This document shows, one piece after another, positions 1 through 48,262 of a stretch of DNA of 48,262 nucleotides (position 1 is its first letter; the number at the start of each line of letters is the position of its first letter). Position numbers and translations under genes: made by a program. The DNA comes from a virus, in the IMG/VR virus record IMGVR_UViG_3300043433_000039, positions 1 through 48,262 of that record; one strand, given 5' to 3'. Below the pieces are notes generated by a model, which worked only from the letters and a program-made list of their open reading frames with translations, had not been told where the DNA came from and did not search any database.

Positions 1-150
1 GAACGCATCCGAGAATCTTCTGATGCTGAGACACGCCGAATTGACGAACAGATGCAAGCCTTGCGCGGTGAAGCATTCAGCGATCCATCCAAAGCCGACG
101 AATACCAGCGCCTAGCCTTGCAGCGCGGGCAGTTGGGTTTGATTACATAG
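1..150 (+). CDS. C-terminal end of an upstream head gene (partial)
   Basis: Frame 1 is open from the window edge to a TAG at 148-150, giving 49 charged, mostly helical residues that end in LGLIT. No domain can be recognised in so short a piece. Because the prohead protease follows 60 bp later, the usual head-gene order makes the portal or a portal-associated protein the likeliest identity, but that is inferred from position only. The stop codon overlaps the first base of the promoter-like element at 150. Confidence 0.55.
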   Translation, partial: ERIRESSDAETRRIDEQMQALRGEAFSDPSKADEYQRLALQRGQLGLIT

Positions 151-165
151 TCGTGACGGCAAGAT
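150..165 (+). promoter_or_regulatory. GTCGTGAC-type promoter-like element, copy 1
   Basis: GTCGTGAC followed by GG and the hexamer CAAGAT. It matches the window-wide pattern GTCGTGACnnYAnnnT. If the hexamer is a -10 box, transcription would start near 172, about 40 bases before the protease ATG. It stands in tandem with the copy at 190. Confidence 0.5.
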
Positions 166-189
166 TTTGTTAAAGGACACGGCCCTGTG

Positions 190-205
190 GTCGTGACACC
201 AGAAT
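190..205 (+). promoter_or_regulatory. GTCGTGAC-type promoter-like element, copy 2
   Basis: GTCGTGAC, then AC, then the hexamer CAGAAT. A start site 7 bases after the last T would be at 212, one base before the ATG at 213. No Shine-Dalgarno sequence precedes that ATG, so a leaderless transcript is predicted. Confidence 0.5.
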
Positions 206-212
206 CGTTTTC

Positions 213-1148
213 ATGGTGAACGAATTGAATCTTGCCGATGACAACGCCCTCTTGGGGGCAGTCCCCGAATACCTGAGTATCACTCAGATGTTCAAGGCCA
301 CGCCGGTTGCAGAAGGCGGGGATCGTTTCGTTTACCTCGAAGCATCCAATGAGTCAGTTGACATCCAAGGTGAGGTTGTTCTGGCAAAGGCTCTTTCTGA
401 GTCTGCCGACTATTACCTCAAGTTTGGCAACCTGGACATTGACCACTTCACAAAGATTGGCGCACCAAACCCGGCTAAAGGCTGGGGTGGCATTCCCAAC
501 TACGACTCGTTTGAAATCGGTCGCCCGGTGGATGTACAGGTGCGTGATGGCCGCACGTTTGTGAAAGGCCAAATCTACTCTGGTACCGGCCCGGCTGCGG
601 AGAAGGCAAACGCTTTCTGGTCGTCGCTGGTTGACCTGAACCCACCGCAACGCTGGTACCCGTCTGTTGGCGGTCAAGTGCTGGCAAAGGGAATCGAATT
701 TGATCCGGTATCGAAGTCTCGTCGTGCCGTGATTAAGAAGGTGCGTTGGAACAACGTCGCTTTCTCGAAGACACCTGTTAATCCCGAATTGATGGCTGTT
801 TCCACGGTGCCTTTTGGTGCCCTGGCTAAGTCGTTTTCGCCTATCGGTTTCGACTGGGCGAAGGCGCTTGAAGCCGGTCATGTGTCCGATGTGGCCGCAT
901 TGACCGGAGGCGGTGCCCTGCGAATTCAAAGCCTGGATCGTGGGCAGATTTTTAACTACTGGGATTTCCGCGAGAAGTTCGCTGCCCTTTGGACAAAGCG
1001 AGAAATCGTGTCCTTCAAGGCGGCGAATCTGGTTCAAGCGGCGCAAGAGCGTTTTGGGTTGGCTGCTGACGTAGCCGCTGAATACGTCGAGCGATTCCTG
1101 TCCGACATCAAACATGGGGTAAGCCCATATCTAGGAGGAAAACCATGA
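213..1148 (+). CDS. Prohead maturation serine protease (XkdF/prohead protease type)
   Basis: A 311-residue protein whose N-terminal half has the layout of phage prohead proteases: ASNESVDIQGEVV (about 44-56), an Asp-His pair at 77-78 (LDIDHFT) and a Ser at about 185 in NVAFSKTPVNPE, which resembles the conserved SLV-PANPE strand that carries the nucleophile. It probably cleaves scaffold and capsid precursors inside the prohead. Residues 230-242 (LTGGGALRIQSLD) are nearly identical to residues 43-55 of the major capsid protein. The C-terminus is helical. The ATG has no ribosome-binding site and sits just after a promoter-like element. The stop overlaps the scaffold start by 4 bases. The family call is from motifs alone. 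Confidence 0.72.
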   Translation: MVNELNLADDNALLGAVPEYLSITQMFKATPVAEGGDRFVYLEASNESVDIQGEVVLAKALSESADYYLKFGNLDIDHFTKIGAPNPAKGWGGIPNYDSFEIGRPVDVQVRDGRTFVKGQIYSGTGPAAEKANAFWSSLVDLNPPQRWYPSVGGQVLAKGIEFDPVSKSRRAVIKKVRWNNVAFSKTPVNPELMAVSTVPFGALAKSFSPIGFDWAKALEAGHVSDVAALTGGGALRIQSLDRGQIFNYWDFREKFAALWTKREIVSFKAANLVQAAQERFGLAADVAAEYVERFLSDIKHGVSPYLGGKP

Positions 1149-1891
1149 GTTTTGCAGCACTGATGCAAGAGTTTGAAACCCTTGCTAAGAGCATGGCCGA
1201 ACAAGGTGATACCGACGACGCACGTATCCATGCTGCCGCTGGCGGCGAGGGTGGTGAAGGCGGCGAAGCCGGTTCTGCTGAAGGTAACGGCGAAGGCGCT
1301 GGCGAGGCCGGTAACGGCGCTGCTGGTGATGGCAACGGAGAAGGCGCTGCCGGTGGCGCTGCTGGCGGTGACGGTGATGCCGATGACAAAGGCGGCGCTG
1401 GTGACGGTGACGCTGATGACAAGGGTGGCGAAACCCTTGGCAAGTCGTTCTCGGCAACCACAGAAGACGGCGAAACAAAGGAATTCATCGACGGTACCGA
1501 ACTGGTCAAGTCGCTGATGTCCCGTATCGAAACTAACGAATCTGAATCGGTTGCCGTAATGGGTCAACTGGGTGACTTGATTAAGTCGCAATCCCAGATG
1601 CTCCAGTCGCAAGGCCAACTGATTAAGTCGCTCCAGGAACAAGTTTCAAGCCTGGGGTCTGAAGGTCGCGGTCGCAAAGCAACCGTGTCTTTGGTGCAAA
1701 AGCCTAGCCAGGAGCAAATGGCGAAGTCGCAAGCTGGTAGCGAAGAAATGACCGGCCCGCAATTTCTTGCCAAGTGCCTCCAGGCTCAAGCTGCCGGTCG
1801 TTTGACCGGTATGGATGTGAGTCGCGCACAAATCGCCCTTAACTCGGGCGTGAATGTACCGGCTGACATTGTTTCCCGTGTTGCCGGGTAA
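1145..1891 (+). CDS. Probable capsid scaffold protein, Gly/Ala/Asp-rich
   Basis: A 248-residue protein placed between protease and capsid genes, the usual place for scaffold. The start follows a strong AGGAGG. Residues 30-95 are low-complexity Gly, Ala, Glu and Asp with repeated GDGDADDKGG units. Residues 120-170 look like a coiled coil rich in Gln, Leu and Ser. The C-terminus contains LTGMDVSRAQ (220-229), which keeps the LTGxxxxRxQ spacing of the motif shared by protease and capsid protein. Scaffolds are acidic, coiled-coil and removed during maturation, which fits. No direct domain match was recognised, so the role is inferred from context and composition. Confidence 0.65.
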   Translation: MSFAALMQEFETLAKSMAEQGDTDDARIHAAAGGEGGEGGEAGSAEGNGEGAGEAGNGAAGDGNGEGAAGGAAGGDGDADDKGGAGDGDADDKGGETLGKSFSATTEDGETKEFIDGTELVKSLMSRIETNESESVAVMGQLGDLIKSQSQMLQSQGQLIKSLQEQVSSLGSEGRGRKATVSLVQKPSQEQMAKSQAGSEEMTGPQFLAKCLQAQAAGRLTGMDVSRAQIALNSGVNVPADIVSRVAG

Positions 1892-1916
1892 TTTTTAACC
1901 AACGAAAGAGGTCTAT

Positions 1917-3374
1917 ATGTCTCTGGAACAAATGCTGCAAAGTGCCGGTGGCGGTGAAACTGTTGCCGGTGAAATGGGTATGGCAGAACTGGCGGAGCTT
2001 CAAAAATCGCTCCAAGCCGGTTACGGTACCGATTCCGCAAGCCTGACAGGCGGTTCTGCTCTGCGTATTCAGTCGCTGGATACCGTGATGCAAGCCACTG
2101 TGCAGGATAACAAGCACTTCAACCTGTTTAACCGTCTGCCGAAGCCTGGTGCTACTGCAACGGTTGACGAATGGACCGAACAATACAGTGTAGGCGGCTT
2201 CCTTGGTGGTTCGACCAACATTGAAGACGGTGATGCTGAAGAGGCTAACGGCGATTACGCACGTATGGTTGGTAAGGTTAAGTACCTGTCCACCTACCGC
2301 AAAATCCCGATTGTTCTGCAAAACCAGAACAACATCGTGGACGCCAAGGCTCTGGAAGCCTCGAACGGTGCCAAGCAACTGCTGACCGACATCGAATACC
2401 TGCTGTTTGAAGGTAACGATGCTGTCGTGCCTACCGAGTTCAACGGTATCGCCACGCAAATCGCTTCGTTGGGTTCGTCGGACCACATCATCGACATGAA
2501 CGGTAATCCGCTCAATTCGGTGGAACCGATTGCCCGTGCTGCTGAAACCATCTTCGGTATCGACTCGTTCGGTACGCCGACTGATATTTTCACGGCCACC
2601 AGCGTTCAGACCGACCTGAACAACCACCTGGACCCGGCATTCCGTGTTGGCTTGACCGATAAGGCTATCAACAACGTGCTCGGTACCCACGTCTCGGGTA
2701 TTCAGACCAGCTACGGCGAAATCAAGACGAACCAGGATGTATTCATCCGTGATGAAAAGCTGAAGAAGCCTTTCCAGGTCCGTTACCCGGCTGTTGCCGT
2801 CCGTCAAGACATCATCAAGCCCGCCCAACTGGATGTTGCTGTTGATGCAAACGGTGGTGCTGACTCGAAGTTTGGTGCCGGTCACGCTGGCAACTACTTC
2901 TACCTGGTCACTGGCGTGAATGCCCGCGGTCAATCGACTGGCGTTATCTCGGCACAAGTTGCTGTGGTTGCCGGTGGTAAGGCCACGCTGGAAATCACTC
3001 CGTCGATGGGCGGTCAGGAAACCGGCTACGTCATCTATCGTTCGCGTAAGAACGGTACCAATGCCGTAACCGACTTCCGCGAAATGATCCGCGTACCGAA
3101 GGCCGCTGCCGGTGCAAACACCGTTGTCGTGGATAAGAACCTGGACATTCCTGGTTCGACCATTGGCTACGTGCTGAACCTGAATCCTGCTGATCACGCG
3201 ATTAGCTGGAAGCAGTACATGCCGATGCTGGAAATCCCGATGGCTGCTGTTCGTAGCCCGATCATCCCCTGGCTGCAAATGATCTGCGGTTACCTCCGCG
3301 TGACCAAGCGTCGTCAGCATGTTCTGGTTAAGAACATTGTCCCGTCTGGCGCTCTGTGGAAACCGTTCGCCTAA
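1917..3374 (+). CDS. Major capsid protein with an inserted Ig/FN3-like domain
   Basis: A 485-residue protein right after protease and scaffold genes, with AGAGGT as ribosome-binding site. The N-terminal 55 residues are helical and end in LTGGSALRIQSLD, followed by a body containing FNRLPKPGATATVDEW and SVGGFLGGSTNIEDGD, typical of large HK97-fold capsid proteins. Residues about 300-405 form a beta-rich, Gly-rich insert (YFYLVTGVNARGQST, GYVIYRSRKNG) that looks like an immunoglobulin or fibronectin III domain, probably displayed on the capsid surface. The body resumes with HAISWKQYMPMLEIPM. The N-terminal segment is a plausible cleaved delta domain. The gene is followed by two hairpins. Confidence 0.85.
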   Translation: MSLEQMLQSAGGGETVAGEMGMAELAELQKSLQAGYGTDSASLTGGSALRIQSLDTVMQATVQDNKHFNLFNRLPKPGATATVDEWTEQYSVGGFLGGSTNIEDGDAEEANGDYARMVGKVKYLSTYRKIPIVLQNQNNIVDAKALEASNGAKQLLTDIEYLLFEGNDAVVPTEFNGIATQIASLGSSDHIIDMNGNPLNSVEPIARAAETIFGIDSFGTPTDIFTATSVQTDLNNHLDPAFRVGLTDKAINNVLGTHVSGIQTSYGEIKTNQDVFIRDEKLKKPFQVRYPAVAVRQDIIKPAQLDVAVDANGGADSKFGAGHAGNYFYLVTGVNARGQSTGVISAQVAVVAGGKATLEITPSMGGQETGYVIYRSRKNGTNAVTDFREMIRVPKAAAGANTVVVDKNLDIPGSTIGYVLNLNPADHAISWKQYMPMLEIPMAAVRSPIIPWLQMICGYLRVTKRRQHVLVKNIVPSGALWKPFA

Positions 3375-3397
3375 GCGAATGATCCACGGTTAAGTTT

Positions 3398-3458
3398 CTA
3401 CTAATTTGTAACAGGATTAGTAGGAAATTAGTAGAGAGGGGGCTTCGGCTTCCTCTCT
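3398..3458 (+). terminator. Two RNA hairpins after the capsid gene
   Basis: The first hairpin pairs CTACTAAT (3398-3405) with ATTAGTAG (3416-3423). The second pairs AGAGAGGGGGC (3433-3443) with GCTTCCTCTCT (3448-3458), including two G-T pairs, around a TTCG loop closed by C-G. The tail TATTCTC has few T residues, so this may be a weak terminator, an attenuator that lowers expression after the capsid gene, or a 3' stabiliser. Confidence 0.6.
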
Positions 3459-3478
3459 ATTCTCACAAGGAGATAGTC

Positions 3479-3811
3479 ATGTTCATTCTTTGCACCCTAC
3501 GCCACGCGTCGAACAAGATCAACGACCTGGAGTTTGAAGACCATCCAGAAGGCAAGATTTCCGTAGAGGAAGTGTCGCCGGAGGTTGCCGAATACTTTGC
3601 TCAAATTGAGGGCTTCACCGCCGTCAAGGAAAAGAAGGTCAAGGCCCCGAAGTCTAAGACTCAGGAAAAAACCCAGGAAGAGCTTGACGCTGAAGCCGCT
3701 GCCGCTGCTGAAGCTGAAGCCGCTGAAGAGGCTGCTGCAAAAGAAGCTGCCGAGAAGGCCGCTGCTGAAGCCGCTTCTGCCAAATCTGCTGAAGGCAAAG
3801 CCAAGAAGTAA
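3479..3811 (+). CDS. Small head-region protein with an Ala/Glu/Lys-rich tail
   Basis: A 110-residue protein with a strong AAGGAG ribosome-binding site. Residues 1-50 look folded, with mixed beta and helix (MFILCTLRHASNKINDLEFED, then a region ending in FTAVKE). From residue 55 on the sequence is almost only Ala, Glu and Lys, which predicts a long single helix or disordered tail. It sits between capsid and connector genes and ends just before a strong terminator, so it is probably a virion or head-assembly accessory. The family was not recognised. Confidence 0.6.
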   Translation: MFILCTLRHASNKINDLEFEDHPEGKISVEEVSPEVAEYFAQIEGFTAVKEKKVKAPKSKTQEKTQEELDAEAAAAAEAEAAEEAAAKEAAEKAAAEAASAKSAEGKAKK

Positions 3812-3831
3812 TCGGACCTGTTCCGGCACTC

Positions 3832-3859
3832 AAAAACGCCCGGTTATCCGGGCGTTTTT
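3832..3859 (+). terminator. Strong Rho-independent terminator
   Basis: A perfect 12-bp stem, AAAAACGCCCGG with CCGGGCGTTTTT, encloses a TTAT loop. The A-rich left arm and T-rich right arm make it usable in both directions. It ends the capsid transcription block, and a new promoter-like element follows 20 bp later. Confidence 0.9.
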
Positions 3860-3879
3860 CATTGGGCGCTACCCACCCG

Positions 3880-3895
3880 GTCGTGACACTAGATT
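3880..3895 (+). promoter_or_regulatory. GTCGTGAC-type promoter-like element, copy 3
   Basis: GTCGTGAC, AC, then the hexamer TAGATT. It lies between the terminator at 3832-3859 and the next gene, which is where a promoter is needed. The predicted start near 3902 leaves a leader of about 47 bases with a proper Shine-Dalgarno sequence (GGAGG). Confidence 0.55.
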
Positions 3896-3948
3896 AAAGG
3901 CTGACTTTATTGAATTTGTTTCAAACCAATCACACGACGGAGGCCAGC

Positions 3949-4137
3949 ATGGCGGCGTTTAAGGAAGGTGACCAGGTTCGTTTACGCGCACCTGTGGTCG
4001 AAGGCGGTGTAACTGATATTCAGTTTAACAAGAGCGCCGGAGAGCTTGAGTATTTGGTGGCTTACACAGACGGCAACGGAGAGTCGCAAACCCGTTGGTT
4101 TGGTGAGTCCGAGCTGGAGATTGCAAATGCAAAATAA
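3949..4137 (+). CDS. Small basic/beta-rich protein, possibly YodC/DUF2158-like
   Basis: A 62-residue protein. I chose ATG 3949 because GGAGG lies just upstream; an in-frame TTG at 3910 has no such signal. The sequence opens MAAFKEGDQVRLRAPVV and ends near YLVAYTDGNGESQTRWF, a layout like small KOW or SH3-like beta barrels such as the YodC family. This likeness is weak and from memory. It overlaps the next gene by 11 bases, so the two are probably co-translated. Its place among head-neck genes suggests a virion or assembly role, but nothing in the sequence proves it. Confidence 0.6.
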   Translation: MAAFKEGDQVRLRAPVVEGGVTDIQFNKSAGELEYLVAYTDGNGESQTRWFGESELEIANAK

Positions 4138-4693
4138 TATCGAGTCATTGAGCGCGACAAGTAGCGCTGGTGCCGGTAAAGGCATTTCGTCGGGTGCCCA
4201 CGAAGAGGCCGCAGCGTCTGGTCGCTACTCGGTTGAATGCCGAGATTCAAATGGTAACGTGCGCTGGTCAGAAGATATTACCAATCTGGTGACCATCGCA
4301 GGCAAGAACGATGCGCTTGATAAGTATCTGGCTGGCTCAGCCTACACTGCCGCCTGGTATGTTGGCCTCATCGGTGCAACCGGCTATGGTGCTGGACCAG
4401 CTCCGGGCGATACCGCTGGTTTACACGCCGGTTGGACTGAAGACCAGAACTACTCGCAGGGAGCACGTCCGACCGCTGCGTGGGGTGCGGCTTCTGCCGG
4501 GAGCAAGTCTTTGTCTACCGCTGCCGTGTTCTCAATTAGCCAAAACACCACAATCAAGGGCTGCTTCTTGATTTCAAACAGCGCCAAAGGTGGCGTGACT
4601 GGCGTTTTGTATTCTGCCGGTCTGTTTGCGGCTGGCGACAAGGTTATTCAATCTGGCGATACCCTGAACGTCTCTTATACGGCTTCTTTGTAA
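4127..4693 (+). CDS. Putative virion protein near the connector genes (decoration-like)
   Basis: A 188-residue protein starting at ATG 4127 inside the end of the preceding gene. After a Ser/Ala-rich leader come VECRDSNGNVRWSEDITNLV, then DKYLAGSAYTAAWYVGL, and a C-terminal beta-rich half ending in GDTLNVSYTASL. I recognise this pattern as a family of small proteins common next to capsid and tail genes in many phages, usually of unknown function and presumed virion-associated. A decoration or neck role is inference. Confidence 0.6.
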   Translation: MQNNIESLSATSSAGAGKGISSGAHEEAAASGRYSVECRDSNGNVRWSEDITNLVTIAGKNDALDKYLAGSAYTAAWYVGLIGATGYGAGPAPGDTAGLHAGWTEDQNYSQGARPTAAWGAASAGSKSLSTAAVFSISQNTTIKGCFLISNSAKGGVTGVLYSAGLFAAGDKVIQSGDTLNVSYTASL

Positions 4694-4705
4694 TAAGGTG
4701 GCCGA

Positions 4706-6349
4706 ATGGCTGTCCATTTTGTTGACGCGTTTGAGCGACTGAGTGGCTGGAATGCTTGGTGGCAAACGTCAGAGAGCTGGAGCAGCGTAGGGCCTAAAGA
4801 TGTCTCGAATCGTCTAAGGGATGCCAATAGTGGCGCGTCTGAAGTCATAACGGCTCAGGACGCGCCATCTTCTTCATCCGTGTTCGTGGCCGCGTCTGTC
4901 AATACAGGCTCTGCTGTCGATGGCGTTTCCGGTGGGGCGGCAGGGTATTCCTCTCAGTCAGATTCTTCCTTGGCGTTTGATAGCGGCATGGCAAGCTCAA
5001 ACGTGGCTTCGGTTACAACTGAGTCGGCGTCACCGGTTGATGAGTTAATACTTGTCGCGTCTTTTGTTGCTAGTTGTGCGGAAACCGTCTTTTCGGGAGC
5101 CTTGGAAAGCGCCAATCAAATAGCCAGTGCCAAATCCGACAATGGAGGTGATGCGCTTGATACCGCAACTGCAAGTCAGGCGTCAAAGTCATTGGCTACC
5201 GATCCGTGCACGGCAGTGGACAGCGCCACGGCTGTTTTTTCTGCCGTTGCAATAGCTGATTCACAAGCCAATCCCGTTGATTCGATTGTTGCCAGTGCGG
5301 AAACAAATGGTAGTGACGTTGCAGGTGCTTCGGCGGTTGATTTATCGTCCTCGGTAGCGACAAGGTTTGTCGCAATAGTCTCATGGGCCACGCCTTCAGA
5401 CACGTCGTCTTCCAAGGCTGACCATTCGGCAATTCACTTTGAAAGCATACCGCTGGCATTGGATGGATTATCCGGAGTTGTATCGTTCAATGGGTTAATC
5501 GCTGAAGCCACAAACGCGCTCAGCAACGAAGCGGCGCTTTCGGTCAATGTCGCTGCATTAACCGAATCCGCGGGTGCCGGAGACGCTATTTCGGCGGTTA
5601 TGTTTGCCTTGGCGTCGATTGCTAGTGATTTAGCGGCCAGCGATGTTGCTCTGGGCAGAACCAACGTGTTCGGCAACGCCCAGTCCTCATTGAGCGCTAT
5701 AGACGATCAGTCTGGGCTTGCCTCGTCCTTTGCCGAAGGTTCTGACCTGCTAGAACCAGCGGATGCCACCACAGGTCGCACTTTATCGTCTGCAACCAGC
5801 CGAGAAAGCGTCGCCTCAAACGACGTTCAGTCTGCAATATCAAACCTCAACGGGGTCGCAAAAGAGGTTTCCAGGGCATCGGATAGTGAGTCAGCCTCAG
5901 CTATTTTGTACGCTTTGCAAACAGACGCGGCCACTGGTAAGGATGTTGTAGTTGGCAGGCTTGTCTTGACTGCCGGAGACGCTTCGTTTGCCGTTGCGGA
6001 TTCCGATGCTTCGGGTAGGTCGGCGCTATCAGCAAGAAGCTCAGAGCAAATCACTGCGGCGGATACGGTTTTCGCAAAGGCTTTCGCGGTCGCCTCTACT
6101 GATGAGGTTTCTAAAGCGCTTGAGGAGGCAAGAGGTATCGCATCATGCGCTGCCATTGTCGAGGCCACAAACGCCGCTGGCGATGTTGTTAGATACATTG
6201 AGGTTGCAGCGGGCGATAACGGGCGGTTGATTGTGGCCTTATTTGATACGCGCAGATTTGCAGGAGAGACCGCTTCCAGGGATGTCACAAAAGCCGTTAA
6301 TTTGCGCAAATTCAAAAAAACAACTACCGGTCGTGGCTTCTTGTCGTGA
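4706..6349 (+). CDS. Ala/Ser/Asp-rich repetitive virion-like protein
   Basis: A 547-residue protein with AAGGTGG upstream. After a short aromatic N-terminus (LSGWNAWWQTSESW), the remaining roughly 500 residues are Ala, Ser, Val and Asp with irregular repeats in which short hydrophobic strands alternate with ESA-, AVD- or ATD-like turns. The last 25 residues are basic. Such degenerate repeats suggest an elongated, repetitive fold, either beta-solenoid or helical, as in fibres and decoration proteins. I do not recognise a named family. It lies between connector genes and its end carries promoter-like element copy 4. Confidence 0.6.
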   Translation: MAVHFVDAFERLSGWNAWWQTSESWSSVGPKDVSNRLRDANSGASEVITAQDAPSSSSVFVAASVNTGSAVDGVSGGAAGYSSQSDSSLAFDSGMASSNVASVTTESASPVDELILVASFVASCAETVFSGALESANQIASAKSDNGGDALDTATASQASKSLATDPCTAVDSATAVFSAVAIADSQANPVDSIVASAETNGSDVAGASAVDLSSSVATRFVAIVSWATPSDTSSSKADHSAIHFESIPLALDGLSGVVSFNGLIAEATNALSNEAALSVNVAALTESAGAGDAISAVMFALASIASDLAASDVALGRTNVFGNAQSSLSAIDDQSGLASSFAEGSDLLEPADATTGRTLSSATSRESVASNDVQSAISNLNGVAKEVSRASDSESASAILYALQTDAATGKDVVVGRLVLTAGDASFAVADSDASGRSALSARSSEQITAADTVFAKAFAVASTDEVSKALEEARGIASCAAIVEATNAAGDVVRYIEVAAGDNGRLIVALFDTRRFAGETASRDVTKAVNLRKFKKTTTGRGFLS

Positions 6350-6358
6350 CGGTACTTT
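6343..6358 (+). promoter_or_regulatory. GTCGTGAC-type promoter-like element, copy 4
   Basis: GTCGTGAC, GG, then the hexamer TACTTT. It overlaps the last codons of the repetitive protein gene. The predicted start near 6365 gives a 23-base leader to the ATG at 6388, which has only a weak ribosome-binding site. Confidence 0.5.
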
Positions 6359-6387
6359 ATCCATAATCTACTGATCGGGTTCTGGCT

Positions 6388-7473
6388 ATGGCAATTTTTG
6401 CTAATCAAAATAACGGATTTGTCGAGCAAGACAAAAATGCACTTCTTGATTATTCACAGGACTGGACTGATTTTATTGTCGGCAGTGATTCGATTGAGAA
6501 TAGCGTCTGGTCTGCTGATTCGGCTGACATTGTTCTTTCAAACGCCTTGGTTTCCGGTGCTGTTACAACGATATGGGTAACCGGAGGAATCGCTGGCAAC
6601 ATGTACCGCATCACAAATTCCGTGCTGTCTACACAGGGCCGCAGGGATGTCAGATCGTTTGTGTTGATGGTTAGTGATGTAGGCGCTCAACCTATAAAGC
6701 CAGTCAAAACCGCATTTTTCAATCGCTTCACTTCCATTGCTGAATTTAAGCGCGAGAGCCTGGCGTTTCTGGACAAGTCGTTCCCCGTAGACAACCTAAC
6801 CGACGAATACATTTGGGATAGCCTGGTATCAGCAGAAGCCGATGCCAGCCGCCGACTGCGTACTTTCTTTGAGCCGACAGTAGTAATCCCAGACGACGCT
6901 CCTGCCGACGAGGTTAATAGGCTAATCGCGGCGGGCACAAAGTTTGTCCAAGAGGCTGCATACGATTATGAGCCTAACGCCTGGGGTGGAGACGGTTGGG
7001 GCTTCATGATTCTGCGTAAAACCCCGGTGGTAAGCATTGAATCGGTTATCTTTAGCTATCCGAAACCGGGTAGCAACATTCTCAACGTCAACCCTGATTG
7101 GGTGCGACTGGATCACAAATACGGCCACGTTAGATTTGTTCCGTCGGGTCCAATGATGGCGTATGGCCCGGTTTCATTCTTTCTGATGTCGGCCATTGCT
7201 GCCGGTCGGCACATTCCGGGCATGATTGGCGTCCGTTATACATCTGGCCTGAAGAATGCCGCGCAGGACTTCCCGGACCTGGTAACGGTAATTAAACGGA
7301 TGGCAATTCTTCGCATCCTTAAAAACGCATTTTTACCGCAGTCGAGTTCGATTTCTGCCGACGGACTATCTCAATCCACATCGGTCGATGTTGGAAAGTG
7401 GGAGGAGGGCATTGAACATTCGTTGGATACCCTCAATCAGTCGATCCACGGTATCCGTTTCGGGGTGTTCTAA
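6388..7473 (+). CDS. Head-tail adaptor-like structural protein
   Basis: A 361-residue protein. The first 100 residues (LLDYSQDWTDFIVGSDSIEN, later GGIAGNMYRITN and GRRDVRSFVL) form a small beta domain seen at the front of several phage connector proteins. The rest is helical and includes FKRESLAFLDKSFPVDNLTD and IKRMAILRILKNAFLPQ, like adaptor proteins that bind under the portal. It is followed 4 bp later by a neck gene. The role as head-tail adaptor is inferred from order and general layout. Confidence 0.6.
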   Translation: MAIFANQNNGFVEQDKNALLDYSQDWTDFIVGSDSIENSVWSADSADIVLSNALVSGAVTTIWVTGGIAGNMYRITNSVLSTQGRRDVRSFVLMVSDVGAQPIKPVKTAFFNRFTSIAEFKRESLAFLDKSFPVDNLTDEYIWDSLVSAEADASRRLRTFFEPTVVIPDDAPADEVNRLIAAGTKFVQEAAYDYEPNAWGGDGWGFMILRKTPVVSIESVIFSYPKPGSNILNVNPDWVRLDHKYGHVRFVPSGPMMAYGPVSFFLMSAIAAGRHIPGMIGVRYTSGLKNAAQDFPDLVTVIKRMAILRILKNAFLPQSSSISADGLSQSTSVDVGKWEEGIEHSLDTLNQSIHGIRFGVF

Positions 7474-7476
7474 GCC

Positions 7477-8103
7477 ATGCGCCTATCTGCCGCAGCCTTC
7501 AATCGCCACCTAGCGCACATGGGGCAGTCGTTTGCTTGGCGCAAGTCGTTTGCGTGCCCGTGTATCAACAAGAATTCAGGTCAAGCCAAGACCAACTGTC
7601 CGCACTGTAGCGGCAAGGGACGCCTATGGTCGTCGGCTGTTAATGGCGAGGCTGGTATTGTCAGCCGCTCCAAGATGCGCGAGTTCGCCGGATTTGGTAT
7701 CTGGGATCAAGACGACATCATGCTCTCTATCCCATCAAATTCCCCGCTCTACGACATGGGGCAGCACGACCGGATAACTGCGCTTAACCGTTCCGAGCCA
7801 TTCTCGGTGAATCTGATTCGTGGCCTGAACGATGTCATCAAGTTTGCCGTGCTCTCGGTGGATCGGGTGTTTTGGCTGGAAAACGATCAAATCCGCGATG
7901 TCGGACTGCCTGAGGTCAAAGAAAACGGCACCCTGTACTGGTTGAACGGTGAGCCGCCACTGGGAGCGACATTCTCAATCAGTGGGCGACGCACACCGGA
8001 GTATTTCTGTTACACGGAATTGCCGACGGATAGGCCGCTACACTTTGGAGAGAAGCTGCCGCGCCGCGTGGCGTTGCGTCGATTCGACCTGTATGGCCGC
8101 TAA
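7477..8103 (+). CDS. Zinc-motif neck / head-closure-like protein
   Basis: A 208-residue protein starting 4 bp after the adaptor stop, so probably translationally coupled. It carries a four-Cys motif near the N-terminus, CPC then CPHCSGKG (about residues 26-50), likely to bind one zinc. The rest is beta-rich (LSIPSNSPLYDMGQHDRITAL, then VNLIRGLNDVIKFAVLSVD) and resembles stopper or neck proteins that close the head before tail joining. The call rests on gene order and fold impression. It overlaps the next gene by 11 bases. Confidence 0.55.
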   Translation: MRLSAAAFNRHLAHMGQSFAWRKSFACPCINKNSGQAKTNCPHCSGKGRLWSSAVNGEAGIVSRSKMREFAGFGIWDQDDIMLSIPSNSPLYDMGQHDRITALNRSEPFSVNLIRGLNDVIKFAVLSVDRVFWLENDQIRDVGLPEVKENGTLYWLNGEPPLGATFSISGRRTPEYFCYTELPTDRPLHFGEKLPRRVALRRFDLYGR

Positions 8104-8905
8104 TCCATTCAATATCAGGCTGGGCCTTGGGGATTTTTTCTCTGGCTTGACGCAGCAGGTTATTGCGCAGTCTGCTCCGGCCATTCGTGCCGCCGTTGAA
8201 CGGATAGCAGATGCTACAGCGCAACAATGGCGGCGCGAGGTATCAAATGCGCGTCTATGGTCCTATGAAAAAGGGCAGTACGCCAATTCGATCAACTGGA
8301 GCATGGTTGCGCCACTAACGGCTGAAATTAGGGCTGAATACAAGTATGCGCAAGAGATAGAAGAGGGTAGACCGGCTCGGGACTTAAAGCGGATGCTCCA
8401 GACATCCGTAAAAACGCGGTCCAATAAGCTCGGCCAAAAGTATCTGATTATTCCGTTCCGGCACAACACGCCCGGTAACGACGCGCACAGCGATGCGATG
8501 CCTGCCGACATTTACGCCCAGGCAAAAACAATGATGCCTTCGCTCGTCATTGGTCAGACGTTACGCAATTCGGCGTCCGGTGCGTGGGACATGAAAACGC
8601 GCCGTCCACTAATGATTCCGAAGGCTCAGTATCGTTGGGGTGACAGCCTAAGGGCTGGATTGGCTCCAAAAATGCAGTCGCATCATAAAACAGATCGCTA
8701 TGCTGGCATGGTCAAAATGGATACCAGTACCGGAAAGTCTCGGTCTTCTGCATATCTGACATTCCGGGTAATGAGCGAGGCTTCATCCGGTTGGATTGTG
8801 CCACCCAAAGCCGGTCTTCATCTGGTACCAAAGGTTGTTGGTGTTATTCAGCCGAAAGCCGATGCGGTCATGGCTGAGGCCATTAAGCGGGCAATGCAGA
8901 CGTAG
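8093..8905 (+). CDS. Tail completion-like protein (HK97 gp10-like position)
   Basis: A 271-residue basic protein. I chose ATG 8093, which overlaps the previous stop; a longer upstream in-frame extension would lie wholly inside the neck gene. The N-terminal helix (AAVERIADATAQQWRREVSN) and the pattern WSYEKGQYANSINW followed by YAQEIEEGRPARDL look like phage proteins of the HK97 gp10 group that finish the head-tail joint. The C-terminus reads WIVPPKAGLHLVP. The family assignment is tentative. Confidence 0.55.
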   Translation: MAANPFNIRLGLGDFFSGLTQQVIAQSAPAIRAAVERIADATAQQWRREVSNARLWSYEKGQYANSINWSMVAPLTAEIRAEYKYAQEIEEGRPARDLKRMLQTSVKTRSNKLGQKYLIIPFRHNTPGNDAHSDAMPADIYAQAKTMMPSLVIGQTLRNSASGAWDMKTRRPLMIPKAQYRWGDSLRAGLAPKMQSHHKTDRYAGMVKMDTSTGKSRSSAYLTFRVMSEASSGWIVPPKAGLHLVPKVVGVIQPKADAVMAEAIKRAMQT

Positions 8906-8917
8906 GGTAGCCGCCAA

Positions 8918-8933
8918 GTCGTGACGGCATCCT
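8918..8933 (+). promoter_or_regulatory. GTCGTGAC-type promoter-like element, copy 5
   Basis: GTCGTGAC, GG, then the hexamer CATCCT. It lies in the 35-bp gap after the tail completion gene. The predicted start at about 8940 is one base before the ATG at 8941, which has no Shine-Dalgarno sequence: a second predicted leaderless gene. Confidence 0.5.
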
Positions 8934-8940
8934 AAACGTC

Positions 8941-9768
8941 ATGGCTATTCAACTTATCCAGAAAGTTTCATGCGGCAATGCGCTTCGCTTGACGCTGGTC
9001 CCGCCTGCTGGCGCGGCTAGCTGGCGAATTCTGCGACGCGCCACAGATAACTTTGCTGGACATGATGACGCTGGCGCTTATGTCGCCTATGAAGGTTCGG
9101 AAAAGTCAATCATCGACATGTACGGACTGTACAACGGGACGCCGGTTGTCTATCGAGCCTATTACCGCGTAGCGAATGCCTGGGTGCCGTCGGCCTCTGT
9201 TGATGCAACCCCTGAGGCAACCTTCTCTGATCTTTCGGTTGATCCATTAGCGATTGCCCGTGACCGAATTGAATTAGGGATGAAGGTCTACGTGGATCGC
9301 GGAATCCTGACGCACGAACAGAATTTTATTCCTGTCATGACTGCTTCGCCTCAGGTGGAAGACGTGAGTTTCCCAATGGTCACGGTGCACCTAGGAAACG
9401 ACTCGCCAGACCTTCGCTCTATTGGCGAGGTTATTTCCAGCGATGTGTTTTCAGGTGACGACGGCATGTGGCACTCGTTTGAGGGTGGCTACTCCCGCAC
9501 GGATTTAACGATTGTCGGCTGGTGCCTGAATGGCGACGAGCGAATCGTTCTACGGAACGCCTTGAAGGCGGTGCTGATGGCAAATCTGCCCGTCTTTGAT
9601 GCTGCTGGTTTGCTGCAAGTGTCATGGAGTTTCTCGGATCAAGAGGATTTCACAACTTATGCAGCGCCGGTCTATCAGGCCATTTGCAATTTCACTTGCT
9701 ATGCGCCATCGGCTGTGGACAGCGTTGATTTCGCTATCCGCGATGTTCTTCTCAACCCAATCTTTTGA
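8941..9768 (+). CDS. Tail terminator-region virion protein
   Basis: A 275-residue protein just before the sheath block. The N-terminal 95 residues look like a small fibronectin-type domain (ALRLTLVPPAGAASWRILRR, VVYRAYYRVANAW). The C-terminal part (EVISSDVFSGDDGMWHSFEG, then DERIVLRNALKAVL) has the mixed alpha-beta layout and gene position of tail terminator proteins, which cap the tail and join it to the head. This role is inference. The ATG is directly downstream of a promoter-like element and has no ribosome-binding site. Confidence 0.55.
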   Translation: MAIQLIQKVSCGNALRLTLVPPAGAASWRILRRATDNFAGHDDAGAYVAYEGSEKSIIDMYGLYNGTPVVYRAYYRVANAWVPSASVDATPEATFSDLSVDPLAIARDRIELGMKVYVDRGILTHEQNFIPVMTASPQVEDVSFPMVTVHLGNDSPDLRSIGEVISSDVFSGDDGMWHSFEGGYSRTDLTIVGWCLNGDERIVLRNALKAVLMANLPVFDAAGLLQVSWSFSDQEDFTTYAAPVYQAICNFTCYAPSAVDSVDFAIRDVLLNPIF

Positions 9769-9777
9769 GGTCAATCA

Positions 9778-10005
9778 ATGGCTAAAGATACTGCCGCAAC
9801 CGTGACGGAAGCTGCTGAAGAGACTGTCGAGCATAGCGAATTTCCGCTGTCGCTGGATGAGTTTTGCACTCAGCTATCCCAAACGGATAAGCGCGTCGAA
9901 GCAATCGGCGCGTTCCATTCAACCGAGAAAGCCGCTGGCCGAGCCAAAGATTTGGCCTCTGCCTACGCAGCCCGTTTCTCGGATTTTCTCAAACAGCCAA
10001 TCTAA
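9778..10005 (+). CDS. Small acidic-N-terminus protein before the sheath
   Basis: A 75-residue protein with GAGGT upstream. The first 20 residues are acidic and probably disordered. Residues 25-75 are helical, with LDEFCTQLSQTDKRVEAIGAF and a basic stretch before ARFSDFLKQPI. It is 12 bp from the tail sheath gene and shares its orientation. Small proteins of this kind often precede sheath genes in myophages, but I cannot name a function. Confidence 0.6.
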   Translation: MAKDTAATVTEAAEETVEHSEFPLSLDEFCTQLSQTDKRVEAIGAFHSTEKAAGRAKDLASAYAARFSDFLKQPI

Positions 10006-10017
10006 GGGAGGGTAACC

Positions 10018-11727
10018 ATGCCTGTATTTTTTAATGGTCGCTTGTGGGTTACCCCCGCAACGATGTCGCAGGTCGATGACCGTGCGATGTACAACAAAAA
10101 CGCCAGTGTCGGCAACGTCCTGACGCTGATTGGTAGAGCCGAAGGTGGCGAACCGTTCAAAGATTTGCGTTTTGGCTCTCCAGAAGAGGCTAAGGCGGTT
10201 CTGCGTGGCGGCGAAGGCCTCAAGGCAGTCCAAAAAGCGTTTGATCCGTCGTCTGAGACTGGCAGCCCGGCAACCATTGTGTTTGTTCGCGTTAACCCGG
10301 CAACTCAGGCCGCTCTGACCCTCAAGGACGCGGCCAATGCTAGCGTGATTGACTTGGTGACAGAAGGCTACGGCAAGTTTGCCAACGGTATCAAGGTAAA
10401 AATCGAAAACGCTTCGGTTGCTGGCAAGAAAGTCACTACGCAGTTCGGTAATGACTACTACAGCCAGGATAACGTTGCTCGAAACTGTTTCTCGGTTTCC
10501 TATACCGGTGCTGGTGCAAACCCGTCGATTAGCGTCACAGCCAATGCTGTAACCCTGGTCGCTGGCGGCGCTTCAACCGTCCTGGATCTGAATGACTTCC
10601 CAACGGTTGGTCAACTGGTTGATCGAATCAATGCCGTTGCTGGATTCGTTGCCGATGTACTTGACGGTAACTCGGAAAAACCTGCTCTGAATGGTCTGGA
10701 CTCGTTTAGCGCACAAGCGCTGAGCGCGACTCCGTTCACTATCACTGGCTCTCTGCAAGCGATTGTTGATTGGCTGAATAGCACGGGTGAGGGTTTCATT
10801 ACTGCAACCCGTAAGACAAACGTGGGTAGCCTACCGGCAAACCTGCCGTTCACCTATCTGGCCGGTGGCTCGGATGGCGTAACAACGGTTAACGACTGGC
10901 AAAAAGGCTACGAAACGCTGCAAACGATTGATGCGCAGTGGGTCGTTCCTATTTCGGCAGAACCGGCCATCCACGCAATGAACGATAACCATGTGGCCTA
11001 CATGACGAACGTGGCCCGCATGGAGCGTCGCGGCATTGTTGGCTGCGGTACCGGTATGTCGGATGACAATGCGATACTTGCTGCCAAGGCCTTGAATAGC
11101 GACCGCACGTCGTACACCCACCTGGGTATTTACGACTACAACGACGCTGGCAAGATGGTTCTGTTCCCGGCCTATATTGCCGCCGCACAGATTGCCGGTG
11201 CATTTGCTGGTGTCAACCCTGGTACGGCTCTGACGAACCGCACCCTGAAGGTTCGCGGCCTAGAGCGCAAGCTTCGCAACCCAACGGACACGGATCGCCT
11301 AATCAATGGCGGTGTGCTGTGCATTGAAGACACGCCGAATGGCTACAAGGTGGTCAAGTCGATCACTACCTGGCTGGCAAACACAAACTACAACCGCGTT
11401 GAGATTTCTGTCGGTGTGGCTTGTGACCATGTGTCCCGCAATGTCCGCAACATCCTTGACGACCTTCGTGGCCGCAAGGGTTCCCCTGCGCTGTTGTCGG
11501 AAGCTGTCAGTCGCGTGGATTCGATTCTGCGCATCCTGGCTCAGCCTGAACCGATGGGTCCTGGCGTCATCGTTGGCGACAAGATCAACCCGGCCTACAA
11601 AAACATCACGGCAACCCTTGAAGGTGATGTTCTGCGCGTCGAGTTCCAGGCCTCTCCGGTGATCCCAGTGAACTACATCCCTATCGTCATCCACGCCGTG
11701 CCGTACTCCGGCAGTGCTTCGGCTTAA
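10018..11727 (+). CDS. Tail sheath protein
   Basis: A 569-residue protein with GGGAGGG upstream and a tube-protein gene directly after it. The C-terminal 200 residues carry the usual sheath features: NRTLKVRGLERKL, then a region with LINGGVLCIED and KVVKSITTWLANTNYNRVEI, and a final beta strand pair that links subunits (DVLRVEFQASPVIPVNYIPI). The middle (residues about 130-280) is a variable outward domain. It forms the contractile cylinder around the tail tube, defining this phage as a myovirus. Confidence 0.88.
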   Translation: MPVFFNGRLWVTPATMSQVDDRAMYNKNASVGNVLTLIGRAEGGEPFKDLRFGSPEEAKAVLRGGEGLKAVQKAFDPSSETGSPATIVFVRVNPATQAALTLKDAANASVIDLVTEGYGKFANGIKVKIENASVAGKKVTTQFGNDYYSQDNVARNCFSVSYTGAGANPSISVTANAVTLVAGGASTVLDLNDFPTVGQLVDRINAVAGFVADVLDGNSEKPALNGLDSFSAQALSATPFTITGSLQAIVDWLNSTGEGFITATRKTNVGSLPANLPFTYLAGGSDGVTTVNDWQKGYETLQTIDAQWVVPISAEPAIHAMNDNHVAYMTNVARMERRGIVGCGTGMSDDNAILAAKALNSDRTSYTHLGIYDYNDAGKMVLFPAYIAAAQIAGAFAGVNPGTALTNRTLKVRGLERKLRNPTDTDRLINGGVLCIEDTPNGYKVVKSITTWLANTNYNRVEISVGVACDHVSRNVRNILDDLRGRKGSPALLSEAVSRVDSILRILAQPEPMGPGVIVGDKINPAYKNITATLEGDVLRVEFQASPVIPVNYIPIVIHAVPYSGSASA

Positions 11728-11743
11728 CTAGGAGGTCTGAAAT

Positions 11744-12169
11744 ATGGCAAGCCAAAACCTCAAGGCGCGGTCTGGTAACCGCGTAATCGTGACCTTTGAC
11801 GGCAAGCAAATCGGGCTGGTGCAGACGGTTCGCATGTCGGATGACTTTGGTCCAGAACCGGCCAGCGGTATCGGTGATATTCACGTTGCTGAGTATGTGC
11901 CGACGATGGCCCGTCACACGCTGTCGGTATCAAGCATGATCCTGTTCGCAGGTGCCATGCGCGAAGCCGGTATTTCGACGATTGACGGCGACGAGGCCCT
12001 GGAAGGCCGCGTATTCGACATCGTTGTACAGTCGAAAGACGACGGTAGCGAGCTACGCAAGTACATCGGCTGCTCGTATGCGTCTGGTGATGTTGAAGTG
12101 ACAAAGCACGCGATTATCGTGAGCAATGCTCAGTTCAACGCACTGAACGTAACGGGTTCCGGCCTGTAA
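11744..12169 (+). CDS. Tail tube protein
   Basis: A 141-residue protein 16 bp after the sheath gene, with a strong AGGAGG. Its length and beta-rich makeup fit the small tube proteins of contractile tails: GNRVIVTFDGKQIGLVQTV, a GIGDIHVAEYVP segment, and a C-terminal strand YASGDVEVTKHAIIVSNAQF. Hexamers stack to make the inner tube that the sheath drives through the cell envelope. The pairing of genes is as strong a reason for the call as the sequence itself. Confidence 0.8.
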   Translation: MASQNLKARSGNRVIVTFDGKQIGLVQTVRMSDDFGPEPASGIGDIHVAEYVPTMARHTLSVSSMILFAGAMREAGISTIDGDEALEGRVFDIVVQSKDDGSELRKYIGCSYASGDVEVTKHAIIVSNAQFNALNVTGSGL

Positions 12170-12182
12170 AGGGGTTGCTGCG

Positions 12183-12485
12183 ATGAAACTTATCTTTCGT
12201 CGCGGCTTCTTCGACTGGCGGGCATGGGCCTTGCTCGTACCCGCTTCAGCCGTCTTAGCCCTGGACATGCCGGTTTTGCTGACGCTGTTGTACTCGCTGT
12301 CGGCCATCTTCATTATGGTGGCCGTTGCGCACGTTATTCGTCGTGTGATGTTCCCGTACCTGGACCTGGAAGAGGTCGAAAACCAGGCATCGGCTAGCCC
12401 CATTGGCGCTGGCCTGGTGTTCCTGGGCACCTCATTGCTGGTTTCTTCGGTCATCATCGGCGCTGCAATCTGGGTATCCCGGTGA
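12183..12485 (+). CDS. Three-segment membrane protein, candidate holin
   Basis: A 100-residue protein with AAGGGG upstream. It has hydrophobic segments at about 13-30, 32-52 and 73-95 and a basic N-terminus (MKLIFRRGFFDW), giving three predicted membrane spans. Its stop overlaps the transglycosylase start (GTGA) and spanin genes follow, so a holin that opens the inner membrane at lysis is the simplest reading. With a signal-anchored endolysin a pinholin would also fit. Neither can be decided from sequence alone. Confidence 0.6.
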   Translation: MKLIFRRGFFDWRAWALLVPASAVLALDMPVLLTLLYSLSAIFIMVAVAHVIRRVMFPYLDLEEVENQASASPIGAGLVFLGTSLLVSSVIIGAAIWVSR

Positions 12486-13102
12486 TTCCATCGTTGGCCC
12501 TGGTGTATCTGCCGATTCTGGCGACGGTCATAGCGCTGCTGTGGCCGTCTATGCCGGACCGCGCTCTATTGGCCGCGCAGATTGAACAGGAAACCTGCCC
12601 GTCGCTATCGCATCGAAAGTGCTGGAATCCGCGCACTGAGCTAAAAACGTCCCGCGAGTACGGGTTTGGTCTTGGTCAATTAACCGTCACCGAGAAGTTC
12701 AACAACTTTGAGGAGGCGAAAAAGTGGGATCGGTCCCTGGCAAATTGGCGTTGGGATGACCGATTTAATGCAGAAATGCAGCTCCGGGCGCTAGTTGCAT
12801 ACGACCGTAACCTTTACAGCCAAATCAGATTTGGCGAGACGACCGGTGATCGTCTCGCTTTCATGTTTTCTGCCTATAACGGCGGATTGGGCGGTCTTCT
12901 CAAGGACCGCCGTATGTGCGCAGTAATTGCTGGATGCAACCCCGAACGATGGTTTGGGCACATTGAAAAACACTCGTTCCGAGCCAAAACATCGGTTGCT
13001 GGCTACGGGCAATCTTTTTACGACATCAACCGTGGCTACGTGCAAAACATCATGAATGTGCGTGCCAAAAAATATAGGAGTGGATCATGGATTTCCGAGT
13101 AA
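12482..13102 (+). CDS. Endolysin: lytic transglycosylase with N-terminal signal anchor
   Basis: A 206-residue protein starting with GTG inside the preceding stop. Residues 4-22 are a hydrophobic, probably signal-arrest-release type, anchor. The catalytic domain has a candidate Glu at 35 or 37 (QIEQETC), then GFGLGQLTV and AYNGG, the standard order of SLT/lysozyme-like transglycosylases that cut murein between MurNAc and GlcNAc. It is flanked by a membrane protein and spanins, so it is the lysis enzyme. It overlaps the spanin gene by 16 bases. Confidence 0.8.
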   Translation: MIPSLALVYLPILATVIALLWPSMPDRALLAAQIEQETCPSLSHRKCWNPRTELKTSREYGFGLGQLTVTEKFNNFEEAKKWDRSLANWRWDDRFNAEMQLRALVAYDRNLYSQIRFGETTGDRLAFMFSAYNGGLGGLLKDRRMCAVIAGCNPERWFGHIEKHSFRAKTSVAGYGQSFYDINRGYVQNIMNVRAKKYRSGSWISE

Positions 13103-13653
13103 TCGGCATTTTGGCTCTGGTGGCATCGCTGATTGGCGGTTTTGCTGGATGGGAAGTGCGTGGCTGGAAAGCCGACTCGGATATTGCCACGATCAAAGAT
13201 GAATTCCAGGCGCGGATTGACGAACAGCGCGAGGCTAAAGAAATGGCTTTGGCAAGTCTTGAAGCGGCCAGTAGAAATGCTGCTGCCGGACTGGAAAAGC
13301 AGAAACAACTTAATACGGACAAGTCTTTCAAAATCAAATCGGAGGTGCTTCATGAAAAAGCCAATGCTCTTAATTCTTCTGTGCCTGTTTGCGCTATCAG
13401 CCCTGAATGGGTGCGCATCTACAACGAAGCACTACGACCAGCAAGTGATTCGCCCGAAGCCTCAGGAGAGTCTATTGCAACGACCGAAGGAACCGGTCTA
13501 TCTGGGGCAGGGATTGCGGGCACCGACCAATGGGAAGTCCTTTGGATACACGCCGAAAACAGTGCCCGATGGAACGAATGTCGTGCCCAGCTTAACGCGT
13601 TAATCGACTACGAAATGGCCCCGGTCGTGACGGCAGAATCGACTGAAAAGTAA
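13087..13653 (+). CDS. Rz: Inner-membrane spanin subunit (Rz-like)
   Basis: A 188-residue protein with TAGGAG upstream. It has an N-terminal membrane segment (residues 5-24, IGILALVASLIGGFAGWEV) followed by a long charged helix (about 35-95) that would cross the periplasm, the usual shape of an i-spanin. A lipoprotein gene is nested in another frame inside it, which is the classic Rz/Rz1 arrangement. The pair fuses inner and outer membranes in the last step of lysis. The C-terminus contains the base of promoter-like element copy 6. Confidence 0.8.
   Translation: MDFRVIGILALVASLIGGFAGWEVRGWKADSDIATIKDEFQARIDEQREAKEMALASLEAASRNAAAGLEKQKQLNTDKSFKIKSEVLHEKANALNSSVPVCAISPEWVRIYNEALRPASDSPEASGESIATTEGTGLSGAGIAGTDQWEVLWIHAENSARWNECRAQLNALIDYEMAPVVTAESTEK
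13352..13603 (+). CDS. Rz1: Outer-membrane spanin lipoprotein (Rz1-like), nested in Rz
   Basis: An 83-residue protein read in a different frame wholly inside the Rz-like gene. ATG 13352 follows CGGAGG at a good distance. It starts MKKPMLLILLCLFALS and has a lipobox ending in LNGC, so it is a signal peptidase II lipoprotein with the Cys at residue 20. The mature part is short and Pro-rich (IRPKPQESLLQRPKEPVYL), as in o-spanins. A host with an outer membrane is implied. Confidence 0.85.
   Translation: MKKPMLLILLCLFALSALNGCASTTKHYDQQVIRPKPQESLLQRPKEPVYLGQGLRAPTNGKSFGYTPKTVPDGTNVVPSLTR
13624..13639 (+). promoter_or_regulatory. GTCGTGAC-type promoter-like element, copy 6
   Basis: GTCGTGAC, GG, then the hexamer CAGAAT, located at the very end of the Rz-like gene. 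The predicted start near 13646 gives a 33-base leader with AGGA before the next ATG. Confidence 0.5.
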
Positions 13654-13678
13654 ACCAAACCGTCGTAGGAATCCAGGA

Positions 13679-14143
13679 ATGACACCCGAAGAACAACTTC
13701 AAAAGGCCGTTGCTGACGCCAAAGCGCAAGCGGCTCTGGAGCTAGCAATCACTTCACTTACCGAAGAAGTTAAGCGGTTGGCCGTCACCGTTGAACGAAA
13801 CAACGAGAAGCTTGAGAGGTTGTCCGCATTGGAGTCCAACCACAACAACACAAATCAGGCTATAGGGCGTGCTTTTGACGAGATTGAAGAGCTTAAAGGC
13901 CTGGTTGACGATGTTGCGAAGTCGAATGGCGCGGACCATAAAACCTACGACAAATACATTTGGATGTGCGTTGGTTTTGTAACTGCAATATCGGTCATTT
14001 GGACTATCGTCGGGTACCGCATGAATTCGATGATTGATAAAACGGTTGAAAGCGTCGCAAGATTCGAGCAACACATTGCCACTGACAAAATGATGAGCGA
14101 GTCCGACGTTCGGCACATTAACGACGCTCGATCCAAGCCATAA
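13679..14143 (+). CDS. Coiled-coil membrane protein of the lysis/tail junction
   Basis: A 154-residue protein with CCAGGA upstream. Residues 1-85 form a charged coiled coil (ITSLTEEVKRLAVTVERN, then IGRAFDEIEELKGLVDDV). One membrane segment lies at about 97-117 (WMCVGFVTAISVIWTIVG) and a short helical tail follows. Such coiled-coil plus single-span proteins are common near phage lysis genes, where they may be a second holin or a lysis regulator, but no family was recognised. Confidence 0.6.
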   Translation: MTPEEQLQKAVADAKAQAALELAITSLTEEVKRLAVTVERNNEKLERLSALESNHNNTNQAIGRAFDEIEELKGLVDDVAKSNGADHKTYDKYIWMCVGFVTAISVIWTIVGYRMNSMIDKTVESVARFEQHIATDKMMSESDVRHINDARSKP

Positions 14144-14145
14144 AC

Positions 14146-14376
14146 ATGCAATACGCAGACCAAAGCGACCACGCTACCGCGCTTGAAGAGGCGGAGCGTA
14201 ATTACATGGAATCGGCTGTTCGCAAAGCCGCGAACTCAAAAAACAGAGACCTAGTGCCTGTTGGTACCTGCTACTACTGTACCGAGGATGTTGGAGAGGG
14301 CAAGATTTTTTGTAATAGCGACTGTGGCGCTGGGTACGACCAAGAACAGGCGGCACGCAAAAGGAACGGCAAATAA
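14146..14376 (+). CDS. Small DksA/TraR-like zinc-finger protein
   Basis: A 76-residue protein starting 2 bp after the previous stop, without a clear ribosome-binding site. The N-terminal half is helical and charged; the C-terminal half has a four-Cys motif, CYYC followed by FCNSDC, in the style of small phage proteins related to the DksA/TraR C4 finger. DksA-like proteins bind in the RNA polymerase secondary channel, but this one is much shorter than DksA and lacks its long coiled coil, so a transcription role is only a possibility. Confidence 0.6.
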   Translation: MQYADQSDHATALEEAERNYMESAVRKAANSKNRDLVPVGTCYYCTEDVGEGKIFCNSDCGAGYDQEQAARKRNGK

Positions 14377-14387
14377 CCGGAGGGTTT

Positions 14388-14747
14388 ATGCGCGAAGCAA
14401 AAGACACTGATTTCTACATACAGTTGCCCGATGTGGGCGTTTTTCGATTTGGGCGTCGCACTTACGGGGACCGCCTGAGTATTCGCACAGAATATCTGCG
14501 TCTGGTTCGGGAGTTTGGCGATAGTGATACAAGTCTGTCCATCTATGCCTCAATGATTGCCTCGCACCGAATTTTATGCGTGGAGGCACCCGACGGATGG
14601 GAAGACCTGACTGGGTTGGACATGACTAGCCCAAACGACCCAGAAGAAAAGTTGTTTGAACTCTACGAGCTGCTCAAAGCTAAGGAGGACTCCTTTCGTA
14701 GAGGAAACAACAAAGTCAGCCAAGAAGCGGGGCAAAGCGCTTCATGA
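14388..14747 (+). CDS. Tail assembly chaperone, short form (G-like)
   Basis: A 119-residue protein with CGGAGGG upstream, placed directly before the tape measure gene, as tail chaperones nearly always are. It starts with a beta-rich part (FYIQLPDVGVFRFGRRTYGD) and continues helical (TEYLRLVREFGD). The last 30 codons overlap another open frame that lacks its own good start. In many phages this pair makes a short chaperone and, by frameshifting, a longer fusion that together guide tape measure assembly. See the slippery-site entry. Confidence 0.65.
   Translation: MREAKDTDFYIQLPDVGVFRFGRRTYGDRLSIRTEYLRLVREFGDSDTSLSIYASMIASHRILCVEAPDGWEDLTGLDMTSPNDPEEKLFELYELLKAKEDSFRRGNNKVSQEAGQSAS
14682..14697 (+). 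promoter_or_regulatory. Candidate programmed +1 frameshift site
   Basis: AAGGAGG (14682-14688), a Shine-Dalgarno-like stimulator, lies five bases before the zero-frame codon TTT (14694-14696), which is followed by C. tRNA-Phe can re-pair from TTT to TTC after a +1 slip, moving into the open frame that ends at 14976. The layout recalls the prfB (+1) site. A -2 shift would give the same frame, and -2 shifting has been described for the Mu tail genes. Confidence 0.45.
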
Positions 14748-14976
14748 CACGTATTCGTTTTGGTTTCGTCGGCTATACAAACTTTCTCCACTTGATCCGC
14801 TATTCCTGTCGCTAACCGCTGAAGACGTTGAGACAGAGTTTTGGGCGCATTACTACGCCGAGAACTCAGGCAAGGGCGAAGAGTTTGAAGACGACGATTT
14901 GGACATCCAGGCGCTTGCTGAGGGTCTGGAAGATGGTGGACAGTGGGAAGAGCTTATAAATGACAACCGGGCCTAG
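14698..14976 (+). CDS. Tail assembly chaperone extension (GT-like, reached by frameshift)
   Basis: An open frame, +1 relative to the upstream chaperone, with no ATG and no well-placed alternative start. It encodes about 92 residues: a basic start, an aromatic helix (SFWFRRLYKLSPLDPLF) and an acidic end (EEFEDDDLDIQ). Its stop overlaps the tape measure start by 17 bases. Gene order and the missing start suggest it is made as a fusion to the upstream chaperone. An in-frame TTG at 14656 cannot be excluded as an independent start. Confidence 0.55.
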   Translation, partial: VEETTKSAKKRGKALHDTYSFWFRRLYKLSPLDPLFLSLTAEDVETEFWAHYYAENSGKGEEFEDDDLDIQALAEGLEDGGQWEELINDNRA

Positions 14977-17900
14977 TATTCGCGTAAGCGCCGACGTTGC
15001 TGGCGTCGAAAAGGAACTTGACAAGCTGCGTGCCAAAACCGAGAAAATCGGCGCGGTACTAGCGTCTGGTGAGGTCGGTATTGATACCCGCGACGCCAAG
15101 GCCGACCTGGCTGAGCTTGAGGAGAGCGCTCAGCGCTTGATTAAGTTGCTGGATCGCGCAAAAGGTAGCGGCGACGGGCTTTCTGGTGTCGATTTTGATT
15201 CTGTGTCGGATTCGTTGGCTAAGGCCGCAAAGGCCGCAGGGGCGCTCGATCAGATTTTGGATGCCGTGGGTCAGTCTAGCGGCATGTCGGCCACTGTGCG
15301 CAATGCTAAGCTGGCCGCTGACCATATTCAGCGTGCAGCCCGCGCTCAGGAGATTTTGAGTCGAGAGGGCATTAAGCTTTCCCGTTCCCAAGCGGATTCC
15401 GCAAAACAACAGTTTGACCGGTGGCGTCAATCTGGTGCCCGTGGCACAACTCGAATCAAGAATACCGAGTTTGACGATTGGCTGTCTGGTGGATGGCGCG
15501 GCTACTCAATGGACGAAAAAGAGGCGCAGAGACACCGTACAGAGGTGCTGCGCTCGGTGGGCATTGACGCCCCTGCAACCCCAAAAGAAAAGGAAGACGC
15601 TAAAGCAAGGCGCACCCGGATGCTGACAACTGCTGCTAGCGCGGCGGGTGGCGCTATTGCTGGCACCATGTCTGGCGGCGGTCTGGGTCTCGGTTCGTTG
15701 GCCGGTGGTGCCCTGGGGATGATTCCAGGGGCCGGTATGTTTCTGGGTCCGATTGGCGGTGCTTTGGGCGGATTGATGGATCGCGGTATCGAGCGGGCCG
15801 GGCAAGAAGGGGCCGACTTGACCGACCTCCGCCACGCCGTCGGTGCTGCAACGGTTGATTTCAATGCGCTGCGTGACTCGGTTCGTTATTTCACCGAAGG
15901 CCTTGGTGTTACCTACAACGAATCGGCCAAACTAGCGCGGGCCTTTGCGCATACGGCGACCAATGCGGACGCCATGAATATCGGGCGTGACGTAGGTTCT
16001 GCTATAGGTTATGGCCGTGGCTACGGCATTTCGCCTGAGTCATCGGTGCAGTTCTTTGCCAACATGCGCCAGTACAGCGTGACCGGCAATGAACGGGACG
16101 GCAAGCGATTGGCGCTGCAAATCGCTGAGGCGGTGCAGCGCGGCGGCACTTCAGCCAAGATGGATGAGGTTCTGTCCTCGATCCAGGGTTTTGTGCAGAA
16201 CTCCACCCGAGCATCACTAAGCCAAAGCAATGCAGAGGCCTACGCCTCCTTTATGGCTTCGTTGAGCGGTCTCTCCATGCCCGGTATGCGTGGCGACCCG
16301 GCGGGCGCTGCCAATGTGATGAACAAGGCCGATATGGCGATGCGTCAGGGCGGCATGTTTGGCCCGGCATCGCATAACCTCAGCCTGGGTGCTTACCAAA
16401 ACCTGTTTGGCCGGGAATTTAACGCCATTGATGCCAAGCTCATCAATGAGCAAGGGGCTTTCAACGACATCGGCAAGTCGTTCGACAATATGATTGGTAT
16501 GGCCGAAGACCGTGGCGACACGGCAGAAGCCGAACGTCTGCGCCGGATGAAGCCGATGGGCAAGGGCAAGACCGCGCTATCCGTGAATATGGACTTCGTT
16601 GAGAAGCAGTTCGGCCACCTGGGGACCACGGGCTTTGCCGAAGCCGGTGCCAACCACTTCGGTATGGGGTTAAACGAGTTCACTGCACTGTACAAAGGTT
16701 ACAAGAATGATAGGAACCTAGGTGGCCTTGAATCGACGCTGAAATCCAGCGGTATCGACATCAACACCCTTAACCCGAAGCAGATTTCCGCACTGGCTGA
16801 GCTTTCGACGGCTGACAATGCCGGAATTCGCAATCAGGCCAGCAAGCTCATGGGCCTCAAGGGCGCGGACGCCCTTAGCAACCCCGAGTCTGACAAGCTG
16901 AAAAAGGCCATGTCTGGTGACGACTCAGACGCCTTGCGACGAATGGTCCTAAACCTGACGGCCACCCATGCCTCCAGGGACCATGGCGAAATCATGCGCC
17001 AGCAACAGTCCGATATGTCGAATGCCATGCAGAAGCTGGCTACAGAGCTAATCCCGCTCACTATGACTATTAAGGACGGGATTATTGCGATGGTCAGCAA
17101 AATCGCACCGGATTCGCCGTTGGCCGCTCAGGCCAGGGGTGAGAGAGACGCCGTTAGCGAATACAACTTCACAAAGACTGGCCGCAAGGGTTTAGCGGGA
17201 GAATGGATTGATGATCCCAACTCGGCAGACATGAAGGCACGTCAGGCGGCGGCGATTGAAGAGCTTCGCAAGGCGCAAGCCGATGGCGTATTGAGCGCCG
17301 AAGGTAGGCGCATTCTAGATCAGGTTGATGCGGCTCAAGCACCCGCTGGCGGTACGTCGTCTTCCTCTGAACCTGGCGCGGCAAGCTCGTCGGTGGCGGG
17401 CAAGGCTGTGAAGCCAAGAAAAGGGATGCGCCTAACGCCTGAAGAGCTGGCCTACCTTGGCGAGACTGATAAGTTGCTGGGTGCACCCAAAGGAACCTCA
17501 GCAGCTCAGATTCAAGTGGAAAGCGGAAACGACCCGGAGGCAGTCTCTCCCCGTGGCGCGTGGGGTCTTGGTCAAATCATGCCGAAAGAACGGGCGGAAA
17601 TGGAGCGCCGGATGGGGCGCAAAATTGAGACCCGCATGGATATGCTGGAAGCCCACCGTCTCATGATGCAGGAAAACATGGGCCAGTTTGGTAACGTCAA
17701 AGACGCGCAGCGAGCCTACAACGGCGGCTGGAAACGTAGTAAATGGCTGAATAGCGAAACAGCGTCTTATGCCGAATCCATCGAGGCAACACGCCGTGCA
17801 AATACTGCCGCGAATTATGGCCTGGTTTTGGCCGAAGACGGCAAGCTACCGGCTGGCATAGCCCCTGGAGTCGGCGGGGAAAACGGTGCGCAACGTCACG

Positions 17901-18010
17901 ATATTCGGATTGATAACCGCGTGACGGTGCAGGACCCGAATGGCAACGAAAAAGGCGGATCAGTTGTGCAGACGCAAGTCGGCGCACCGGTACCGGCGGG
18001 GTCAAGCTAA
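14960..18010 (+). CDS. Tape measure protein with C-terminal lytic transglycosylase domain
   Basis: A 1016-residue protein, the longest in the window, as expected for the ruler that sets tail length. Residues 1-110 are helical with heptads. Residues about 225-280 are a Gly-rich hydrophobic stretch (GGAIAGTMSGGGLGLG and onward) that may enter the membrane on ejection. Residues about 845-930 form an SLT-type transglycosylase domain with Glu 854 (QVESGND), WGLGQIMP and AYNGG, probably to open murein during DNA entry. The last 90 residues are flexible. The stop overlaps the next start (TAATG). Confidence 0.88.
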   Translation: MTTGPSIRVSADVAGVEKELDKLRAKTEKIGAVLASGEVGIDTRDAKADLAELEESAQRLIKLLDRAKGSGDGLSGVDFDSVSDSLAKAAKAAGALDQILDAVGQSSGMSATVRNAKLAADHIQRAARAQEILSREGIKLSRSQADSAKQQFDRWRQSGARGTTRIKNTEFDDWLSGGWRGYSMDEKEAQRHRTEVLRSVGIDAPATPKEKEDAKARRTRMLTTAASAAGGAIAGTMSGGGLGLGSLAGGALGMIPGAGMFLGPIGGALGGLMDRGIERAGQEGADLTDLRHAVGAATVDFNALRDSVRYFTEGLGVTYNESAKLARAFAHTATNADAMNIGRDVGSAIGYGRGYGISPESSVQFFANMRQYSVTGNERDGKRLALQIAEAVQRGGTSAKMDEVLSSIQGFVQNSTRASLSQSNAEAYASFMASLSGLSMPGMRGDPAGAANVMNKADMAMRQGGMFGPASHNLSLGAYQNLFGREFNAIDAKLINEQGAFNDIGKSFDNMIGMAEDRGDTAEAERLRRMKPMGKGKTALSVNMDFVEKQFGHLGTTGFAEAGANHFGMGLNEFTALYKGYKNDRNLGGLESTLKSSGIDINTLNPKQISALAELSTADNAGIRNQASKLMGLKGADALSNPESDKLKKAMSGDDSDALRRMVLNLTATHASRDHGEIMRQQQSDMSNAMQKLATELIPLTMTIKDGIIAMVSKIAPDSPLAAQARGERDAVSEYNFTKTGRKGLAGEWIDDPNSADMKARQAAAIEELRKAQADGVLSAEGRRILDQVDAAQAPAGGTSSSSEPGAASSSVAGKAVKPRKGMRLTPEELAYLGETDKLLGAPKGTSAAQIQVESGNDPEAVSPRGAWGLGQIMPKERAEMERRMGRKIETRMDMLEAHRLMMQENMGQFGNVKDAQRAYNGGWKRSKWLNSETASYAESIEATRRANTAANYGLVLAEDGKLPAGIAPGVGGENGAQRHDIRIDNRVTVQDPNGNEKGGSVVQTQVGAPVPAGSS

Positions 18011-19488
18011 TGCGATTGTACGAACCGAAAATCGAAGTGCGTCTGGTCAAGGCCTTTCCGCGTAAAGATATTGTTCCAGATGTGCCAGTGGCGACGCGTT
18101 ACGAATCGCCATACATGCGCTCCTTCTTACTGACAGACTATCTGGGTGATGCGGGCGCGGTCAGGACCAGCAAAAGCATCCGGCAACCCGCTGGCGGCTT
18201 CTCGATTACCTTTGCCGACAAAGTGAATAGCGACTTTTACGACACCATTTACGCCATGATTGAGCCGATGGATATGGTCGAAATGCGCTTTTGTCATGAC
18301 CCGAACGAATACGCGAAACCGCTTGAGGGTTACCGTCCACCTATCGTTATGCGTGGCCTGGTGTCGAATGTGACGCGTAGCGAAACCATGACGGGCGGCA
18401 AGCCGGTGCGCACGGTTACTGTGTCGGGCCAGGATTACGGCAAGATTCTCCAGATTTTCCAGATTTTCTATCTGAATAATTCTGTCGTGGGCGACAATCT
18501 GTTGACCGAGTTTCAGTGGTTTCAGAAGTACGCCAAAGACGGTGCGCCGAAGCTGCAATTTGCCAACGAGTTTGTTGATAGCGTTCTATCGAAGGTTGTG
18601 AATCCATACCTAGAGCGCTTTTCGTCTCGATCAGACGGAGCCAAGGTTGACGCGGCTGTAATCAAGAACTGGACTGCAAAAACGTCTGTAGATGGCGTTA
18701 TTTCACCGTGGCTGATTAACCAGTTTAACAACGTCTCTCTGTATCAGATGATGGCGAAATTGCTGGATATTGGCCCGTTTAACGAGCTATACGTGGAAGA
18801 CTCAGAGGATGGCGTTGTGCTGAATGCCAGGCCCGCACCGTTTCTGGATGCGATGGGCAATCCGATTCAAGGCGTCCGCCCAGAAAAAATTAAGATTGAC
18901 TCCGAGGACGTTGTTTCGATGAGCGTCAATCGGACCGATGCCGGGACGGCAAACTACTTCTGGGTTAGCGCAAGCCAGTGGTCCATGTACAACAACGAGA
19001 CCCAAAAAATGCTTGCTTCGGTGGGCAAGGAATCAAGTTTCATCAAGTTTGACTACCTGAATAGCAACATGGCTTATTACGGTATTCGCAAAATGGAAGT
19101 CGAAACGGCGCTGCTGCCCAACGACTATATTCCATCTGATTCTGATAAAAGCGCACAGTCCAAATCCAATTCCGTGAAGTCGGGCAACTGGATTGAAAAC
19201 AGGCGAGACCTGCTGGCCGAAATCAACAAAGACAACGTGATTTTTGAGAACGGGTCTATGCGACTGCGTGGAAATGAGCGCGTGAAGGCCGGTATGCAAC
19301 TGGAGCTGACCCGTGGTGGCGGCAACGTAAAGTCTTCTGCTTACGTGACGCAGGTGGATCACGAATACATTCCGTACCAAGGTTTTTTCACAAACGTCAT
19401 TTTTGAGCGTGGCACCGGCTTCATCAATCGTTCGCAGCAAAAAACACCGGTTTATTTTGACGAAATTGACGGCTGGGGCGCTCAATGA
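18010..19488 (+). CDS. Baseplate hub protein (Mu gp44 / P2 gpD-like position)
   Basis: A 492-residue protein coupled to the tape measure gene by an overlapping stop and start. It is beta-rich, with MRGLVSNVTRSETMTGGKPVRTVTVSGQD pieces typical of hub proteins that surround the top of the spike, a helical middle, and a C-terminal barrel-like part (MRLRGNERVKAGMQLELTRG, YVTQVDHEYIPYQGFF). The next gene encodes the spike. The call rests on gene order plus these motifs; the exact family was not verified. Confidence 0.7.
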   Translation: MRLYEPKIEVRLVKAFPRKDIVPDVPVATRYESPYMRSFLLTDYLGDAGAVRTSKSIRQPAGGFSITFADKVNSDFYDTIYAMIEPMDMVEMRFCHDPNEYAKPLEGYRPPIVMRGLVSNVTRSETMTGGKPVRTVTVSGQDYGKILQIFQIFYLNNSVVGDNLLTEFQWFQKYAKDGAPKLQFANEFVDSVLSKVVNPYLERFSSRSDGAKVDAAVIKNWTAKTSVDGVISPWLINQFNNVSLYQMMAKLLDIGPFNELYVEDSEDGVVLNARPAPFLDAMGNPIQGVRPEKIKIDSEDVVSMSVNRTDAGTANYFWVSASQWSMYNNETQKMLASVGKESSFIKFDYLNSNMAYYGIRKMEVETALLPNDYIPSDSDKSAQSKSNSVKSGNWIENRRDLLAEINKDNVIFENGSMRLRGNERVKAGMQLELTRGGGNVKSSAYVTQVDHEYIPYQGFFTNVIFERGTGFINRSQQKTPVYFDEIDGWGAQ

Positions 19489-20258
19489 AACTTGATTTAG
19501 CTCGGGTGCTGGATATACACCCTGAATCCAATAGCGTTGACCTTGAGCTAATGGACGATGGCCGGAAAATGGCTGGCGTTACCTGCATGAGTCCGCTTGC
19601 CGGTACCGATTTTGGGTCGGCGGGGCTGGCCCCGGCTGAGAATGGTGGTTATGGCTCGAAGAAGTCTCAGAGCCGAGAGATTATCGCTATCGTGTCATGG
19701 GTCAATCAACTGCCTATCGTACTTGGGTTTATCTTCCCGCAGGTGTCACAATGCCTGTTTATGGAAAAGGGTCGCTGGGTCTATCGCCACCCGTCAGACG
19801 CCTATTTTACGATTGACTCGAAGGGTAATGCCGAGTTCTACCATCCGTCCGGTGCGTTTGTACGGCTTGGCGAAAGCGGTGGGCACGAAGACCTGACCGG
19901 TAAGGACTACGACGGCAAGTGGAAAATCACCCGTAATACGAGCCGCAAGGTCAACATTCATGTGGAGCAGAGCGGTGGTACGGCTTCGTTGAATGTTGCG
20001 CCAGACGGCTCTATCGTTGTCAATTCAAAGAGCACGGTAACCGTGAATGCCGATGGTGAGACAACCATTAAGGCACCACACGTCACGGTTGATACCCCGG
20101 AGGCGCATTTCACTGGGAACGTTGTAGCTGACGGCACAATTACAGACCTTTCCGGGTCGGGTGGTCGCTCGATGGACAGTATGCGCTCTGTGTTTAATGC
20201 GCATGACCACAGCGACCCACAAGGCGGTAAAGTTCAGCCTCCGGCAGTTGAAATGTAG
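19485..20258 (+). CDS. Baseplate spike / membrane-puncturing protein (gpV/gp45-like)
   Basis: A 257-residue protein starting inside the hub stop (ATGA). An N-terminal OB-like domain (GVTCMSPLAGTDFGSAGLAP, IIAIVSWVNQLPIVLGFIF) is followed by a repetitive beta region (VNIHVEQSGGTASLNV, STVTVNADGETTIKAP) that suggests a trimeric beta-helix needle. The C-terminus has HDHSDPQGG, the HxH plus Gly-rich pattern of the iron-binding apex in P2 and Mu spikes. It is the tip that pierces the outer membrane. Confidence 0.82.
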   Translation: MKLDLARVLDIHPESNSVDLELMDDGRKMAGVTCMSPLAGTDFGSAGLAPAENGGYGSKKSQSREIIAIVSWVNQLPIVLGFIFPQVSQCLFMEKGRWVYRHPSDAYFTIDSKGNAEFYHPSGAFVRLGESGGHEDLTGKDYDGKWKITRNTSRKVNIHVEQSGGTASLNVAPDGSIVVNSKSTVTVNADGETTIKAPHVTVDTPEAHFTGNVVADGTITDLSGSGGRSMDSMRSVFNAHDHSDPQGGKVQPPAVEM

Positions 20259-20275
20259 CGGATTGATTGGGGTTG

Positions 20276-20291
20276 GTCGTGACTACATATT
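20276..20291 (+). promoter_or_regulatory. GTCGTGAC-type promoter-like element, copy 7
   Basis: GTCGTGAC, TA, then the hexamer CATATT, in the 39-bp gap after the spike gene. The base 7 after the last T is 20298, the A of the next ATG, so a leaderless mRNA is predicted. A near-repeat, GTCATGAC, overlaps the start codon at 20295-20302. Confidence 0.5.
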
Positions 20292-20297
20292 TGGGTC

Positions 20298-21464
20298 ATG
20301 ACCACCCCCATGCAGAAAGCCGATCAACGGCCCATTTCGTTCGTGCTGCACAACATGGCGTTCGGAGAACCGCCTGTTGAGGTCAAACTCGTCATTCGGC
20401 CAGAAGACCTAACCAGAACCGATACATCGCGTCTGAATACCATGCAAACCCTGGGTGGTGCGTGGGGCGATAACTTTGGTCCTGGTATTCCACTGGTGCA
20501 GCTTGCCGGTACTACTGGCTGGGGTTCCGGCGGACGCCCGGACGGCCTGGCTGAATTTGAATACTTGCACAAGACGATTTTTGTGGAATGGCACAAAAAG
20601 CGTGCCGAAGTGTTGGACGCAGGTCTTGATCCAGACCTGGTGAAACTGATCTTCCTGGACAAGCTAGATAACTTTGAATGGGTTGTCGGCCCCCAGAACT
20701 TTGTGCTGAAGCGGAACAAACAACGTCCGCTGCTGTCGCAATACCAAATCAATCTCACCTGGTTGTCGTATGACGTGGCCGAATCCCTTGATGCTTTGGA
20801 TTCGCTGCTTAGCGCTGATTCGCTCAGCGAGCTTGAGCTGGATGGCCTGGATTCAATGATGGCCTCCGTCAAGAAAATCGAGCAATTTGCCAGCGACATT
20901 CAGAAAAAGATTGGCGACGTTCTGGGTCCTATCAAGGATGCGTTTAACCGCGTTGTTACCCTGACCGCAAAGGTTTTGAACGCTGTGAACCGTGTCATCA
21001 AGGCCGGTATGGGGGTTGTGAGCGCCATTACAAATGGCCTTTTGGGTTTGGCGACTAGCCTGACCCGTGCAGCGGCAAACATTACCGGGATCGTGCAAGG
21101 GATCATTAGCGTACCAATGCGAATCAAGGCGCAGTTTCAGCGCGTTTTCCTGGCCTTTGAAAATGCCTTCTGTGTACTAAGAAACATTTTCCGCCGTCGC
21201 CAGTTCTTGCCGAATTACGACGCGCTTTATGGCGCATCGCTCTGTTCGTCAACTGCCGGTGGTCGCCCAATTTCTCGGTTTGATACCGAAAACCCGTGGC
21301 CGGTGCTGTATCCAGTGAAAACGTCGGCGGTATCGGTGTCTAGCTCTGCCAGTTCGGCGCTGTCTCGTTTGGCGACTGCTGATCCTGTGTTGCAGCCACC
21401 CACTTCGGCCATGCTGGGCGCTGATATGCAATCAGTCAACAACGGCATCACGGTAACGGCATGA
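20298..21464 (+). CDS. Baseplate/tail protein upstream of a LysM-like wedge gene
   Basis: A 388-residue protein lacking a Shine-Dalgarno sequence. Residues 1-165 form a mixed alpha-beta domain (ISFVLHNMAFGEPPVEVKLV, FGPGIPLVQLAGTTGWG, QNFVLKRNKQRPLLSQYQIN) of the type that precedes LysM tail genes in many myophages. Residues 170-290 are long amphipathic and hydrophobic helices. The C-terminus is Ser/Thr-rich. It overlaps the LysM gene by 4 bases. A baseplate connector role is inferred from order. Confidence 0.6.
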   Translation: MTTPMQKADQRPISFVLHNMAFGEPPVEVKLVIRPEDLTRTDTSRLNTMQTLGGAWGDNFGPGIPLVQLAGTTGWGSGGRPDGLAEFEYLHKTIFVEWHKKRAEVLDAGLDPDLVKLIFLDKLDNFEWVVGPQNFVLKRNKQRPLLSQYQINLTWLSYDVAESLDALDSLLSADSLSELELDGLDSMMASVKKIEQFASDIQKKIGDVLGPIKDAFNRVVTLTAKVLNAVNRVIKAGMGVVSAITNGLLGLATSLTRAAANITGIVQGIISVPMRIKAQFQRVFLAFENAFCVLRNIFRRRQFLPNYDALYGASLCSSTAGGRPISRFDTENPWPVLYPVKTSAVSVSSSASSALSRLATADPVLQPPTSAMLGADMQSVNNGITVTA

Positions 21465-22063
21465 CGACGCTACGCGACGCACCAAATGTCCGTTATGCGG
21501 AGGTTCGCTACGGCGACGACCTGAGGCGTATTGCCTTACGTGAGCTGGGTAGCGCCAGCAAGTGGCTGGATTTGGTTGTCCTCAATGGGCTGAAGCCTCC
21601 GTATATCGCTGACACCGGGTCCCAGGGTGTGTTGGCCTACGGCGAGCAAATCAAGATTCCGGCACCAGCATCAACCATTTCGGCGTCTGTCGATCCCGCC
21701 TACGTGTACGGGGTTGATGTGCTGGTTACCCAGAAAAAGCTTCGAGTAGAGAACGGTGATTTTGCGATTGTCTCCGGTGTGGCGAATTTCAGCCAGGCCT
21801 TGTCGCATCGTGTCGTCGTTGAAAAACGTGAGCTGGCATTTCATCCGTCGTATGGGTGCTACGTCCGTTCTTTGCTGGGCCGGGTCAATGGACCGACTGC
21901 TGGCCAGCTTGCCGCGTTCTACGTCAAATCGTCACTCCTTGAGGATTCTCGGGTGAGCGTCATTCAGTCCTGTGTGGCCGAAGTTGTCGGTGACCAGATT
22001 CTAGTAACTGCCAACGTGCAGCCAATTTCTGGCAAGGCCGTTGAATTGAAGCTGGTGGTGTAA
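21461..22063 (+). CDS. LysM plus wedge-like baseplate protein
   Basis: A 200-residue protein. The N-terminal 75 residues fit a LysM-like module, YGDDLRRIALRELGSASKW then a Pro/Ile-rich end (YGEQIKIPAP). Residues 85-200 resemble gp25/gpW-type baseplate wedge proteins (FQALSHRVVVEKRELAFH-like pattern, YGCYVRSLLGRVNG, VQPISGKAVELKLVV), comparable in position to Mu gp46. It starts within the previous stop (ATGA) and is directly followed by the baseplate J-type gene, which supports a wedge function. Confidence 0.65.
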   Translation: MTTLRDAPNVRYAEVRYGDDLRRIALRELGSASKWLDLVVLNGLKPPYIADTGSQGVLAYGEQIKIPAPASTISASVDPAYVYGVDVLVTQKKLRVENGDFAIVSGVANFSQALSHRVVVEKRELAFHPSYGCYVRSLLGRVNGPTAGQLAAFYVKSSLLEDSRVSVIQSCVAEVVGDQILVTANVQPISGKAVELKLVV

Positions 22064-23173
22064 ATGGCCTTTCAGTTAAAAGACTTCGTGTCGATTGTTG
22101 CCTCAATGACCAACCGGGCAAAGGCAACACAGGACAAAATCACAGACTTTAATATCGGCTCCGTGGCCCGGACTCTTATGGAGTCTCCGGCTATCGAGAT
22201 TGAAGAGTTTTATCAGCGAATGTTCGCCGGTATCCTCGAAGCCATTCCGACGGCCATCTACTACGGCTTTAATTTCCAGCTAGTAAGCGCCAGCGCGTCA
22301 CGCGGCCTGGTGCAAGTTTCATTTGGGGTACCGATTGAGGACTCCTTTGTTATTCCGGCTGGAACCATATTTGTCGCGTCTTCAACCAACATTCGCTACC
22401 TCTCGGTGCAGGATGTGGCGGTACCGGTTGGCGTCAGCCAGATTTCCGTTCTGGTTGAGTGTTCTGTACCTGGCTCAATTGGCAATGCCGTTGCTGGCGC
22501 GATTGATGGCACCGTGGTATTTGATTTTCCAACCAATGCGGTTGTATCAAACCTGCCGCTTGTCTCGGGTCAAGATGAAGAGACGGCTGAAGAGCGCCAA
22601 GCACGCTTCACTGATTACATCAAAACCCTGCACCGAGGCACTGGCAGCGCAGTCGAATATGCCGCCAAAGAGGCCCGTGTCTATAACAACGATGGCAGCA
22701 TCGTTGAGTATGTAACGCGAGTGGGTTCAGTCGAGGTTCCTGGTACCTATGACGTGTATATCTACGGCGTCAACCAGGCCGCTTCGCCAGAGTTGATCGC
22801 AGAGGCGCAGAAGCTCGTTGATGGCTACTACGATAGCGCCACAAGCAAATATGCTCCGGGTTACAGACCAGTCGGCATACGCGTCCGTGTATTCAACATG
22901 GAGGAACTGGGGGTTTCGGCAGTATTTACCGTCGAAATGTGGCCCGGTGTGACATTAACCAACTCTTTGAAATCGGACATTTTGACGCGCCTAAGCGCCG
23001 TGATTTCAGGGGTTGCTGCTGGCGACATCCTGAACGTTGAGACCATGACCAATACGGTTTTGGCGACGACTGGCGTGAAAAACGTCCGGTGCAATCTGCT
23101 CGAAAACATTTTGTGCCCGACGAAGACCGCGCTGATTCCGGGTGATATTCAGATTGTTGCAGGGGATGCCTAA
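22064..23173 (+). CDS. Baseplate J-like protein (Mu gp47-like)
   Basis: A 369-residue protein. The N-terminus has FNIGSVARTLMESPAIEIEE, the usual opening of baseplate J proteins, followed by GLVQVSFGVP, IPAGTIFVASSTNIRYLSVQ and SIGNAVAGAID, all standard for this family. The middle (DEETAEERQARFTDYIKTLH) is also typical. It forms part of the wedge that changes shape when the tail contracts. The ATG follows the previous stop immediately, and the stop overlaps the next start. Confidence 0.85.
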   Translation: MAFQLKDFVSIVASMTNRAKATQDKITDFNIGSVARTLMESPAIEIEEFYQRMFAGILEAIPTAIYYGFNFQLVSASASRGLVQVSFGVPIEDSFVIPAGTIFVASSTNIRYLSVQDVAVPVGVSQISVLVECSVPGSIGNAVAGAIDGTVVFDFPTNAVVSNLPLVSGQDEETAEERQARFTDYIKTLHRGTGSAVEYAAKEARVYNNDGSIVEYVTRVGSVEVPGTYDVYIYGVNQAASPELIAEAQKLVDGYYDSATSKYAPGYRPVGIRVRVFNMEELGVSAVFTVEMWPGVTLTNSLKSDILTRLSAVISGVAAGDILNVETMTNTVLATTGVKNVRCNLLENILCPTKTALIPGDIQIVAGDA

Positions 23174-24639
23174 TGCTAGACACCCGCGAGCGTCTGGCGC
23201 GGCACCTATATGGTAGCGCCTTAGACCTTGATTCCGATGCCGCAACGGCACTACGGATTGGACACCAAAATGGCCTTTCGTGGCGTTGCGAAGACGGGTT
23301 CCTGCACGTCTCGGTGGGTGGCGAACCGTTACAGTCGTTTTCTCTTAGCGGATCTCTTCAAGCCCTGGTTAATGAGCTTGTAAACGCTGGCGTTGATGTC
23401 AAGTATTCAAACCCGGAACTGATGCACCTTGCTTCTGGTGCGCTCCTTGAGGGGGTTGGTGACGATCAGTCGTCATCTGCCGATAGCCTAAGGGTGTTTC
23501 AGTCGAACCTATGGGCGCTATTAGACGCTTACGCCATTGAGATTGACGAGGCGGACCGCCAAATTGTAAACGGGATAGCCCAACTTCAAATCGGTACCGC
23601 GACTGGCGAAATCCTTGATTATTGGGGCGAGTTTTTTGGGGTGCCAAGAAACTCTAACGAGCTTGATCCTGAATACAGGACGCGAATGATCGTTGAGATT
23701 CTGCGTCCAAAAAACAACAAGATTGCCATTGAGAATGCAATTGAAGAGGTTGTTGGCGACCGCGTAGAACTTTACGAGCCGTGGCAAGACCTCTTTTATC
23801 TGTCGGTTTCCAGTCTTGATAAAGAGCGTACTTTTGATGGAAATAGCTGGTCGCCATACGTGTTTCGCCCGACTTATAGCGGCCAGCACAATATCGACTG
23901 GTCAAAAGTTATGCCGGTCATCGAAAAGCTGAGACCGGCTGGGGTGTTGCCACTCGACCCTGAGTGGGTGCCTAGTCCTCGCGGGGTCGGCGTTTCCGAT
24001 CACGCACTGGGCTATTCCAGGTCGGACGCCTATAGCAATATCGCCATGTACAACGACCGGATGCTGTTAGATCACTACGTGCTCGGTGATCCGATCACGC
24101 AGAACTATGGCGTCCTGAAATACGACCTGTATAGCCAGATGAACCAGGACGGCATTCGCGGCCCGCTTCTTGGCATGTCGCCACGTCGAAACTTTGTGCG
24201 TGCGCAAGTTGTCCTGTCCGACATGGGCGAAGGCCTGGGTCACGAACGGGCACGTTTTCCTGGTGTTTTTACGACCTATCTGAATGCGCCAGTTCTTGGT
24301 GAATTCTCGTTATCTGAATTTGATCCAGGCAAAACAACCATCGCGCCAGAAGACGTTTATTTACCACTGACAATCAAAGGCGCAGCCAGAAATTACGCGC
24401 AATTTATAGGGCAGGGCGTTCTGAGTTTCTACCTTTTGAACACTCATCTGCGTGCAGACAACCAGCGCAAACCAATTGTGTTTGCAACGGCGGTCGTGAC
24501 AGCAAAATTTCTGGAAGTAAGACCGACTGAGCGTGTCGTTCCCTCGGGCTGGGTAAGCCGAGGTTGGGATAGCAACAGTTGGACTATGCCGTACCAGCCG
24601 AGTGGCGTCTGCATCAATGTGAAAACGGAGAATTTATAG
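23173..24639 (+). CDS. Baseplate/tail protein (gpI/Mu gp48-like, extended)
   Basis: A 488-residue protein coupled by TAATG to the J-like gene. Residues 110-200 (FQSNLWALLDAYAIEIDEAD, LDYWGEFFGVPRNSNELDPE, YRTRMIVEILRPKNNKIAIE) fit the P2 gpI/Mu gp48 group of small baseplate proteins. It is more than twice as long as those, with an extra C-terminal beta-rich part from about residue 240 that may bind the next tail fibre layer. The last codons contain promoter-like element copy 8. Confidence 0.65.
   Translation: MLDTRERLARHLYGSALDLDSDAATALRIGHQNGLSWRCEDGFLHVSVGGEPLQSFSLSGSLQALVNELVNAGVDVKYSNPELMHLASGALLEGVGDDQSSSADSLRVFQSNLWALLDAYAIEIDEADRQIVNGIAQLQIGTATGEILDYWGEFFGVPRNSNELDPEYRTRMIVEILRPKNNKIAIENAIEEVVGDRVELYEPWQDLFYLSVSSLDKERTFDGNSWSPYVFRPTYSGQHNIDWSKVMPVIEKLRPAGVLPLDPEWVPSPRGVGVSDHALGYSRSDAYSNIAMYNDRMLLDHYVLGDPITQNYGVLKYDLYSQMNQDGIRGPLLGMSPRRNFVRAQVVLSDMGEGLGHERARFPGVFTTYLNAPVLGEFSLSEFDPGKTTIAPEDVYLPLTIKGAARNYAQFIGQGVLSFYLLNTHLRADNQRKPIVFATAVVTAKFLEVRPTERVVPSGWVSRGWDSNSWTMPYQPSGVCINVKTENL
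24493..24508 (+). promoter_or_regulatory. GTCGTGAC-type promoter-like element, copy 8 (intragenic)
   Basis: GTCGTGAC, AG, then the hexamer CAAAAT. It is inside the preceding gene, about 145 bp before the next start at 24639, so it could give extra expression of the distal tail and DGR genes. Confidence 0.4.
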
Positions 24640-25154
24640 TGGCTATTCTGACCTCATCTGGGCGTGCCGCGATTGCACAATCTATCGCGGCGCAGCCAAT
24701 TCATTTTGCCTGGGGTTCTGGAGACTCCACATGGGACACGACGCCTCAGCCAGAAAATGCTGATGCTACAGGCCTGACGAACGAGCTTGGCCGACGCACA
24801 GCAACCAGTGTCCAGTTTGTAACACCGAGCGATACCGGAGACATCATCGTTCCTGTCTTCAACGACTCGGACGGCAATACGGTTAGCAAGCGCTTTGCGC
24901 TGTCTGGCGACCCGACGCCACACCTCTACATGCGATTCAACTTCGATTTTACGGATGCACCGGCTTCGGTCATTCGTGAGATTGCCATTTTCGTATCGAC
25001 GGTCGTGCAGCAAGGCCTGCCCGCTGGTCAGATGTATTTCACACTGGAAGAGCTCAGTGATCCGGGCAACCTGCTGGCGATTGAGCACTTGTCGGACAGC
25101 ATTCTCCGCTCACCGAACTCTCGCCAGTCGTTCGAGTTCGTTTTCACCGTATAA
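24639..25154 (+). CDS. Distal baseplate/tail protein
   Basis: A 171-residue protein. GTG 24639 overlaps the previous stop and has CGGAG upstream, so I prefer it to an earlier in-frame start. It begins MAILTSSGRAAIAQSIA, then HFAWGSGDSTWD, a beta-rich middle, and a helical segment (FTDAPASVIREIAIFVST). This layout occurs between baseplate genes and large fibre proteins in myophages. No function was recognised beyond a likely structural one. Confidence 0.6.
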   Translation: MAILTSSGRAAIAQSIAAQPIHFAWGSGDSTWDTTPQPENADATGLTNELGRRTATSVQFVTPSDTGDIIVPVFNDSDGNTVSKRFALSGDPTPHLYMRFNFDFTDAPASVIREIAIFVSTVVQQGLPAGQMYFTLEELSDPGNLLAIEHLSDSILRSPNSRQSFEFVFTV

Positions 25155-25166
25155 GGGGTTTGAGAC

Positions 25167-27083
25167 ATGACAACCATGCCTAGCGGCTATTACGACCGTA
25201 CCGACGATTCAAAGAATTACGAAAAGCACCTCTTCACTGCCGGTCAGGGTTTGTCTTCGGCAGAGCTGAATGAGATTCAGCAATACCCGACATCCCGCAT
25301 CAGGGGTATTGGCGACGCCATTTTCAAGGATGGCGACATCATTCGCGATGCCCGTGTTGTTGTGAATGAGAACACTGGTGCCGTCATCGCTGAATCCGGT
25401 GCCGTCTATGTGCGCGGCGCTGTCCGTGGCGTCCCGGCTCGTAATTTCGTGGTTTCAACCTCTGGCCTGGTGACTGTTGGCATCTTCTTAGTGGAATCAG
25501 TGGTTACCGCCCTGGAAGACCCTGCCCTACGTGATCCCGCAGCCGGTACTCGAAACTATCAGGAACCGGGTTCGGCACGGCTGAAGGTTGAACCGACCTG
25601 GGGCTTTAGTGGCGAATTTGACGCTGACTTTTTCCCGGTTTATGACATTGAAAACGGTGTGTTGCGAGCAAAATCGGCCCCACCGAATCTGGACGCAGTA
25701 ACTCAGGCTTTAGCCCGTTATGACCGTGATTCGTCGGGTGGCACCTACGTCGTCGCCGGTATGTCTGTGCAAAAGCTAGATGACACCGATGGTGGTTTTC
25801 AAGTCTATTCGATTGCCGAGGGAGCGGCGCGTGTACGCGGTTTCGGCGTGGAATTCACGACATCGCGCCGTCTGTCGGTTGATCCGACACCCGACCTCCG
25901 TTATATCGACGCTGAGCCGCACGCTTCGCAGTCGGTTGCCGCCCAAACGATTGCCCTGGATCGCTACCCGGTTGCCAACGTAACGCAGGTCCGTATTACG
26001 GCCCAAAAGACCGTGACCATGACGCACGGTGCGTATTCTGGTGCCCAGGATGCTCTACCGGATTCGTCGGTGCTGTCGATTATCTCGGTGTCGCAGGGCG
26101 GCACGACCTACGTCAACGGCACTGACTACAAACTGACCTCGGGCAAAGTTGACTGGTCGCTGACCGGCGCTGAACCCGCTACTGGCTCGACTTACTCGGT
26201 GACGTATCAGTACATCACTACGGTAACGCCTAATGCCGTTACGACGACCTCGATCACCGTAACCGGTGCTGTAGTTGGCTCCCTCGTCCTGGTGAGCTAC
26301 AACCAGAATCTGCCGCGCCTAGATCGCATCTGCATCTCGGAGGACGGGCAAATCGCCTTTATTAAGGGGGTTTCCGCTGACTACAACCCGATCCTGCCCG
26401 ATGTGCCGGAAAACATGCTTTCGCTGGCTACCGTTAAGCAAACCTGGGACGCCTTGCGTACCGTGATTCAGGATGGCGTTCGCGTCGTCCCAATGGATCA
26501 ACTGGTGAGAATGAGTAGCCGTATCGACTACGTTATGTCCCTGGTTGCTCAGCAACGCCTTGAATCAGACATCAACCTCCGTGAGGCCGGTGCGAAAAAA
26601 GGCCTGTTCACCGACCCGTTTATCGATGACAGTCAGCGGGATCAGGGTATCGCGCAAACCGGCTCGATTTTCGGCGGCGAGCTTCAGCTCCCGGTATCCG
26701 GTTCTATCCAGTACGTCGATAACCGTGGCCCTAATGGCGTCTCTTTCCTCAACAAGACCGAGGTTTCGTCTGTGCAGCAAGTGGCCCGCACCGGTTCGAT
26801 GTTGGTTAACCCGTACATGGCATTTGGTGTGATGCCAGCGCAAGTAACGCTGAATCCGTCGATTGACCGCTGGACAGATATTACAACGGTGTGGGCCAGC
26901 GCAGTTACTCAAGTTGCGTGGTCTGGCGCGGGCACCGTCGATCAACTGCTGAGTTCAAACGCCACATTGCAGAGCAATCTGCGCCAGATTTATGTCGAGT
27001 TCTCCTGTGGTGGATTTGGCCCTGGCGAGACCCTGATGGGCGTCACGTTCGACGGCCTTTCTATAACCCCGGTTGCCCTGTAA
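25167..27083 (+). CDS. Large tail protein with DUF4815-type N-terminus
   Basis: A 638-residue protein with AAGGGG upstream. Its start, YYDRTDDSKNYEKHLFTAGQ then LSSAELNEIQQY, is the signature I know from DUF4815 phage tail proteins. The rest is beta-rich (VRITAQKTVTMTHGAYSG, TTYVNGTDYKLTSGKVDW) with a helical segment around 460-500 (DALRTVIQDGVRVVPMDQLV). It probably forms part of the baseplate periphery to which fibres attach. The next gene seems to continue its structural role. Confidence 0.7.
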   Translation: MTTMPSGYYDRTDDSKNYEKHLFTAGQGLSSAELNEIQQYPTSRIRGIGDAIFKDGDIIRDARVVVNENTGAVIAESGAVYVRGAVRGVPARNFVVSTSGLVTVGIFLVESVVTALEDPALRDPAAGTRNYQEPGSARLKVEPTWGFSGEFDADFFPVYDIENGVLRAKSAPPNLDAVTQALARYDRDSSGGTYVVAGMSVQKLDDTDGGFQVYSIAEGAARVRGFGVEFTTSRRLSVDPTPDLRYIDAEPHASQSVAAQTIALDRYPVANVTQVRITAQKTVTMTHGAYSGAQDALPDSSVLSIISVSQGGTTYVNGTDYKLTSGKVDWSLTGAEPATGSTYSVTYQYITTVTPNAVTTTSITVTGAVVGSLVLVSYNQNLPRLDRICISEDGQIAFIKGVSADYNPILPDVPENMLSLATVKQTWDALRTVIQDGVRVVPMDQLVRMSSRIDYVMSLVAQQRLESDINLREAGAKKGLFTDPFIDDSQRDQGIAQTGSIFGGELQLPVSGSIQYVDNRGPNGVSFLNKTEVSSVQQVARTGSMLVNPYMAFGVMPAQVTLNPSIDRWTDITTVWASAVTQVAWSGAGTVDQLLSSNATLQSNLRQIYVEFSCGGFGPGETLMGVTFDGLSITPVAL

Positions 27084-27094
27084 GGAGATCTTAA

Positions 27095-28300
27095 ATGACG
27101 TTGCAAGCCAATTCTAACGGTGTTGTCACCGGTAAGTTCTTGATCCCGGCCAATGTCCCGGCTGGGTCAAAGCGTGTTGTACTCACGGGTTCCGGTGGCA
27201 GTCATGGAGAATCTACGTTCATAGGGCAGGGGACGACCGTTGTCGAAACCCGCCGGGTGGTGACAACTGTCGTTCCTCAGCGGATTGATCCGCTGGCCGA
27301 GACATTCACGCTGGATTCGGCACAGCAGATTTCCGGTATCGACATCTGGTTTACGGCGGCTGGTACGTCGGCGGTTGAAGTCCAGATTCGTGAGACCAGC
27401 GCCGGTTTTCCGACTCAGGTGATTCTGGCGTCCGCCCGCCTAGCTGCCTCTGGCATCAAAACTAATGGTAACGCCACGCGCTTTGATTTCACGGCACCCG
27501 TTTCGCTGAACTCGGATACCGAATATGCGATTACCGTGCTCTGCGATGACGCGGTAACGGCTTGCGCTATTGCCGAGCTTGGCAAATGGGACTCGGTGCG
27601 TAGCCGCTGGGTCACTGCTCAGCCTTACCAGGTTGGCGTTCTCCTGTCGTCGTCAAATGCCTCGACCTGGACCGCGCACCAGGATCGTGACCTGACGTTT
27701 CAACTGATCCGCGCCAACTATTCGGCCACTACGAAAACCGTGGTGCTCGGTACCGTGGTAGTGGCTGGCGTAACCGATCTAATGATCCGCGCCAACGTCG
27801 AAAACCCATCGAGCAACACCGGATGCGAATTTCAACTGACGCTGCCCGATGGCTCGACCAAGTTGGTTGCCTCTGAACAGCCAGTCCGCCTAGAGTCTGC
27901 TATCACCGGTAACGTGCAGGTTTCGGCACTGTTGCGCGGCAGTGTACAGGAATCCCCGGTACTACACCGTGATGTACAGCTCCTGACCGGCACTGTCGCC
28001 AGCTCTGGTGACTACGTTAGCCGCGCCATTGCTGGTGGCACCAACGTCAAAGCCAAGGTGATTCTTGAGGCTTATCTTCCCGGTTCGTCGTCGCTGACGA
28101 TCAATGCCAAGGGCATTGATGCTGGCGACACCTGGGTAAACATGAGCGTTCTCGAATCGGTTCAGATGGGCGATGGTTGGGTAGAGCTTACCTATCAGTC
28201 TGCTGCAATGACTGAAACCATGATCCATACACAGGTCATTCTGAGTGGTTCAGTGCAATACCGTCCGAAAGTTCGAAACTACCGCATGTTAGTTTCTTAA
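27095..28300 (+). CDS. Distal tail/fibre-base protein
   Basis: A 401-residue, almost all-beta protein with TAAGGAG upstream. It includes VVETRRVVTTVVPQRIDPLAETF and AVEVQIRETSAGFPTQVILA, a jelly-roll-like pattern (FDFTAPVSLNSDTEYAITV), and a C-terminus ending in VRNYRMLVS. It sits between the DUF4815-type protein and the fibre that carries the DGR variable region, so it probably links fibre to baseplate. No exact family was recognised. Confidence 0.6.
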   Translation: MTLQANSNGVVTGKFLIPANVPAGSKRVVLTGSGGSHGESTFIGQGTTVVETRRVVTTVVPQRIDPLAETFTLDSAQQISGIDIWFTAAGTSAVEVQIRETSAGFPTQVILASARLAASGIKTNGNATRFDFTAPVSLNSDTEYAITVLCDDAVTACAIAELGKWDSVRSRWVTAQPYQVGVLLSSSNASTWTAHQDRDLTFQLIRANYSATTKTVVLGTVVVAGVTDLMIRANVENPSSNTGCEFQLTLPDGSTKLVASEQPVRLESAITGNVQVSALLRGSVQESPVLHRDVQLLTGTVASSGDYVSRAIAGGTNVKAKVILEAYLPGSSSLTINAKGIDAGDTWVNMSVLESVQMGDGWVELTYQSAAMTETMIHTQVILSGSVQYRPKVRNYRMLVS

Positions 28301-28321
28301 GTCGCGGCCCAAGGAATAATA

Positions 28322-30463
28322 ATGGTAGTAGATAACCGCTCTCAATGGATTAACCTTGCGCTACCAGACGCAGCGAACAAGCTGTCGGACGATGTTTTGC
28401 GTCTGGTTTCCTCTCTAAACACGATTGATGCCCAGATTCACGCAATCAATCTGATTTTGCAGTCGAACGACGTCAACTTTGACTCGGTTCAGGAAATTGT
28501 TGACAGGCTAAAATCAATTCCAGCCTCTCAGCCGCCGTTGGTTTCTGGCGAAAACATTAAAACAATAAATGGCAATTCCTTGCTGGGGTCTGGCGATATT
28601 GTTATATCGGCCGGTGCCGCTGTCACCATTACCGGCAACCTGTCGATCTACGTCACGCAAAGCACCACGCTGACGATTACCAACTACGACTCCGCCACGA
28701 CTTATACCGTCTCGGCCACGGGCGGTACAGTGTCGCGCACGGGCGATACGATCACCTATACCGCTGGCAGCACGGCAGGCACGTTTGCGATTGATGTCAC
28801 GGCAGGAGACGCAATCCGCTCGGTCGCCATTACGGTCAACGCTGCCTCAGTGTCAGCCCCGACCATTACCAGCCCAAGTAGCGGCGCAACCGGTATCGGT
28901 CAAACGCCGACCATCACGACCAGCGCCTTTGCCACGATTGGCCTGTCGGATACGCACCTCAACACCGATTGGGAAGTGCGCACCGCTGCTTCGGGTGGCG
29001 GCACGCTGATTACCTCATCGTCTGCCGATGCCACCAATAAGACCAGTTGGACAGTGCCTGGTAACTTGCTGGCGACTTCCACCACGTACTACGTCCGCGC
29101 CCGTCATCGCGGCACGACACTGGGCGCTGGTGGCTGGGGTGAATCCAGCTTTACAACGGCGGCCACGTTTGGCGGCCTGATCGGTACACAGGGCGGGCAG
29201 GGCTTCGGGGTCGGCGTTTATCTCGGTACGCTGCCGTCTGGCTTTTCAGCACTGACCGGCACCACGGATAAGGCCTCGGCCAACTATGGCAACTATCAGT
29301 ATTCCGATGGTTCTATCATGGTCTTTGTGCCGAAGTTCTTTTACCGCATCGGCAATGCCAGCAGCCCACGCTACGCTACCTATGGCGCAAATGCCATCGA
29401 TATTGCGGGAATTGATGCGTATGCCAGCGAATCGGCAGCTAATGCGGCGGGTTACGCCATGCACCGGGCTTTCTACGATGGCGGCGCGGAAAAGTCTGGC
29501 TTCTTTATCGACAAGTATCTGGCCTCTAAAAACGGCACGACTAGCTGCAAATCCATTCAGAACGGCAACCCGATTTCGCTGACGACGAACGCCAGCTATA
29601 ACCCGTCAAGCGGTATGACCGGCTGCACGGGTATTCTGGCCGATGCCGTTGTGCTGGCACGCAGTCGCGGCGCGGGTACGTTTAACGTGGCCTCAATCTT
29701 TATGTATGACGCGCTGGCCAAGCTGGCACTGGCTCATGCACAGGCCAGCAGCAATACGACCTATTGCGCCTGGTATGACGCAACCAATAATTTCCCGAAG
29801 GGCTGCAATAACGGCTCGCTGGCTGATACCAATGATAGCTCTGTGACATTTACCGCTGCGTACTCAGCAAAACCGCTTACCGGTTCGGCCTCTAATCTGG
29901 CCAAGACCACCCACAACGGGCAGAGCTGCGGTGTCACCGATGTTAACGGGGCTTTGTGGCAGGTGATGCTGGGTCTGACGCAAGCCGGAACCTCGGCAAC
30001 GGATACAACAGCCATCACCACAGGTAATGCGTACACTTTGAAACGTAGCGTGGCGCTGGCCAGCCTGACTGGCGGTTTTGGCGGGGCTACCGATGCCTGG
30101 GGAACCACCACCAACCTTGCTACCAACTACGACCTAACCAACGGCTTCCTGCCTTGGGGCGCTACAACCGGCTGGAACTACTTTGGCAGCGGCAGCAACG
30201 CGGTATTTAGCGGGGCGACCAGCGGTACGGACTACTTGCGCTCTTGCTCAGGTATTGCCGCGCTGACCGGCATGGATGCTGCGGGCACCAGCCAGTTTGG
30301 TAATGACGGCAACTACCAGTACGGCACCGCAAACCTTTTCCCGATCGCGTCCGGCCGCTGGGGTGACGCCGCTGGTGCGGGGGTGTTCTACCGTTACTGG
30401 TACTTCAACCGGTCGACTGACCACTACATCATTGGCTTCCGGGCTGCCGCCTATGGATCGTAA
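28322..30463 (+). CDS. DGR-diversified tail fibre / receptor-binding protein
   Basis: A 713-residue protein with AAGGAA upstream. Residues 1-95 are a helical attachment region. About 95-180 is an Ig-like domain (VTITGNLSIYVTQSTTLTIT) and about 180-285 a fibronectin-like domain ending in YYVRARHRGTT. From about 290 on comes a C-type-lectin/formylglycine-enzyme-like fold (MVFVPKFFYRIG, FFIDKYLASKNG) that ends in the DGR pattern with GFRAA. Residues 672-711 are the variable region; 12 codons there correspond to A-containing codons open to change. It is the tail tip that contacts the host surface and the target of the retroelement. Confidence 0.9.
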   Translation: MVVDNRSQWINLALPDAANKLSDDVLRLVSSLNTIDAQIHAINLILQSNDVNFDSVQEIVDRLKSIPASQPPLVSGENIKTINGNSLLGSGDIVISAGAAVTITGNLSIYVTQSTTLTITNYDSATTYTVSATGGTVSRTGDTITYTAGSTAGTFAIDVTAGDAIRSVAITVNAASVSAPTITSPSSGATGIGQTPTITTSAFATIGLSDTHLNTDWEVRTAASGGGTLITSSSADATNKTSWTVPGNLLATSTTYYVRARHRGTTLGAGGWGESSFTTAATFGGLIGTQGGQGFGVGVYLGTLPSGFSALTGTTDKASANYGNYQYSDGSIMVFVPKFFYRIGNASSPRYATYGANAIDIAGIDAYASESAANAAGYAMHRAFYDGGAEKSGFFIDKYLASKNGTTSCKSIQNGNPISLTTNASYNPSSGMTGCTGILADAVVLARSRGAGTFNVASIFMYDALAKLALAHAQASSNTTYCAWYDATNNFPKGCNNGSLADTNDSSVTFTAAYSAKPLTGSASNLAKTTHNGQSCGVTDVNGALWQVMLGLTQAGTSATDTTAITTGNAYTLKRSVALASLTGGFGGATDAWGTTTNLATNYDLTNGFLPWGATTGWNYFGSGSNAVFSGATSGTDYLRSCSGIAALTGMDAAGTSQFGNDGNYQYGTANLFPIASGRWGDAAGAGVFYRYWYFNRSTDHYIIGFRAAAYGS
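30335..30454 (+). repeat. DGR variable repeat (VR)
   Basis: A 120-bp segment in frame with the fibre and ending 9 bp before its stop. Aligned without gaps to TR (30917-31036), it differs at 17 positions: 16 where TR has A (replaced 4 times by C, 5 by G, 7 by T) and one G-to-T at the third base of the first codon. An A-free stretch of 18 bases near the 3' end is unchanged and fits the initiation-of-homing site. Confidence 0.97.
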
Positions 30464-30469
30464 CTTGAA

Positions 30470-30489
30470 GGCAGGGCGATAGCCCTGCC
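30470..30489 (+). other. DGR hairpin downstream of VR
   Basis: GGCAGGGC and GCCCTGCC form a perfect 8-bp GC-rich stem with the loop GATA, 15 bp after VR. In the Bordetella BPP-1 DGR a hairpin or cruciform with a short GC stem and a four-base loop just after VR promotes target recognition. Position, stem length and loop size fit. It could also act as a weak terminator, but no T tract follows. Confidence 0.8.
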
Positions 30490-30499
30490 CTACTAAATT

Positions 30500-30898
30500 A
30501 TGAAACCTAACCCAGAAGCCGCCATTCTGCATAAATGCCGAGAGCTCATCATGCAGCTGAATGTGAACCTGAATCACTTTCCGCGTCATGAGAAGCACGG
30601 CCTATGCCTGCAAATCCGTAATTTAGCCTATGGCGTACTGAAGGGGCTGGTGGAGTGCGAGAAACGCTATCACAACAAAACTAGCCTAACCCGGCTGGAT
30701 GTGGAGCATGAGCAACTGCGCACGCTGGTCAATCTCTCATTTGAAATGGGGTATTTCGGCTACCACCACCATAAATCAACGCGTAGCGATGCCGAATCGC
30801 TGCGCCGTTATACCGCCGTCTCGATCCTGCTCAACGAGCTAGGGGCGATGATCGGCGGCTGGATTCGGAGTCTGCGGGTTATCCCGCAGGCCGAATAA
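30500..30898 (+). CDS. avd: DGR accessory variability determinant (Avd)
   Basis: A 132-residue, basic, all-helical protein located between VR and TR, as in BPP-1. It contains LNVNLNHFPRHEKHGLCLQI and ends near LLNELGAMIGGWIRS, the hallmarks of the Avd four-helix bundle that assembles as a barrel-shaped pentamer, binds the reverse transcriptase and TR RNA, and is needed for retrohoming. The ATG has no obvious ribosome-binding site, so expression may be low or depend on the upstream hairpin region. Confidence 0.9.
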   Translation: MKPNPEAAILHKCRELIMQLNVNLNHFPRHEKHGLCLQIRNLAYGVLKGLVECEKRYHNKTSLTRLDVEHEQLRTLVNLSFEMGYFGYHHHKSTRSDAESLRRYTAVSILLNELGAMIGGWIRSLRVIPQAE

Positions 30899-30916
30899 GG
30901 GCGGGCCATTATCATG

Positions 30917-31036
30917 CTGTTCCCGATCGCGTCCGGCAACTGGAATGACGCCGCTAAAGCGGGGGTGTTCTACCGTAACTGGAACAACAACCGGTCGAAT
31001 GACAACAACAACATTGGCTTCCGGGCTGCCGACTAT
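30917..31036 (+). repeat. DGR template repeat (TR)
   Basis: The 120-bp master copy, just after avd and 121 bp before the RT gene. It has 30 adenines, mostly as AAC/AAT codons when read in the fibre frame. AAY codons mutated at A never become stops; a single AAA codon is the exception. TR is transcribed and copied by the RT with random bases opposite A. The 31037-31157 stretch is the expected RNA spacer used for priming and protein binding. The open frame across TR is not considered a gene. Confidence 0.97.
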
Positions 31037-31157
31037 ATCGCTGCTTCCGACCTGAAATTCCATCAAGGAAATACTGGCGAAATAGGGATGGCACCGTCCT
31101 GCAATATGGCGAAATCTGCCGGGATTGGCTTTTTAGTACCAACGTGGAACGTCAGCC

Positions 31158-32159
31158 ATGCCTAAACGATACGGCCACCTCTACGAGCAGATGTTCACGC
31201 TCGATGCGCTGCACGAAGCGTATTTGCGCTCCCGTGACCGTAAGCGCAAGAAATCGGCTGTGCGTAAGTTTGAGATCAATCTGGGTGCCAACCTGCAAAA
31301 GCTGCACGATGAGCTAAGCAACGGCACCTATGAGCCACGGCCTTATAAGACTTTCTACGTCTTTGAGCCAAAGCCGCGTCTGATCCACGCGCCGCATTTC
31401 CGCGATGTGGTGGTGCAACAGGCGATGTACCACGTCCTCTATCCGCTGGTGGATAGCCGCCTCTGCTTTGAGAGCTACGGCTGCCGCAAGTTCAAAGGCA
31501 CGCACCGCGCTGCCGACCGGGCGCAGCATTTTCTGCGCGAATCGCCGCCGGATAGCTACCTGCTGCAACTAGACATTCGCAAGTTCTTCTACCGGATTGA
31601 TCGGGATATTCTGCTCAGTCAGTGGCGCAAGATCATCAAAGACGAGCGCGTGCTGGCCTTGCTGGCCGAGTTTGCCAAGTATCCGGCAGACGCCGGGGTG
31701 CCGATTGGCAACCTGATGAGCCAGATCGCTGCACTGATCTACCTGAACCCGCTGGATCACTTCATCAAGCGGGAACTCAAAGCAGAGCGCTATGTGCGCT
31801 ACGTCGATGATTTCATCCTATTTGGCATGACCAAAGACGAGGCCATTAAAACCCGCGACCAGATCATTGTCTGGCTGGCTGAACACCTAAAGCTGGAACT
31901 GTCCCGCTGGACAATCCAGCCGGTGAAACGGGGACTGAACTTTGTCGGCTTCCGTACCTGGCGCAAAACCCGCTTTGTACGCAAGCACAGCCTCTATACC
32001 TACAGCAAGGCGCTGCGCCGTGGTGATATGGACAGCGTGATTAGCTGCCTTGGCCACGCCAAAGCCAGCGGCACGCACAAACACTTTATGAACCGGCTCC
32101 GGGAATACCCGGCGCTCTACGACCAACTGCCTGACACCATGAAACGAGGCCAGCCATGA
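31158..32159 (+). CDS. rt: DGR reverse transcriptase
   Basis: A 333-residue protein with the RT motifs in order: RLIHAPHFRDVVVQQAM (about 74-90), LDIRKFF with catalytic Asp 139, VPIGNLMSQ (181-189), which has the DGR-type xGxxxSQ form, and YVDD (215-218). It lacks maturase, integrase and RNase H parts, as DGR enzymes do. It copies TR RNA with adenine-directed errors. The stop overlaps the next start (ATGA). Confidence 0.96.
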   Translation: MPKRYGHLYEQMFTLDALHEAYLRSRDRKRKKSAVRKFEINLGANLQKLHDELSNGTYEPRPYKTFYVFEPKPRLIHAPHFRDVVVQQAMYHVLYPLVDSRLCFESYGCRKFKGTHRAADRAQHFLRESPPDSYLLQLDIRKFFYRIDRDILLSQWRKIIKDERVLALLAEFAKYPADAGVPIGNLMSQIAALIYLNPLDHFIKRELKAERYVRYVDDFILFGMTKDEAIKTRDQIIVWLAEHLKLELSRWTIQPVKRGLNFVGFRTWRKTRFVRKHSLYTYSKALRRGDMDSVISCLGHAKASGTHKHFMNRLREYPALYDQLPDTMKRGQP

Positions 32160-32563
32160 GCAGCATTTACAAATACCGCCGTATTACGACCGAAGGGCCG
32201 AACGGCACCACGCTCTATTTCAAAAACGCTGACGAAGGCGACCGCGCTCTGGAATTGGCCGAAGTCGCTGGCTGGCATTACGTGAGCGTACCGGAAACCG
32301 CCCAACTGCCAGCACAGCCTACCGAGATTGAGTGGCAAGCCGTAACGCTCGACGCGGAGAACAAAGCCAGCATTATGGCCAGCAGCCGCGCCGTGCAACT
32401 GATTAACCAGGGCGTCGTTGACCAGATCCGCGCCCTGTACTCAGTCGATGACGAGCTGAAGCTGCTGCGGACTGCGCCTAGCGCCGAATTTGAGGCATAC
32501 AACGCCCACGCTGAGGATTGCCGGGCATGGGGCAGGGCAGAGAAAGCGAAGCTGGGGCTGTGA
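32156..32563 (+). CDS. RT-coupled protein of unknown function
   Basis: A 135-residue protein whose ATG overlaps the RT stop, so the two are co-translated. The N-terminal 60 residues are mixed (YKYRRITTEGPNGTTLYFKN, ALELAEVAGWHYVSVPE); the C-terminal half is helical and charged (VVDQIRALYSVDDELKLLR) and ends in RAWGRAEKAKLGL. It resembles small proteins that follow tail fibre genes and may help fibre assembly. Coupling to the RT makes a DGR accessory role an alternative. A terminator follows directly. Confidence 0.65.
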   Translation: MSSIYKYRRITTEGPNGTTLYFKNADEGDRALELAEVAGWHYVSVPETAQLPAQPTEIEWQAVTLDAENKASIMASSRAVQLINQGVVDQIRALYSVDDELKLLRTAPSAEFEAYNAHAEDCRAWGRAEKAKLGL

Positions 32564-32621
32564 CGATACTCAGAAACGAAGGCTGGGAAGATTGAGGGAA
32601 AAAATCCCACGCGGATGACGG

Positions 32622-32643
32622 AAACTCGCTTCGGCGGGTTTTT
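32622..32643 (+). terminator. Strong Rho-independent terminator of the late operon
   Basis: AAACTCGC (32622-32629) pairs with GCGGGTTT (32634-32641), one G-T pair, around a TTCG tetraloop and runs into a T tract. It closes the late and DGR transcription unit before the tRNA gene. Confidence 0.88.
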
Positions 32644-32655
32644 CAATTTACCTCG

Positions 32656-32684
32656 TTGACGTTCCTATCGCGGTAAAGTATTAT
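32656..32684 (+). promoter_or_regulatory. Sigma70-type promoter of tRNA-Cys
   Basis: TTGACG (32656-32661) and TATTAT (32679-32684) are separated by exactly 17 bases. The predicted start near 32691 is 8 bases before the tRNA. Its closeness to the bacterial consensus suggests constitutive expression, also from a prophage. Confidence 0.75.
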
Positions 32685-32698
32685 CTCGAACTCTTGGC

Positions 32699-32772
32699 GG
32701 TGCGTTAGCAAATCGGTTATGCCCTGGATTGCAAATCCAGTTAGCCCAGTTCGACTCTGGGACGCACCTCCA
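32699..32772 (+). tRNA. tRNA-Cys (anticodon GCA)
   Basis: A 74-base cloverleaf: acceptor GGTGCGT with ACGCACC, anticodon stem CTGGA with TCCAG around loop TTGCAAA (GCA at 32731-32733), T arm CCCAG-TTCGACT-CTGGG, and an encoded TCCA end with discriminator T, as in bacterial tRNA-Cys. All stems pair. It could supply Cys decoding to the phage. Lying next to the integrase, it, or its 3' half, could also relate to the attachment site. Confidence 0.93.
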
Positions 32773-32857
32773 GAGCAGTTTTTGAGGCAGGTTGGTTGTC
32801 CGGGTGGTTTATCCGTTGAAACCCAGCGTGGATACGGAAGTCACCGGATTGCAAATC
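32726..32857 (+). repeat. 12-bp direct repeat of the tRNA-Cys anticodon arm; candidate att region
   Basis: GGATTGCAAATC occurs at 32726-32737 inside the tRNA and again at 32846-32857, 120 bp on. The region between has a TATCC/GGATA inverted repeat and looks like a decayed type II tRNA, but its acceptor and T stems do not pair. Tyrosine-integrase phages often carry attP beside int and overlapping tRNA sequence, so this is a reasonable att candidate, not proof. Confidence 0.4.
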
Positions 32858-32900
32858 GAATCGCTTTCCCCGCCAGGTTAAAAATTAACCTTAAAAATCA

Positions 32901-32937
32901 AAAGCCCGCCAGGATTCTTTCCTCGCGGGCTTTATTC
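32901..32937 (+). terminator. Rho-independent terminator before the integrase
   Basis: AAAGCCCGC (32901-32909) pairs with GCGGGCTTT (32925-32933) around a 15-base loop, followed by ATTCTTT. It ends transcription from the tRNA promoter and isolates the integrase. Confidence 0.8.
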
Positions 32938-32969
32938 TTTCCCTCTCAGGCTACACACAAAATACACCG

Positions 32970-32987
32970 GGGCGGTTAAAACCGCCC
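32970..32987 (+). promoter_or_regulatory. Palindrome upstream of the integrase, possible operator
   Basis: GGGCGGTT and AACCGCCC form a perfect 8-bp inverted repeat with two A residues between. A possible -10 box, TATTAT, follows at 32997-33002 and a GAGGGAA ribosome-binding site precedes the ATG at 33037. The palindrome would cover the -35 region, so a repressor or activator of integrase could bind here. Confidence 0.45.
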
Positions 32988-33036
32988 GGAAGAATGTATT
33001 ATTGAAAGCTCACGAACTCAACGAGGGAAAGTTGAC

Positions 33037-34143
33037 ATGGCAACCGCACGTCAAAGAACTGGTGGAAATTGGGAGTTTACCGTTAAGAGAAAGTCGGTTT
33101 TACCTAAACCGCTATCCTTTACCTTCGATACATACGAAGAGGGTGAGGCCTACTGCATGAAGTTGGAGGCTATGCTCGACAAAGGAATTATTCCCCAAGA
33201 GCTACAAGAGCGCACGATTCATACAATGGACCAGGTAATCGACAAATACGAGGATGAGTGCCATATGTCCCAGGCCGACAAGGAAATGATGTCGGCTCTC
33301 CGGAGTAAGGTTCAAGACCTAGTGTTGGGCGACGTGAATTATGCGTGGGCTGAAAACTGGGTAAAAACCCTGAAGCGAACCCATAAGCTATCCCCGGCTC
33401 GGGTGCGGCACTACGTGGGTGCCTTGGCGCGGGTTATCGACTGGGGCGGCAAACGGTACCCTGAATTGGTCATTAACCCGATGCGGATGCTGCCAAAGGG
33501 CTATTCAGCCTATACACAGGCTGACATCGAAGAGTCCGGAGAGCGCCGCGACGATGAAGAGCGCGACCGCAGACTAGAGGCTGGTGAGGAAGAGGCGATT
33601 CGCAAGGTGTTAGCTGGTGAAAACCCGGATAAGCGCCAGAAGCCTCCTGGTTATACGCGCCGTGTCCCGCTGACAATGATGTTTGAAATGGCCCTTGAGA
33701 CGGCCATGCGGATGCGTGAAATGTACACGCTGACCAAAGAACAGGTTGATCTTGGCAAGCGGACAGTCTTCCTGGATAAAACAAAGAACGGCGATAAGCG
33801 GCAGGTGCCCATGTCGTCGGTGCTGCTGCCGCTGGTTGAGACGTATATCAAAGACATTCCGGACGGCGGTCTAGTTTTCCCGTTTTGGAATGGCGACTCG
33901 ACACCGAAAGGGCTGCGTTCAACCACCACGAAGCTATCGCAGCAGTGGGGCCGTATTTTTGAGACGGCGGGCTTTGGTGACCTGCATTTCCATGACCTGC
34001 GTCATGAGGCCACCAGCCGGATATTTGAGCGAACGACTTTGGACCCGATTTCGATTTCGCGCATCACGGGCCACAAAGACCCGAGGATGTTACGTCGCTA
34101 TAGCAATTTGCGCGGAAGCGACTTGGCGGACAAACTCTGGTAA
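33037..34143 (+). CDS. int: Tyrosine-recombinase integrase
   Basis: A 368-residue protein with GAGGGAA upstream. It has an N-terminal arm-binding part, a SAM-like core-binding domain (about 60-150) and a catalytic domain with all expected residues: Arg 225 (TAMRMRE), Lys 250 (TKNGDKR), His 319 and Arg 322 (HDLRHE), His 346 (GHKD) and Tyr 355 (RRYSN). It inserts and, with excisionase, removes the phage genome, showing a temperate lifestyle. It runs toward the minus-strand early operon. Confidence 0.95.
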   Translation: MATARQRTGGNWEFTVKRKSVLPKPLSFTFDTYEEGEAYCMKLEAMLDKGIIPQELQERTIHTMDQVIDKYEDECHMSQADKEMMSALRSKVQDLVLGDVNYAWAENWVKTLKRTHKLSPARVRHYVGALARVIDWGGKRYPELVINPMRMLPKGYSAYTQADIEESGERRDDEERDRRLEAGEEEAIRKVLAGENPDKRQKPPGYTRRVPLTMMFEMALETAMRMREMYTLTKEQVDLGKRTVFLDKTKNGDKRQVPMSSVLLPLVETYIKDIPDGGLVFPFWNGDSTPKGLRSTTTKLSQQWGRIFETAGFGDLHFHDLRHEATSRIFERTTLDPISISRITGHKDPRMLRRYSNLRGSDLADKLW

Positions 34144-34404
34144 TCAGGCCAGGGCCGGGAGCTTTCTGCGTGCCCGGCCTGGTTTGGCCGTTACCATTCT
34201 GTGTAGTGCAGCCCTGGCGTCAATCTGGCTTTGCAGGTACCCATCGACATCGGCCATCCTGAAAACCCAGGATTTGCCGACCTTGCATCCGGCCAGTTCG
34301 CCATCCCGAGCCAGCTTTGACACATGGCTCTGGCTGGCGTTGAGGTACTTCGCTGCCTGGGGCAGGGAAAGCGTCAACGGTTGCTGCGTGTTATCCACGA
34401 ACAA
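34144..34404 (-). CDS. xis: Excisionase-like DNA-binding protein (MerR/HTH_17 type)
   Basis: An 86-residue protein, the last gene of the leftward operon and convergent with the integrase. LTLSLPQAAKYLNASQSHVS then LARDGELAGCKVGKSWVFR followed by DVDGYL is the standard winged-helix form of AlpA/Xis-like proteins. It probably bends attachment-site DNA for excision. The start appears to be TTG, with GGAG at a good distance; a GTG two codons later is possible. It overlaps the upstream gene by 14 bases. Confidence 0.75.
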   Translation of the reverse strand: MFVDNTQQPLTLSLPQAAKYLNASQSHVSKLARDGELAGCKVGKSWVFRMADVDGYLQSQIDARAALHRMVTAKPGRARRKLPALA

Positions 34405-34699
34405 TCGTCTCCACGCTCTTTTTGCCGTTCACCCAACCCTCTTGATAATCGGTTCCGGCGGGCGCTTGCAGGTGTAGGAACGCGTGATCCTTTACGTCTT
34501 CCCAGTTCATGTTGTTTGCCGCCCAGTCTTTGATTTCGTACTCGTCTGAGTTGAACAGCGGTTCGGTGTCTTCTTCCAGGGAGCGTTTTACATCACCGCC
34601 AAATTCTTTGGCGTAGCATTTGGCGCGGTCGGCAGCAATCACGGTGACGGGAACGGCCCAGACAGTGCCGTCAGGCATTTCAATGGTTAAAACCTTCAT
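34391..34699 (-). CDS. Hypothetical early protein
   Basis: A 102-residue protein with AGGATGATGAA just before the ATG. It opens with a beta pair (MKVLTIEMPDGTVWAVPVTV) and continues helical and acidic with NNMNWEDVKDHAFLHLQ and a C-terminal SVETIVRG. This form is common among small phage early proteins, but no family or function was recognised. It is co-transcribed with xis. Confidence 0.6.
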   Translation of the reverse strand: MKVLTIEMPDGTVWAVPVTVIAADRAKCYAKEFGGDVKRSLEEDTEPLFNSDEYEIKDWAANNMNWEDVKDHAFLHLQAPAGTDYQEGWVNGKKSVETIVRG

Positions 34700-34708
34700 T
34701 TCATCATC

Positions 34709-34996
34709 CTATTTTGGTAATAGAAGACCCAGTTCGATCAGTTGAATGTGGGTTTCGTTAATCCATTCATCGGTTTGACGCTCTGCCTCTTCCTTGCTTA
34801 GGTTGCCGCCCTGGTCAAACTCTCGGTGGCAGTCTGGGCACATGGGAAAGGTTGCTGCGTCGCTGGCCTTGGTGCTTTTCCCTTTGCCGTGTTTGGCAAA
34901 GTTGCTGTGAGCGGCTTGAGAGCCGAGCCGCCCACATGAAACGCAGGGCAGGGACCGTACTAGGTCAAGCAGTTTCGGATTGCGGTACAGTGACAT
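34709..34996 (-). CDS. HNH-type small nuclease-like protein
   Basis: A 95-residue protein with two Cys pairs, CVSCG (18-22) and CPDCH (about 67-71), and AHSNFAKHGKGKSTKASD between them, the pattern of phage HNH proteins of the Ref/NinG-like group that handle recombination or packaging DNA ends. The conserved His follows the second Cys pair (CHREFD). It overlaps the MazG-like gene by 32 bases. Confidence 0.65.
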   Translation of the reverse strand: MSLYRNPKLLDLVRSLPCVSCGRLGSQAAHSNFAKHGKGKSTKASDAATFPMCPDCHREFDQGGNLSKEEAERQTDEWINETHIQLIELGLLLPK

Positions 34997-35771
34997 TCTC
35001 AGGCTCTGCCGGGGTGTCCTCGCCTTCAGCCCATACTAGGTCACTCAGGTTTGCTGGCTCGAAGTTTGGACCCTTCAGCACCTTGCCGTCTTCGCGCTTC
35101 AGAACGGTCTTTGTCTCGGGGTCAATCTTCGATAGGTTGCTACCCATTACACGCAGCCAGGCATCGCCAGGATTGAAGCCCAGTGAGTGCAGCACGCCAG
35201 CGGCGACCACGATCACATCACATGCTTCCTTGGCGACGTGTTCGGCTTCGGCACGGTTCGGGCTTTGGTCGAACTCGCGCACGGCTTCAGACAGTTCGCG
35301 TGATTCTTCTTCAACCAGGTTTGCGTACAAGCTGATTTGCGCCGGGCTGTTAATGCCGACTGACTGGCCGGACGCCTTCATGAATGTGGCCTGGTCGTCA
35401 AACACGTCCTGGAATTTGCACTGAAACGATAGTTTGGTGTTTTCTGCCATAGAGTGAATGTAACTAAGAGGCATGGTACCTACTACCAGGTCTTCCATGA
35501 GGCCGGAAAGACCCATAACCAGGTGGTCGCGCAGGGATTGTTTTTCCTCTTCATCGTCGCCAGCGGCTACCAGTGACAGTACGTAAGCCGCGTCCAGAAG
35601 GGCTGAAATCGTGAAACGCGGGTCGGCACCGCGAATCTTGGCTGGCATGATGACGCGGGTCGTGATCGTATTGACGATGTTGAAGATGACGCGGCCCATT
35701 GCTTTGAATTCTTCATAGCGTAATTTTTCTTCTTCGGACATCGTTTGCGGCTCTTGGGTGTTTTCAGTCAT
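34965..35771 (-). CDS. MazG-like nucleotide pyrophosphohydrolase with extra N-terminal domain
   Basis: A 268-residue protein. Residues about 110-235 have the all-alpha NTP pyrophosphohydrolase pattern: FQDVFDDQATFMKASGQ, then YANLVEEESRELSEAV (ExxE metal ligands) and EACDVIVVAAGVLHSLGFN (ExxD). Such enzymes hydrolyse nucleoside triphosphates, and phage versions may adjust nucleotide or alarmone pools. Residues 1-105 form a separate helical part of unknown role. An internal ATG (MAENTKLSF) marks the domain border. Confidence 0.7.
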   Translation of the reverse strand: MTENTQEPQTMSEEEKLRYEEFKAMGRVIFNIVNTITTRVIMPAKIRGADPRFTISALLDAAYVLSLVAAGDDEEEKQSLRDHLVMGLSGLMEDLVVGTMPLSYIHSMAENTKLSFQCKFQDVFDDQATFMKASGQSVGINSPAQISLYANLVEEESRELSEAVREFDQSPNRAEAEHVAKEACDVIVVAAGVLHSLGFNPGDAWLRVMGSNLSKIDPETKTVLKREDGKVLKGPNFEPANLSDLVWAEGEDTPAEPENVTVPQSETA

Positions 35772-35778
35772 GGCTTTC

Positions 35779-36324
35779 TCACAGGTAGTGGAGGGAGGTT
35801 GCTATCGTGTATTTGGGTTTGCCTACGGGTGGCATTCCAGCGTGCGGGAACATCCAGGTTGGCGGGAAGAGGGCCAGGCGACCTTTGACGCTAGGCACCC
35901 GAATGCCCAGTCCAGGGAACTCTGTTTCGCCCCCTTCGTTGTCGTCCAGGTAGAACAGACAAATCAGGTAGCGGCGGGCGCTGGCGTAGTCAGCGACATC
36001 GACGCGCTCCTTGAATTCGTCCCCCAGGTCATATCGCTTCATCCGAACATGCTCAAACCCCTGGATGTCCGGAACCACGCCCAGGCCAAGGTTGGCAAAG
36101 TATTGCTCTGCCTTTGCCGCTGCCACGCTGGCGACGTATTGCGCCACGTCTTGCCAGCCTTCGGTCTCGTTACAGTTGATGACGTTGAACTTGTAGAGGT
36201 CCGTGTCGCGTGTCACCTGCTGTTCGGCGTGCTGGTTGAACTCTGCAATCAGTTGATCGCAGAATTCATCAGACAGCGCGTTGTCAAAGACGGCGATGTA
36301 GTCAGACAGGTTGGTTTTTTGCAT
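35779..36324 (-). CDS. 2-oxoglutarate/Fe(II) dioxygenase-like protein with an altered iron site
   Basis: A 181-residue protein. The fold is that of prolyl 4-hydroxylase-like enzymes: MKRYDLGDEFKE, RYLICLFYLDDNEGGETEFP, then FPHAGMPPVGKPKYTIATSL, giving the distal His and the Lys that would hold 2-oxoglutarate. The proximal HxD, however, reads RVD. ATG 36324 was preferred; a TTG 12 bases upstream is in frame. It overlaps the upstream gene by 23 bases. Its substrate is unknown, and loss of one iron ligand makes activity uncertain. Confidence 0.7.
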   Translation of the reverse strand: MQKTNLSDYIAVFDNALSDEFCDQLIAEFNQHAEQQVTRDTDLYKFNVINCNETEGWQDVAQYVASVAAAKAEQYFANLGLGVVPDIQGFEHVRMKRYDLGDEFKERVDVADYASARRYLICLFYLDDNEGGETEFPGLGIRVPSVKGRLALFPPTWMFPHAGMPPVGKPKYTIATSLHYL

Positions 36325-36601
36325 TGCCGCTGCCAAGTGCGTTCATGATTTCCTCGCCGCTGATACCCAGGTCGGCGGTAATCTTTGAGGCCAGGGCCAG
36401 CAGATAGAGAGAACCTGCCTTCTTTTGTTCTTGATTGAAAATCGGCCCGGTTAGTGCGCCGCCGATCATCGAGACCATAGCCGTCAAAGCCACGTCAGCA
36501 CGCTTTCCTTCAACGACTTGCGATATGGCCTCAATCATGTCCATAACGTCATTCGTAATCACGTTTGGCACGCCTGGGATAGTTTCTTGGGTGTCGGTCA
36601 T
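36302..36601 (-). CDS. Hypothetical early protein, helical
   Basis: A 99-residue protein with GAGGACC before the ATG. It is mostly helical with hydrophobic stretches (VALTAMVSMIGGALTGPIF and SLYLLALASKITADLG), which may pack as a small globule or touch a membrane. No family was recognised. It sits between SSB and the dioxygenase-like gene in the leftward operon and overlaps the latter. Confidence 0.6.
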   Translation of the reverse strand: MTDTQETIPGVPNVITNDVMDMIEAISQVVEGKRADVALTAMVSMIGGALTGPIFNQEQKKAGSLYLLALASKITADLGISGEEIMNALGSGNAKNQPV

Positions 36602-36609
36602 GGTGGTCC

Positions 36610-37083
36610 TCAGAACGGAATATCGTCGTCTAGGTCAGCGACGCTGGAGGGCGGGCGACGGTGGGCGCTTGCTTGCGATTGGTTGCGGTTGTCCGGTAGT
36701 TGGGACGGGGCAAAGGGATCATCGCGGTCAGACTGATTGCCGTTTCCTTCGCGGCGACCCAGCATCTTCATTTCAGTTGCTTCAATCTCGGTCGTATAAC
36801 GATCCTGGCCGTCTTTATCCTGCCACTTGCGTGTCTTGATACGACCCTCGATGTAAACCTGCGAACCCTTCTTCAGGTACTGCCCAGCAACTTCAGCCAG
36901 ACGACGGTAGAACACCACGCGGTGCCACTCGGTGTTTTCCCGCTGCTCACCGCTGGACTTGTCGCGCCAGGTATCGGTAGTGGCTAGGCGGATATTACAT
37001 ACGGCGTCGCCGCCCGTTGTGTATCGGGTTTCAGGATCGGCACCCAGGTTGCCTATCAGCAGAACTTTGTTAAGGGATGCCAT
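36610..37083 (-). CDS. ssb: Single-stranded DNA-binding protein
   Basis: A 157-residue protein with GGAGAG before the ATG. Residues 1-110 are a standard OB fold ([53 protein letters not shown]). A flexible Gln/Asn/Pro-rich linker ends in the acidic tip DDDIPF, which recruits partner enzymes. It coats single strands during phage replication and RecT-type recombination. The neighbouring RecT and exonuclease genes agree with that. Confidence 0.95.
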
Positions 37084-37086
37084 TCG

Positions 37087-37524
37087 TTACTCTCCGTCGT
37101 TGAAAATTTGTGGGCCTACCATGCCGCAAAATCCGGTGGCGGTTGGGTCGGATTCACGGGTGTATTTTTGACACCAAAGGCCTTCGTCATTGTCGTAATA
37201 GGGTTCGCCGTTACTCTCCCAATCCGGCATGACCGGGGTTCCAAAGTCGTCAGTTGTGACGTTGATCTGGGCGAACTTCTCGTACAGCGCATTGAATGCT
37301 TCAATGTCATCCAGTACGTTAGCGAGTGGGCCGGTTATCCCATTGCGCGTGAGCAAACCGCTATCCTTGGCCCGGTTAATGTCGATTGTTGCGACAAACT
37401 CCCGGCGCGGTTCATTGACCCAGAACCAGGCGGCGCACATAGGGCCGCGGCACTCATCTTTGGCGACCGGGCAGAAAACCTCGGCTGAGGTTTTCTCCAC
37501 GATCAGACGATAAACCTTTGACAT
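37087..37524 (-). CDS. Hypothetical Cys-containing early protein
   Basis: A 145-residue protein. ATG 37524 is preceded by AAAGGAG; the open frame extends further up but without a signal. It starts MSKVYRLIVEKTSAEVFCPV, and has CRGPMCAAWFWV (Cys pairs possibly for metal), plus a C-terminal Cys (TGFCGMVGPQ). The spacing could suit an iron-sulfur or zinc site but matches no family known to me. It lies between ssb and the coiled-coil gene. Confidence 0.6.
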   Translation of the reverse strand: MSKVYRLIVEKTSAEVFCPVAKDECRGPMCAAWFWVNEPRREFVATIDINRAKDSGLLTRNGITGPLANVLDDIEAFNALYEKFAQINVTTDDFGTPVMPDWESNGEPYYDNDEGLWCQKYTRESDPTATGFCGMVGPQIFNDGE

Positions 37525-37534
37525 GGCCGCTCCT

Positions 37535-38242
37535 TTAGCGCGAACCCGCGGCAATAGCCTGGGTGGAAACAGACTTCACGCCAGGGATATGCAGGTTTTC
37601 TTTGAGGGCTTTTGCCATGCCGTTGAGCGCCTTCATGTTGGCCTCAATCAGACCTATTTGGTCTGGGTTAGCGGCAACGTGTTTCACCAGGTCGATCAGG
37701 CTGGTAACTTCGGCGGACCAGGTGGTGCGTGTGCTAATGCCTGAAACCTTGGTGCGTGGTGCGGTCATTACTGGGGCCGTGACCACTTGCGACGTGGCTT
37801 CGAGTACGGCGGCGGTCGTTTCGTCACCACTTTCTTTTGCGGCCTGGGCTTCAGCGGCAAGGCGCTTGCGTTCGATTTCAGCGGCGGCTTCGGCGCGGGC
37901 GCGTTCTTCGGCGGCTTTCCTATTCTCTTCCTGTTGGTATGTCAGCAGTTTGCCCTTGATGATGGTCTCTGCCTGGGTCAGGATATTCGTGCCTTGCTTG
38001 AATAGGTCATTGATGAACTTCACTTCATCATTCAGCGGTGAGACGTGCTTCTTGCGTTCCTCTTCGAGCTTGCCCATTTCAGACTTGATCGTTTTCAGTT
38101 CGGCGGCGGCGATTTCATACACCTCAGGACAGTCGATCAAATAGCTTTGTGCTGAGGCCAGGATGGATTGCGAAGTGGCTACCAGCGCGTCCTCAGCCGG
38201 AAGGTTGATGGTAATAATGCGGTTTGTGTTTTCGGTGCTCAT
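37535..38242 (-). CDS. Coiled-coil protein of the recombination block
   Basis: A 235-residue protein. I chose ATG 38242, preceded by AAGGAA; the frame extends a few codons further up. Residues 30-90 and 95-145 are long charged helices (KSEMGKLEEERKKHVSPLND, then an Ala/Glu/Arg stretch). The C-terminal 70 residues (TWSAEVTSLIDLVKHVAANP) look folded. Proteins of this layout are found next to exonuclease and RecT genes in many proteobacterial phages. The function is unknown; a recombination accessory is possible. Confidence 0.65.
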   Translation of the reverse strand: MSTENTNRIITINLPAEDALVATSQSILASAQSYLIDCPEVYEIAAAELKTIKSEMGKLEEERKKHVSPLNDEVKFINDLFKQGTNILTQAETIIKGKLLTYQQEENRKAAEERARAEAAAEIERKRLAAEAQAAKESGDETTAAVLEATSQVVTAPVMTAPRTKVSGISTRTTWSAEVTSLIDLVKHVAANPDQIGLIEANMKALNGMAKALKENLHIPGVKSVSTQAIAAGSR

Positions 38243-38847
38243 TTTCTGGATTCCTTCCACCGTTGAACGGTGAGTAACGATAGGAAAACCGCGAAGTCGT
38301 TTTTTTCCTTGTAGTCGTAACGACGATAGGTACCGTCTTCGCGGAGTTGGATAGCAATACGCTTTGTTGGGATTGGGGCGTTTTGCTTCAGCAGTTCGAT
38401 ACGCCTAGCTTCCTGGTAGGCCATAAGCTGAATGCCGACTTCATCAGTCAGCGTCCCGCTTACCGTCTTTACGTCCAGGGTGAACAAGTCATCTTTTTCT
38501 GGGCCAAAGCTGAAGTAGCCTTCACGGTCCAGTTTTCCGGCATAGAAGTGCGTCGGATGAAAGACGACCTGTTCAATGGCTGTCGGGGTAAATCCGGTCT
38601 CACGCCGGAATTTCACCCAGGCCTCAACGTAGCCTCGGTGCAGCAAGTCCGGCGAATCCAGGTCCAACTCGTCACGGTCGTATAGCTCCGTGCAAAGGTG
38701 AACGTAGGTGCCGCGGATAGATGCCGCTTCCAGAACGTCCTTGTCCACCTTTGAGTAGTCTTTCAACGGGGATAGGATGCTGGTCACCCCTGGCACTTTT
38801 ACGTTGTTGTGCCAGTAGGTGTGCGAGGCTTCATCGAAGTGGATCAT
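38239..38847 (-). CDS. PD-(D/E)XK exonuclease, RecT partner
   Basis: A 202-residue protein that overlaps both its neighbours by 4 bases. It has VPGVTSILSPLKDYSKVDK, GTYVHLCTELYDRDEL and the catalytic run AGKLDREGYF followed by LFTLDVKT, the D-x(n)-DxK core of RecB/YqaJ-like nucleases. It probably resects double-stranded ends 5' to 3' to load the annealing protein encoded just upstream. Confidence 0.75.
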   Translation of the reverse strand: MIHFDEASHTYWHNNVKVPGVTSILSPLKDYSKVDKDVLEAASIRGTYVHLCTELYDRDELDLDSPDLLHRGYVEAWVKFRRETGFTPTAIEQVVFHPTHFYAGKLDREGYFSFGPEKDDLFTLDVKTVSGTLTDEVGIQLMAYQEARRIELLKQNAPIPTKRIAIQLREDGTYRRYDYKEKNDFAVFLSLLTVQRWKESRK

Positions 38848-39836
38848 TGCGCGTTCTCAGCGGCCCACTTGATGATTTCATTGCAGAGCGTGGTGTTGGC
38901 TGCGTTCAGGCTTTCCAGATTGAACGATTCCAGGACAAACGACTCTTCAATGTTGGCTGCGGCCAGCTTTGTGCGGACAACCTTCAGCAGTCCTTCAGAA
39001 GCCATTGGGCTGTTGGCGCTGGTAGTCGTAGCGGCGGGCGTAGCTTTGGGTGGCTTTTCTGCATCAACGATTTCACCGGTAGTGCCGTCGATTACTGTTG
39101 ATTCCGGCTTTTTGGTGTCAGTGAACTCGGGCGGAATAGGCGATCCACCGTTTTCAGCGGGCGTTTGTTCAGGCGTTGCGTCCGGGGTGGTTTTGGTTGG
39201 CGGCTTGCGCGGTGGCGTCTGCGTGGTTGGCGGTACCGGCTTGCCGTTATCGTCAACAACAACGGCAGCTCCCATATCCTTTTCGGTGTAGTCCTGGGCC
39301 TCTTCTGCCAGGATCAGGCCGCGCAGCACATCAGGGAAAGCGTCGCGTATCGAAAAGCCACGGGCACGCATCTGAAGCATACGCTTCGGGTAATTGGTCC
39401 ACGGTCCTTGTTTGCCCCACAGACCCGCCGTCTTTGCATCGGCTACCGAGAATCGTTGTTCGCTCGGTTTCTTGCCTTTTCGCTTGGCGATGCAGACAGC
39501 AACCATTTCGTTGCCTTCGCCTTCAATATATTCTTCAATGTCTTCGCACGACTTGTGGGAGAGGACAAGGGCTTTTGCGGCATCACCCCAGATAGAAGGG
39601 CGACCGTTGATGACCGCGATGTTTTGCAGCGCCTGAAGACCGGCCATACCAATGTCGGCACCCCATTGCATTGCTACCAGGCAATTTTCCGGCTTTCCCT
39701 TGTAGTCTTTGGGTACCAGGTCAGAGGCGGCAAGCACTTTGGCGATGCGGTAGGCCTCTTCAAAGTTGGTAGGTACCGGCAGATAGCACGGAGTGGCGGT
39801 TGATTGGGTTGTTTGGGTTGGTAGTGTTTCGTTCAT
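38844..39836 (-). CDS. recT: RecT-family single-strand annealing protein
   Basis: A 330-residue protein with AAGGAG before the ATG. Residues 20-200 fit RecT: FEEAYRIAKVLAASDLVPKD, NCLVAMQWGADIGMAGLQAL, VINGRPSIWGDAAKALVL, then NYPKRMLQMRARGFSIRDAF and FPDVLRGLILAEEA. The C-terminal part (about 200-270) is Pro/Thr-rich linker, followed by a helical end. It anneals complementary strands and, with the nearby exonuclease and SSB, makes a Red-like recombination system. Confidence 0.92.
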   Translation of the reverse strand: MNETLPTQTTQSTATPCYLPVPTNFEEAYRIAKVLAASDLVPKDYKGKPENCLVAMQWGADIGMAGLQALQNIAVINGRPSIWGDAAKALVLSHKSCEDIEEYIEGEGNEMVAVCIAKRKGKKPSEQRFSVADAKTAGLWGKQGPWTNYPKRMLQMRARGFSIRDAFPDVLRGLILAEEAQDYTEKDMGAAVVVDDNGKPVPPTTQTPPRKPPTKTTPDATPEQTPAENGGSPIPPEFTDTKKPESTVIDGTTGEIVDAEKPPKATPAATTTSANSPMASEGLLKVVRTKLAAANIEESFVLESFNLESLNAANTTLCNEIIKWAAENAQ

Positions 39837-40246
39837 GCTGGCACTCCTTCGGTGGTGGCGCGGCTTATGGCCTGGACCATTTGAAACATGGGGTTTTTCT
39901 CACGGTCGATGCGGGCTAGGGCTTTGATATAAGTCAGGAACTCGCGGCGGGCCGGAATGTAGATTTCAGGGTTGTTGCTATGGCGCGGATTGGCTTTGTA
40001 ATCTGGGTGTTTGACCCAGTTGGCACCCATTGCAGCGATAGTTTCTCGGCGTTTCTGGATGAGGTAGTCACTTTCGGAAAGTGCCGTCATACTGTCGGTT
40101 CCCTTTCTGGAAATGGGAACGGCTGAGAGATAGCCGGTGTAATGGCTAGACAAGCGCAGTCCGGATTGTTTGAGGTGGGCGGATACCTTTTCCAAGGTGT
40201 CGGTTTCACCGTAGATCACGGGAAACCGCATGGCATTAGCTTTCAT
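39833..40246 (-). CDS. First gene of the leftward early operon, unknown function
   Basis: A 137-residue basic protein. ATG 40246 has AAAAGGAG at the right distance; the open frame runs further through the promoter and is not used. It has VIYGETDTLEKVSAHLKQSG and a C-terminal helical part (FLTYIKALARIDREKNPMFQ). It overlaps recT by 4 bases. No family was recognised. As the first gene from PL it could be an antirestriction, regulatory or replication helper. Confidence 0.6.
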   Translation of the reverse strand: MKANAMRFPVIYGETDTLEKVSAHLKQSGLRLSSHYTGYLSAVPISRKGTDSMTALSESDYLIQKRRETIAAMGANWVKHPDYKANPRHSNNPEIYIPARREFLTYIKALARIDREKNPMFQMVQAISRATTEGVPA

Positions 40247-40275
40247 CGACTTCTCCTTTTGTTGACCAGGAAGAA

Positions 40276-40321
40276 TTTCCTTGGACGGGTAAATTATTTC
40301 CCTAGCAGGGAAAGTTGTCAA
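40276..40321 (-). promoter_or_regulatory. Leftward early promoter (PL-like) with two operators
   Basis: On the minus strand TTGACA (40321-40316) and AATAAT (40298-40293) are 17 bases apart. The spacer holds the palindrome TTTCCCTAGCAGGGAAA (40297-40313). A weaker copy, TTTCCTTGGACGGGTAAA (40276-40293), covers the start region. The same palindrome type occurs in the rightward promoter, so one repressor probably controls both. Confidence 0.8.
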
Positions 40322-40557
40322 GCCCACAAAAGGTGAATTTTTTTACTTGGTGTCTCTTTTTTTCCCACAACGGGTGCAAAAACTGTGTTTTTGGCGTTGC
40401 AACGCACTCGCGCAGCGGGCGCAGCTCTTCTATGCAATCGTCTTGGTGTTGCTGATTTGCGCCACTCATGTTGCAAATAACTTGCCGATACGCATAGACG
40501 CTACCGGCTAGTGATAGCGGTGTGTAAAATCCCTATAACCAAAGGGGAATTGACGTT
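40322..40557. other. Non-coding immunity spacer
   Basis: This 236-bp gap between the divergent early promoter and the next plus-strand gene has no convincing gene. It holds T runs, an imperfect hairpin CGCTA/TAGCG around 40500, and a possible -10 (TAAAAT) shortly before the gene at 40558. A small RNA cannot be ruled out. Confidence 0.4.
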
Positions 40558-40770
40558 ATGACATCCAAGCCTGGCACCGTGGTAGAGAAGCTGGAAGCGG
40601 CTGAAGAAAACGCCAAAGGTCGGCCAAAGGCCGTGTTCTACTGTGCCGTCGATAAGAAGACGGGCAGTGTGAGGATTGGTATGGCCGGAAAGGTGTCGGG
40701 CGGTGACGCATTGACCGCCTCTGGTTTATTTGCTGTTGCGGAGCGCCGATTACACGACGCGATGCTTTGA
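40558..40770 (+). CDS. Small hypothetical protein of the immunity region
   Basis: A 70-residue protein with AAGGGG upstream. It contains VFYCAVDKKTGSVRIGMAGK, a beta hairpin-like stretch, and a helical C-terminus (LFAVAERRLHDAML). Its 3' end overlaps by 21 bases the 3' end of the opposite-strand gene. It is separate from both early operons, so it could be made in the lysogen. No family was recognised. Confidence 0.55.
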   Translation: MTSKPGTVVEKLEAAEENAKGRPKAVFYCAVDKKTGSVRIGMAGKVSGGDALTASGLFAVAERRLHDAML

Positions 40771-41046
40771 TCCGTCATCATTGACGGTATCGCGTAGCTC
40801 TGAATCCATCAGGCGAATGTTGATCTGACTGATTAGGGCGCGAATGCCCCCCAGTAGTCGCACGTTGTCTAGTGTCTTGGCGGATTCTTCCAAAACAATG
40901 TCGTAGGTGTCCTCGCCTATGACGACGACTGCCAGCGCGGCGTGTTCGTCTGCTTCTGCCTCGCTGATTATGTCCTGGAGCGCGGTATTAGGAACCTCGT
41001 TTCGCGTTACCAGGAAGTCGGACAGGTTTATTACCTTGTTGCGCAC
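40750..41046 (-). CDS. Hypothetical protein downstream of the repressor
   Basis: A 98-residue protein. GTG 41046 has GGGAG upstream and is my preferred start; a longer frame exists but overlaps the repressor gene fully. Even so it overlaps the repressor by 59 bases. The sequence is acidic and helical (ISEAEADEHAALAVVVIGED, LLGGIRALISQINIRLMDSE). Co-transcription with the repressor suggests it is expressed in the lysogen, perhaps in maintenance or exclusion. The function is unknown. Confidence 0.55.
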   Translation of the reverse strand: MRNKVINLSDFLVTRNEVPNTALQDIISEAEADEHAALAVVVIGEDTYDIVLEESAKTLDNVRLLGGIRALISQINIRLMDSELRDTVNDDGSKHRVV

Positions 41047-41491
41047 GTTCTTCTCCCGTGTCGATTGAAAAACTTTCAATCGCCCGTGTATCGGGAGTGG
41101 TGCTCTCTGAACGCAAGCTGAGTGCGTGAACACTCGTCTGCCTAGCGGACTTCTCACCAAGCTCTGCCGCAACGGCAAGGATTAGGCTACGTAGACGTTC
41201 GCGGACTATCGGCGGCATGTCATCAATCAGGTACGCCAGATTTATCGAGGGGCTGCTGGGCAGATGCTCGTCCGTTTTGCGCGTGTCTTGGAGCTTGTCC
41301 AGAAAGCCGGTTGGGATGTCGAGCATTTCCTCGATTCGTCGGGCTACTTTGTCACCGATGGCCTTGGTACCGGCCTTCACCTGTGAAAAGTATGCCGGGC
41401 GTATCGCTATCGCCTGACAGAACTCTTGTTTGGTTTCGTAACCGGCAGCAAGTGCCAGGAAGTTGTGAAGCCGAATTTGTTTGATGTCCAT
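40988..41491 (-). CDS. Helix-turn-helix repressor (CI-like, without peptidase domain)
   Basis: A 167-residue protein. Residues 5-60 are a Cro/CI-type HTH (FLALAAGYETKQEFCQAIAI then PAYFSQVKAGTKAIGDKVAR, ending in MLDIPTGFLDKL). The C-terminal 100 residues lack the Ser-Lys self-cleavage domain of lambda CI, so induction may not rely on RecA-aided cleavage. It is divergent from the Cro-like gene, and the palindromes TTTCCC-N5-GGGAAA near both early promoters are its likely targets. Confidence 0.75.
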   Translation of the reverse strand: MDIKQIRLHNFLALAAGYETKQEFCQAIAIRPAYFSQVKAGTKAIGDKVARRIEEMLDIPTGFLDKLQDTRKTDEHLPSSPSINLAYLIDDMPPIVRERLRSLILAVAAELGEKSARQTSVHALSLRSESTTPDTRAIESFSIDTGEERAQQGNKPVRLPGNAKRGS

Positions 41492-41567
41492 GTGTCTCTT
41501 TCGCTTGTTGGAGCGGTTTGGGCGATTAGATGCCCCTTGTCCAAAAAAGTAAATATCCCTGGTTGGG

Positions 41568-41596
41568 TTGCTTGTCCTTTCCCTGGGAGGTAAAAT
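41568..41596 (+). promoter_or_regulatory. Rightward early promoter (PR-like) with operator
   Basis: TTGCTT (41568-41573) and TAAAAT (41591-41596) are 17 bases apart. The operator TTTCCCTGGGAGGTAAA (41578-41594) fills the spacer and enters the -10. The predicted start is 41603, the G of the GTG of the Cro-like gene, so this gene is probably leaderless. Confidence 0.75.
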
Positions 41597-41602
41597 TTCC
41601 GG

Positions 41603-41866
41603 GTGACTCTATCTGAATACTTTGAAAAAAATGGTTTGGATGGGCTTCATATGTTGGCAAAACAGGGAAACACAACGGTTGGCTATCTCTACCAGTTGAT
41701 TTACTGCTGCGACACACGAAGACCCTCCGAATCATTAACCGAACGTCTAGTCGAGGCCTCTGGCCACGTCCTGACTCGGTTCGGCCTTGAAAACCCTAAG
41801 CGGATGCTTGTGGGTCGCAAGGGCCGGTCAGGTCGTCGTAGAGAACTCAACCAGTCACAACGATAG
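41603..41866 (+). CDS. Cro-like regulator
   Basis: An 87-residue basic protein, first in the rightward operon and divergent from the repressor. LSEYFEKNGLDGLHMLAKQG then TTVGYLYQLIYCC resembles the HTH of YdaS/Cro-like proteins. The C-terminus is rich in Arg and Gly. GTG 41603 has no ribosome-binding site but coincides with the predicted transcription start. It probably competes with the repressor for the same operators to set the lytic path. Confidence 0.65.
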   Translation: MTLSEYFEKNGLDGLHMLAKQGNTTVGYLYQLIYCCDTRRPSESLTERLVEASGHVLTRFGLENPKRMLVGRKGRSGRRRELNQSQR

Positions 41867-41911
41867 TTTCGCTGTCAGTTGTGTGAAAAACAAGGAAATG
41901 GAGCCGTCAAC

Positions 41912-42217
41912 ATGCAAACCGATTTTGCAGATGTTGAAAAGAACGCCAGGGAAATAGAGAGCGACATCCGCCGTCGCTTAACCGGCAAAGCTACGAAAGT
42001 GGCTGAGGCGCTGGGTTGGTCTGATTCCACGATGTCTCGCTGGAAAGAGCGCGACCTGGCTGAGGTGGCGAAAATACTCGCGTGCCTGGGTTTTTCGTTC
42101 GCGGATACTGAAAAAAATGGCGTCACCATCAGTGCCGATGATTACCAGGTGCTCCGTGTTCTAGCTGAACGCAGCACAAAAGACTTCTTTGAAGGGTTGC
42201 CAAAGGCCCGGTCATGA
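41912..42217 (+). CDS. CII-like transcription activator
   Basis: A 101-residue protein. ATG 41912 follows GGAG; an in-frame TTG at 41879 has no signal. NAREIESDIRRRLTGKATKV followed by AEALGWSDSTMSRWKERDL matches the CII helix-turn-helix in order and length (lambda CII has 97 residues). In lambda, CII turns on repressor and integrase for lysogeny. Its overlap of 4 bases with the next gene shows operon organisation. Confidence 0.78.
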   Translation: MQTDFADVEKNAREIESDIRRRLTGKATKVAEALGWSDSTMSRWKERDLAEVAKILACLGFSFADTEKNGVTISADDYQVLRVLAERSTKDFFEGLPKARS

Positions 42218-42558
42218 GTCTGCCGATGTATGCCCTTGGTCGCCTGAAGAAGGGCGACATGAACAAAACCGAGGCTGAGTATGCCAATCTGCTCAAGTTG
42301 CAGCTATTGGCGGGCGAAATCCTCTGGTGGAGGTTCGAGGGCATGAAATTCCGTCTGGCAGACAACACGTTTTACACCCCAGATTTCAACGTAATGCTGC
42401 CAAACCAGCAGATACAGATTCACGAAACCAAAGGTTTCTGGACAGATGATGCCCGCGTCAAGATCAAGGTGGCGTCAGAAATGTATCCCTTTGAATTCAT
42501 CGCGCTCAAGAAACTGCCGAAGAAAAACGGCGGCGGTTGGGCGCGGGAGGTCTTTTGA
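42214..42558 (+). CDS. DUF1064-type nuclease-like protein
   Basis: A 114-residue protein. It contains KTEAEYANLLKLQLLAGEI, then YTPDFNVMLPNQQIQIHETK followed by GFWTDDARVKIKV, the PD...ExK arrangement of the small DUF1064 family, which belongs to the restriction-like nuclease fold. Such proteins sit in the replication and recombination regions of many proteobacterial phages and may cut branched DNA. It overlaps the genes on both sides, as typical for this operon. Confidence 0.75.
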   Translation: MSLPMYALGRLKKGDMNKTEAEYANLLKLQLLAGEILWWRFEGMKFRLADNTFYTPDFNVMLPNQQIQIHETKGFWTDDARVKIKVASEMYPFEFIALKKLPKKNGGGWAREVF

Positions 42559-42911
42559 TGGAATCGCAACTGTCTCTGAGTTTTGCCAAGCGTGGTCGTG
42601 ACAACGCGATGGCACACGTCGAGGGCAAGGCTAACCGGGAGTGCCCTGGTTGGTCCGATGATGCCCACGGTTTTCTACTGGAGTACCTGGCTAACGTCGG
42701 TGACCGTCCATTCATGACCGAGGACGTGCGTTTAGCGTCCGCTGGCAAGGTGGATGAGCCGCACGATACCCGAGCATGGGGCGGCGTGATTCGACGCGCT
42801 GTGAGCGCCGGAATACTTCAACGCGTCGGTTTCGCACCTTCCAAAACTGGACACTGCCGACCTATGCCGTTATGGCGCAAAACCCTTGCTGGAGGCGCGT
42901 CTCTGTCGTGA
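42558..42911 (+). CDS. Winged-helix-like small phage protein
   Basis: A 117-residue protein starting in TGATG at the previous stop. HGFLLEYLANVGDRPFMTED, then AWGGVIRRAVSAGILQRVGF and HCRPMPLWRK, suggest a winged helix of a type often found beside replication genes in phages of Gram-negative hosts. Its role is unknown. The stop codon lies within the GTCGTGAC element at 42905, and another GTCGTGAC inside the gene (42595) lacks the -10-like part. Confidence 0.6.
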   Translation: MESQLSLSFAKRGRDNAMAHVEGKANRECPGWSDDAHGFLLEYLANVGDRPFMTEDVRLASAGKVDEPHDTRAWGGVIRRAVSAGILQRVGFAPSKTGHCRPMPLWRKTLAGGASLS

Positions 42912-42920
42912 CTCCATCAT
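42905..42920 (+). promoter_or_regulatory. GTCGTGAC-type promoter-like element, copy 9
   Basis: GTCGTGAC, TC, then the hexamer CATCAT. It lies at the end of the winged-helix gene, before the replication genes. A start near 42927 gives a leader of about 83 bases to the short gene at 43010. This is the only full match outside the virion block, so the element may not be strictly late. Confidence 0.4.
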
Positions 42921-43009
42921 GGAAGTTTCCCAAAAAAACAAAGCCGAAAGCTGCGCGAACAGCAATCGGCTTCTAACCAAAAAACTCCTTCACAGGAAAG
43001 GAAATCTTA

Positions 43010-43092
43010 TGGCTGACCGTGATTTTACCGACCCTTCAGCGTCGGTTCAAGTTGACTCTACGGGATATTTTTTCGGGGTCGAGGTTCTGTGA
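43010..43092 (+). CDS. Very short leader-like ORF coupled to the initiator gene
   Basis: A 26-residue reading frame beginning MADRDFTDPSASVQVD and ending FGVEVL. It has a good ribosome-binding site (AGGAAAGGAA), and its stop overlaps the next ATG (TGATG). The initiator gene has no strong site of its own, so the main job may be translational coupling. The peptide is too short to name. Confidence 0.5.
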
Positions 43093-44042
43093 TGGAAGCC
43101 GGAACATTCGCCCTGGTGCCTATTGAAGTCATCAAAGACAAGCGGCTGACGCTGGAGCACACACGCGTCCTGGTCGCCCTGTTTTCATTCCGTAACAAGA
43201 GCACAAATACCGTCTGGCCGTCGCGTGCAGCGATTGCCGAACGTACCGGTATGCACGTCTCGAATATCAGCTCCGCAACGACGGACCTGGTGAACATGGG
43301 CTGGCTGACTAAGGAGGGTGTCGGTGGTTACTCAAAGTCCACGCGTTACACGATAACCGTTCCGGACACGCTGCCTGAGAAGAAGAAAAGAACAGTAGCC
43401 GAACAGGCTACGGTAGCTCAATCGGCTACGGTAGCCGAACAAACTACGGTAGCCGATTCGACTACGGTAGCCGAACGGGCTACTCAAACCCTAGCCGATC
43501 AGGCTACACGCGTAGTAGCCGATTCGGCTATACGCAAAGAACATACCAATGAACATACCAAGGAACAAACCAGTTGCAGCGATGCGGTCGCAGTCGTCGC
43601 AGAGGGTGCACAACTGATTCCGGCAGGTCCGGTTGCTAACGCAACACGGAAACCCAAAACGGTGTTGTCCCCTGAAATGCAAGAGGCTTGTCGCAACACC
43701 TGGGATGGCTATTGCTCTGGCTACGCTGCCCGCTACGGTGTCGAGCCGGTGCGTAACGCCAAAGTCTCGGGTCAGGTGGTGAACTTCGTCAAGCGCGTCG
43801 GCATGGTTGACGCTCCGGACATTGCACGGTGGTTCCCTGGGCACTCTGCGTCGTTCTACGTCAGCCGAGGCCATACCGTCGATACCCTGTTGCGCGATGC
43901 TGAGAAGCTGCGCACGGAGTGGATGACTGGTCGTGTCATCACCAGCACCAAAGCCCGCCAGTCTGATCGCTCTGGTGCCACCATGTCCGCCCTGCAAGAG
44001 GTTCTTGCCGAACGTGGCGCTTCGACGGGAGGTGCCAAGTGA
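43092..44042 (+). CDS. Replication initiator (lambda O-like), contains the origin iterons
   Basis: A 316-residue protein. Residues 1-95 form a winged helix (VPIEVIKDKRLTLEHTRVLV, WPSRAAIAERTGMHVSNISS, LVNMGWLTKEGVGGYSKSTR), as in O-like initiators. Residues 98-150 are hexapeptide repeats of the TVAEQA type, encoded by the iterons. The C-terminal 130 residues are helical (RNAKVSGQVVNFVKRVGMVD) and could bind a helicase loader. The nested iterons are as in lambda. The stop overlaps the next start (GTGA). Confidence 0.78.
   Translation: MEAGTFALVPIEVIKDKRLTLEHTRVLVALFSFRNKSTNTVWPSRAAIAERTGMHVSNISSATTDLVNMGWLTKEGVGGYSKSTRYTITVPDTLPEKKKRTVAEQATVAQSATVAEQTTVADSTTVAERATQTLADQATRVVADSAIRKEHTNEHTKEQTSCSDAVAVVAEGAQLIPAGPVANATRKPKTVLSPEMQEACRNTWDGYCSGYAARYGVEPVRNAKVSGQVVNFVKRVGMVDAPDIARWFPGHSASFYVSRGHTVDTLLRDAEKLRTEWMTGRVITSTKARQSDRSGATMSALQEVLAERGASTGGAK
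43395..43531 (+). repeat. Seven iterons: probable replication origin
   Basis: Seven 17-bp, mostly palindromic units of the form GTAGCCGAACAGGCTAC start at 43395, 43413, 43431, 43449, 43467, 43491 and 43515. The first five have an exact 18-bp period; the last two are spaced wider and less perfect. They lie inside the initiator gene, as do the lambda O-binding sites, and are followed by A/T-richer sequence (AAAGAACATACCAATGAACA) that could unwind. Confidence 0.88.
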
Positions 44043-44779
44043 GCAACGAAGTTTTGATGGCGATTGCCGTTACTGCCGAATTGACCGGTACCGAACTGTC
44101 TGCTGCGGCGCTGCGCGTCATGGATGACGACCTGAAGGGCTATCCGGAAGTGAATGTACTGCGGGCGCTGGAGCGTTGCCGCAAAGAACTGACGGGACGC
44201 CTAACCCTGTCCGCGATCATTGATCGACTTAACGAAGACGACGGTCGCCCGACGGGTGACGAAGCCTGGTCGCTGGCGATTGGTGCCACTGACGAAGCTG
44301 AAACCGTGGTTTGGTCCGATGAAATGCAACAAGCCTTTGCCATTGCCCGCCCGGTCCTGGATTGTGGCGACAAGGTAGGGGCACGCATGGCTTTCCGTGA
44401 TGCCTACGAGCGAATCGTGCGCCAGAACCGTGAGGTGTCGCGTAAGCCAGTGTGGTCCGCCTCCCTGGGTTGGGACAAAGGCCGTCGTATTGAAGCCCTG
44501 GCGAAAGCGGAACGCATTGGGCTGTTGCCGAGCACAACCGTGGCCGCGCTTATGCCGCCGTCGGCTGATGTTCTGCCGCTTAGCGGTCTTGTGGCCCTTG
44601 CGGCTTTACCAGCGCCGGGTGTTGTGGATGACGGCTTGGCCCGTCGTCGTCTAGAAGAATTGAAGTCGATTATTGGTCGTCCAACGGCGAAAGCAGAAGA
44701 TGCTGGCCGGTCCGAACTGGTCGAGAAAAAGCGACGGATTGCCGAAACCGTACGTGCACGCTTAGCGGAGGCTTCGTAG
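44039..44779 (+). CDS. Possible helicase-loader (P-like) replication protein
   Basis: A 246-residue protein beginning with GTG inside the initiator stop, GGGAGG upstream. The N-terminal 65 residues are helical (AALRVMDDDLKGYPEVNVLR, LTLSAIIDRLNEDDGRP); residues 70-130 contain DEAWSLAIGATDEAETVVW and RMAFRDAYERIVRQNRE, a common phage domain found after O-like genes. The C-terminus is charged. By position it is the P analogue that brings host DnaB, but no ATPase motif is seen. Confidence 0.6.
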   Translation: MSNEVLMAIAVTAELTGTELSAAALRVMDDDLKGYPEVNVLRALERCRKELTGRLTLSAIIDRLNEDDGRPTGDEAWSLAIGATDEAETVVWSDEMQQAFAIARPVLDCGDKVGARMAFRDAYERIVRQNREVSRKPVWSASLGWDKGRRIEALAKAERIGLLPSTTVAALMPPSADVLPLSGLVALAALPAPGVVDDGLARRRLEELKSIIGRPTAKAEDAGRSELVEKKRRIAETVRARLAEAS

Positions 44780-44780
44780 C

Positions 44781-44975
44781 ATGGTTGGAGACGGTAAGGA
44801 TTGGGCGAGAAAACCGGTGAGCGTCATCGCGTTTAACGCCGTTCTCGAACTTGAGAAGAAGGGTGTTGCTGACTTCATGCGAATCGCTGACGATTTGCGC
44901 AAGGCGGGACACTTGGAAGGCAATCAACCGGTCCGCGTGTACAGCAGAATGACAAAGCATTGGGTAGCGGTATGA
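44781..44975 (+). CDS. Small hypothetical protein
   Basis: A 64-residue protein with GCGGAGG about 10 bases upstream. FNAVLELEKKGVADFMRIAD followed by DLRKAGHLEGN and RVYSRMTKHWVAV looks like a small winged-helix or helical fold. It overlaps the next gene by 4 bases (ATGA), so they are co-translated. No function was recognised. Confidence 0.6.
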   Translation: MVGDGKDWARKPVSVIAFNAVLELEKKGVADFMRIADDLRKAGHLEGNQPVRVYSRMTKHWVAV

Positions 44976-45355
44976 GCCTTTCCGACAAGCCCATCGTGGT
45001 ACCAGCAGACTTGTCGAGCGGGCCTGTGCCCCGTGAATTGGTCAAGGGTGTCGTCTGGGACGAACACGCTGAATCGCGCTTCCTGGGTTATGTCCCCGAC
45101 TTCATGGGCACCAAACTGAATATGTCTCTGGAGGATGCTATCCGTGAGGCTAAGTGGGCCGTCGAAGCGTGGTTATACCGTCAGATGTGGTTCCGTGAAA
45201 TCAAGGCGGCAGTTGAATGTGAGCGCCCCGCAGAAAAGCAACGCTTGGTGAAAGACTGGATTGCCCGTTACGGACGCCAGAAGGCCCAGGAGTTTGCTGA
45301 TGCGGTTTTGAACAAAAAGCGCGTTGAGGTTGTTCTCAAGTGGGGTGAGGCGTAA
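44972..45355 (+). CDS. Hypothetical protein of the rightward early operon
   Basis: A 127-residue protein. ATG 44972 overlaps the previous stop. It is helical in the middle (LEDAIREAKWAVEAWLYRQM, FREIKAAVECERPAEKQRLV) and ends with basic stretches (LNKKRVEVVLKWGEA). No metal or nucleotide-binding motif is visible and no family was recognised. The next gene starts within its stop (TAATG), in line with a tight operon. Confidence 0.6.
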   Translation: MSLSDKPIVVPADLSSGPVPRELVKGVVWDEHAESRFLGYVPDFMGTKLNMSLEDAIREAKWAVEAWLYRQMWFREIKAAVECERPAEKQRLVKDWIARYGRQKAQEFADAVLNKKRVEVVLKWGEA

Positions 45356-45549
45356 TGGGTTGTCGCGCTAATCCTGCCGAGTGGAGCCTGGAAGACATGC
45401 TACTGATCCGTCTGCGGGTAACCGGCCATGTTGTCGTGTCTGAGGCCGTCGAGGATTACGGCGTCTCTGAGGAAGAGGTGCACGAAGCCCTGTACAAGCT
45501 CTCATGTCTACATGGCTCGGATGTTTGCTACCGGGGGACGCTGCAATGA
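45355..45549 (+). CDS. Small HTH-like protein
   Basis: A 64-residue protein coupled on both sides by overlapping stops and starts. ILIRLRVTGHVVVSEAVEDY-like helices (here LLIRLRVTGHVVVSEAVEDY) and GVSEEEVHEALYKLSCLHGS resemble a helix-turn-helix, so it may bind DNA. It has three Cys that do not form a clear zinc site. The function is unknown. Confidence 0.55.
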   Translation: MGCRANPAEWSLEDMLLIRLRVTGHVVVSEAVEDYGVSEEEVHEALYKLSCLHGSDVCYRGTLQ

Positions 45550-46022
45550 AAGAGTTGCTCGTCGCCAAAGGCAAGGGTTACTCCCTGGTGCCGCACGACC
45601 CAGCGGCTGAGGAATATATCCGTGGCCTGAAAGCGGGTGAGGGCGTCTGGATCAAGGTCAAGAAGTGCCGCAACCCGAAGTTTCACCGCAAGTTCTTTGC
45701 CTTGCTCAATCTCGGGTATGACGCCTGGGTGCCAAGCCCTGAGGGCATGGAATACCGCGGGATGCAGATTCAGAAGAATTTTGACCGATTCCGTAAGGAC
45801 ATGGTGATTTTGTCCGGTCACTACGAATTGGTCTTTGGGGCGGATGGTGCCCCACGCAAGGAAGCCAAATCCATTTCGTTCTCGAATATGGATGAGCTTG
45901 AGTTCAATGACCTCTACAAGGATGTCTTCAACGTGCTGTGGGACCGGGTGCTGAGTTTGGCCGGGTTCCGTAGCCGCGAAGAGGTCGAGAACATCGTCAA
46001 CCAAATGTTAGCGTTTGAATAG
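45546..46022 (+). CDS. DUF1367-type phage protein
   Basis: A 158-residue protein starting at ATG 45546 within the previous stop. LKAGEGVWIKVKKCRNPKFH followed by RKFFALLNLGYDAW is the signature I know from DUF1367, a family found in replication regions of phages of Gram-negative hosts, near NinB/NinG-like genes. A C-terminal part (FNDLYKDVFNVLWDRVLSLA) is helical. The biochemical function is not established. Confidence 0.75.
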   Translation: MKELLVAKGKGYSLVPHDPAAEEYIRGLKAGEGVWIKVKKCRNPKFHRKFFALLNLGYDAWVPSPEGMEYRGMQIQKNFDRFRKDMVILSGHYELVFGADGAPRKEAKSISFSNMDELEFNDLYKDVFNVLWDRVLSLAGFRSREEVENIVNQMLAFE

Positions 46023-46029
46023 GGTGAGC

Positions 46030-46602
46030 ATGGTCGAATACTTCGAGTATCCAGGCGTTCCGGGTCGCTATTTTGTCTGCCCGTCCGGGTACGGCACATT
46101 GTCCGAAGGGGCGTGTGCCCGCAATTTCACCGAGGCCACCACGGCCAAGGCGCGGGCAATTCGTCGCATGGAATTGTGCGATGGCTGCGAGACTGGGGCG
46201 TGCCATGCGGGCGTTACCGAGATTGAAGTGCGCCGTGATGCCGGTCTGGTCTGTGCCCGTTGCGAGAAGCCAGCCACCCGTCTGATTCGGGGATCGGTCT
46301 GCGTGTCCTGCTACAACCGGGAGCGCGAAGTGCTGATTGGCAAGAATGCCAAGGGCCAGGTACCGGTGCGCTGCTCGAAGCTCTACCAGGAAATGATTTC
46401 AGTGGTGGGTCGCAATGGTCGTCTGAAGCTGCGTCGTCTGGATCGCGTCGTCTCCGGTAAGGGAGAGGCTATGCGTACCGTCATCGCCCAAGAAGAAAAC
46501 CCCGTGTATTTCGTTGAAACCGTACCAACCCCGGATTACCAGGAGCCGCAAGGCGATTCGGATACTCAACCGCGGCAGGGAGAGACCTATGAGCAAGATT
46601 GA
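46030..46602 (+). CDS. Cys-rich zinc-binding protein
   Basis: A 190-residue protein. ATG 46030 follows a weak AGGGTGA; an in-frame TTG 15 bases upstream is less likely. It has several Cys pairs: CDGCETGACH, CARCEKPATR and CVSCYNRERE, enough for two zinc ribbons, and a basic middle (GRNGRLKLRRLDRV). It is probably nucleic-acid binding, possibly a NinG- or antitermination-like late regulator, but that is only inferred from place and zinc content. Confidence 0.6.
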   Translation: MVEYFEYPGVPGRYFVCPSGYGTLSEGACARNFTEATTAKARAIRRMELCDGCETGACHAGVTEIEVRRDAGLVCARCEKPATRLIRGSVCVSCYNREREVLIGKNAKGQVPVRCSKLYQEMISVVGRNGRLKLRRLDRVVSGKGEAMRTVIAQEENPVYFVETVPTPDYQEPQGDSDTQPRQGETYEQD

Positions 46603-46861
46603 TATTGTTCGTCGCATTACCGGCAAGAGTGGCGAGAAAAAGGCCGCAGTTGCCCGAGTGCTTCAAGCGTTGACCGAAGTCGTGGCTGAAGACCTGGTAT
46701 CGACCGGTAAGGCCCAGATTCCCGGTGTGGCCCACCTGACCAAAGTTACCCGTGCGCCGCGCATCCGTCGCAACCCGCGTACCGGTGAAGTGTTCGGTCT
46801 GACCGATCCCAAGGTGAGCGTTAAGTTCAAGCCGCTCAAGTCACTGACGGATACGCTGTAA
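46589..46861 (+). CDS. HU/IHF-like DNA-bending protein
   Basis: A 90-residue protein, right for HU, with GGGAG before ATG 46589. KKAAVARVLQALTEVVAEDL forms the helical body, GVAHLTKVTRAPRIRRNPRT gives the strand and the arm, and RNPRTGE (61-67) is the HU signature. A phage copy could help build the replication origin complex, packaging, or integrase synapse. It overlaps the preceding gene by 14 bases. Confidence 0.88.
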   Translation: MSKIDIVRRITGKSGEKKAAVARVLQALTEVVAEDLVSTGKAQIPGVAHLTKVTRAPRIRRNPRTGEVFGLTDPKVSVKFKPLKSLTDTL

Positions 46862-46876
46862 CTCTGGGAGACCGGT

Positions 46877-47212
46877 ATGGATATGCCAGTGCCTGACGAT
46901 CAAGGGTGGGACTTCGAGCCTCACCTATGCCGAACCTGTCGCGGGCGCATCATGAGCCGGACGGATGGCGACACCGTGGAGTATCGGTGCGCATCCTGCG
47001 GTAACCGTGCTATCGGACAGCCGGAGGACGTGTGCTGCTGTGGTGTGACGTGGGGAACGCACGGGCATATCCTGACCTGCCAGAAAAACCCAGCCAAAGG
47101 GCCGCAAGTGCCTCAGGAGTATGTGGCTAAGGGAGAGCTTCCCAAGCGGGAGCGTGGGAGCCAGAAGCGGCGAACTAACCCGGTGCACCTCCCTGGTTCG
47201 ATGTTTGAATAA
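46877..47212 (+). CDS. Zinc-ribbon protein
   Basis: A 111-residue protein with GGGAGA upstream. It has CRTC (18-21) and CASCG (38-42), a likely zinc ribbon, plus CCCG and a later Cys that may bind a second metal. The C-terminus is basic (ELPKRERGSQKRRTN), so it may bind nucleic acid. It overlaps the metallopeptidase gene (TAATG). No named family is certain. Confidence 0.6.
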   Translation: MDMPVPDDQGWDFEPHLCRTCRGRIMSRTDGDTVEYRCASCGNRAIGQPEDVCCCGVTWGTHGHILTCQKNPAKGPQVPQEYVAKGELPKRERGSQKRRTNPVHLPGSMFE

Positions 47213-47718
47213 TGTTTATTGAGACCGATCAGCGGGCGCTACCAAAGCCAGAAGAGATTTATGAGCGCCTGGTAGAGGATTGCCCCGAGTTTCTACACCT
47301 CAAAGAGGGCCAGCCCGTTGTGAAGTGGCTGTATAAGACGGTGCCCACGGTCCGCCAGGGGCGGGAGGTTCTCGGTACCGTCTATGTGCCCTCCGTACAG
47401 GGCCAGCTTAAGCCGATGTTTGAGTGGATGATGGAAGAGAAGTGGGGATTCATCCCTGACTTCCTGGTGGTGCTTGATCTGGGGTATTGGCTGGATACCG
47501 ATGAACTGGGGCGTGAGGTGTTGGTATTCCATGAAACGTGCCACATGCGCCAAAAGGAAGACCAGTACGGTATGCCCGCATTCGACAAGGTGACGGGTGA
47601 GCCTAAGTGGGATTTGGCCGGGCACGATGTGGAAGAGTTCGTGAAGGTTGTCGCCCGCTATGGTGCCCACTCGTCAGAGTTGGCCGCACTCATTGCTGCT
47701 TCGGAAAGGCGCAAGTGA
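47212..47718 (+). CDS. Putative phage metallopeptidase (HExxH)
   Basis: A 168-residue protein. VLVFHETCHMRQ holds the zinc-protease motif HETCH (His 107, Glu 108, His 111); a further His near 138 (LAGHDVEEF) and an acidic residue after it could complete the site. It matches what I know of the small putative phage metallopeptidase family, whose substrates are unknown. It lies between early zinc proteins and the terminase. Confidence 0.78.
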   Translation: MFIETDQRALPKPEEIYERLVEDCPEFLHLKEGQPVVKWLYKTVPTVRQGREVLGTVYVPSVQGQLKPMFEWMMEEKWGFIPDFLVVLDLGYWLDTDELGREVLVFHETCHMRQKEDQYGMPAFDKVTGEPKWDLAGHDVEEFVKVVARYGAHSSELAALIAASERRK

Positions 47719-47846
47719 TGGCCTGGTTGCGCTGCCTGATATTCGGCCATGAATGGATGCCTGGCAAGTACACGATCCGCCGCAAAAGCCGCTGCGACCA
47801 CTGCGGAAAGCACACTCGATACCGCTACGTCGATAACCTTTTTTAA
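47718..47846 (+). CDS. Short Cys/His-containing protein
   Basis: A 42-residue protein starting in the metallopeptidase stop (GTGATG). It has C...H near the start (LRCLIFGHEW) and CDHCGKH later, a possible small zinc knuckle, and is strongly basic. It is the last gene of the early operon before the terminase. Short frames like this are frequent in phages; the coupled start supports it as real. Confidence 0.6.
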   Translation: MAWLRCLIFGHEWMPGKYTIRRKSRCDHCGKHTRYRYVDNLF

Positions 47847-47852
47847 CAGGCA

Positions 47853-47919
47853 CTGTCACTCACTGTCATGGTTTTGACAGTAATTCGTGACAGTAACCTA
47901 ACTCTCGCTGTCACTGTCA
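47853..47919 (+). repeat. Cluster of CTGTCA/TGACAG repeats before the terminase
   Basis: Four CTGTCA (47853, 47863, 47908, 47914) and two TGACAG (47875, 47888) lie within 67 bp, in direct and inverted order. The cluster fills the only sizeable gap between the early operon and the small terminase. Candidates are a pac or cos-type terminase binding site, or an operator for late gene control. Confidence 0.65.
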
Positions 47920-47954
47920 CAAAAACGCTAGACGAGTGAAAAAACAAACCCCTT

Positions 47955-48262
47955 ATGGCTGAACCAAAACAGAACAACCGGGCCGAACTTGAGAGTGCTA
48001 TCACTGAGCACTTGCTGGTCAATGGGAGCGCCGATTGGCAACCGGTGCGTGACAGATTCCCCGAGGTGTCCGATTCGACGTTCTGGCGTCATGTGCAAAA
48101 GGCCAAGAAAGCCTCCGGTGTCGGTGAGGCAAAGCACAGTGCCAAGAAGGTCGCCAAGGTCGTACAGAAGGCTAAGGAAGAGCTAGGCGTCGGTATCACC
48201 CCGTCAGTGGTCGAGGCCCGTGGTCCTGAAAACGTCTCGATGGCGGTGGATTACGCAGCCCA
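47955..48262 (+). CDS. Putative small terminase subunit, N-terminal part
   Basis: A frame open from ATG 47955 to the window edge (102 complete codons), so the gene is cut. It begins MAEPKQNNRAELESAITEHL, has a helix-turn-helix-like region (DWQPVRDRFPEVSDSTFWRH), then a Lys-rich coiled stretch (KKVAKVVQKAKEELG). DNA-binding plus coiled coil fits a small terminase, which marks phage DNA for packaging. This is supported by its position before head genes if the genome is circularised. Confidence 0.6.
   Translation, partial: MAEPKQNNRAELESAITEHLLVNGSADWQPVRDRFPEVSDSTFWRHVQKAKKASGVGEAKHSAKKVAKVVQKAKEELGVGITPSVVEARGPENVSMAVDYAA

Follow-up and report, generated by a model that had tools for sequence, protein, structure and literature searches.

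A complete and probably functional diversity-generating retroelement in a temperate myophage, with an open reading frame running through its template repeat

The tail fibre gene of this virus is followed by genes and repeats that look like a diversity-generating retroelement (DGR), which raises the question of whether the element is complete and working, and how its reverse transcriptase (RT) comes to be made. The window (the whole stretch of DNA that we analysed) is 48,262 bases long and comprises positions 1–48,262 of a linear IMG/VR virus record, IMGVR_UViG_3300043433_000039. It encodes a tail sheath protein (match 4e-72) and a baseplate wedge protein (1.5e-30), which are proteins of contractile-tail phages, as well as integrase, repressor, RecT-like and replication genes, and we therefore assign it to a temperate myophage. 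The window ORFs scanned with PHROGs included neither a terminase nor a portal gene, and the linear record may thus lack a part of the genome. At 6388–7473, near the head genes and far from the tail module, lies a gene for another fibre-like protein (phrog_772, 2.9e-19). An Rfam search returned one tRNA and no other match. A tRNA-Cys gene adjoins the integrase gene (32699–32857); its anticodon-loop stretch GGATTGCAAATC is repeated at 32846–32857, and this repeat may mark an attachment site.

A preliminary description, made from the DNA letters, had proposed a complete DGR of the BPP-1 type in a myophage, with all parts in one orientation. We found that the fibre gene with its variable repeat (VR), the hairpin, avd, the template repeat (TR) and the RT gene all lie on the plus strand, and the tail sheath and baseplate wedge matches bear out the phage type. 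The extent that had been proposed, 28322–32563, was too generous: the DGR parts occupy 28322–32159 as described, and an ORF inside the 3' boundary (32156–32563) is not part of the DGR.

The target of the DGR is the fibre gene (28322–30463, plus strand, 713 aa), which we characterized by AlphaFold modelling, Foldseek and a profile match. In the AlphaFold model, built from an alignment of 33 sequences (mean pLDDT 81.8), residues about 100–175 are Ig-like, residues 181–280 are FN3-like and residues 287–713 form a CLec fold. The top Foldseek match of the model is TaqVP, a Thermus DGR variable protein (PDB 5vf4, E 1.3e-13), and Ig-FN3 tandems come next; thus, the earlier reading of a fibre that combines Ig-like, FN3-like and lectin-like domains holds. 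The sequence profile of the fibre has TaqVP as its single match (2.6e-8), with the VR end included. The VR therefore sits at the C-terminus of a CLec-fold target whose top structural and sole sequence-profile match, TaqVP, likewise has a CLec fold with a C-terminal VR; however, the two proteins are only about 15% identical where their folds align, and the phage fibre adds Ig, FN3 and anchor parts. Among relatives, the CLec part is shared and the N-terminal part is exchanged.

The two repeats, VR at 30335–30454 and TR at 30917–31036, align over 120 bp without a gap and differ at 17 positions, 16 of them TR adenines, which reproduces the counts first given for this locus. Adenines make up 30 of the 120 TR bases, and the enrichment of differences at adenines (Fisher p = 7e-11) rules out a chance repeat as the source of the likeness. 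The sole difference that is not at an adenine (G at 30919 in TR, T at 30337 in VR) is base 3 of the repeat as reported, and an unbroken run of identity starts at the next base (TTCCCG, 30920/30338). We therefore regard it as an edge effect and place the core VR at 30338–30454, in the last codons of the fibre gene, and the core TR at 30920–31036, both on the plus strand; within this true repeat, every TR/VR difference has an adenine in TR. One of the 16 adenine differences, A at 31032 in TR to C at 30450 in VR (GAC versus GCC), is fixed in identical form at 73 loci of the clade and is thus an IMH*/IMH-type mark, not a product of mutagenesis. Accordingly, 15 of the 16 adenine differences reflect mutagenesis; they fall in 10 codons and are changes to T, G and C.

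Downstream of the VR, 7 nt past the fibre stop codon, lies a hairpin or cruciform (30470–30489, plus strand; GGCAGGGC-GATA-GCCCTGCC, fold –18.6 kcal/mol). Its GC-rich 8-bp stem and GATA loop, of the GRNA class, agree with the DGR hairpin consensus of a 7–10 bp stem and a 5'GRNA loop (PMC3240598). The avd gene (accessory variability determinant; 30500–30898, plus strand, 132 aa) matches Pfam bAvd at 59.9 bits (4e-16; cut-off 40) and the PHROG "Avd protein of DGR" at 3.6e-22. The RT gene (31158–32159, plus strand, 333 aa) matches the PHROG RT family at 1.6e-99, and when it is aligned with Brt of BPP-1 and further phage DGR RTs its motifs IGNLMSQ and YVDD are intact, in keeping with the (I/L)GxxxSQ and YxDD of DGR RTs. 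A profile of close RT relatives finds the solved BPP-1 RT chain 8ub7_A as its best match (2.8e-68; the chain was identified as BPP-1 by its sequence), and among annotated phage RTs that of Pseudomonas phage Bise is closest (50% identity). We ruled out a group II intron RT, a retron and an antiviral RT, for which NCBIfam matches were all far below cut-off.

Between TR and RT lies a spacer (31037–31157, plus strand), the 5' part of which pairs with the 3' end of TR in a covarying helix. In 12 close relatives, this helix and an inner hairpin are common to all, with all 11 pairs kept, so that a structured spacer follows TR. We counted 17 double-change cells in these pairs, a value reached in 0 of 500 shuffles, and sliding controls were near 0. 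In BPP-1, the structured spacer has been reported to recruit RT-Avd (PMC12875486), and the covarying helix of the window fits such a spacer.

The DGR of the window has the order and orientation of that of the Bordetella phage BPP-1 (mtd-avd-TR-brt); both have Avd, a spacer and a GRNA-loop hairpin, in both the changes are confined to adenines, and the RTs are of one family. In contrast, the RT of the window is 35% identical to that of BPP-1, and its fibre has Ig and FN3 domains. In phage Bise (OR683401), baseplate J, fibre, a four-helix protein (Avd), TR and RT follow in the same order as in the window, and 9 of 9 TR/VR differences are at adenines, the same bias as in the window.

Metagenomic surveys have catalogued DGRs widely (PMC8144416). 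Neither RT scans with single sequences nor an exact VR pattern gave a match; relatives surfaced when we used alignment queries, which found 583 related loci among viral contigs and 409 among genome contigs, of which we kept 80 each. With hundreds of relatives, the DGR is therefore ordinary in kind. Among the roughly 80 viral loci kept, gene order, spacing and adenine bias recur almost without exception. Over about 5.1 kb, three of these loci (L043, L045 and L046) are identical, with at most one change in the longest comparison, and their VRs differ from one another at 10, 14 and 18 sites, every one of which is an adenine in TR. These comparisons show that the lineage is active, and from these relatives we infer DGR activity in the window's own phage.

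Several other loci showed individual features. In L087, a possible second VR lies 5 kb away (200–314 and 5221–5334), with TR adenines at 19 of the 26 differences. L214 and L219 have near-identical fibre regions, with 19 of their 25 differences over 3.7 kb in the fibre VR (about 2780–2895), and L191 and L227 likewise have near-identical fibre regions with differences almost confined to the VR. No RT was found on the contigs of these four loci, which are incomplete, and either a DGR acts on them from elsewhere or it was recently lost. In L013, the RT (6001–7020) has one in-frame stop, which is a defect or an assembly error. In L205 (2804–2920), the fibre stop is followed by a hairpin-like stretch, a short stub of the 5' end of avd and then the start of the ORF that lies beyond RT in the window; this resembles the scar of a deletion that removed the DGR.

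We conclude, with a probability of roughly 93%, that the DGR of this temperate myophage is complete and probably works. By analogy with published work on BPP-1, Avd and RT would bind the structured spacer RNA and copy the TR RNA into cDNA, making errors at adenines. With the IMH end and the GATA hairpin as guides, this mutated cDNA would then take the place of the VR in the last codons of the fibre gene, and new residues would arise in the CLec-fold fibre tip, altering phage binding and possibly host choice. It is very improbable that the element is instead a relic whose parts are intact but idle and whose VR-TR differences record past activity. Damaged or lost cassettes do occur among related loci, as in the interrupted RT of L013 and the avd stub of L205; however, in the window all DGR parts and the catalytic motifs are intact and VR changes are confined to adenines, and close lineages are diversifying now.

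The ORF directly beyond RT, orf135 (32156–32563, plus strand, 135 aa), adjoins the DGR. In 47 relatives it lies 3' of RT, and for this reason we suspected an additional DGR protein. However, it also lies directly 3' of the fibre gene in contigs where no RT was found, which rules out that role; we therefore assign orf135 to the fibre rather than to the DGR, perhaps as an assembly partner. The family, which is linked to DGR-type fibres, was not found in Pfam, PHROGs or annotated phages. Its fold, predicted with high confidence (pLDDT 94.8), has no PDB match and one unnamed BFVD match (A0A516LIE3, 8.5e-5).

In addition to these parts, the ORF list contains an open frame of 83 codons that runs through the template (TR-ORF; 30914–31165, plus strand). 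Its ATG lies 6 nt upstream of the core TR, it is in the VR frame and open across TR and spacer, and its stop TAA overlaps the RT start (ATGCCTAA). BPP-1 has neither an in-frame TR ATG nor a spacer that is open into the RT start, whereas the window has both, and in Bise the TR frame is closed by a stop 117 nt upstream of RT. A TR that overlaps the RT ORF has been described as group 3 (PMC3521204). In DGRs of the VHML type (Vibrio phage VP58.5, Pseudoalteromonas ACA1 and Aeromonas phiARM81mr), reading TR in the VR frame leads into RT, as it does in the window. In those DGRs, however, TR is fused in frame to RT, whereas in the window the TR-ORF is a separate ORF that overlaps the RT start by 8 nt in a frame different from that of RT, so that TR is not within the RT reading frame as in the DiGReF group 3 or VHML type. 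A literature search, which covered few subscription papers, found no description of a separate coupled TR-ORF.

We surveyed this frame in 69 loci, thinned to RTs with less than 80% identity, and took the expectation from a Markov model. In the VR frame, the spacer is free of stops in 47 of the 69 loci; the remaining frames are open in 17 and 10, and 15.6 ± 3.3 would be expected. An ATG at the TR edge is present in the VR frame in 52 of the 69 loci, as compared to 9 and 14, and the open spacer and the in-frame ATG co-occur (p = 7e-6). The frame stops at the RT start, with ATGA or ATGCCTAA there; some relatives instead carry an in-frame fusion of TR and RT, in the manner of VHML-type phages. The close clade is mixed, with spacer stops present in some relatives, which speaks against coupling of this frame to RT synthesis. 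We found no excess of third-codon-position differences in the spacer, which rules out a conserved protein as the TR-ORF product; the frame is thus kept and the peptide is not. Because the frame is kept while the peptide is unconserved, these data suggest, as the simplest reading, that translation of RT is coupled to ribosomes that cross the template.

The reading that follows, to which we give a little less than even odds, is that in a large clade of phage DGRs, including that of the window, the template RNA would be a messenger too: the ATG at the TR edge and the open frame would pass ribosomes to the RT start (or TR would be fused to RT), and synthesis of RT would need translation of the template. 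Anti-Shine-Dalgarno pairing is stronger at RT starts of the closed class than at those of the overlap class (p = 0.003 when corrected by shuffling); in raw energy the contrast has p = 0.12, and it therefore supports coupling weakly. In BPP-1, a signal at the end of avd stops reverse transcription (PMC12875486), and the motif upstream of the TR-ORF ATG may serve cDNA termination of this kind instead.

The open frame could also be a by-product, a possibility that we take seriously at below even odds: TR would be open because it is the template of a coding region, and the spacer would be open by chance, composition or common descent. Relatives are not independent, and on the RT tree the open-frame state is clustered, yet it changes many times; the spacer RNA is structurally constrained, and the missing third-position excess also fits a by-product. 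However, the frame-specific excess survives thinning to RTs with less than 55% identity (8 of 14 loci open, as compared to 4 and 3 in the other frames; expected 2.5 ± 1.3), longer spacers of 150–252 nt are likewise open in the VR frame, and none of 12 cellular DGRs with TR upstream of RT has an open frame between them. It is unlikely that translation of the TR frame serves to shield the transcript from Rho-dependent termination upstream of RT rather than to deliver ribosomes. Shielding would account for an open frame without peptide conservation; alone, however, it leaves unexplained why the frame ends right at the RT start or in fusion to RT.

The element provides a full example of a DGR that targets a myophage fibre of CLec fold, and public viral and genome contigs hold hundreds of relatives from its clade. 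DGRs of this kind are well known; comparison with relatives suggests one detail for which we found no description, namely that the template RNA usually also contains an open frame that leads into the RT gene. In E. coli, the BPP-1 cassette in its native form showed hardly any activity, and the likely reason named was the lack of a clear ribosome binding site upstream of brt (PMC12875486). If the TR-ORF is translated, this would explain how these phages produce RT when the RT gene itself has no strong ribosome site. A template that doubles as messenger would tie the level of RT to that of the template and would act as a switch between translation and reverse transcription, and it would become possible to test directly how ribosome and reverse transcriptase compete for a single RNA.
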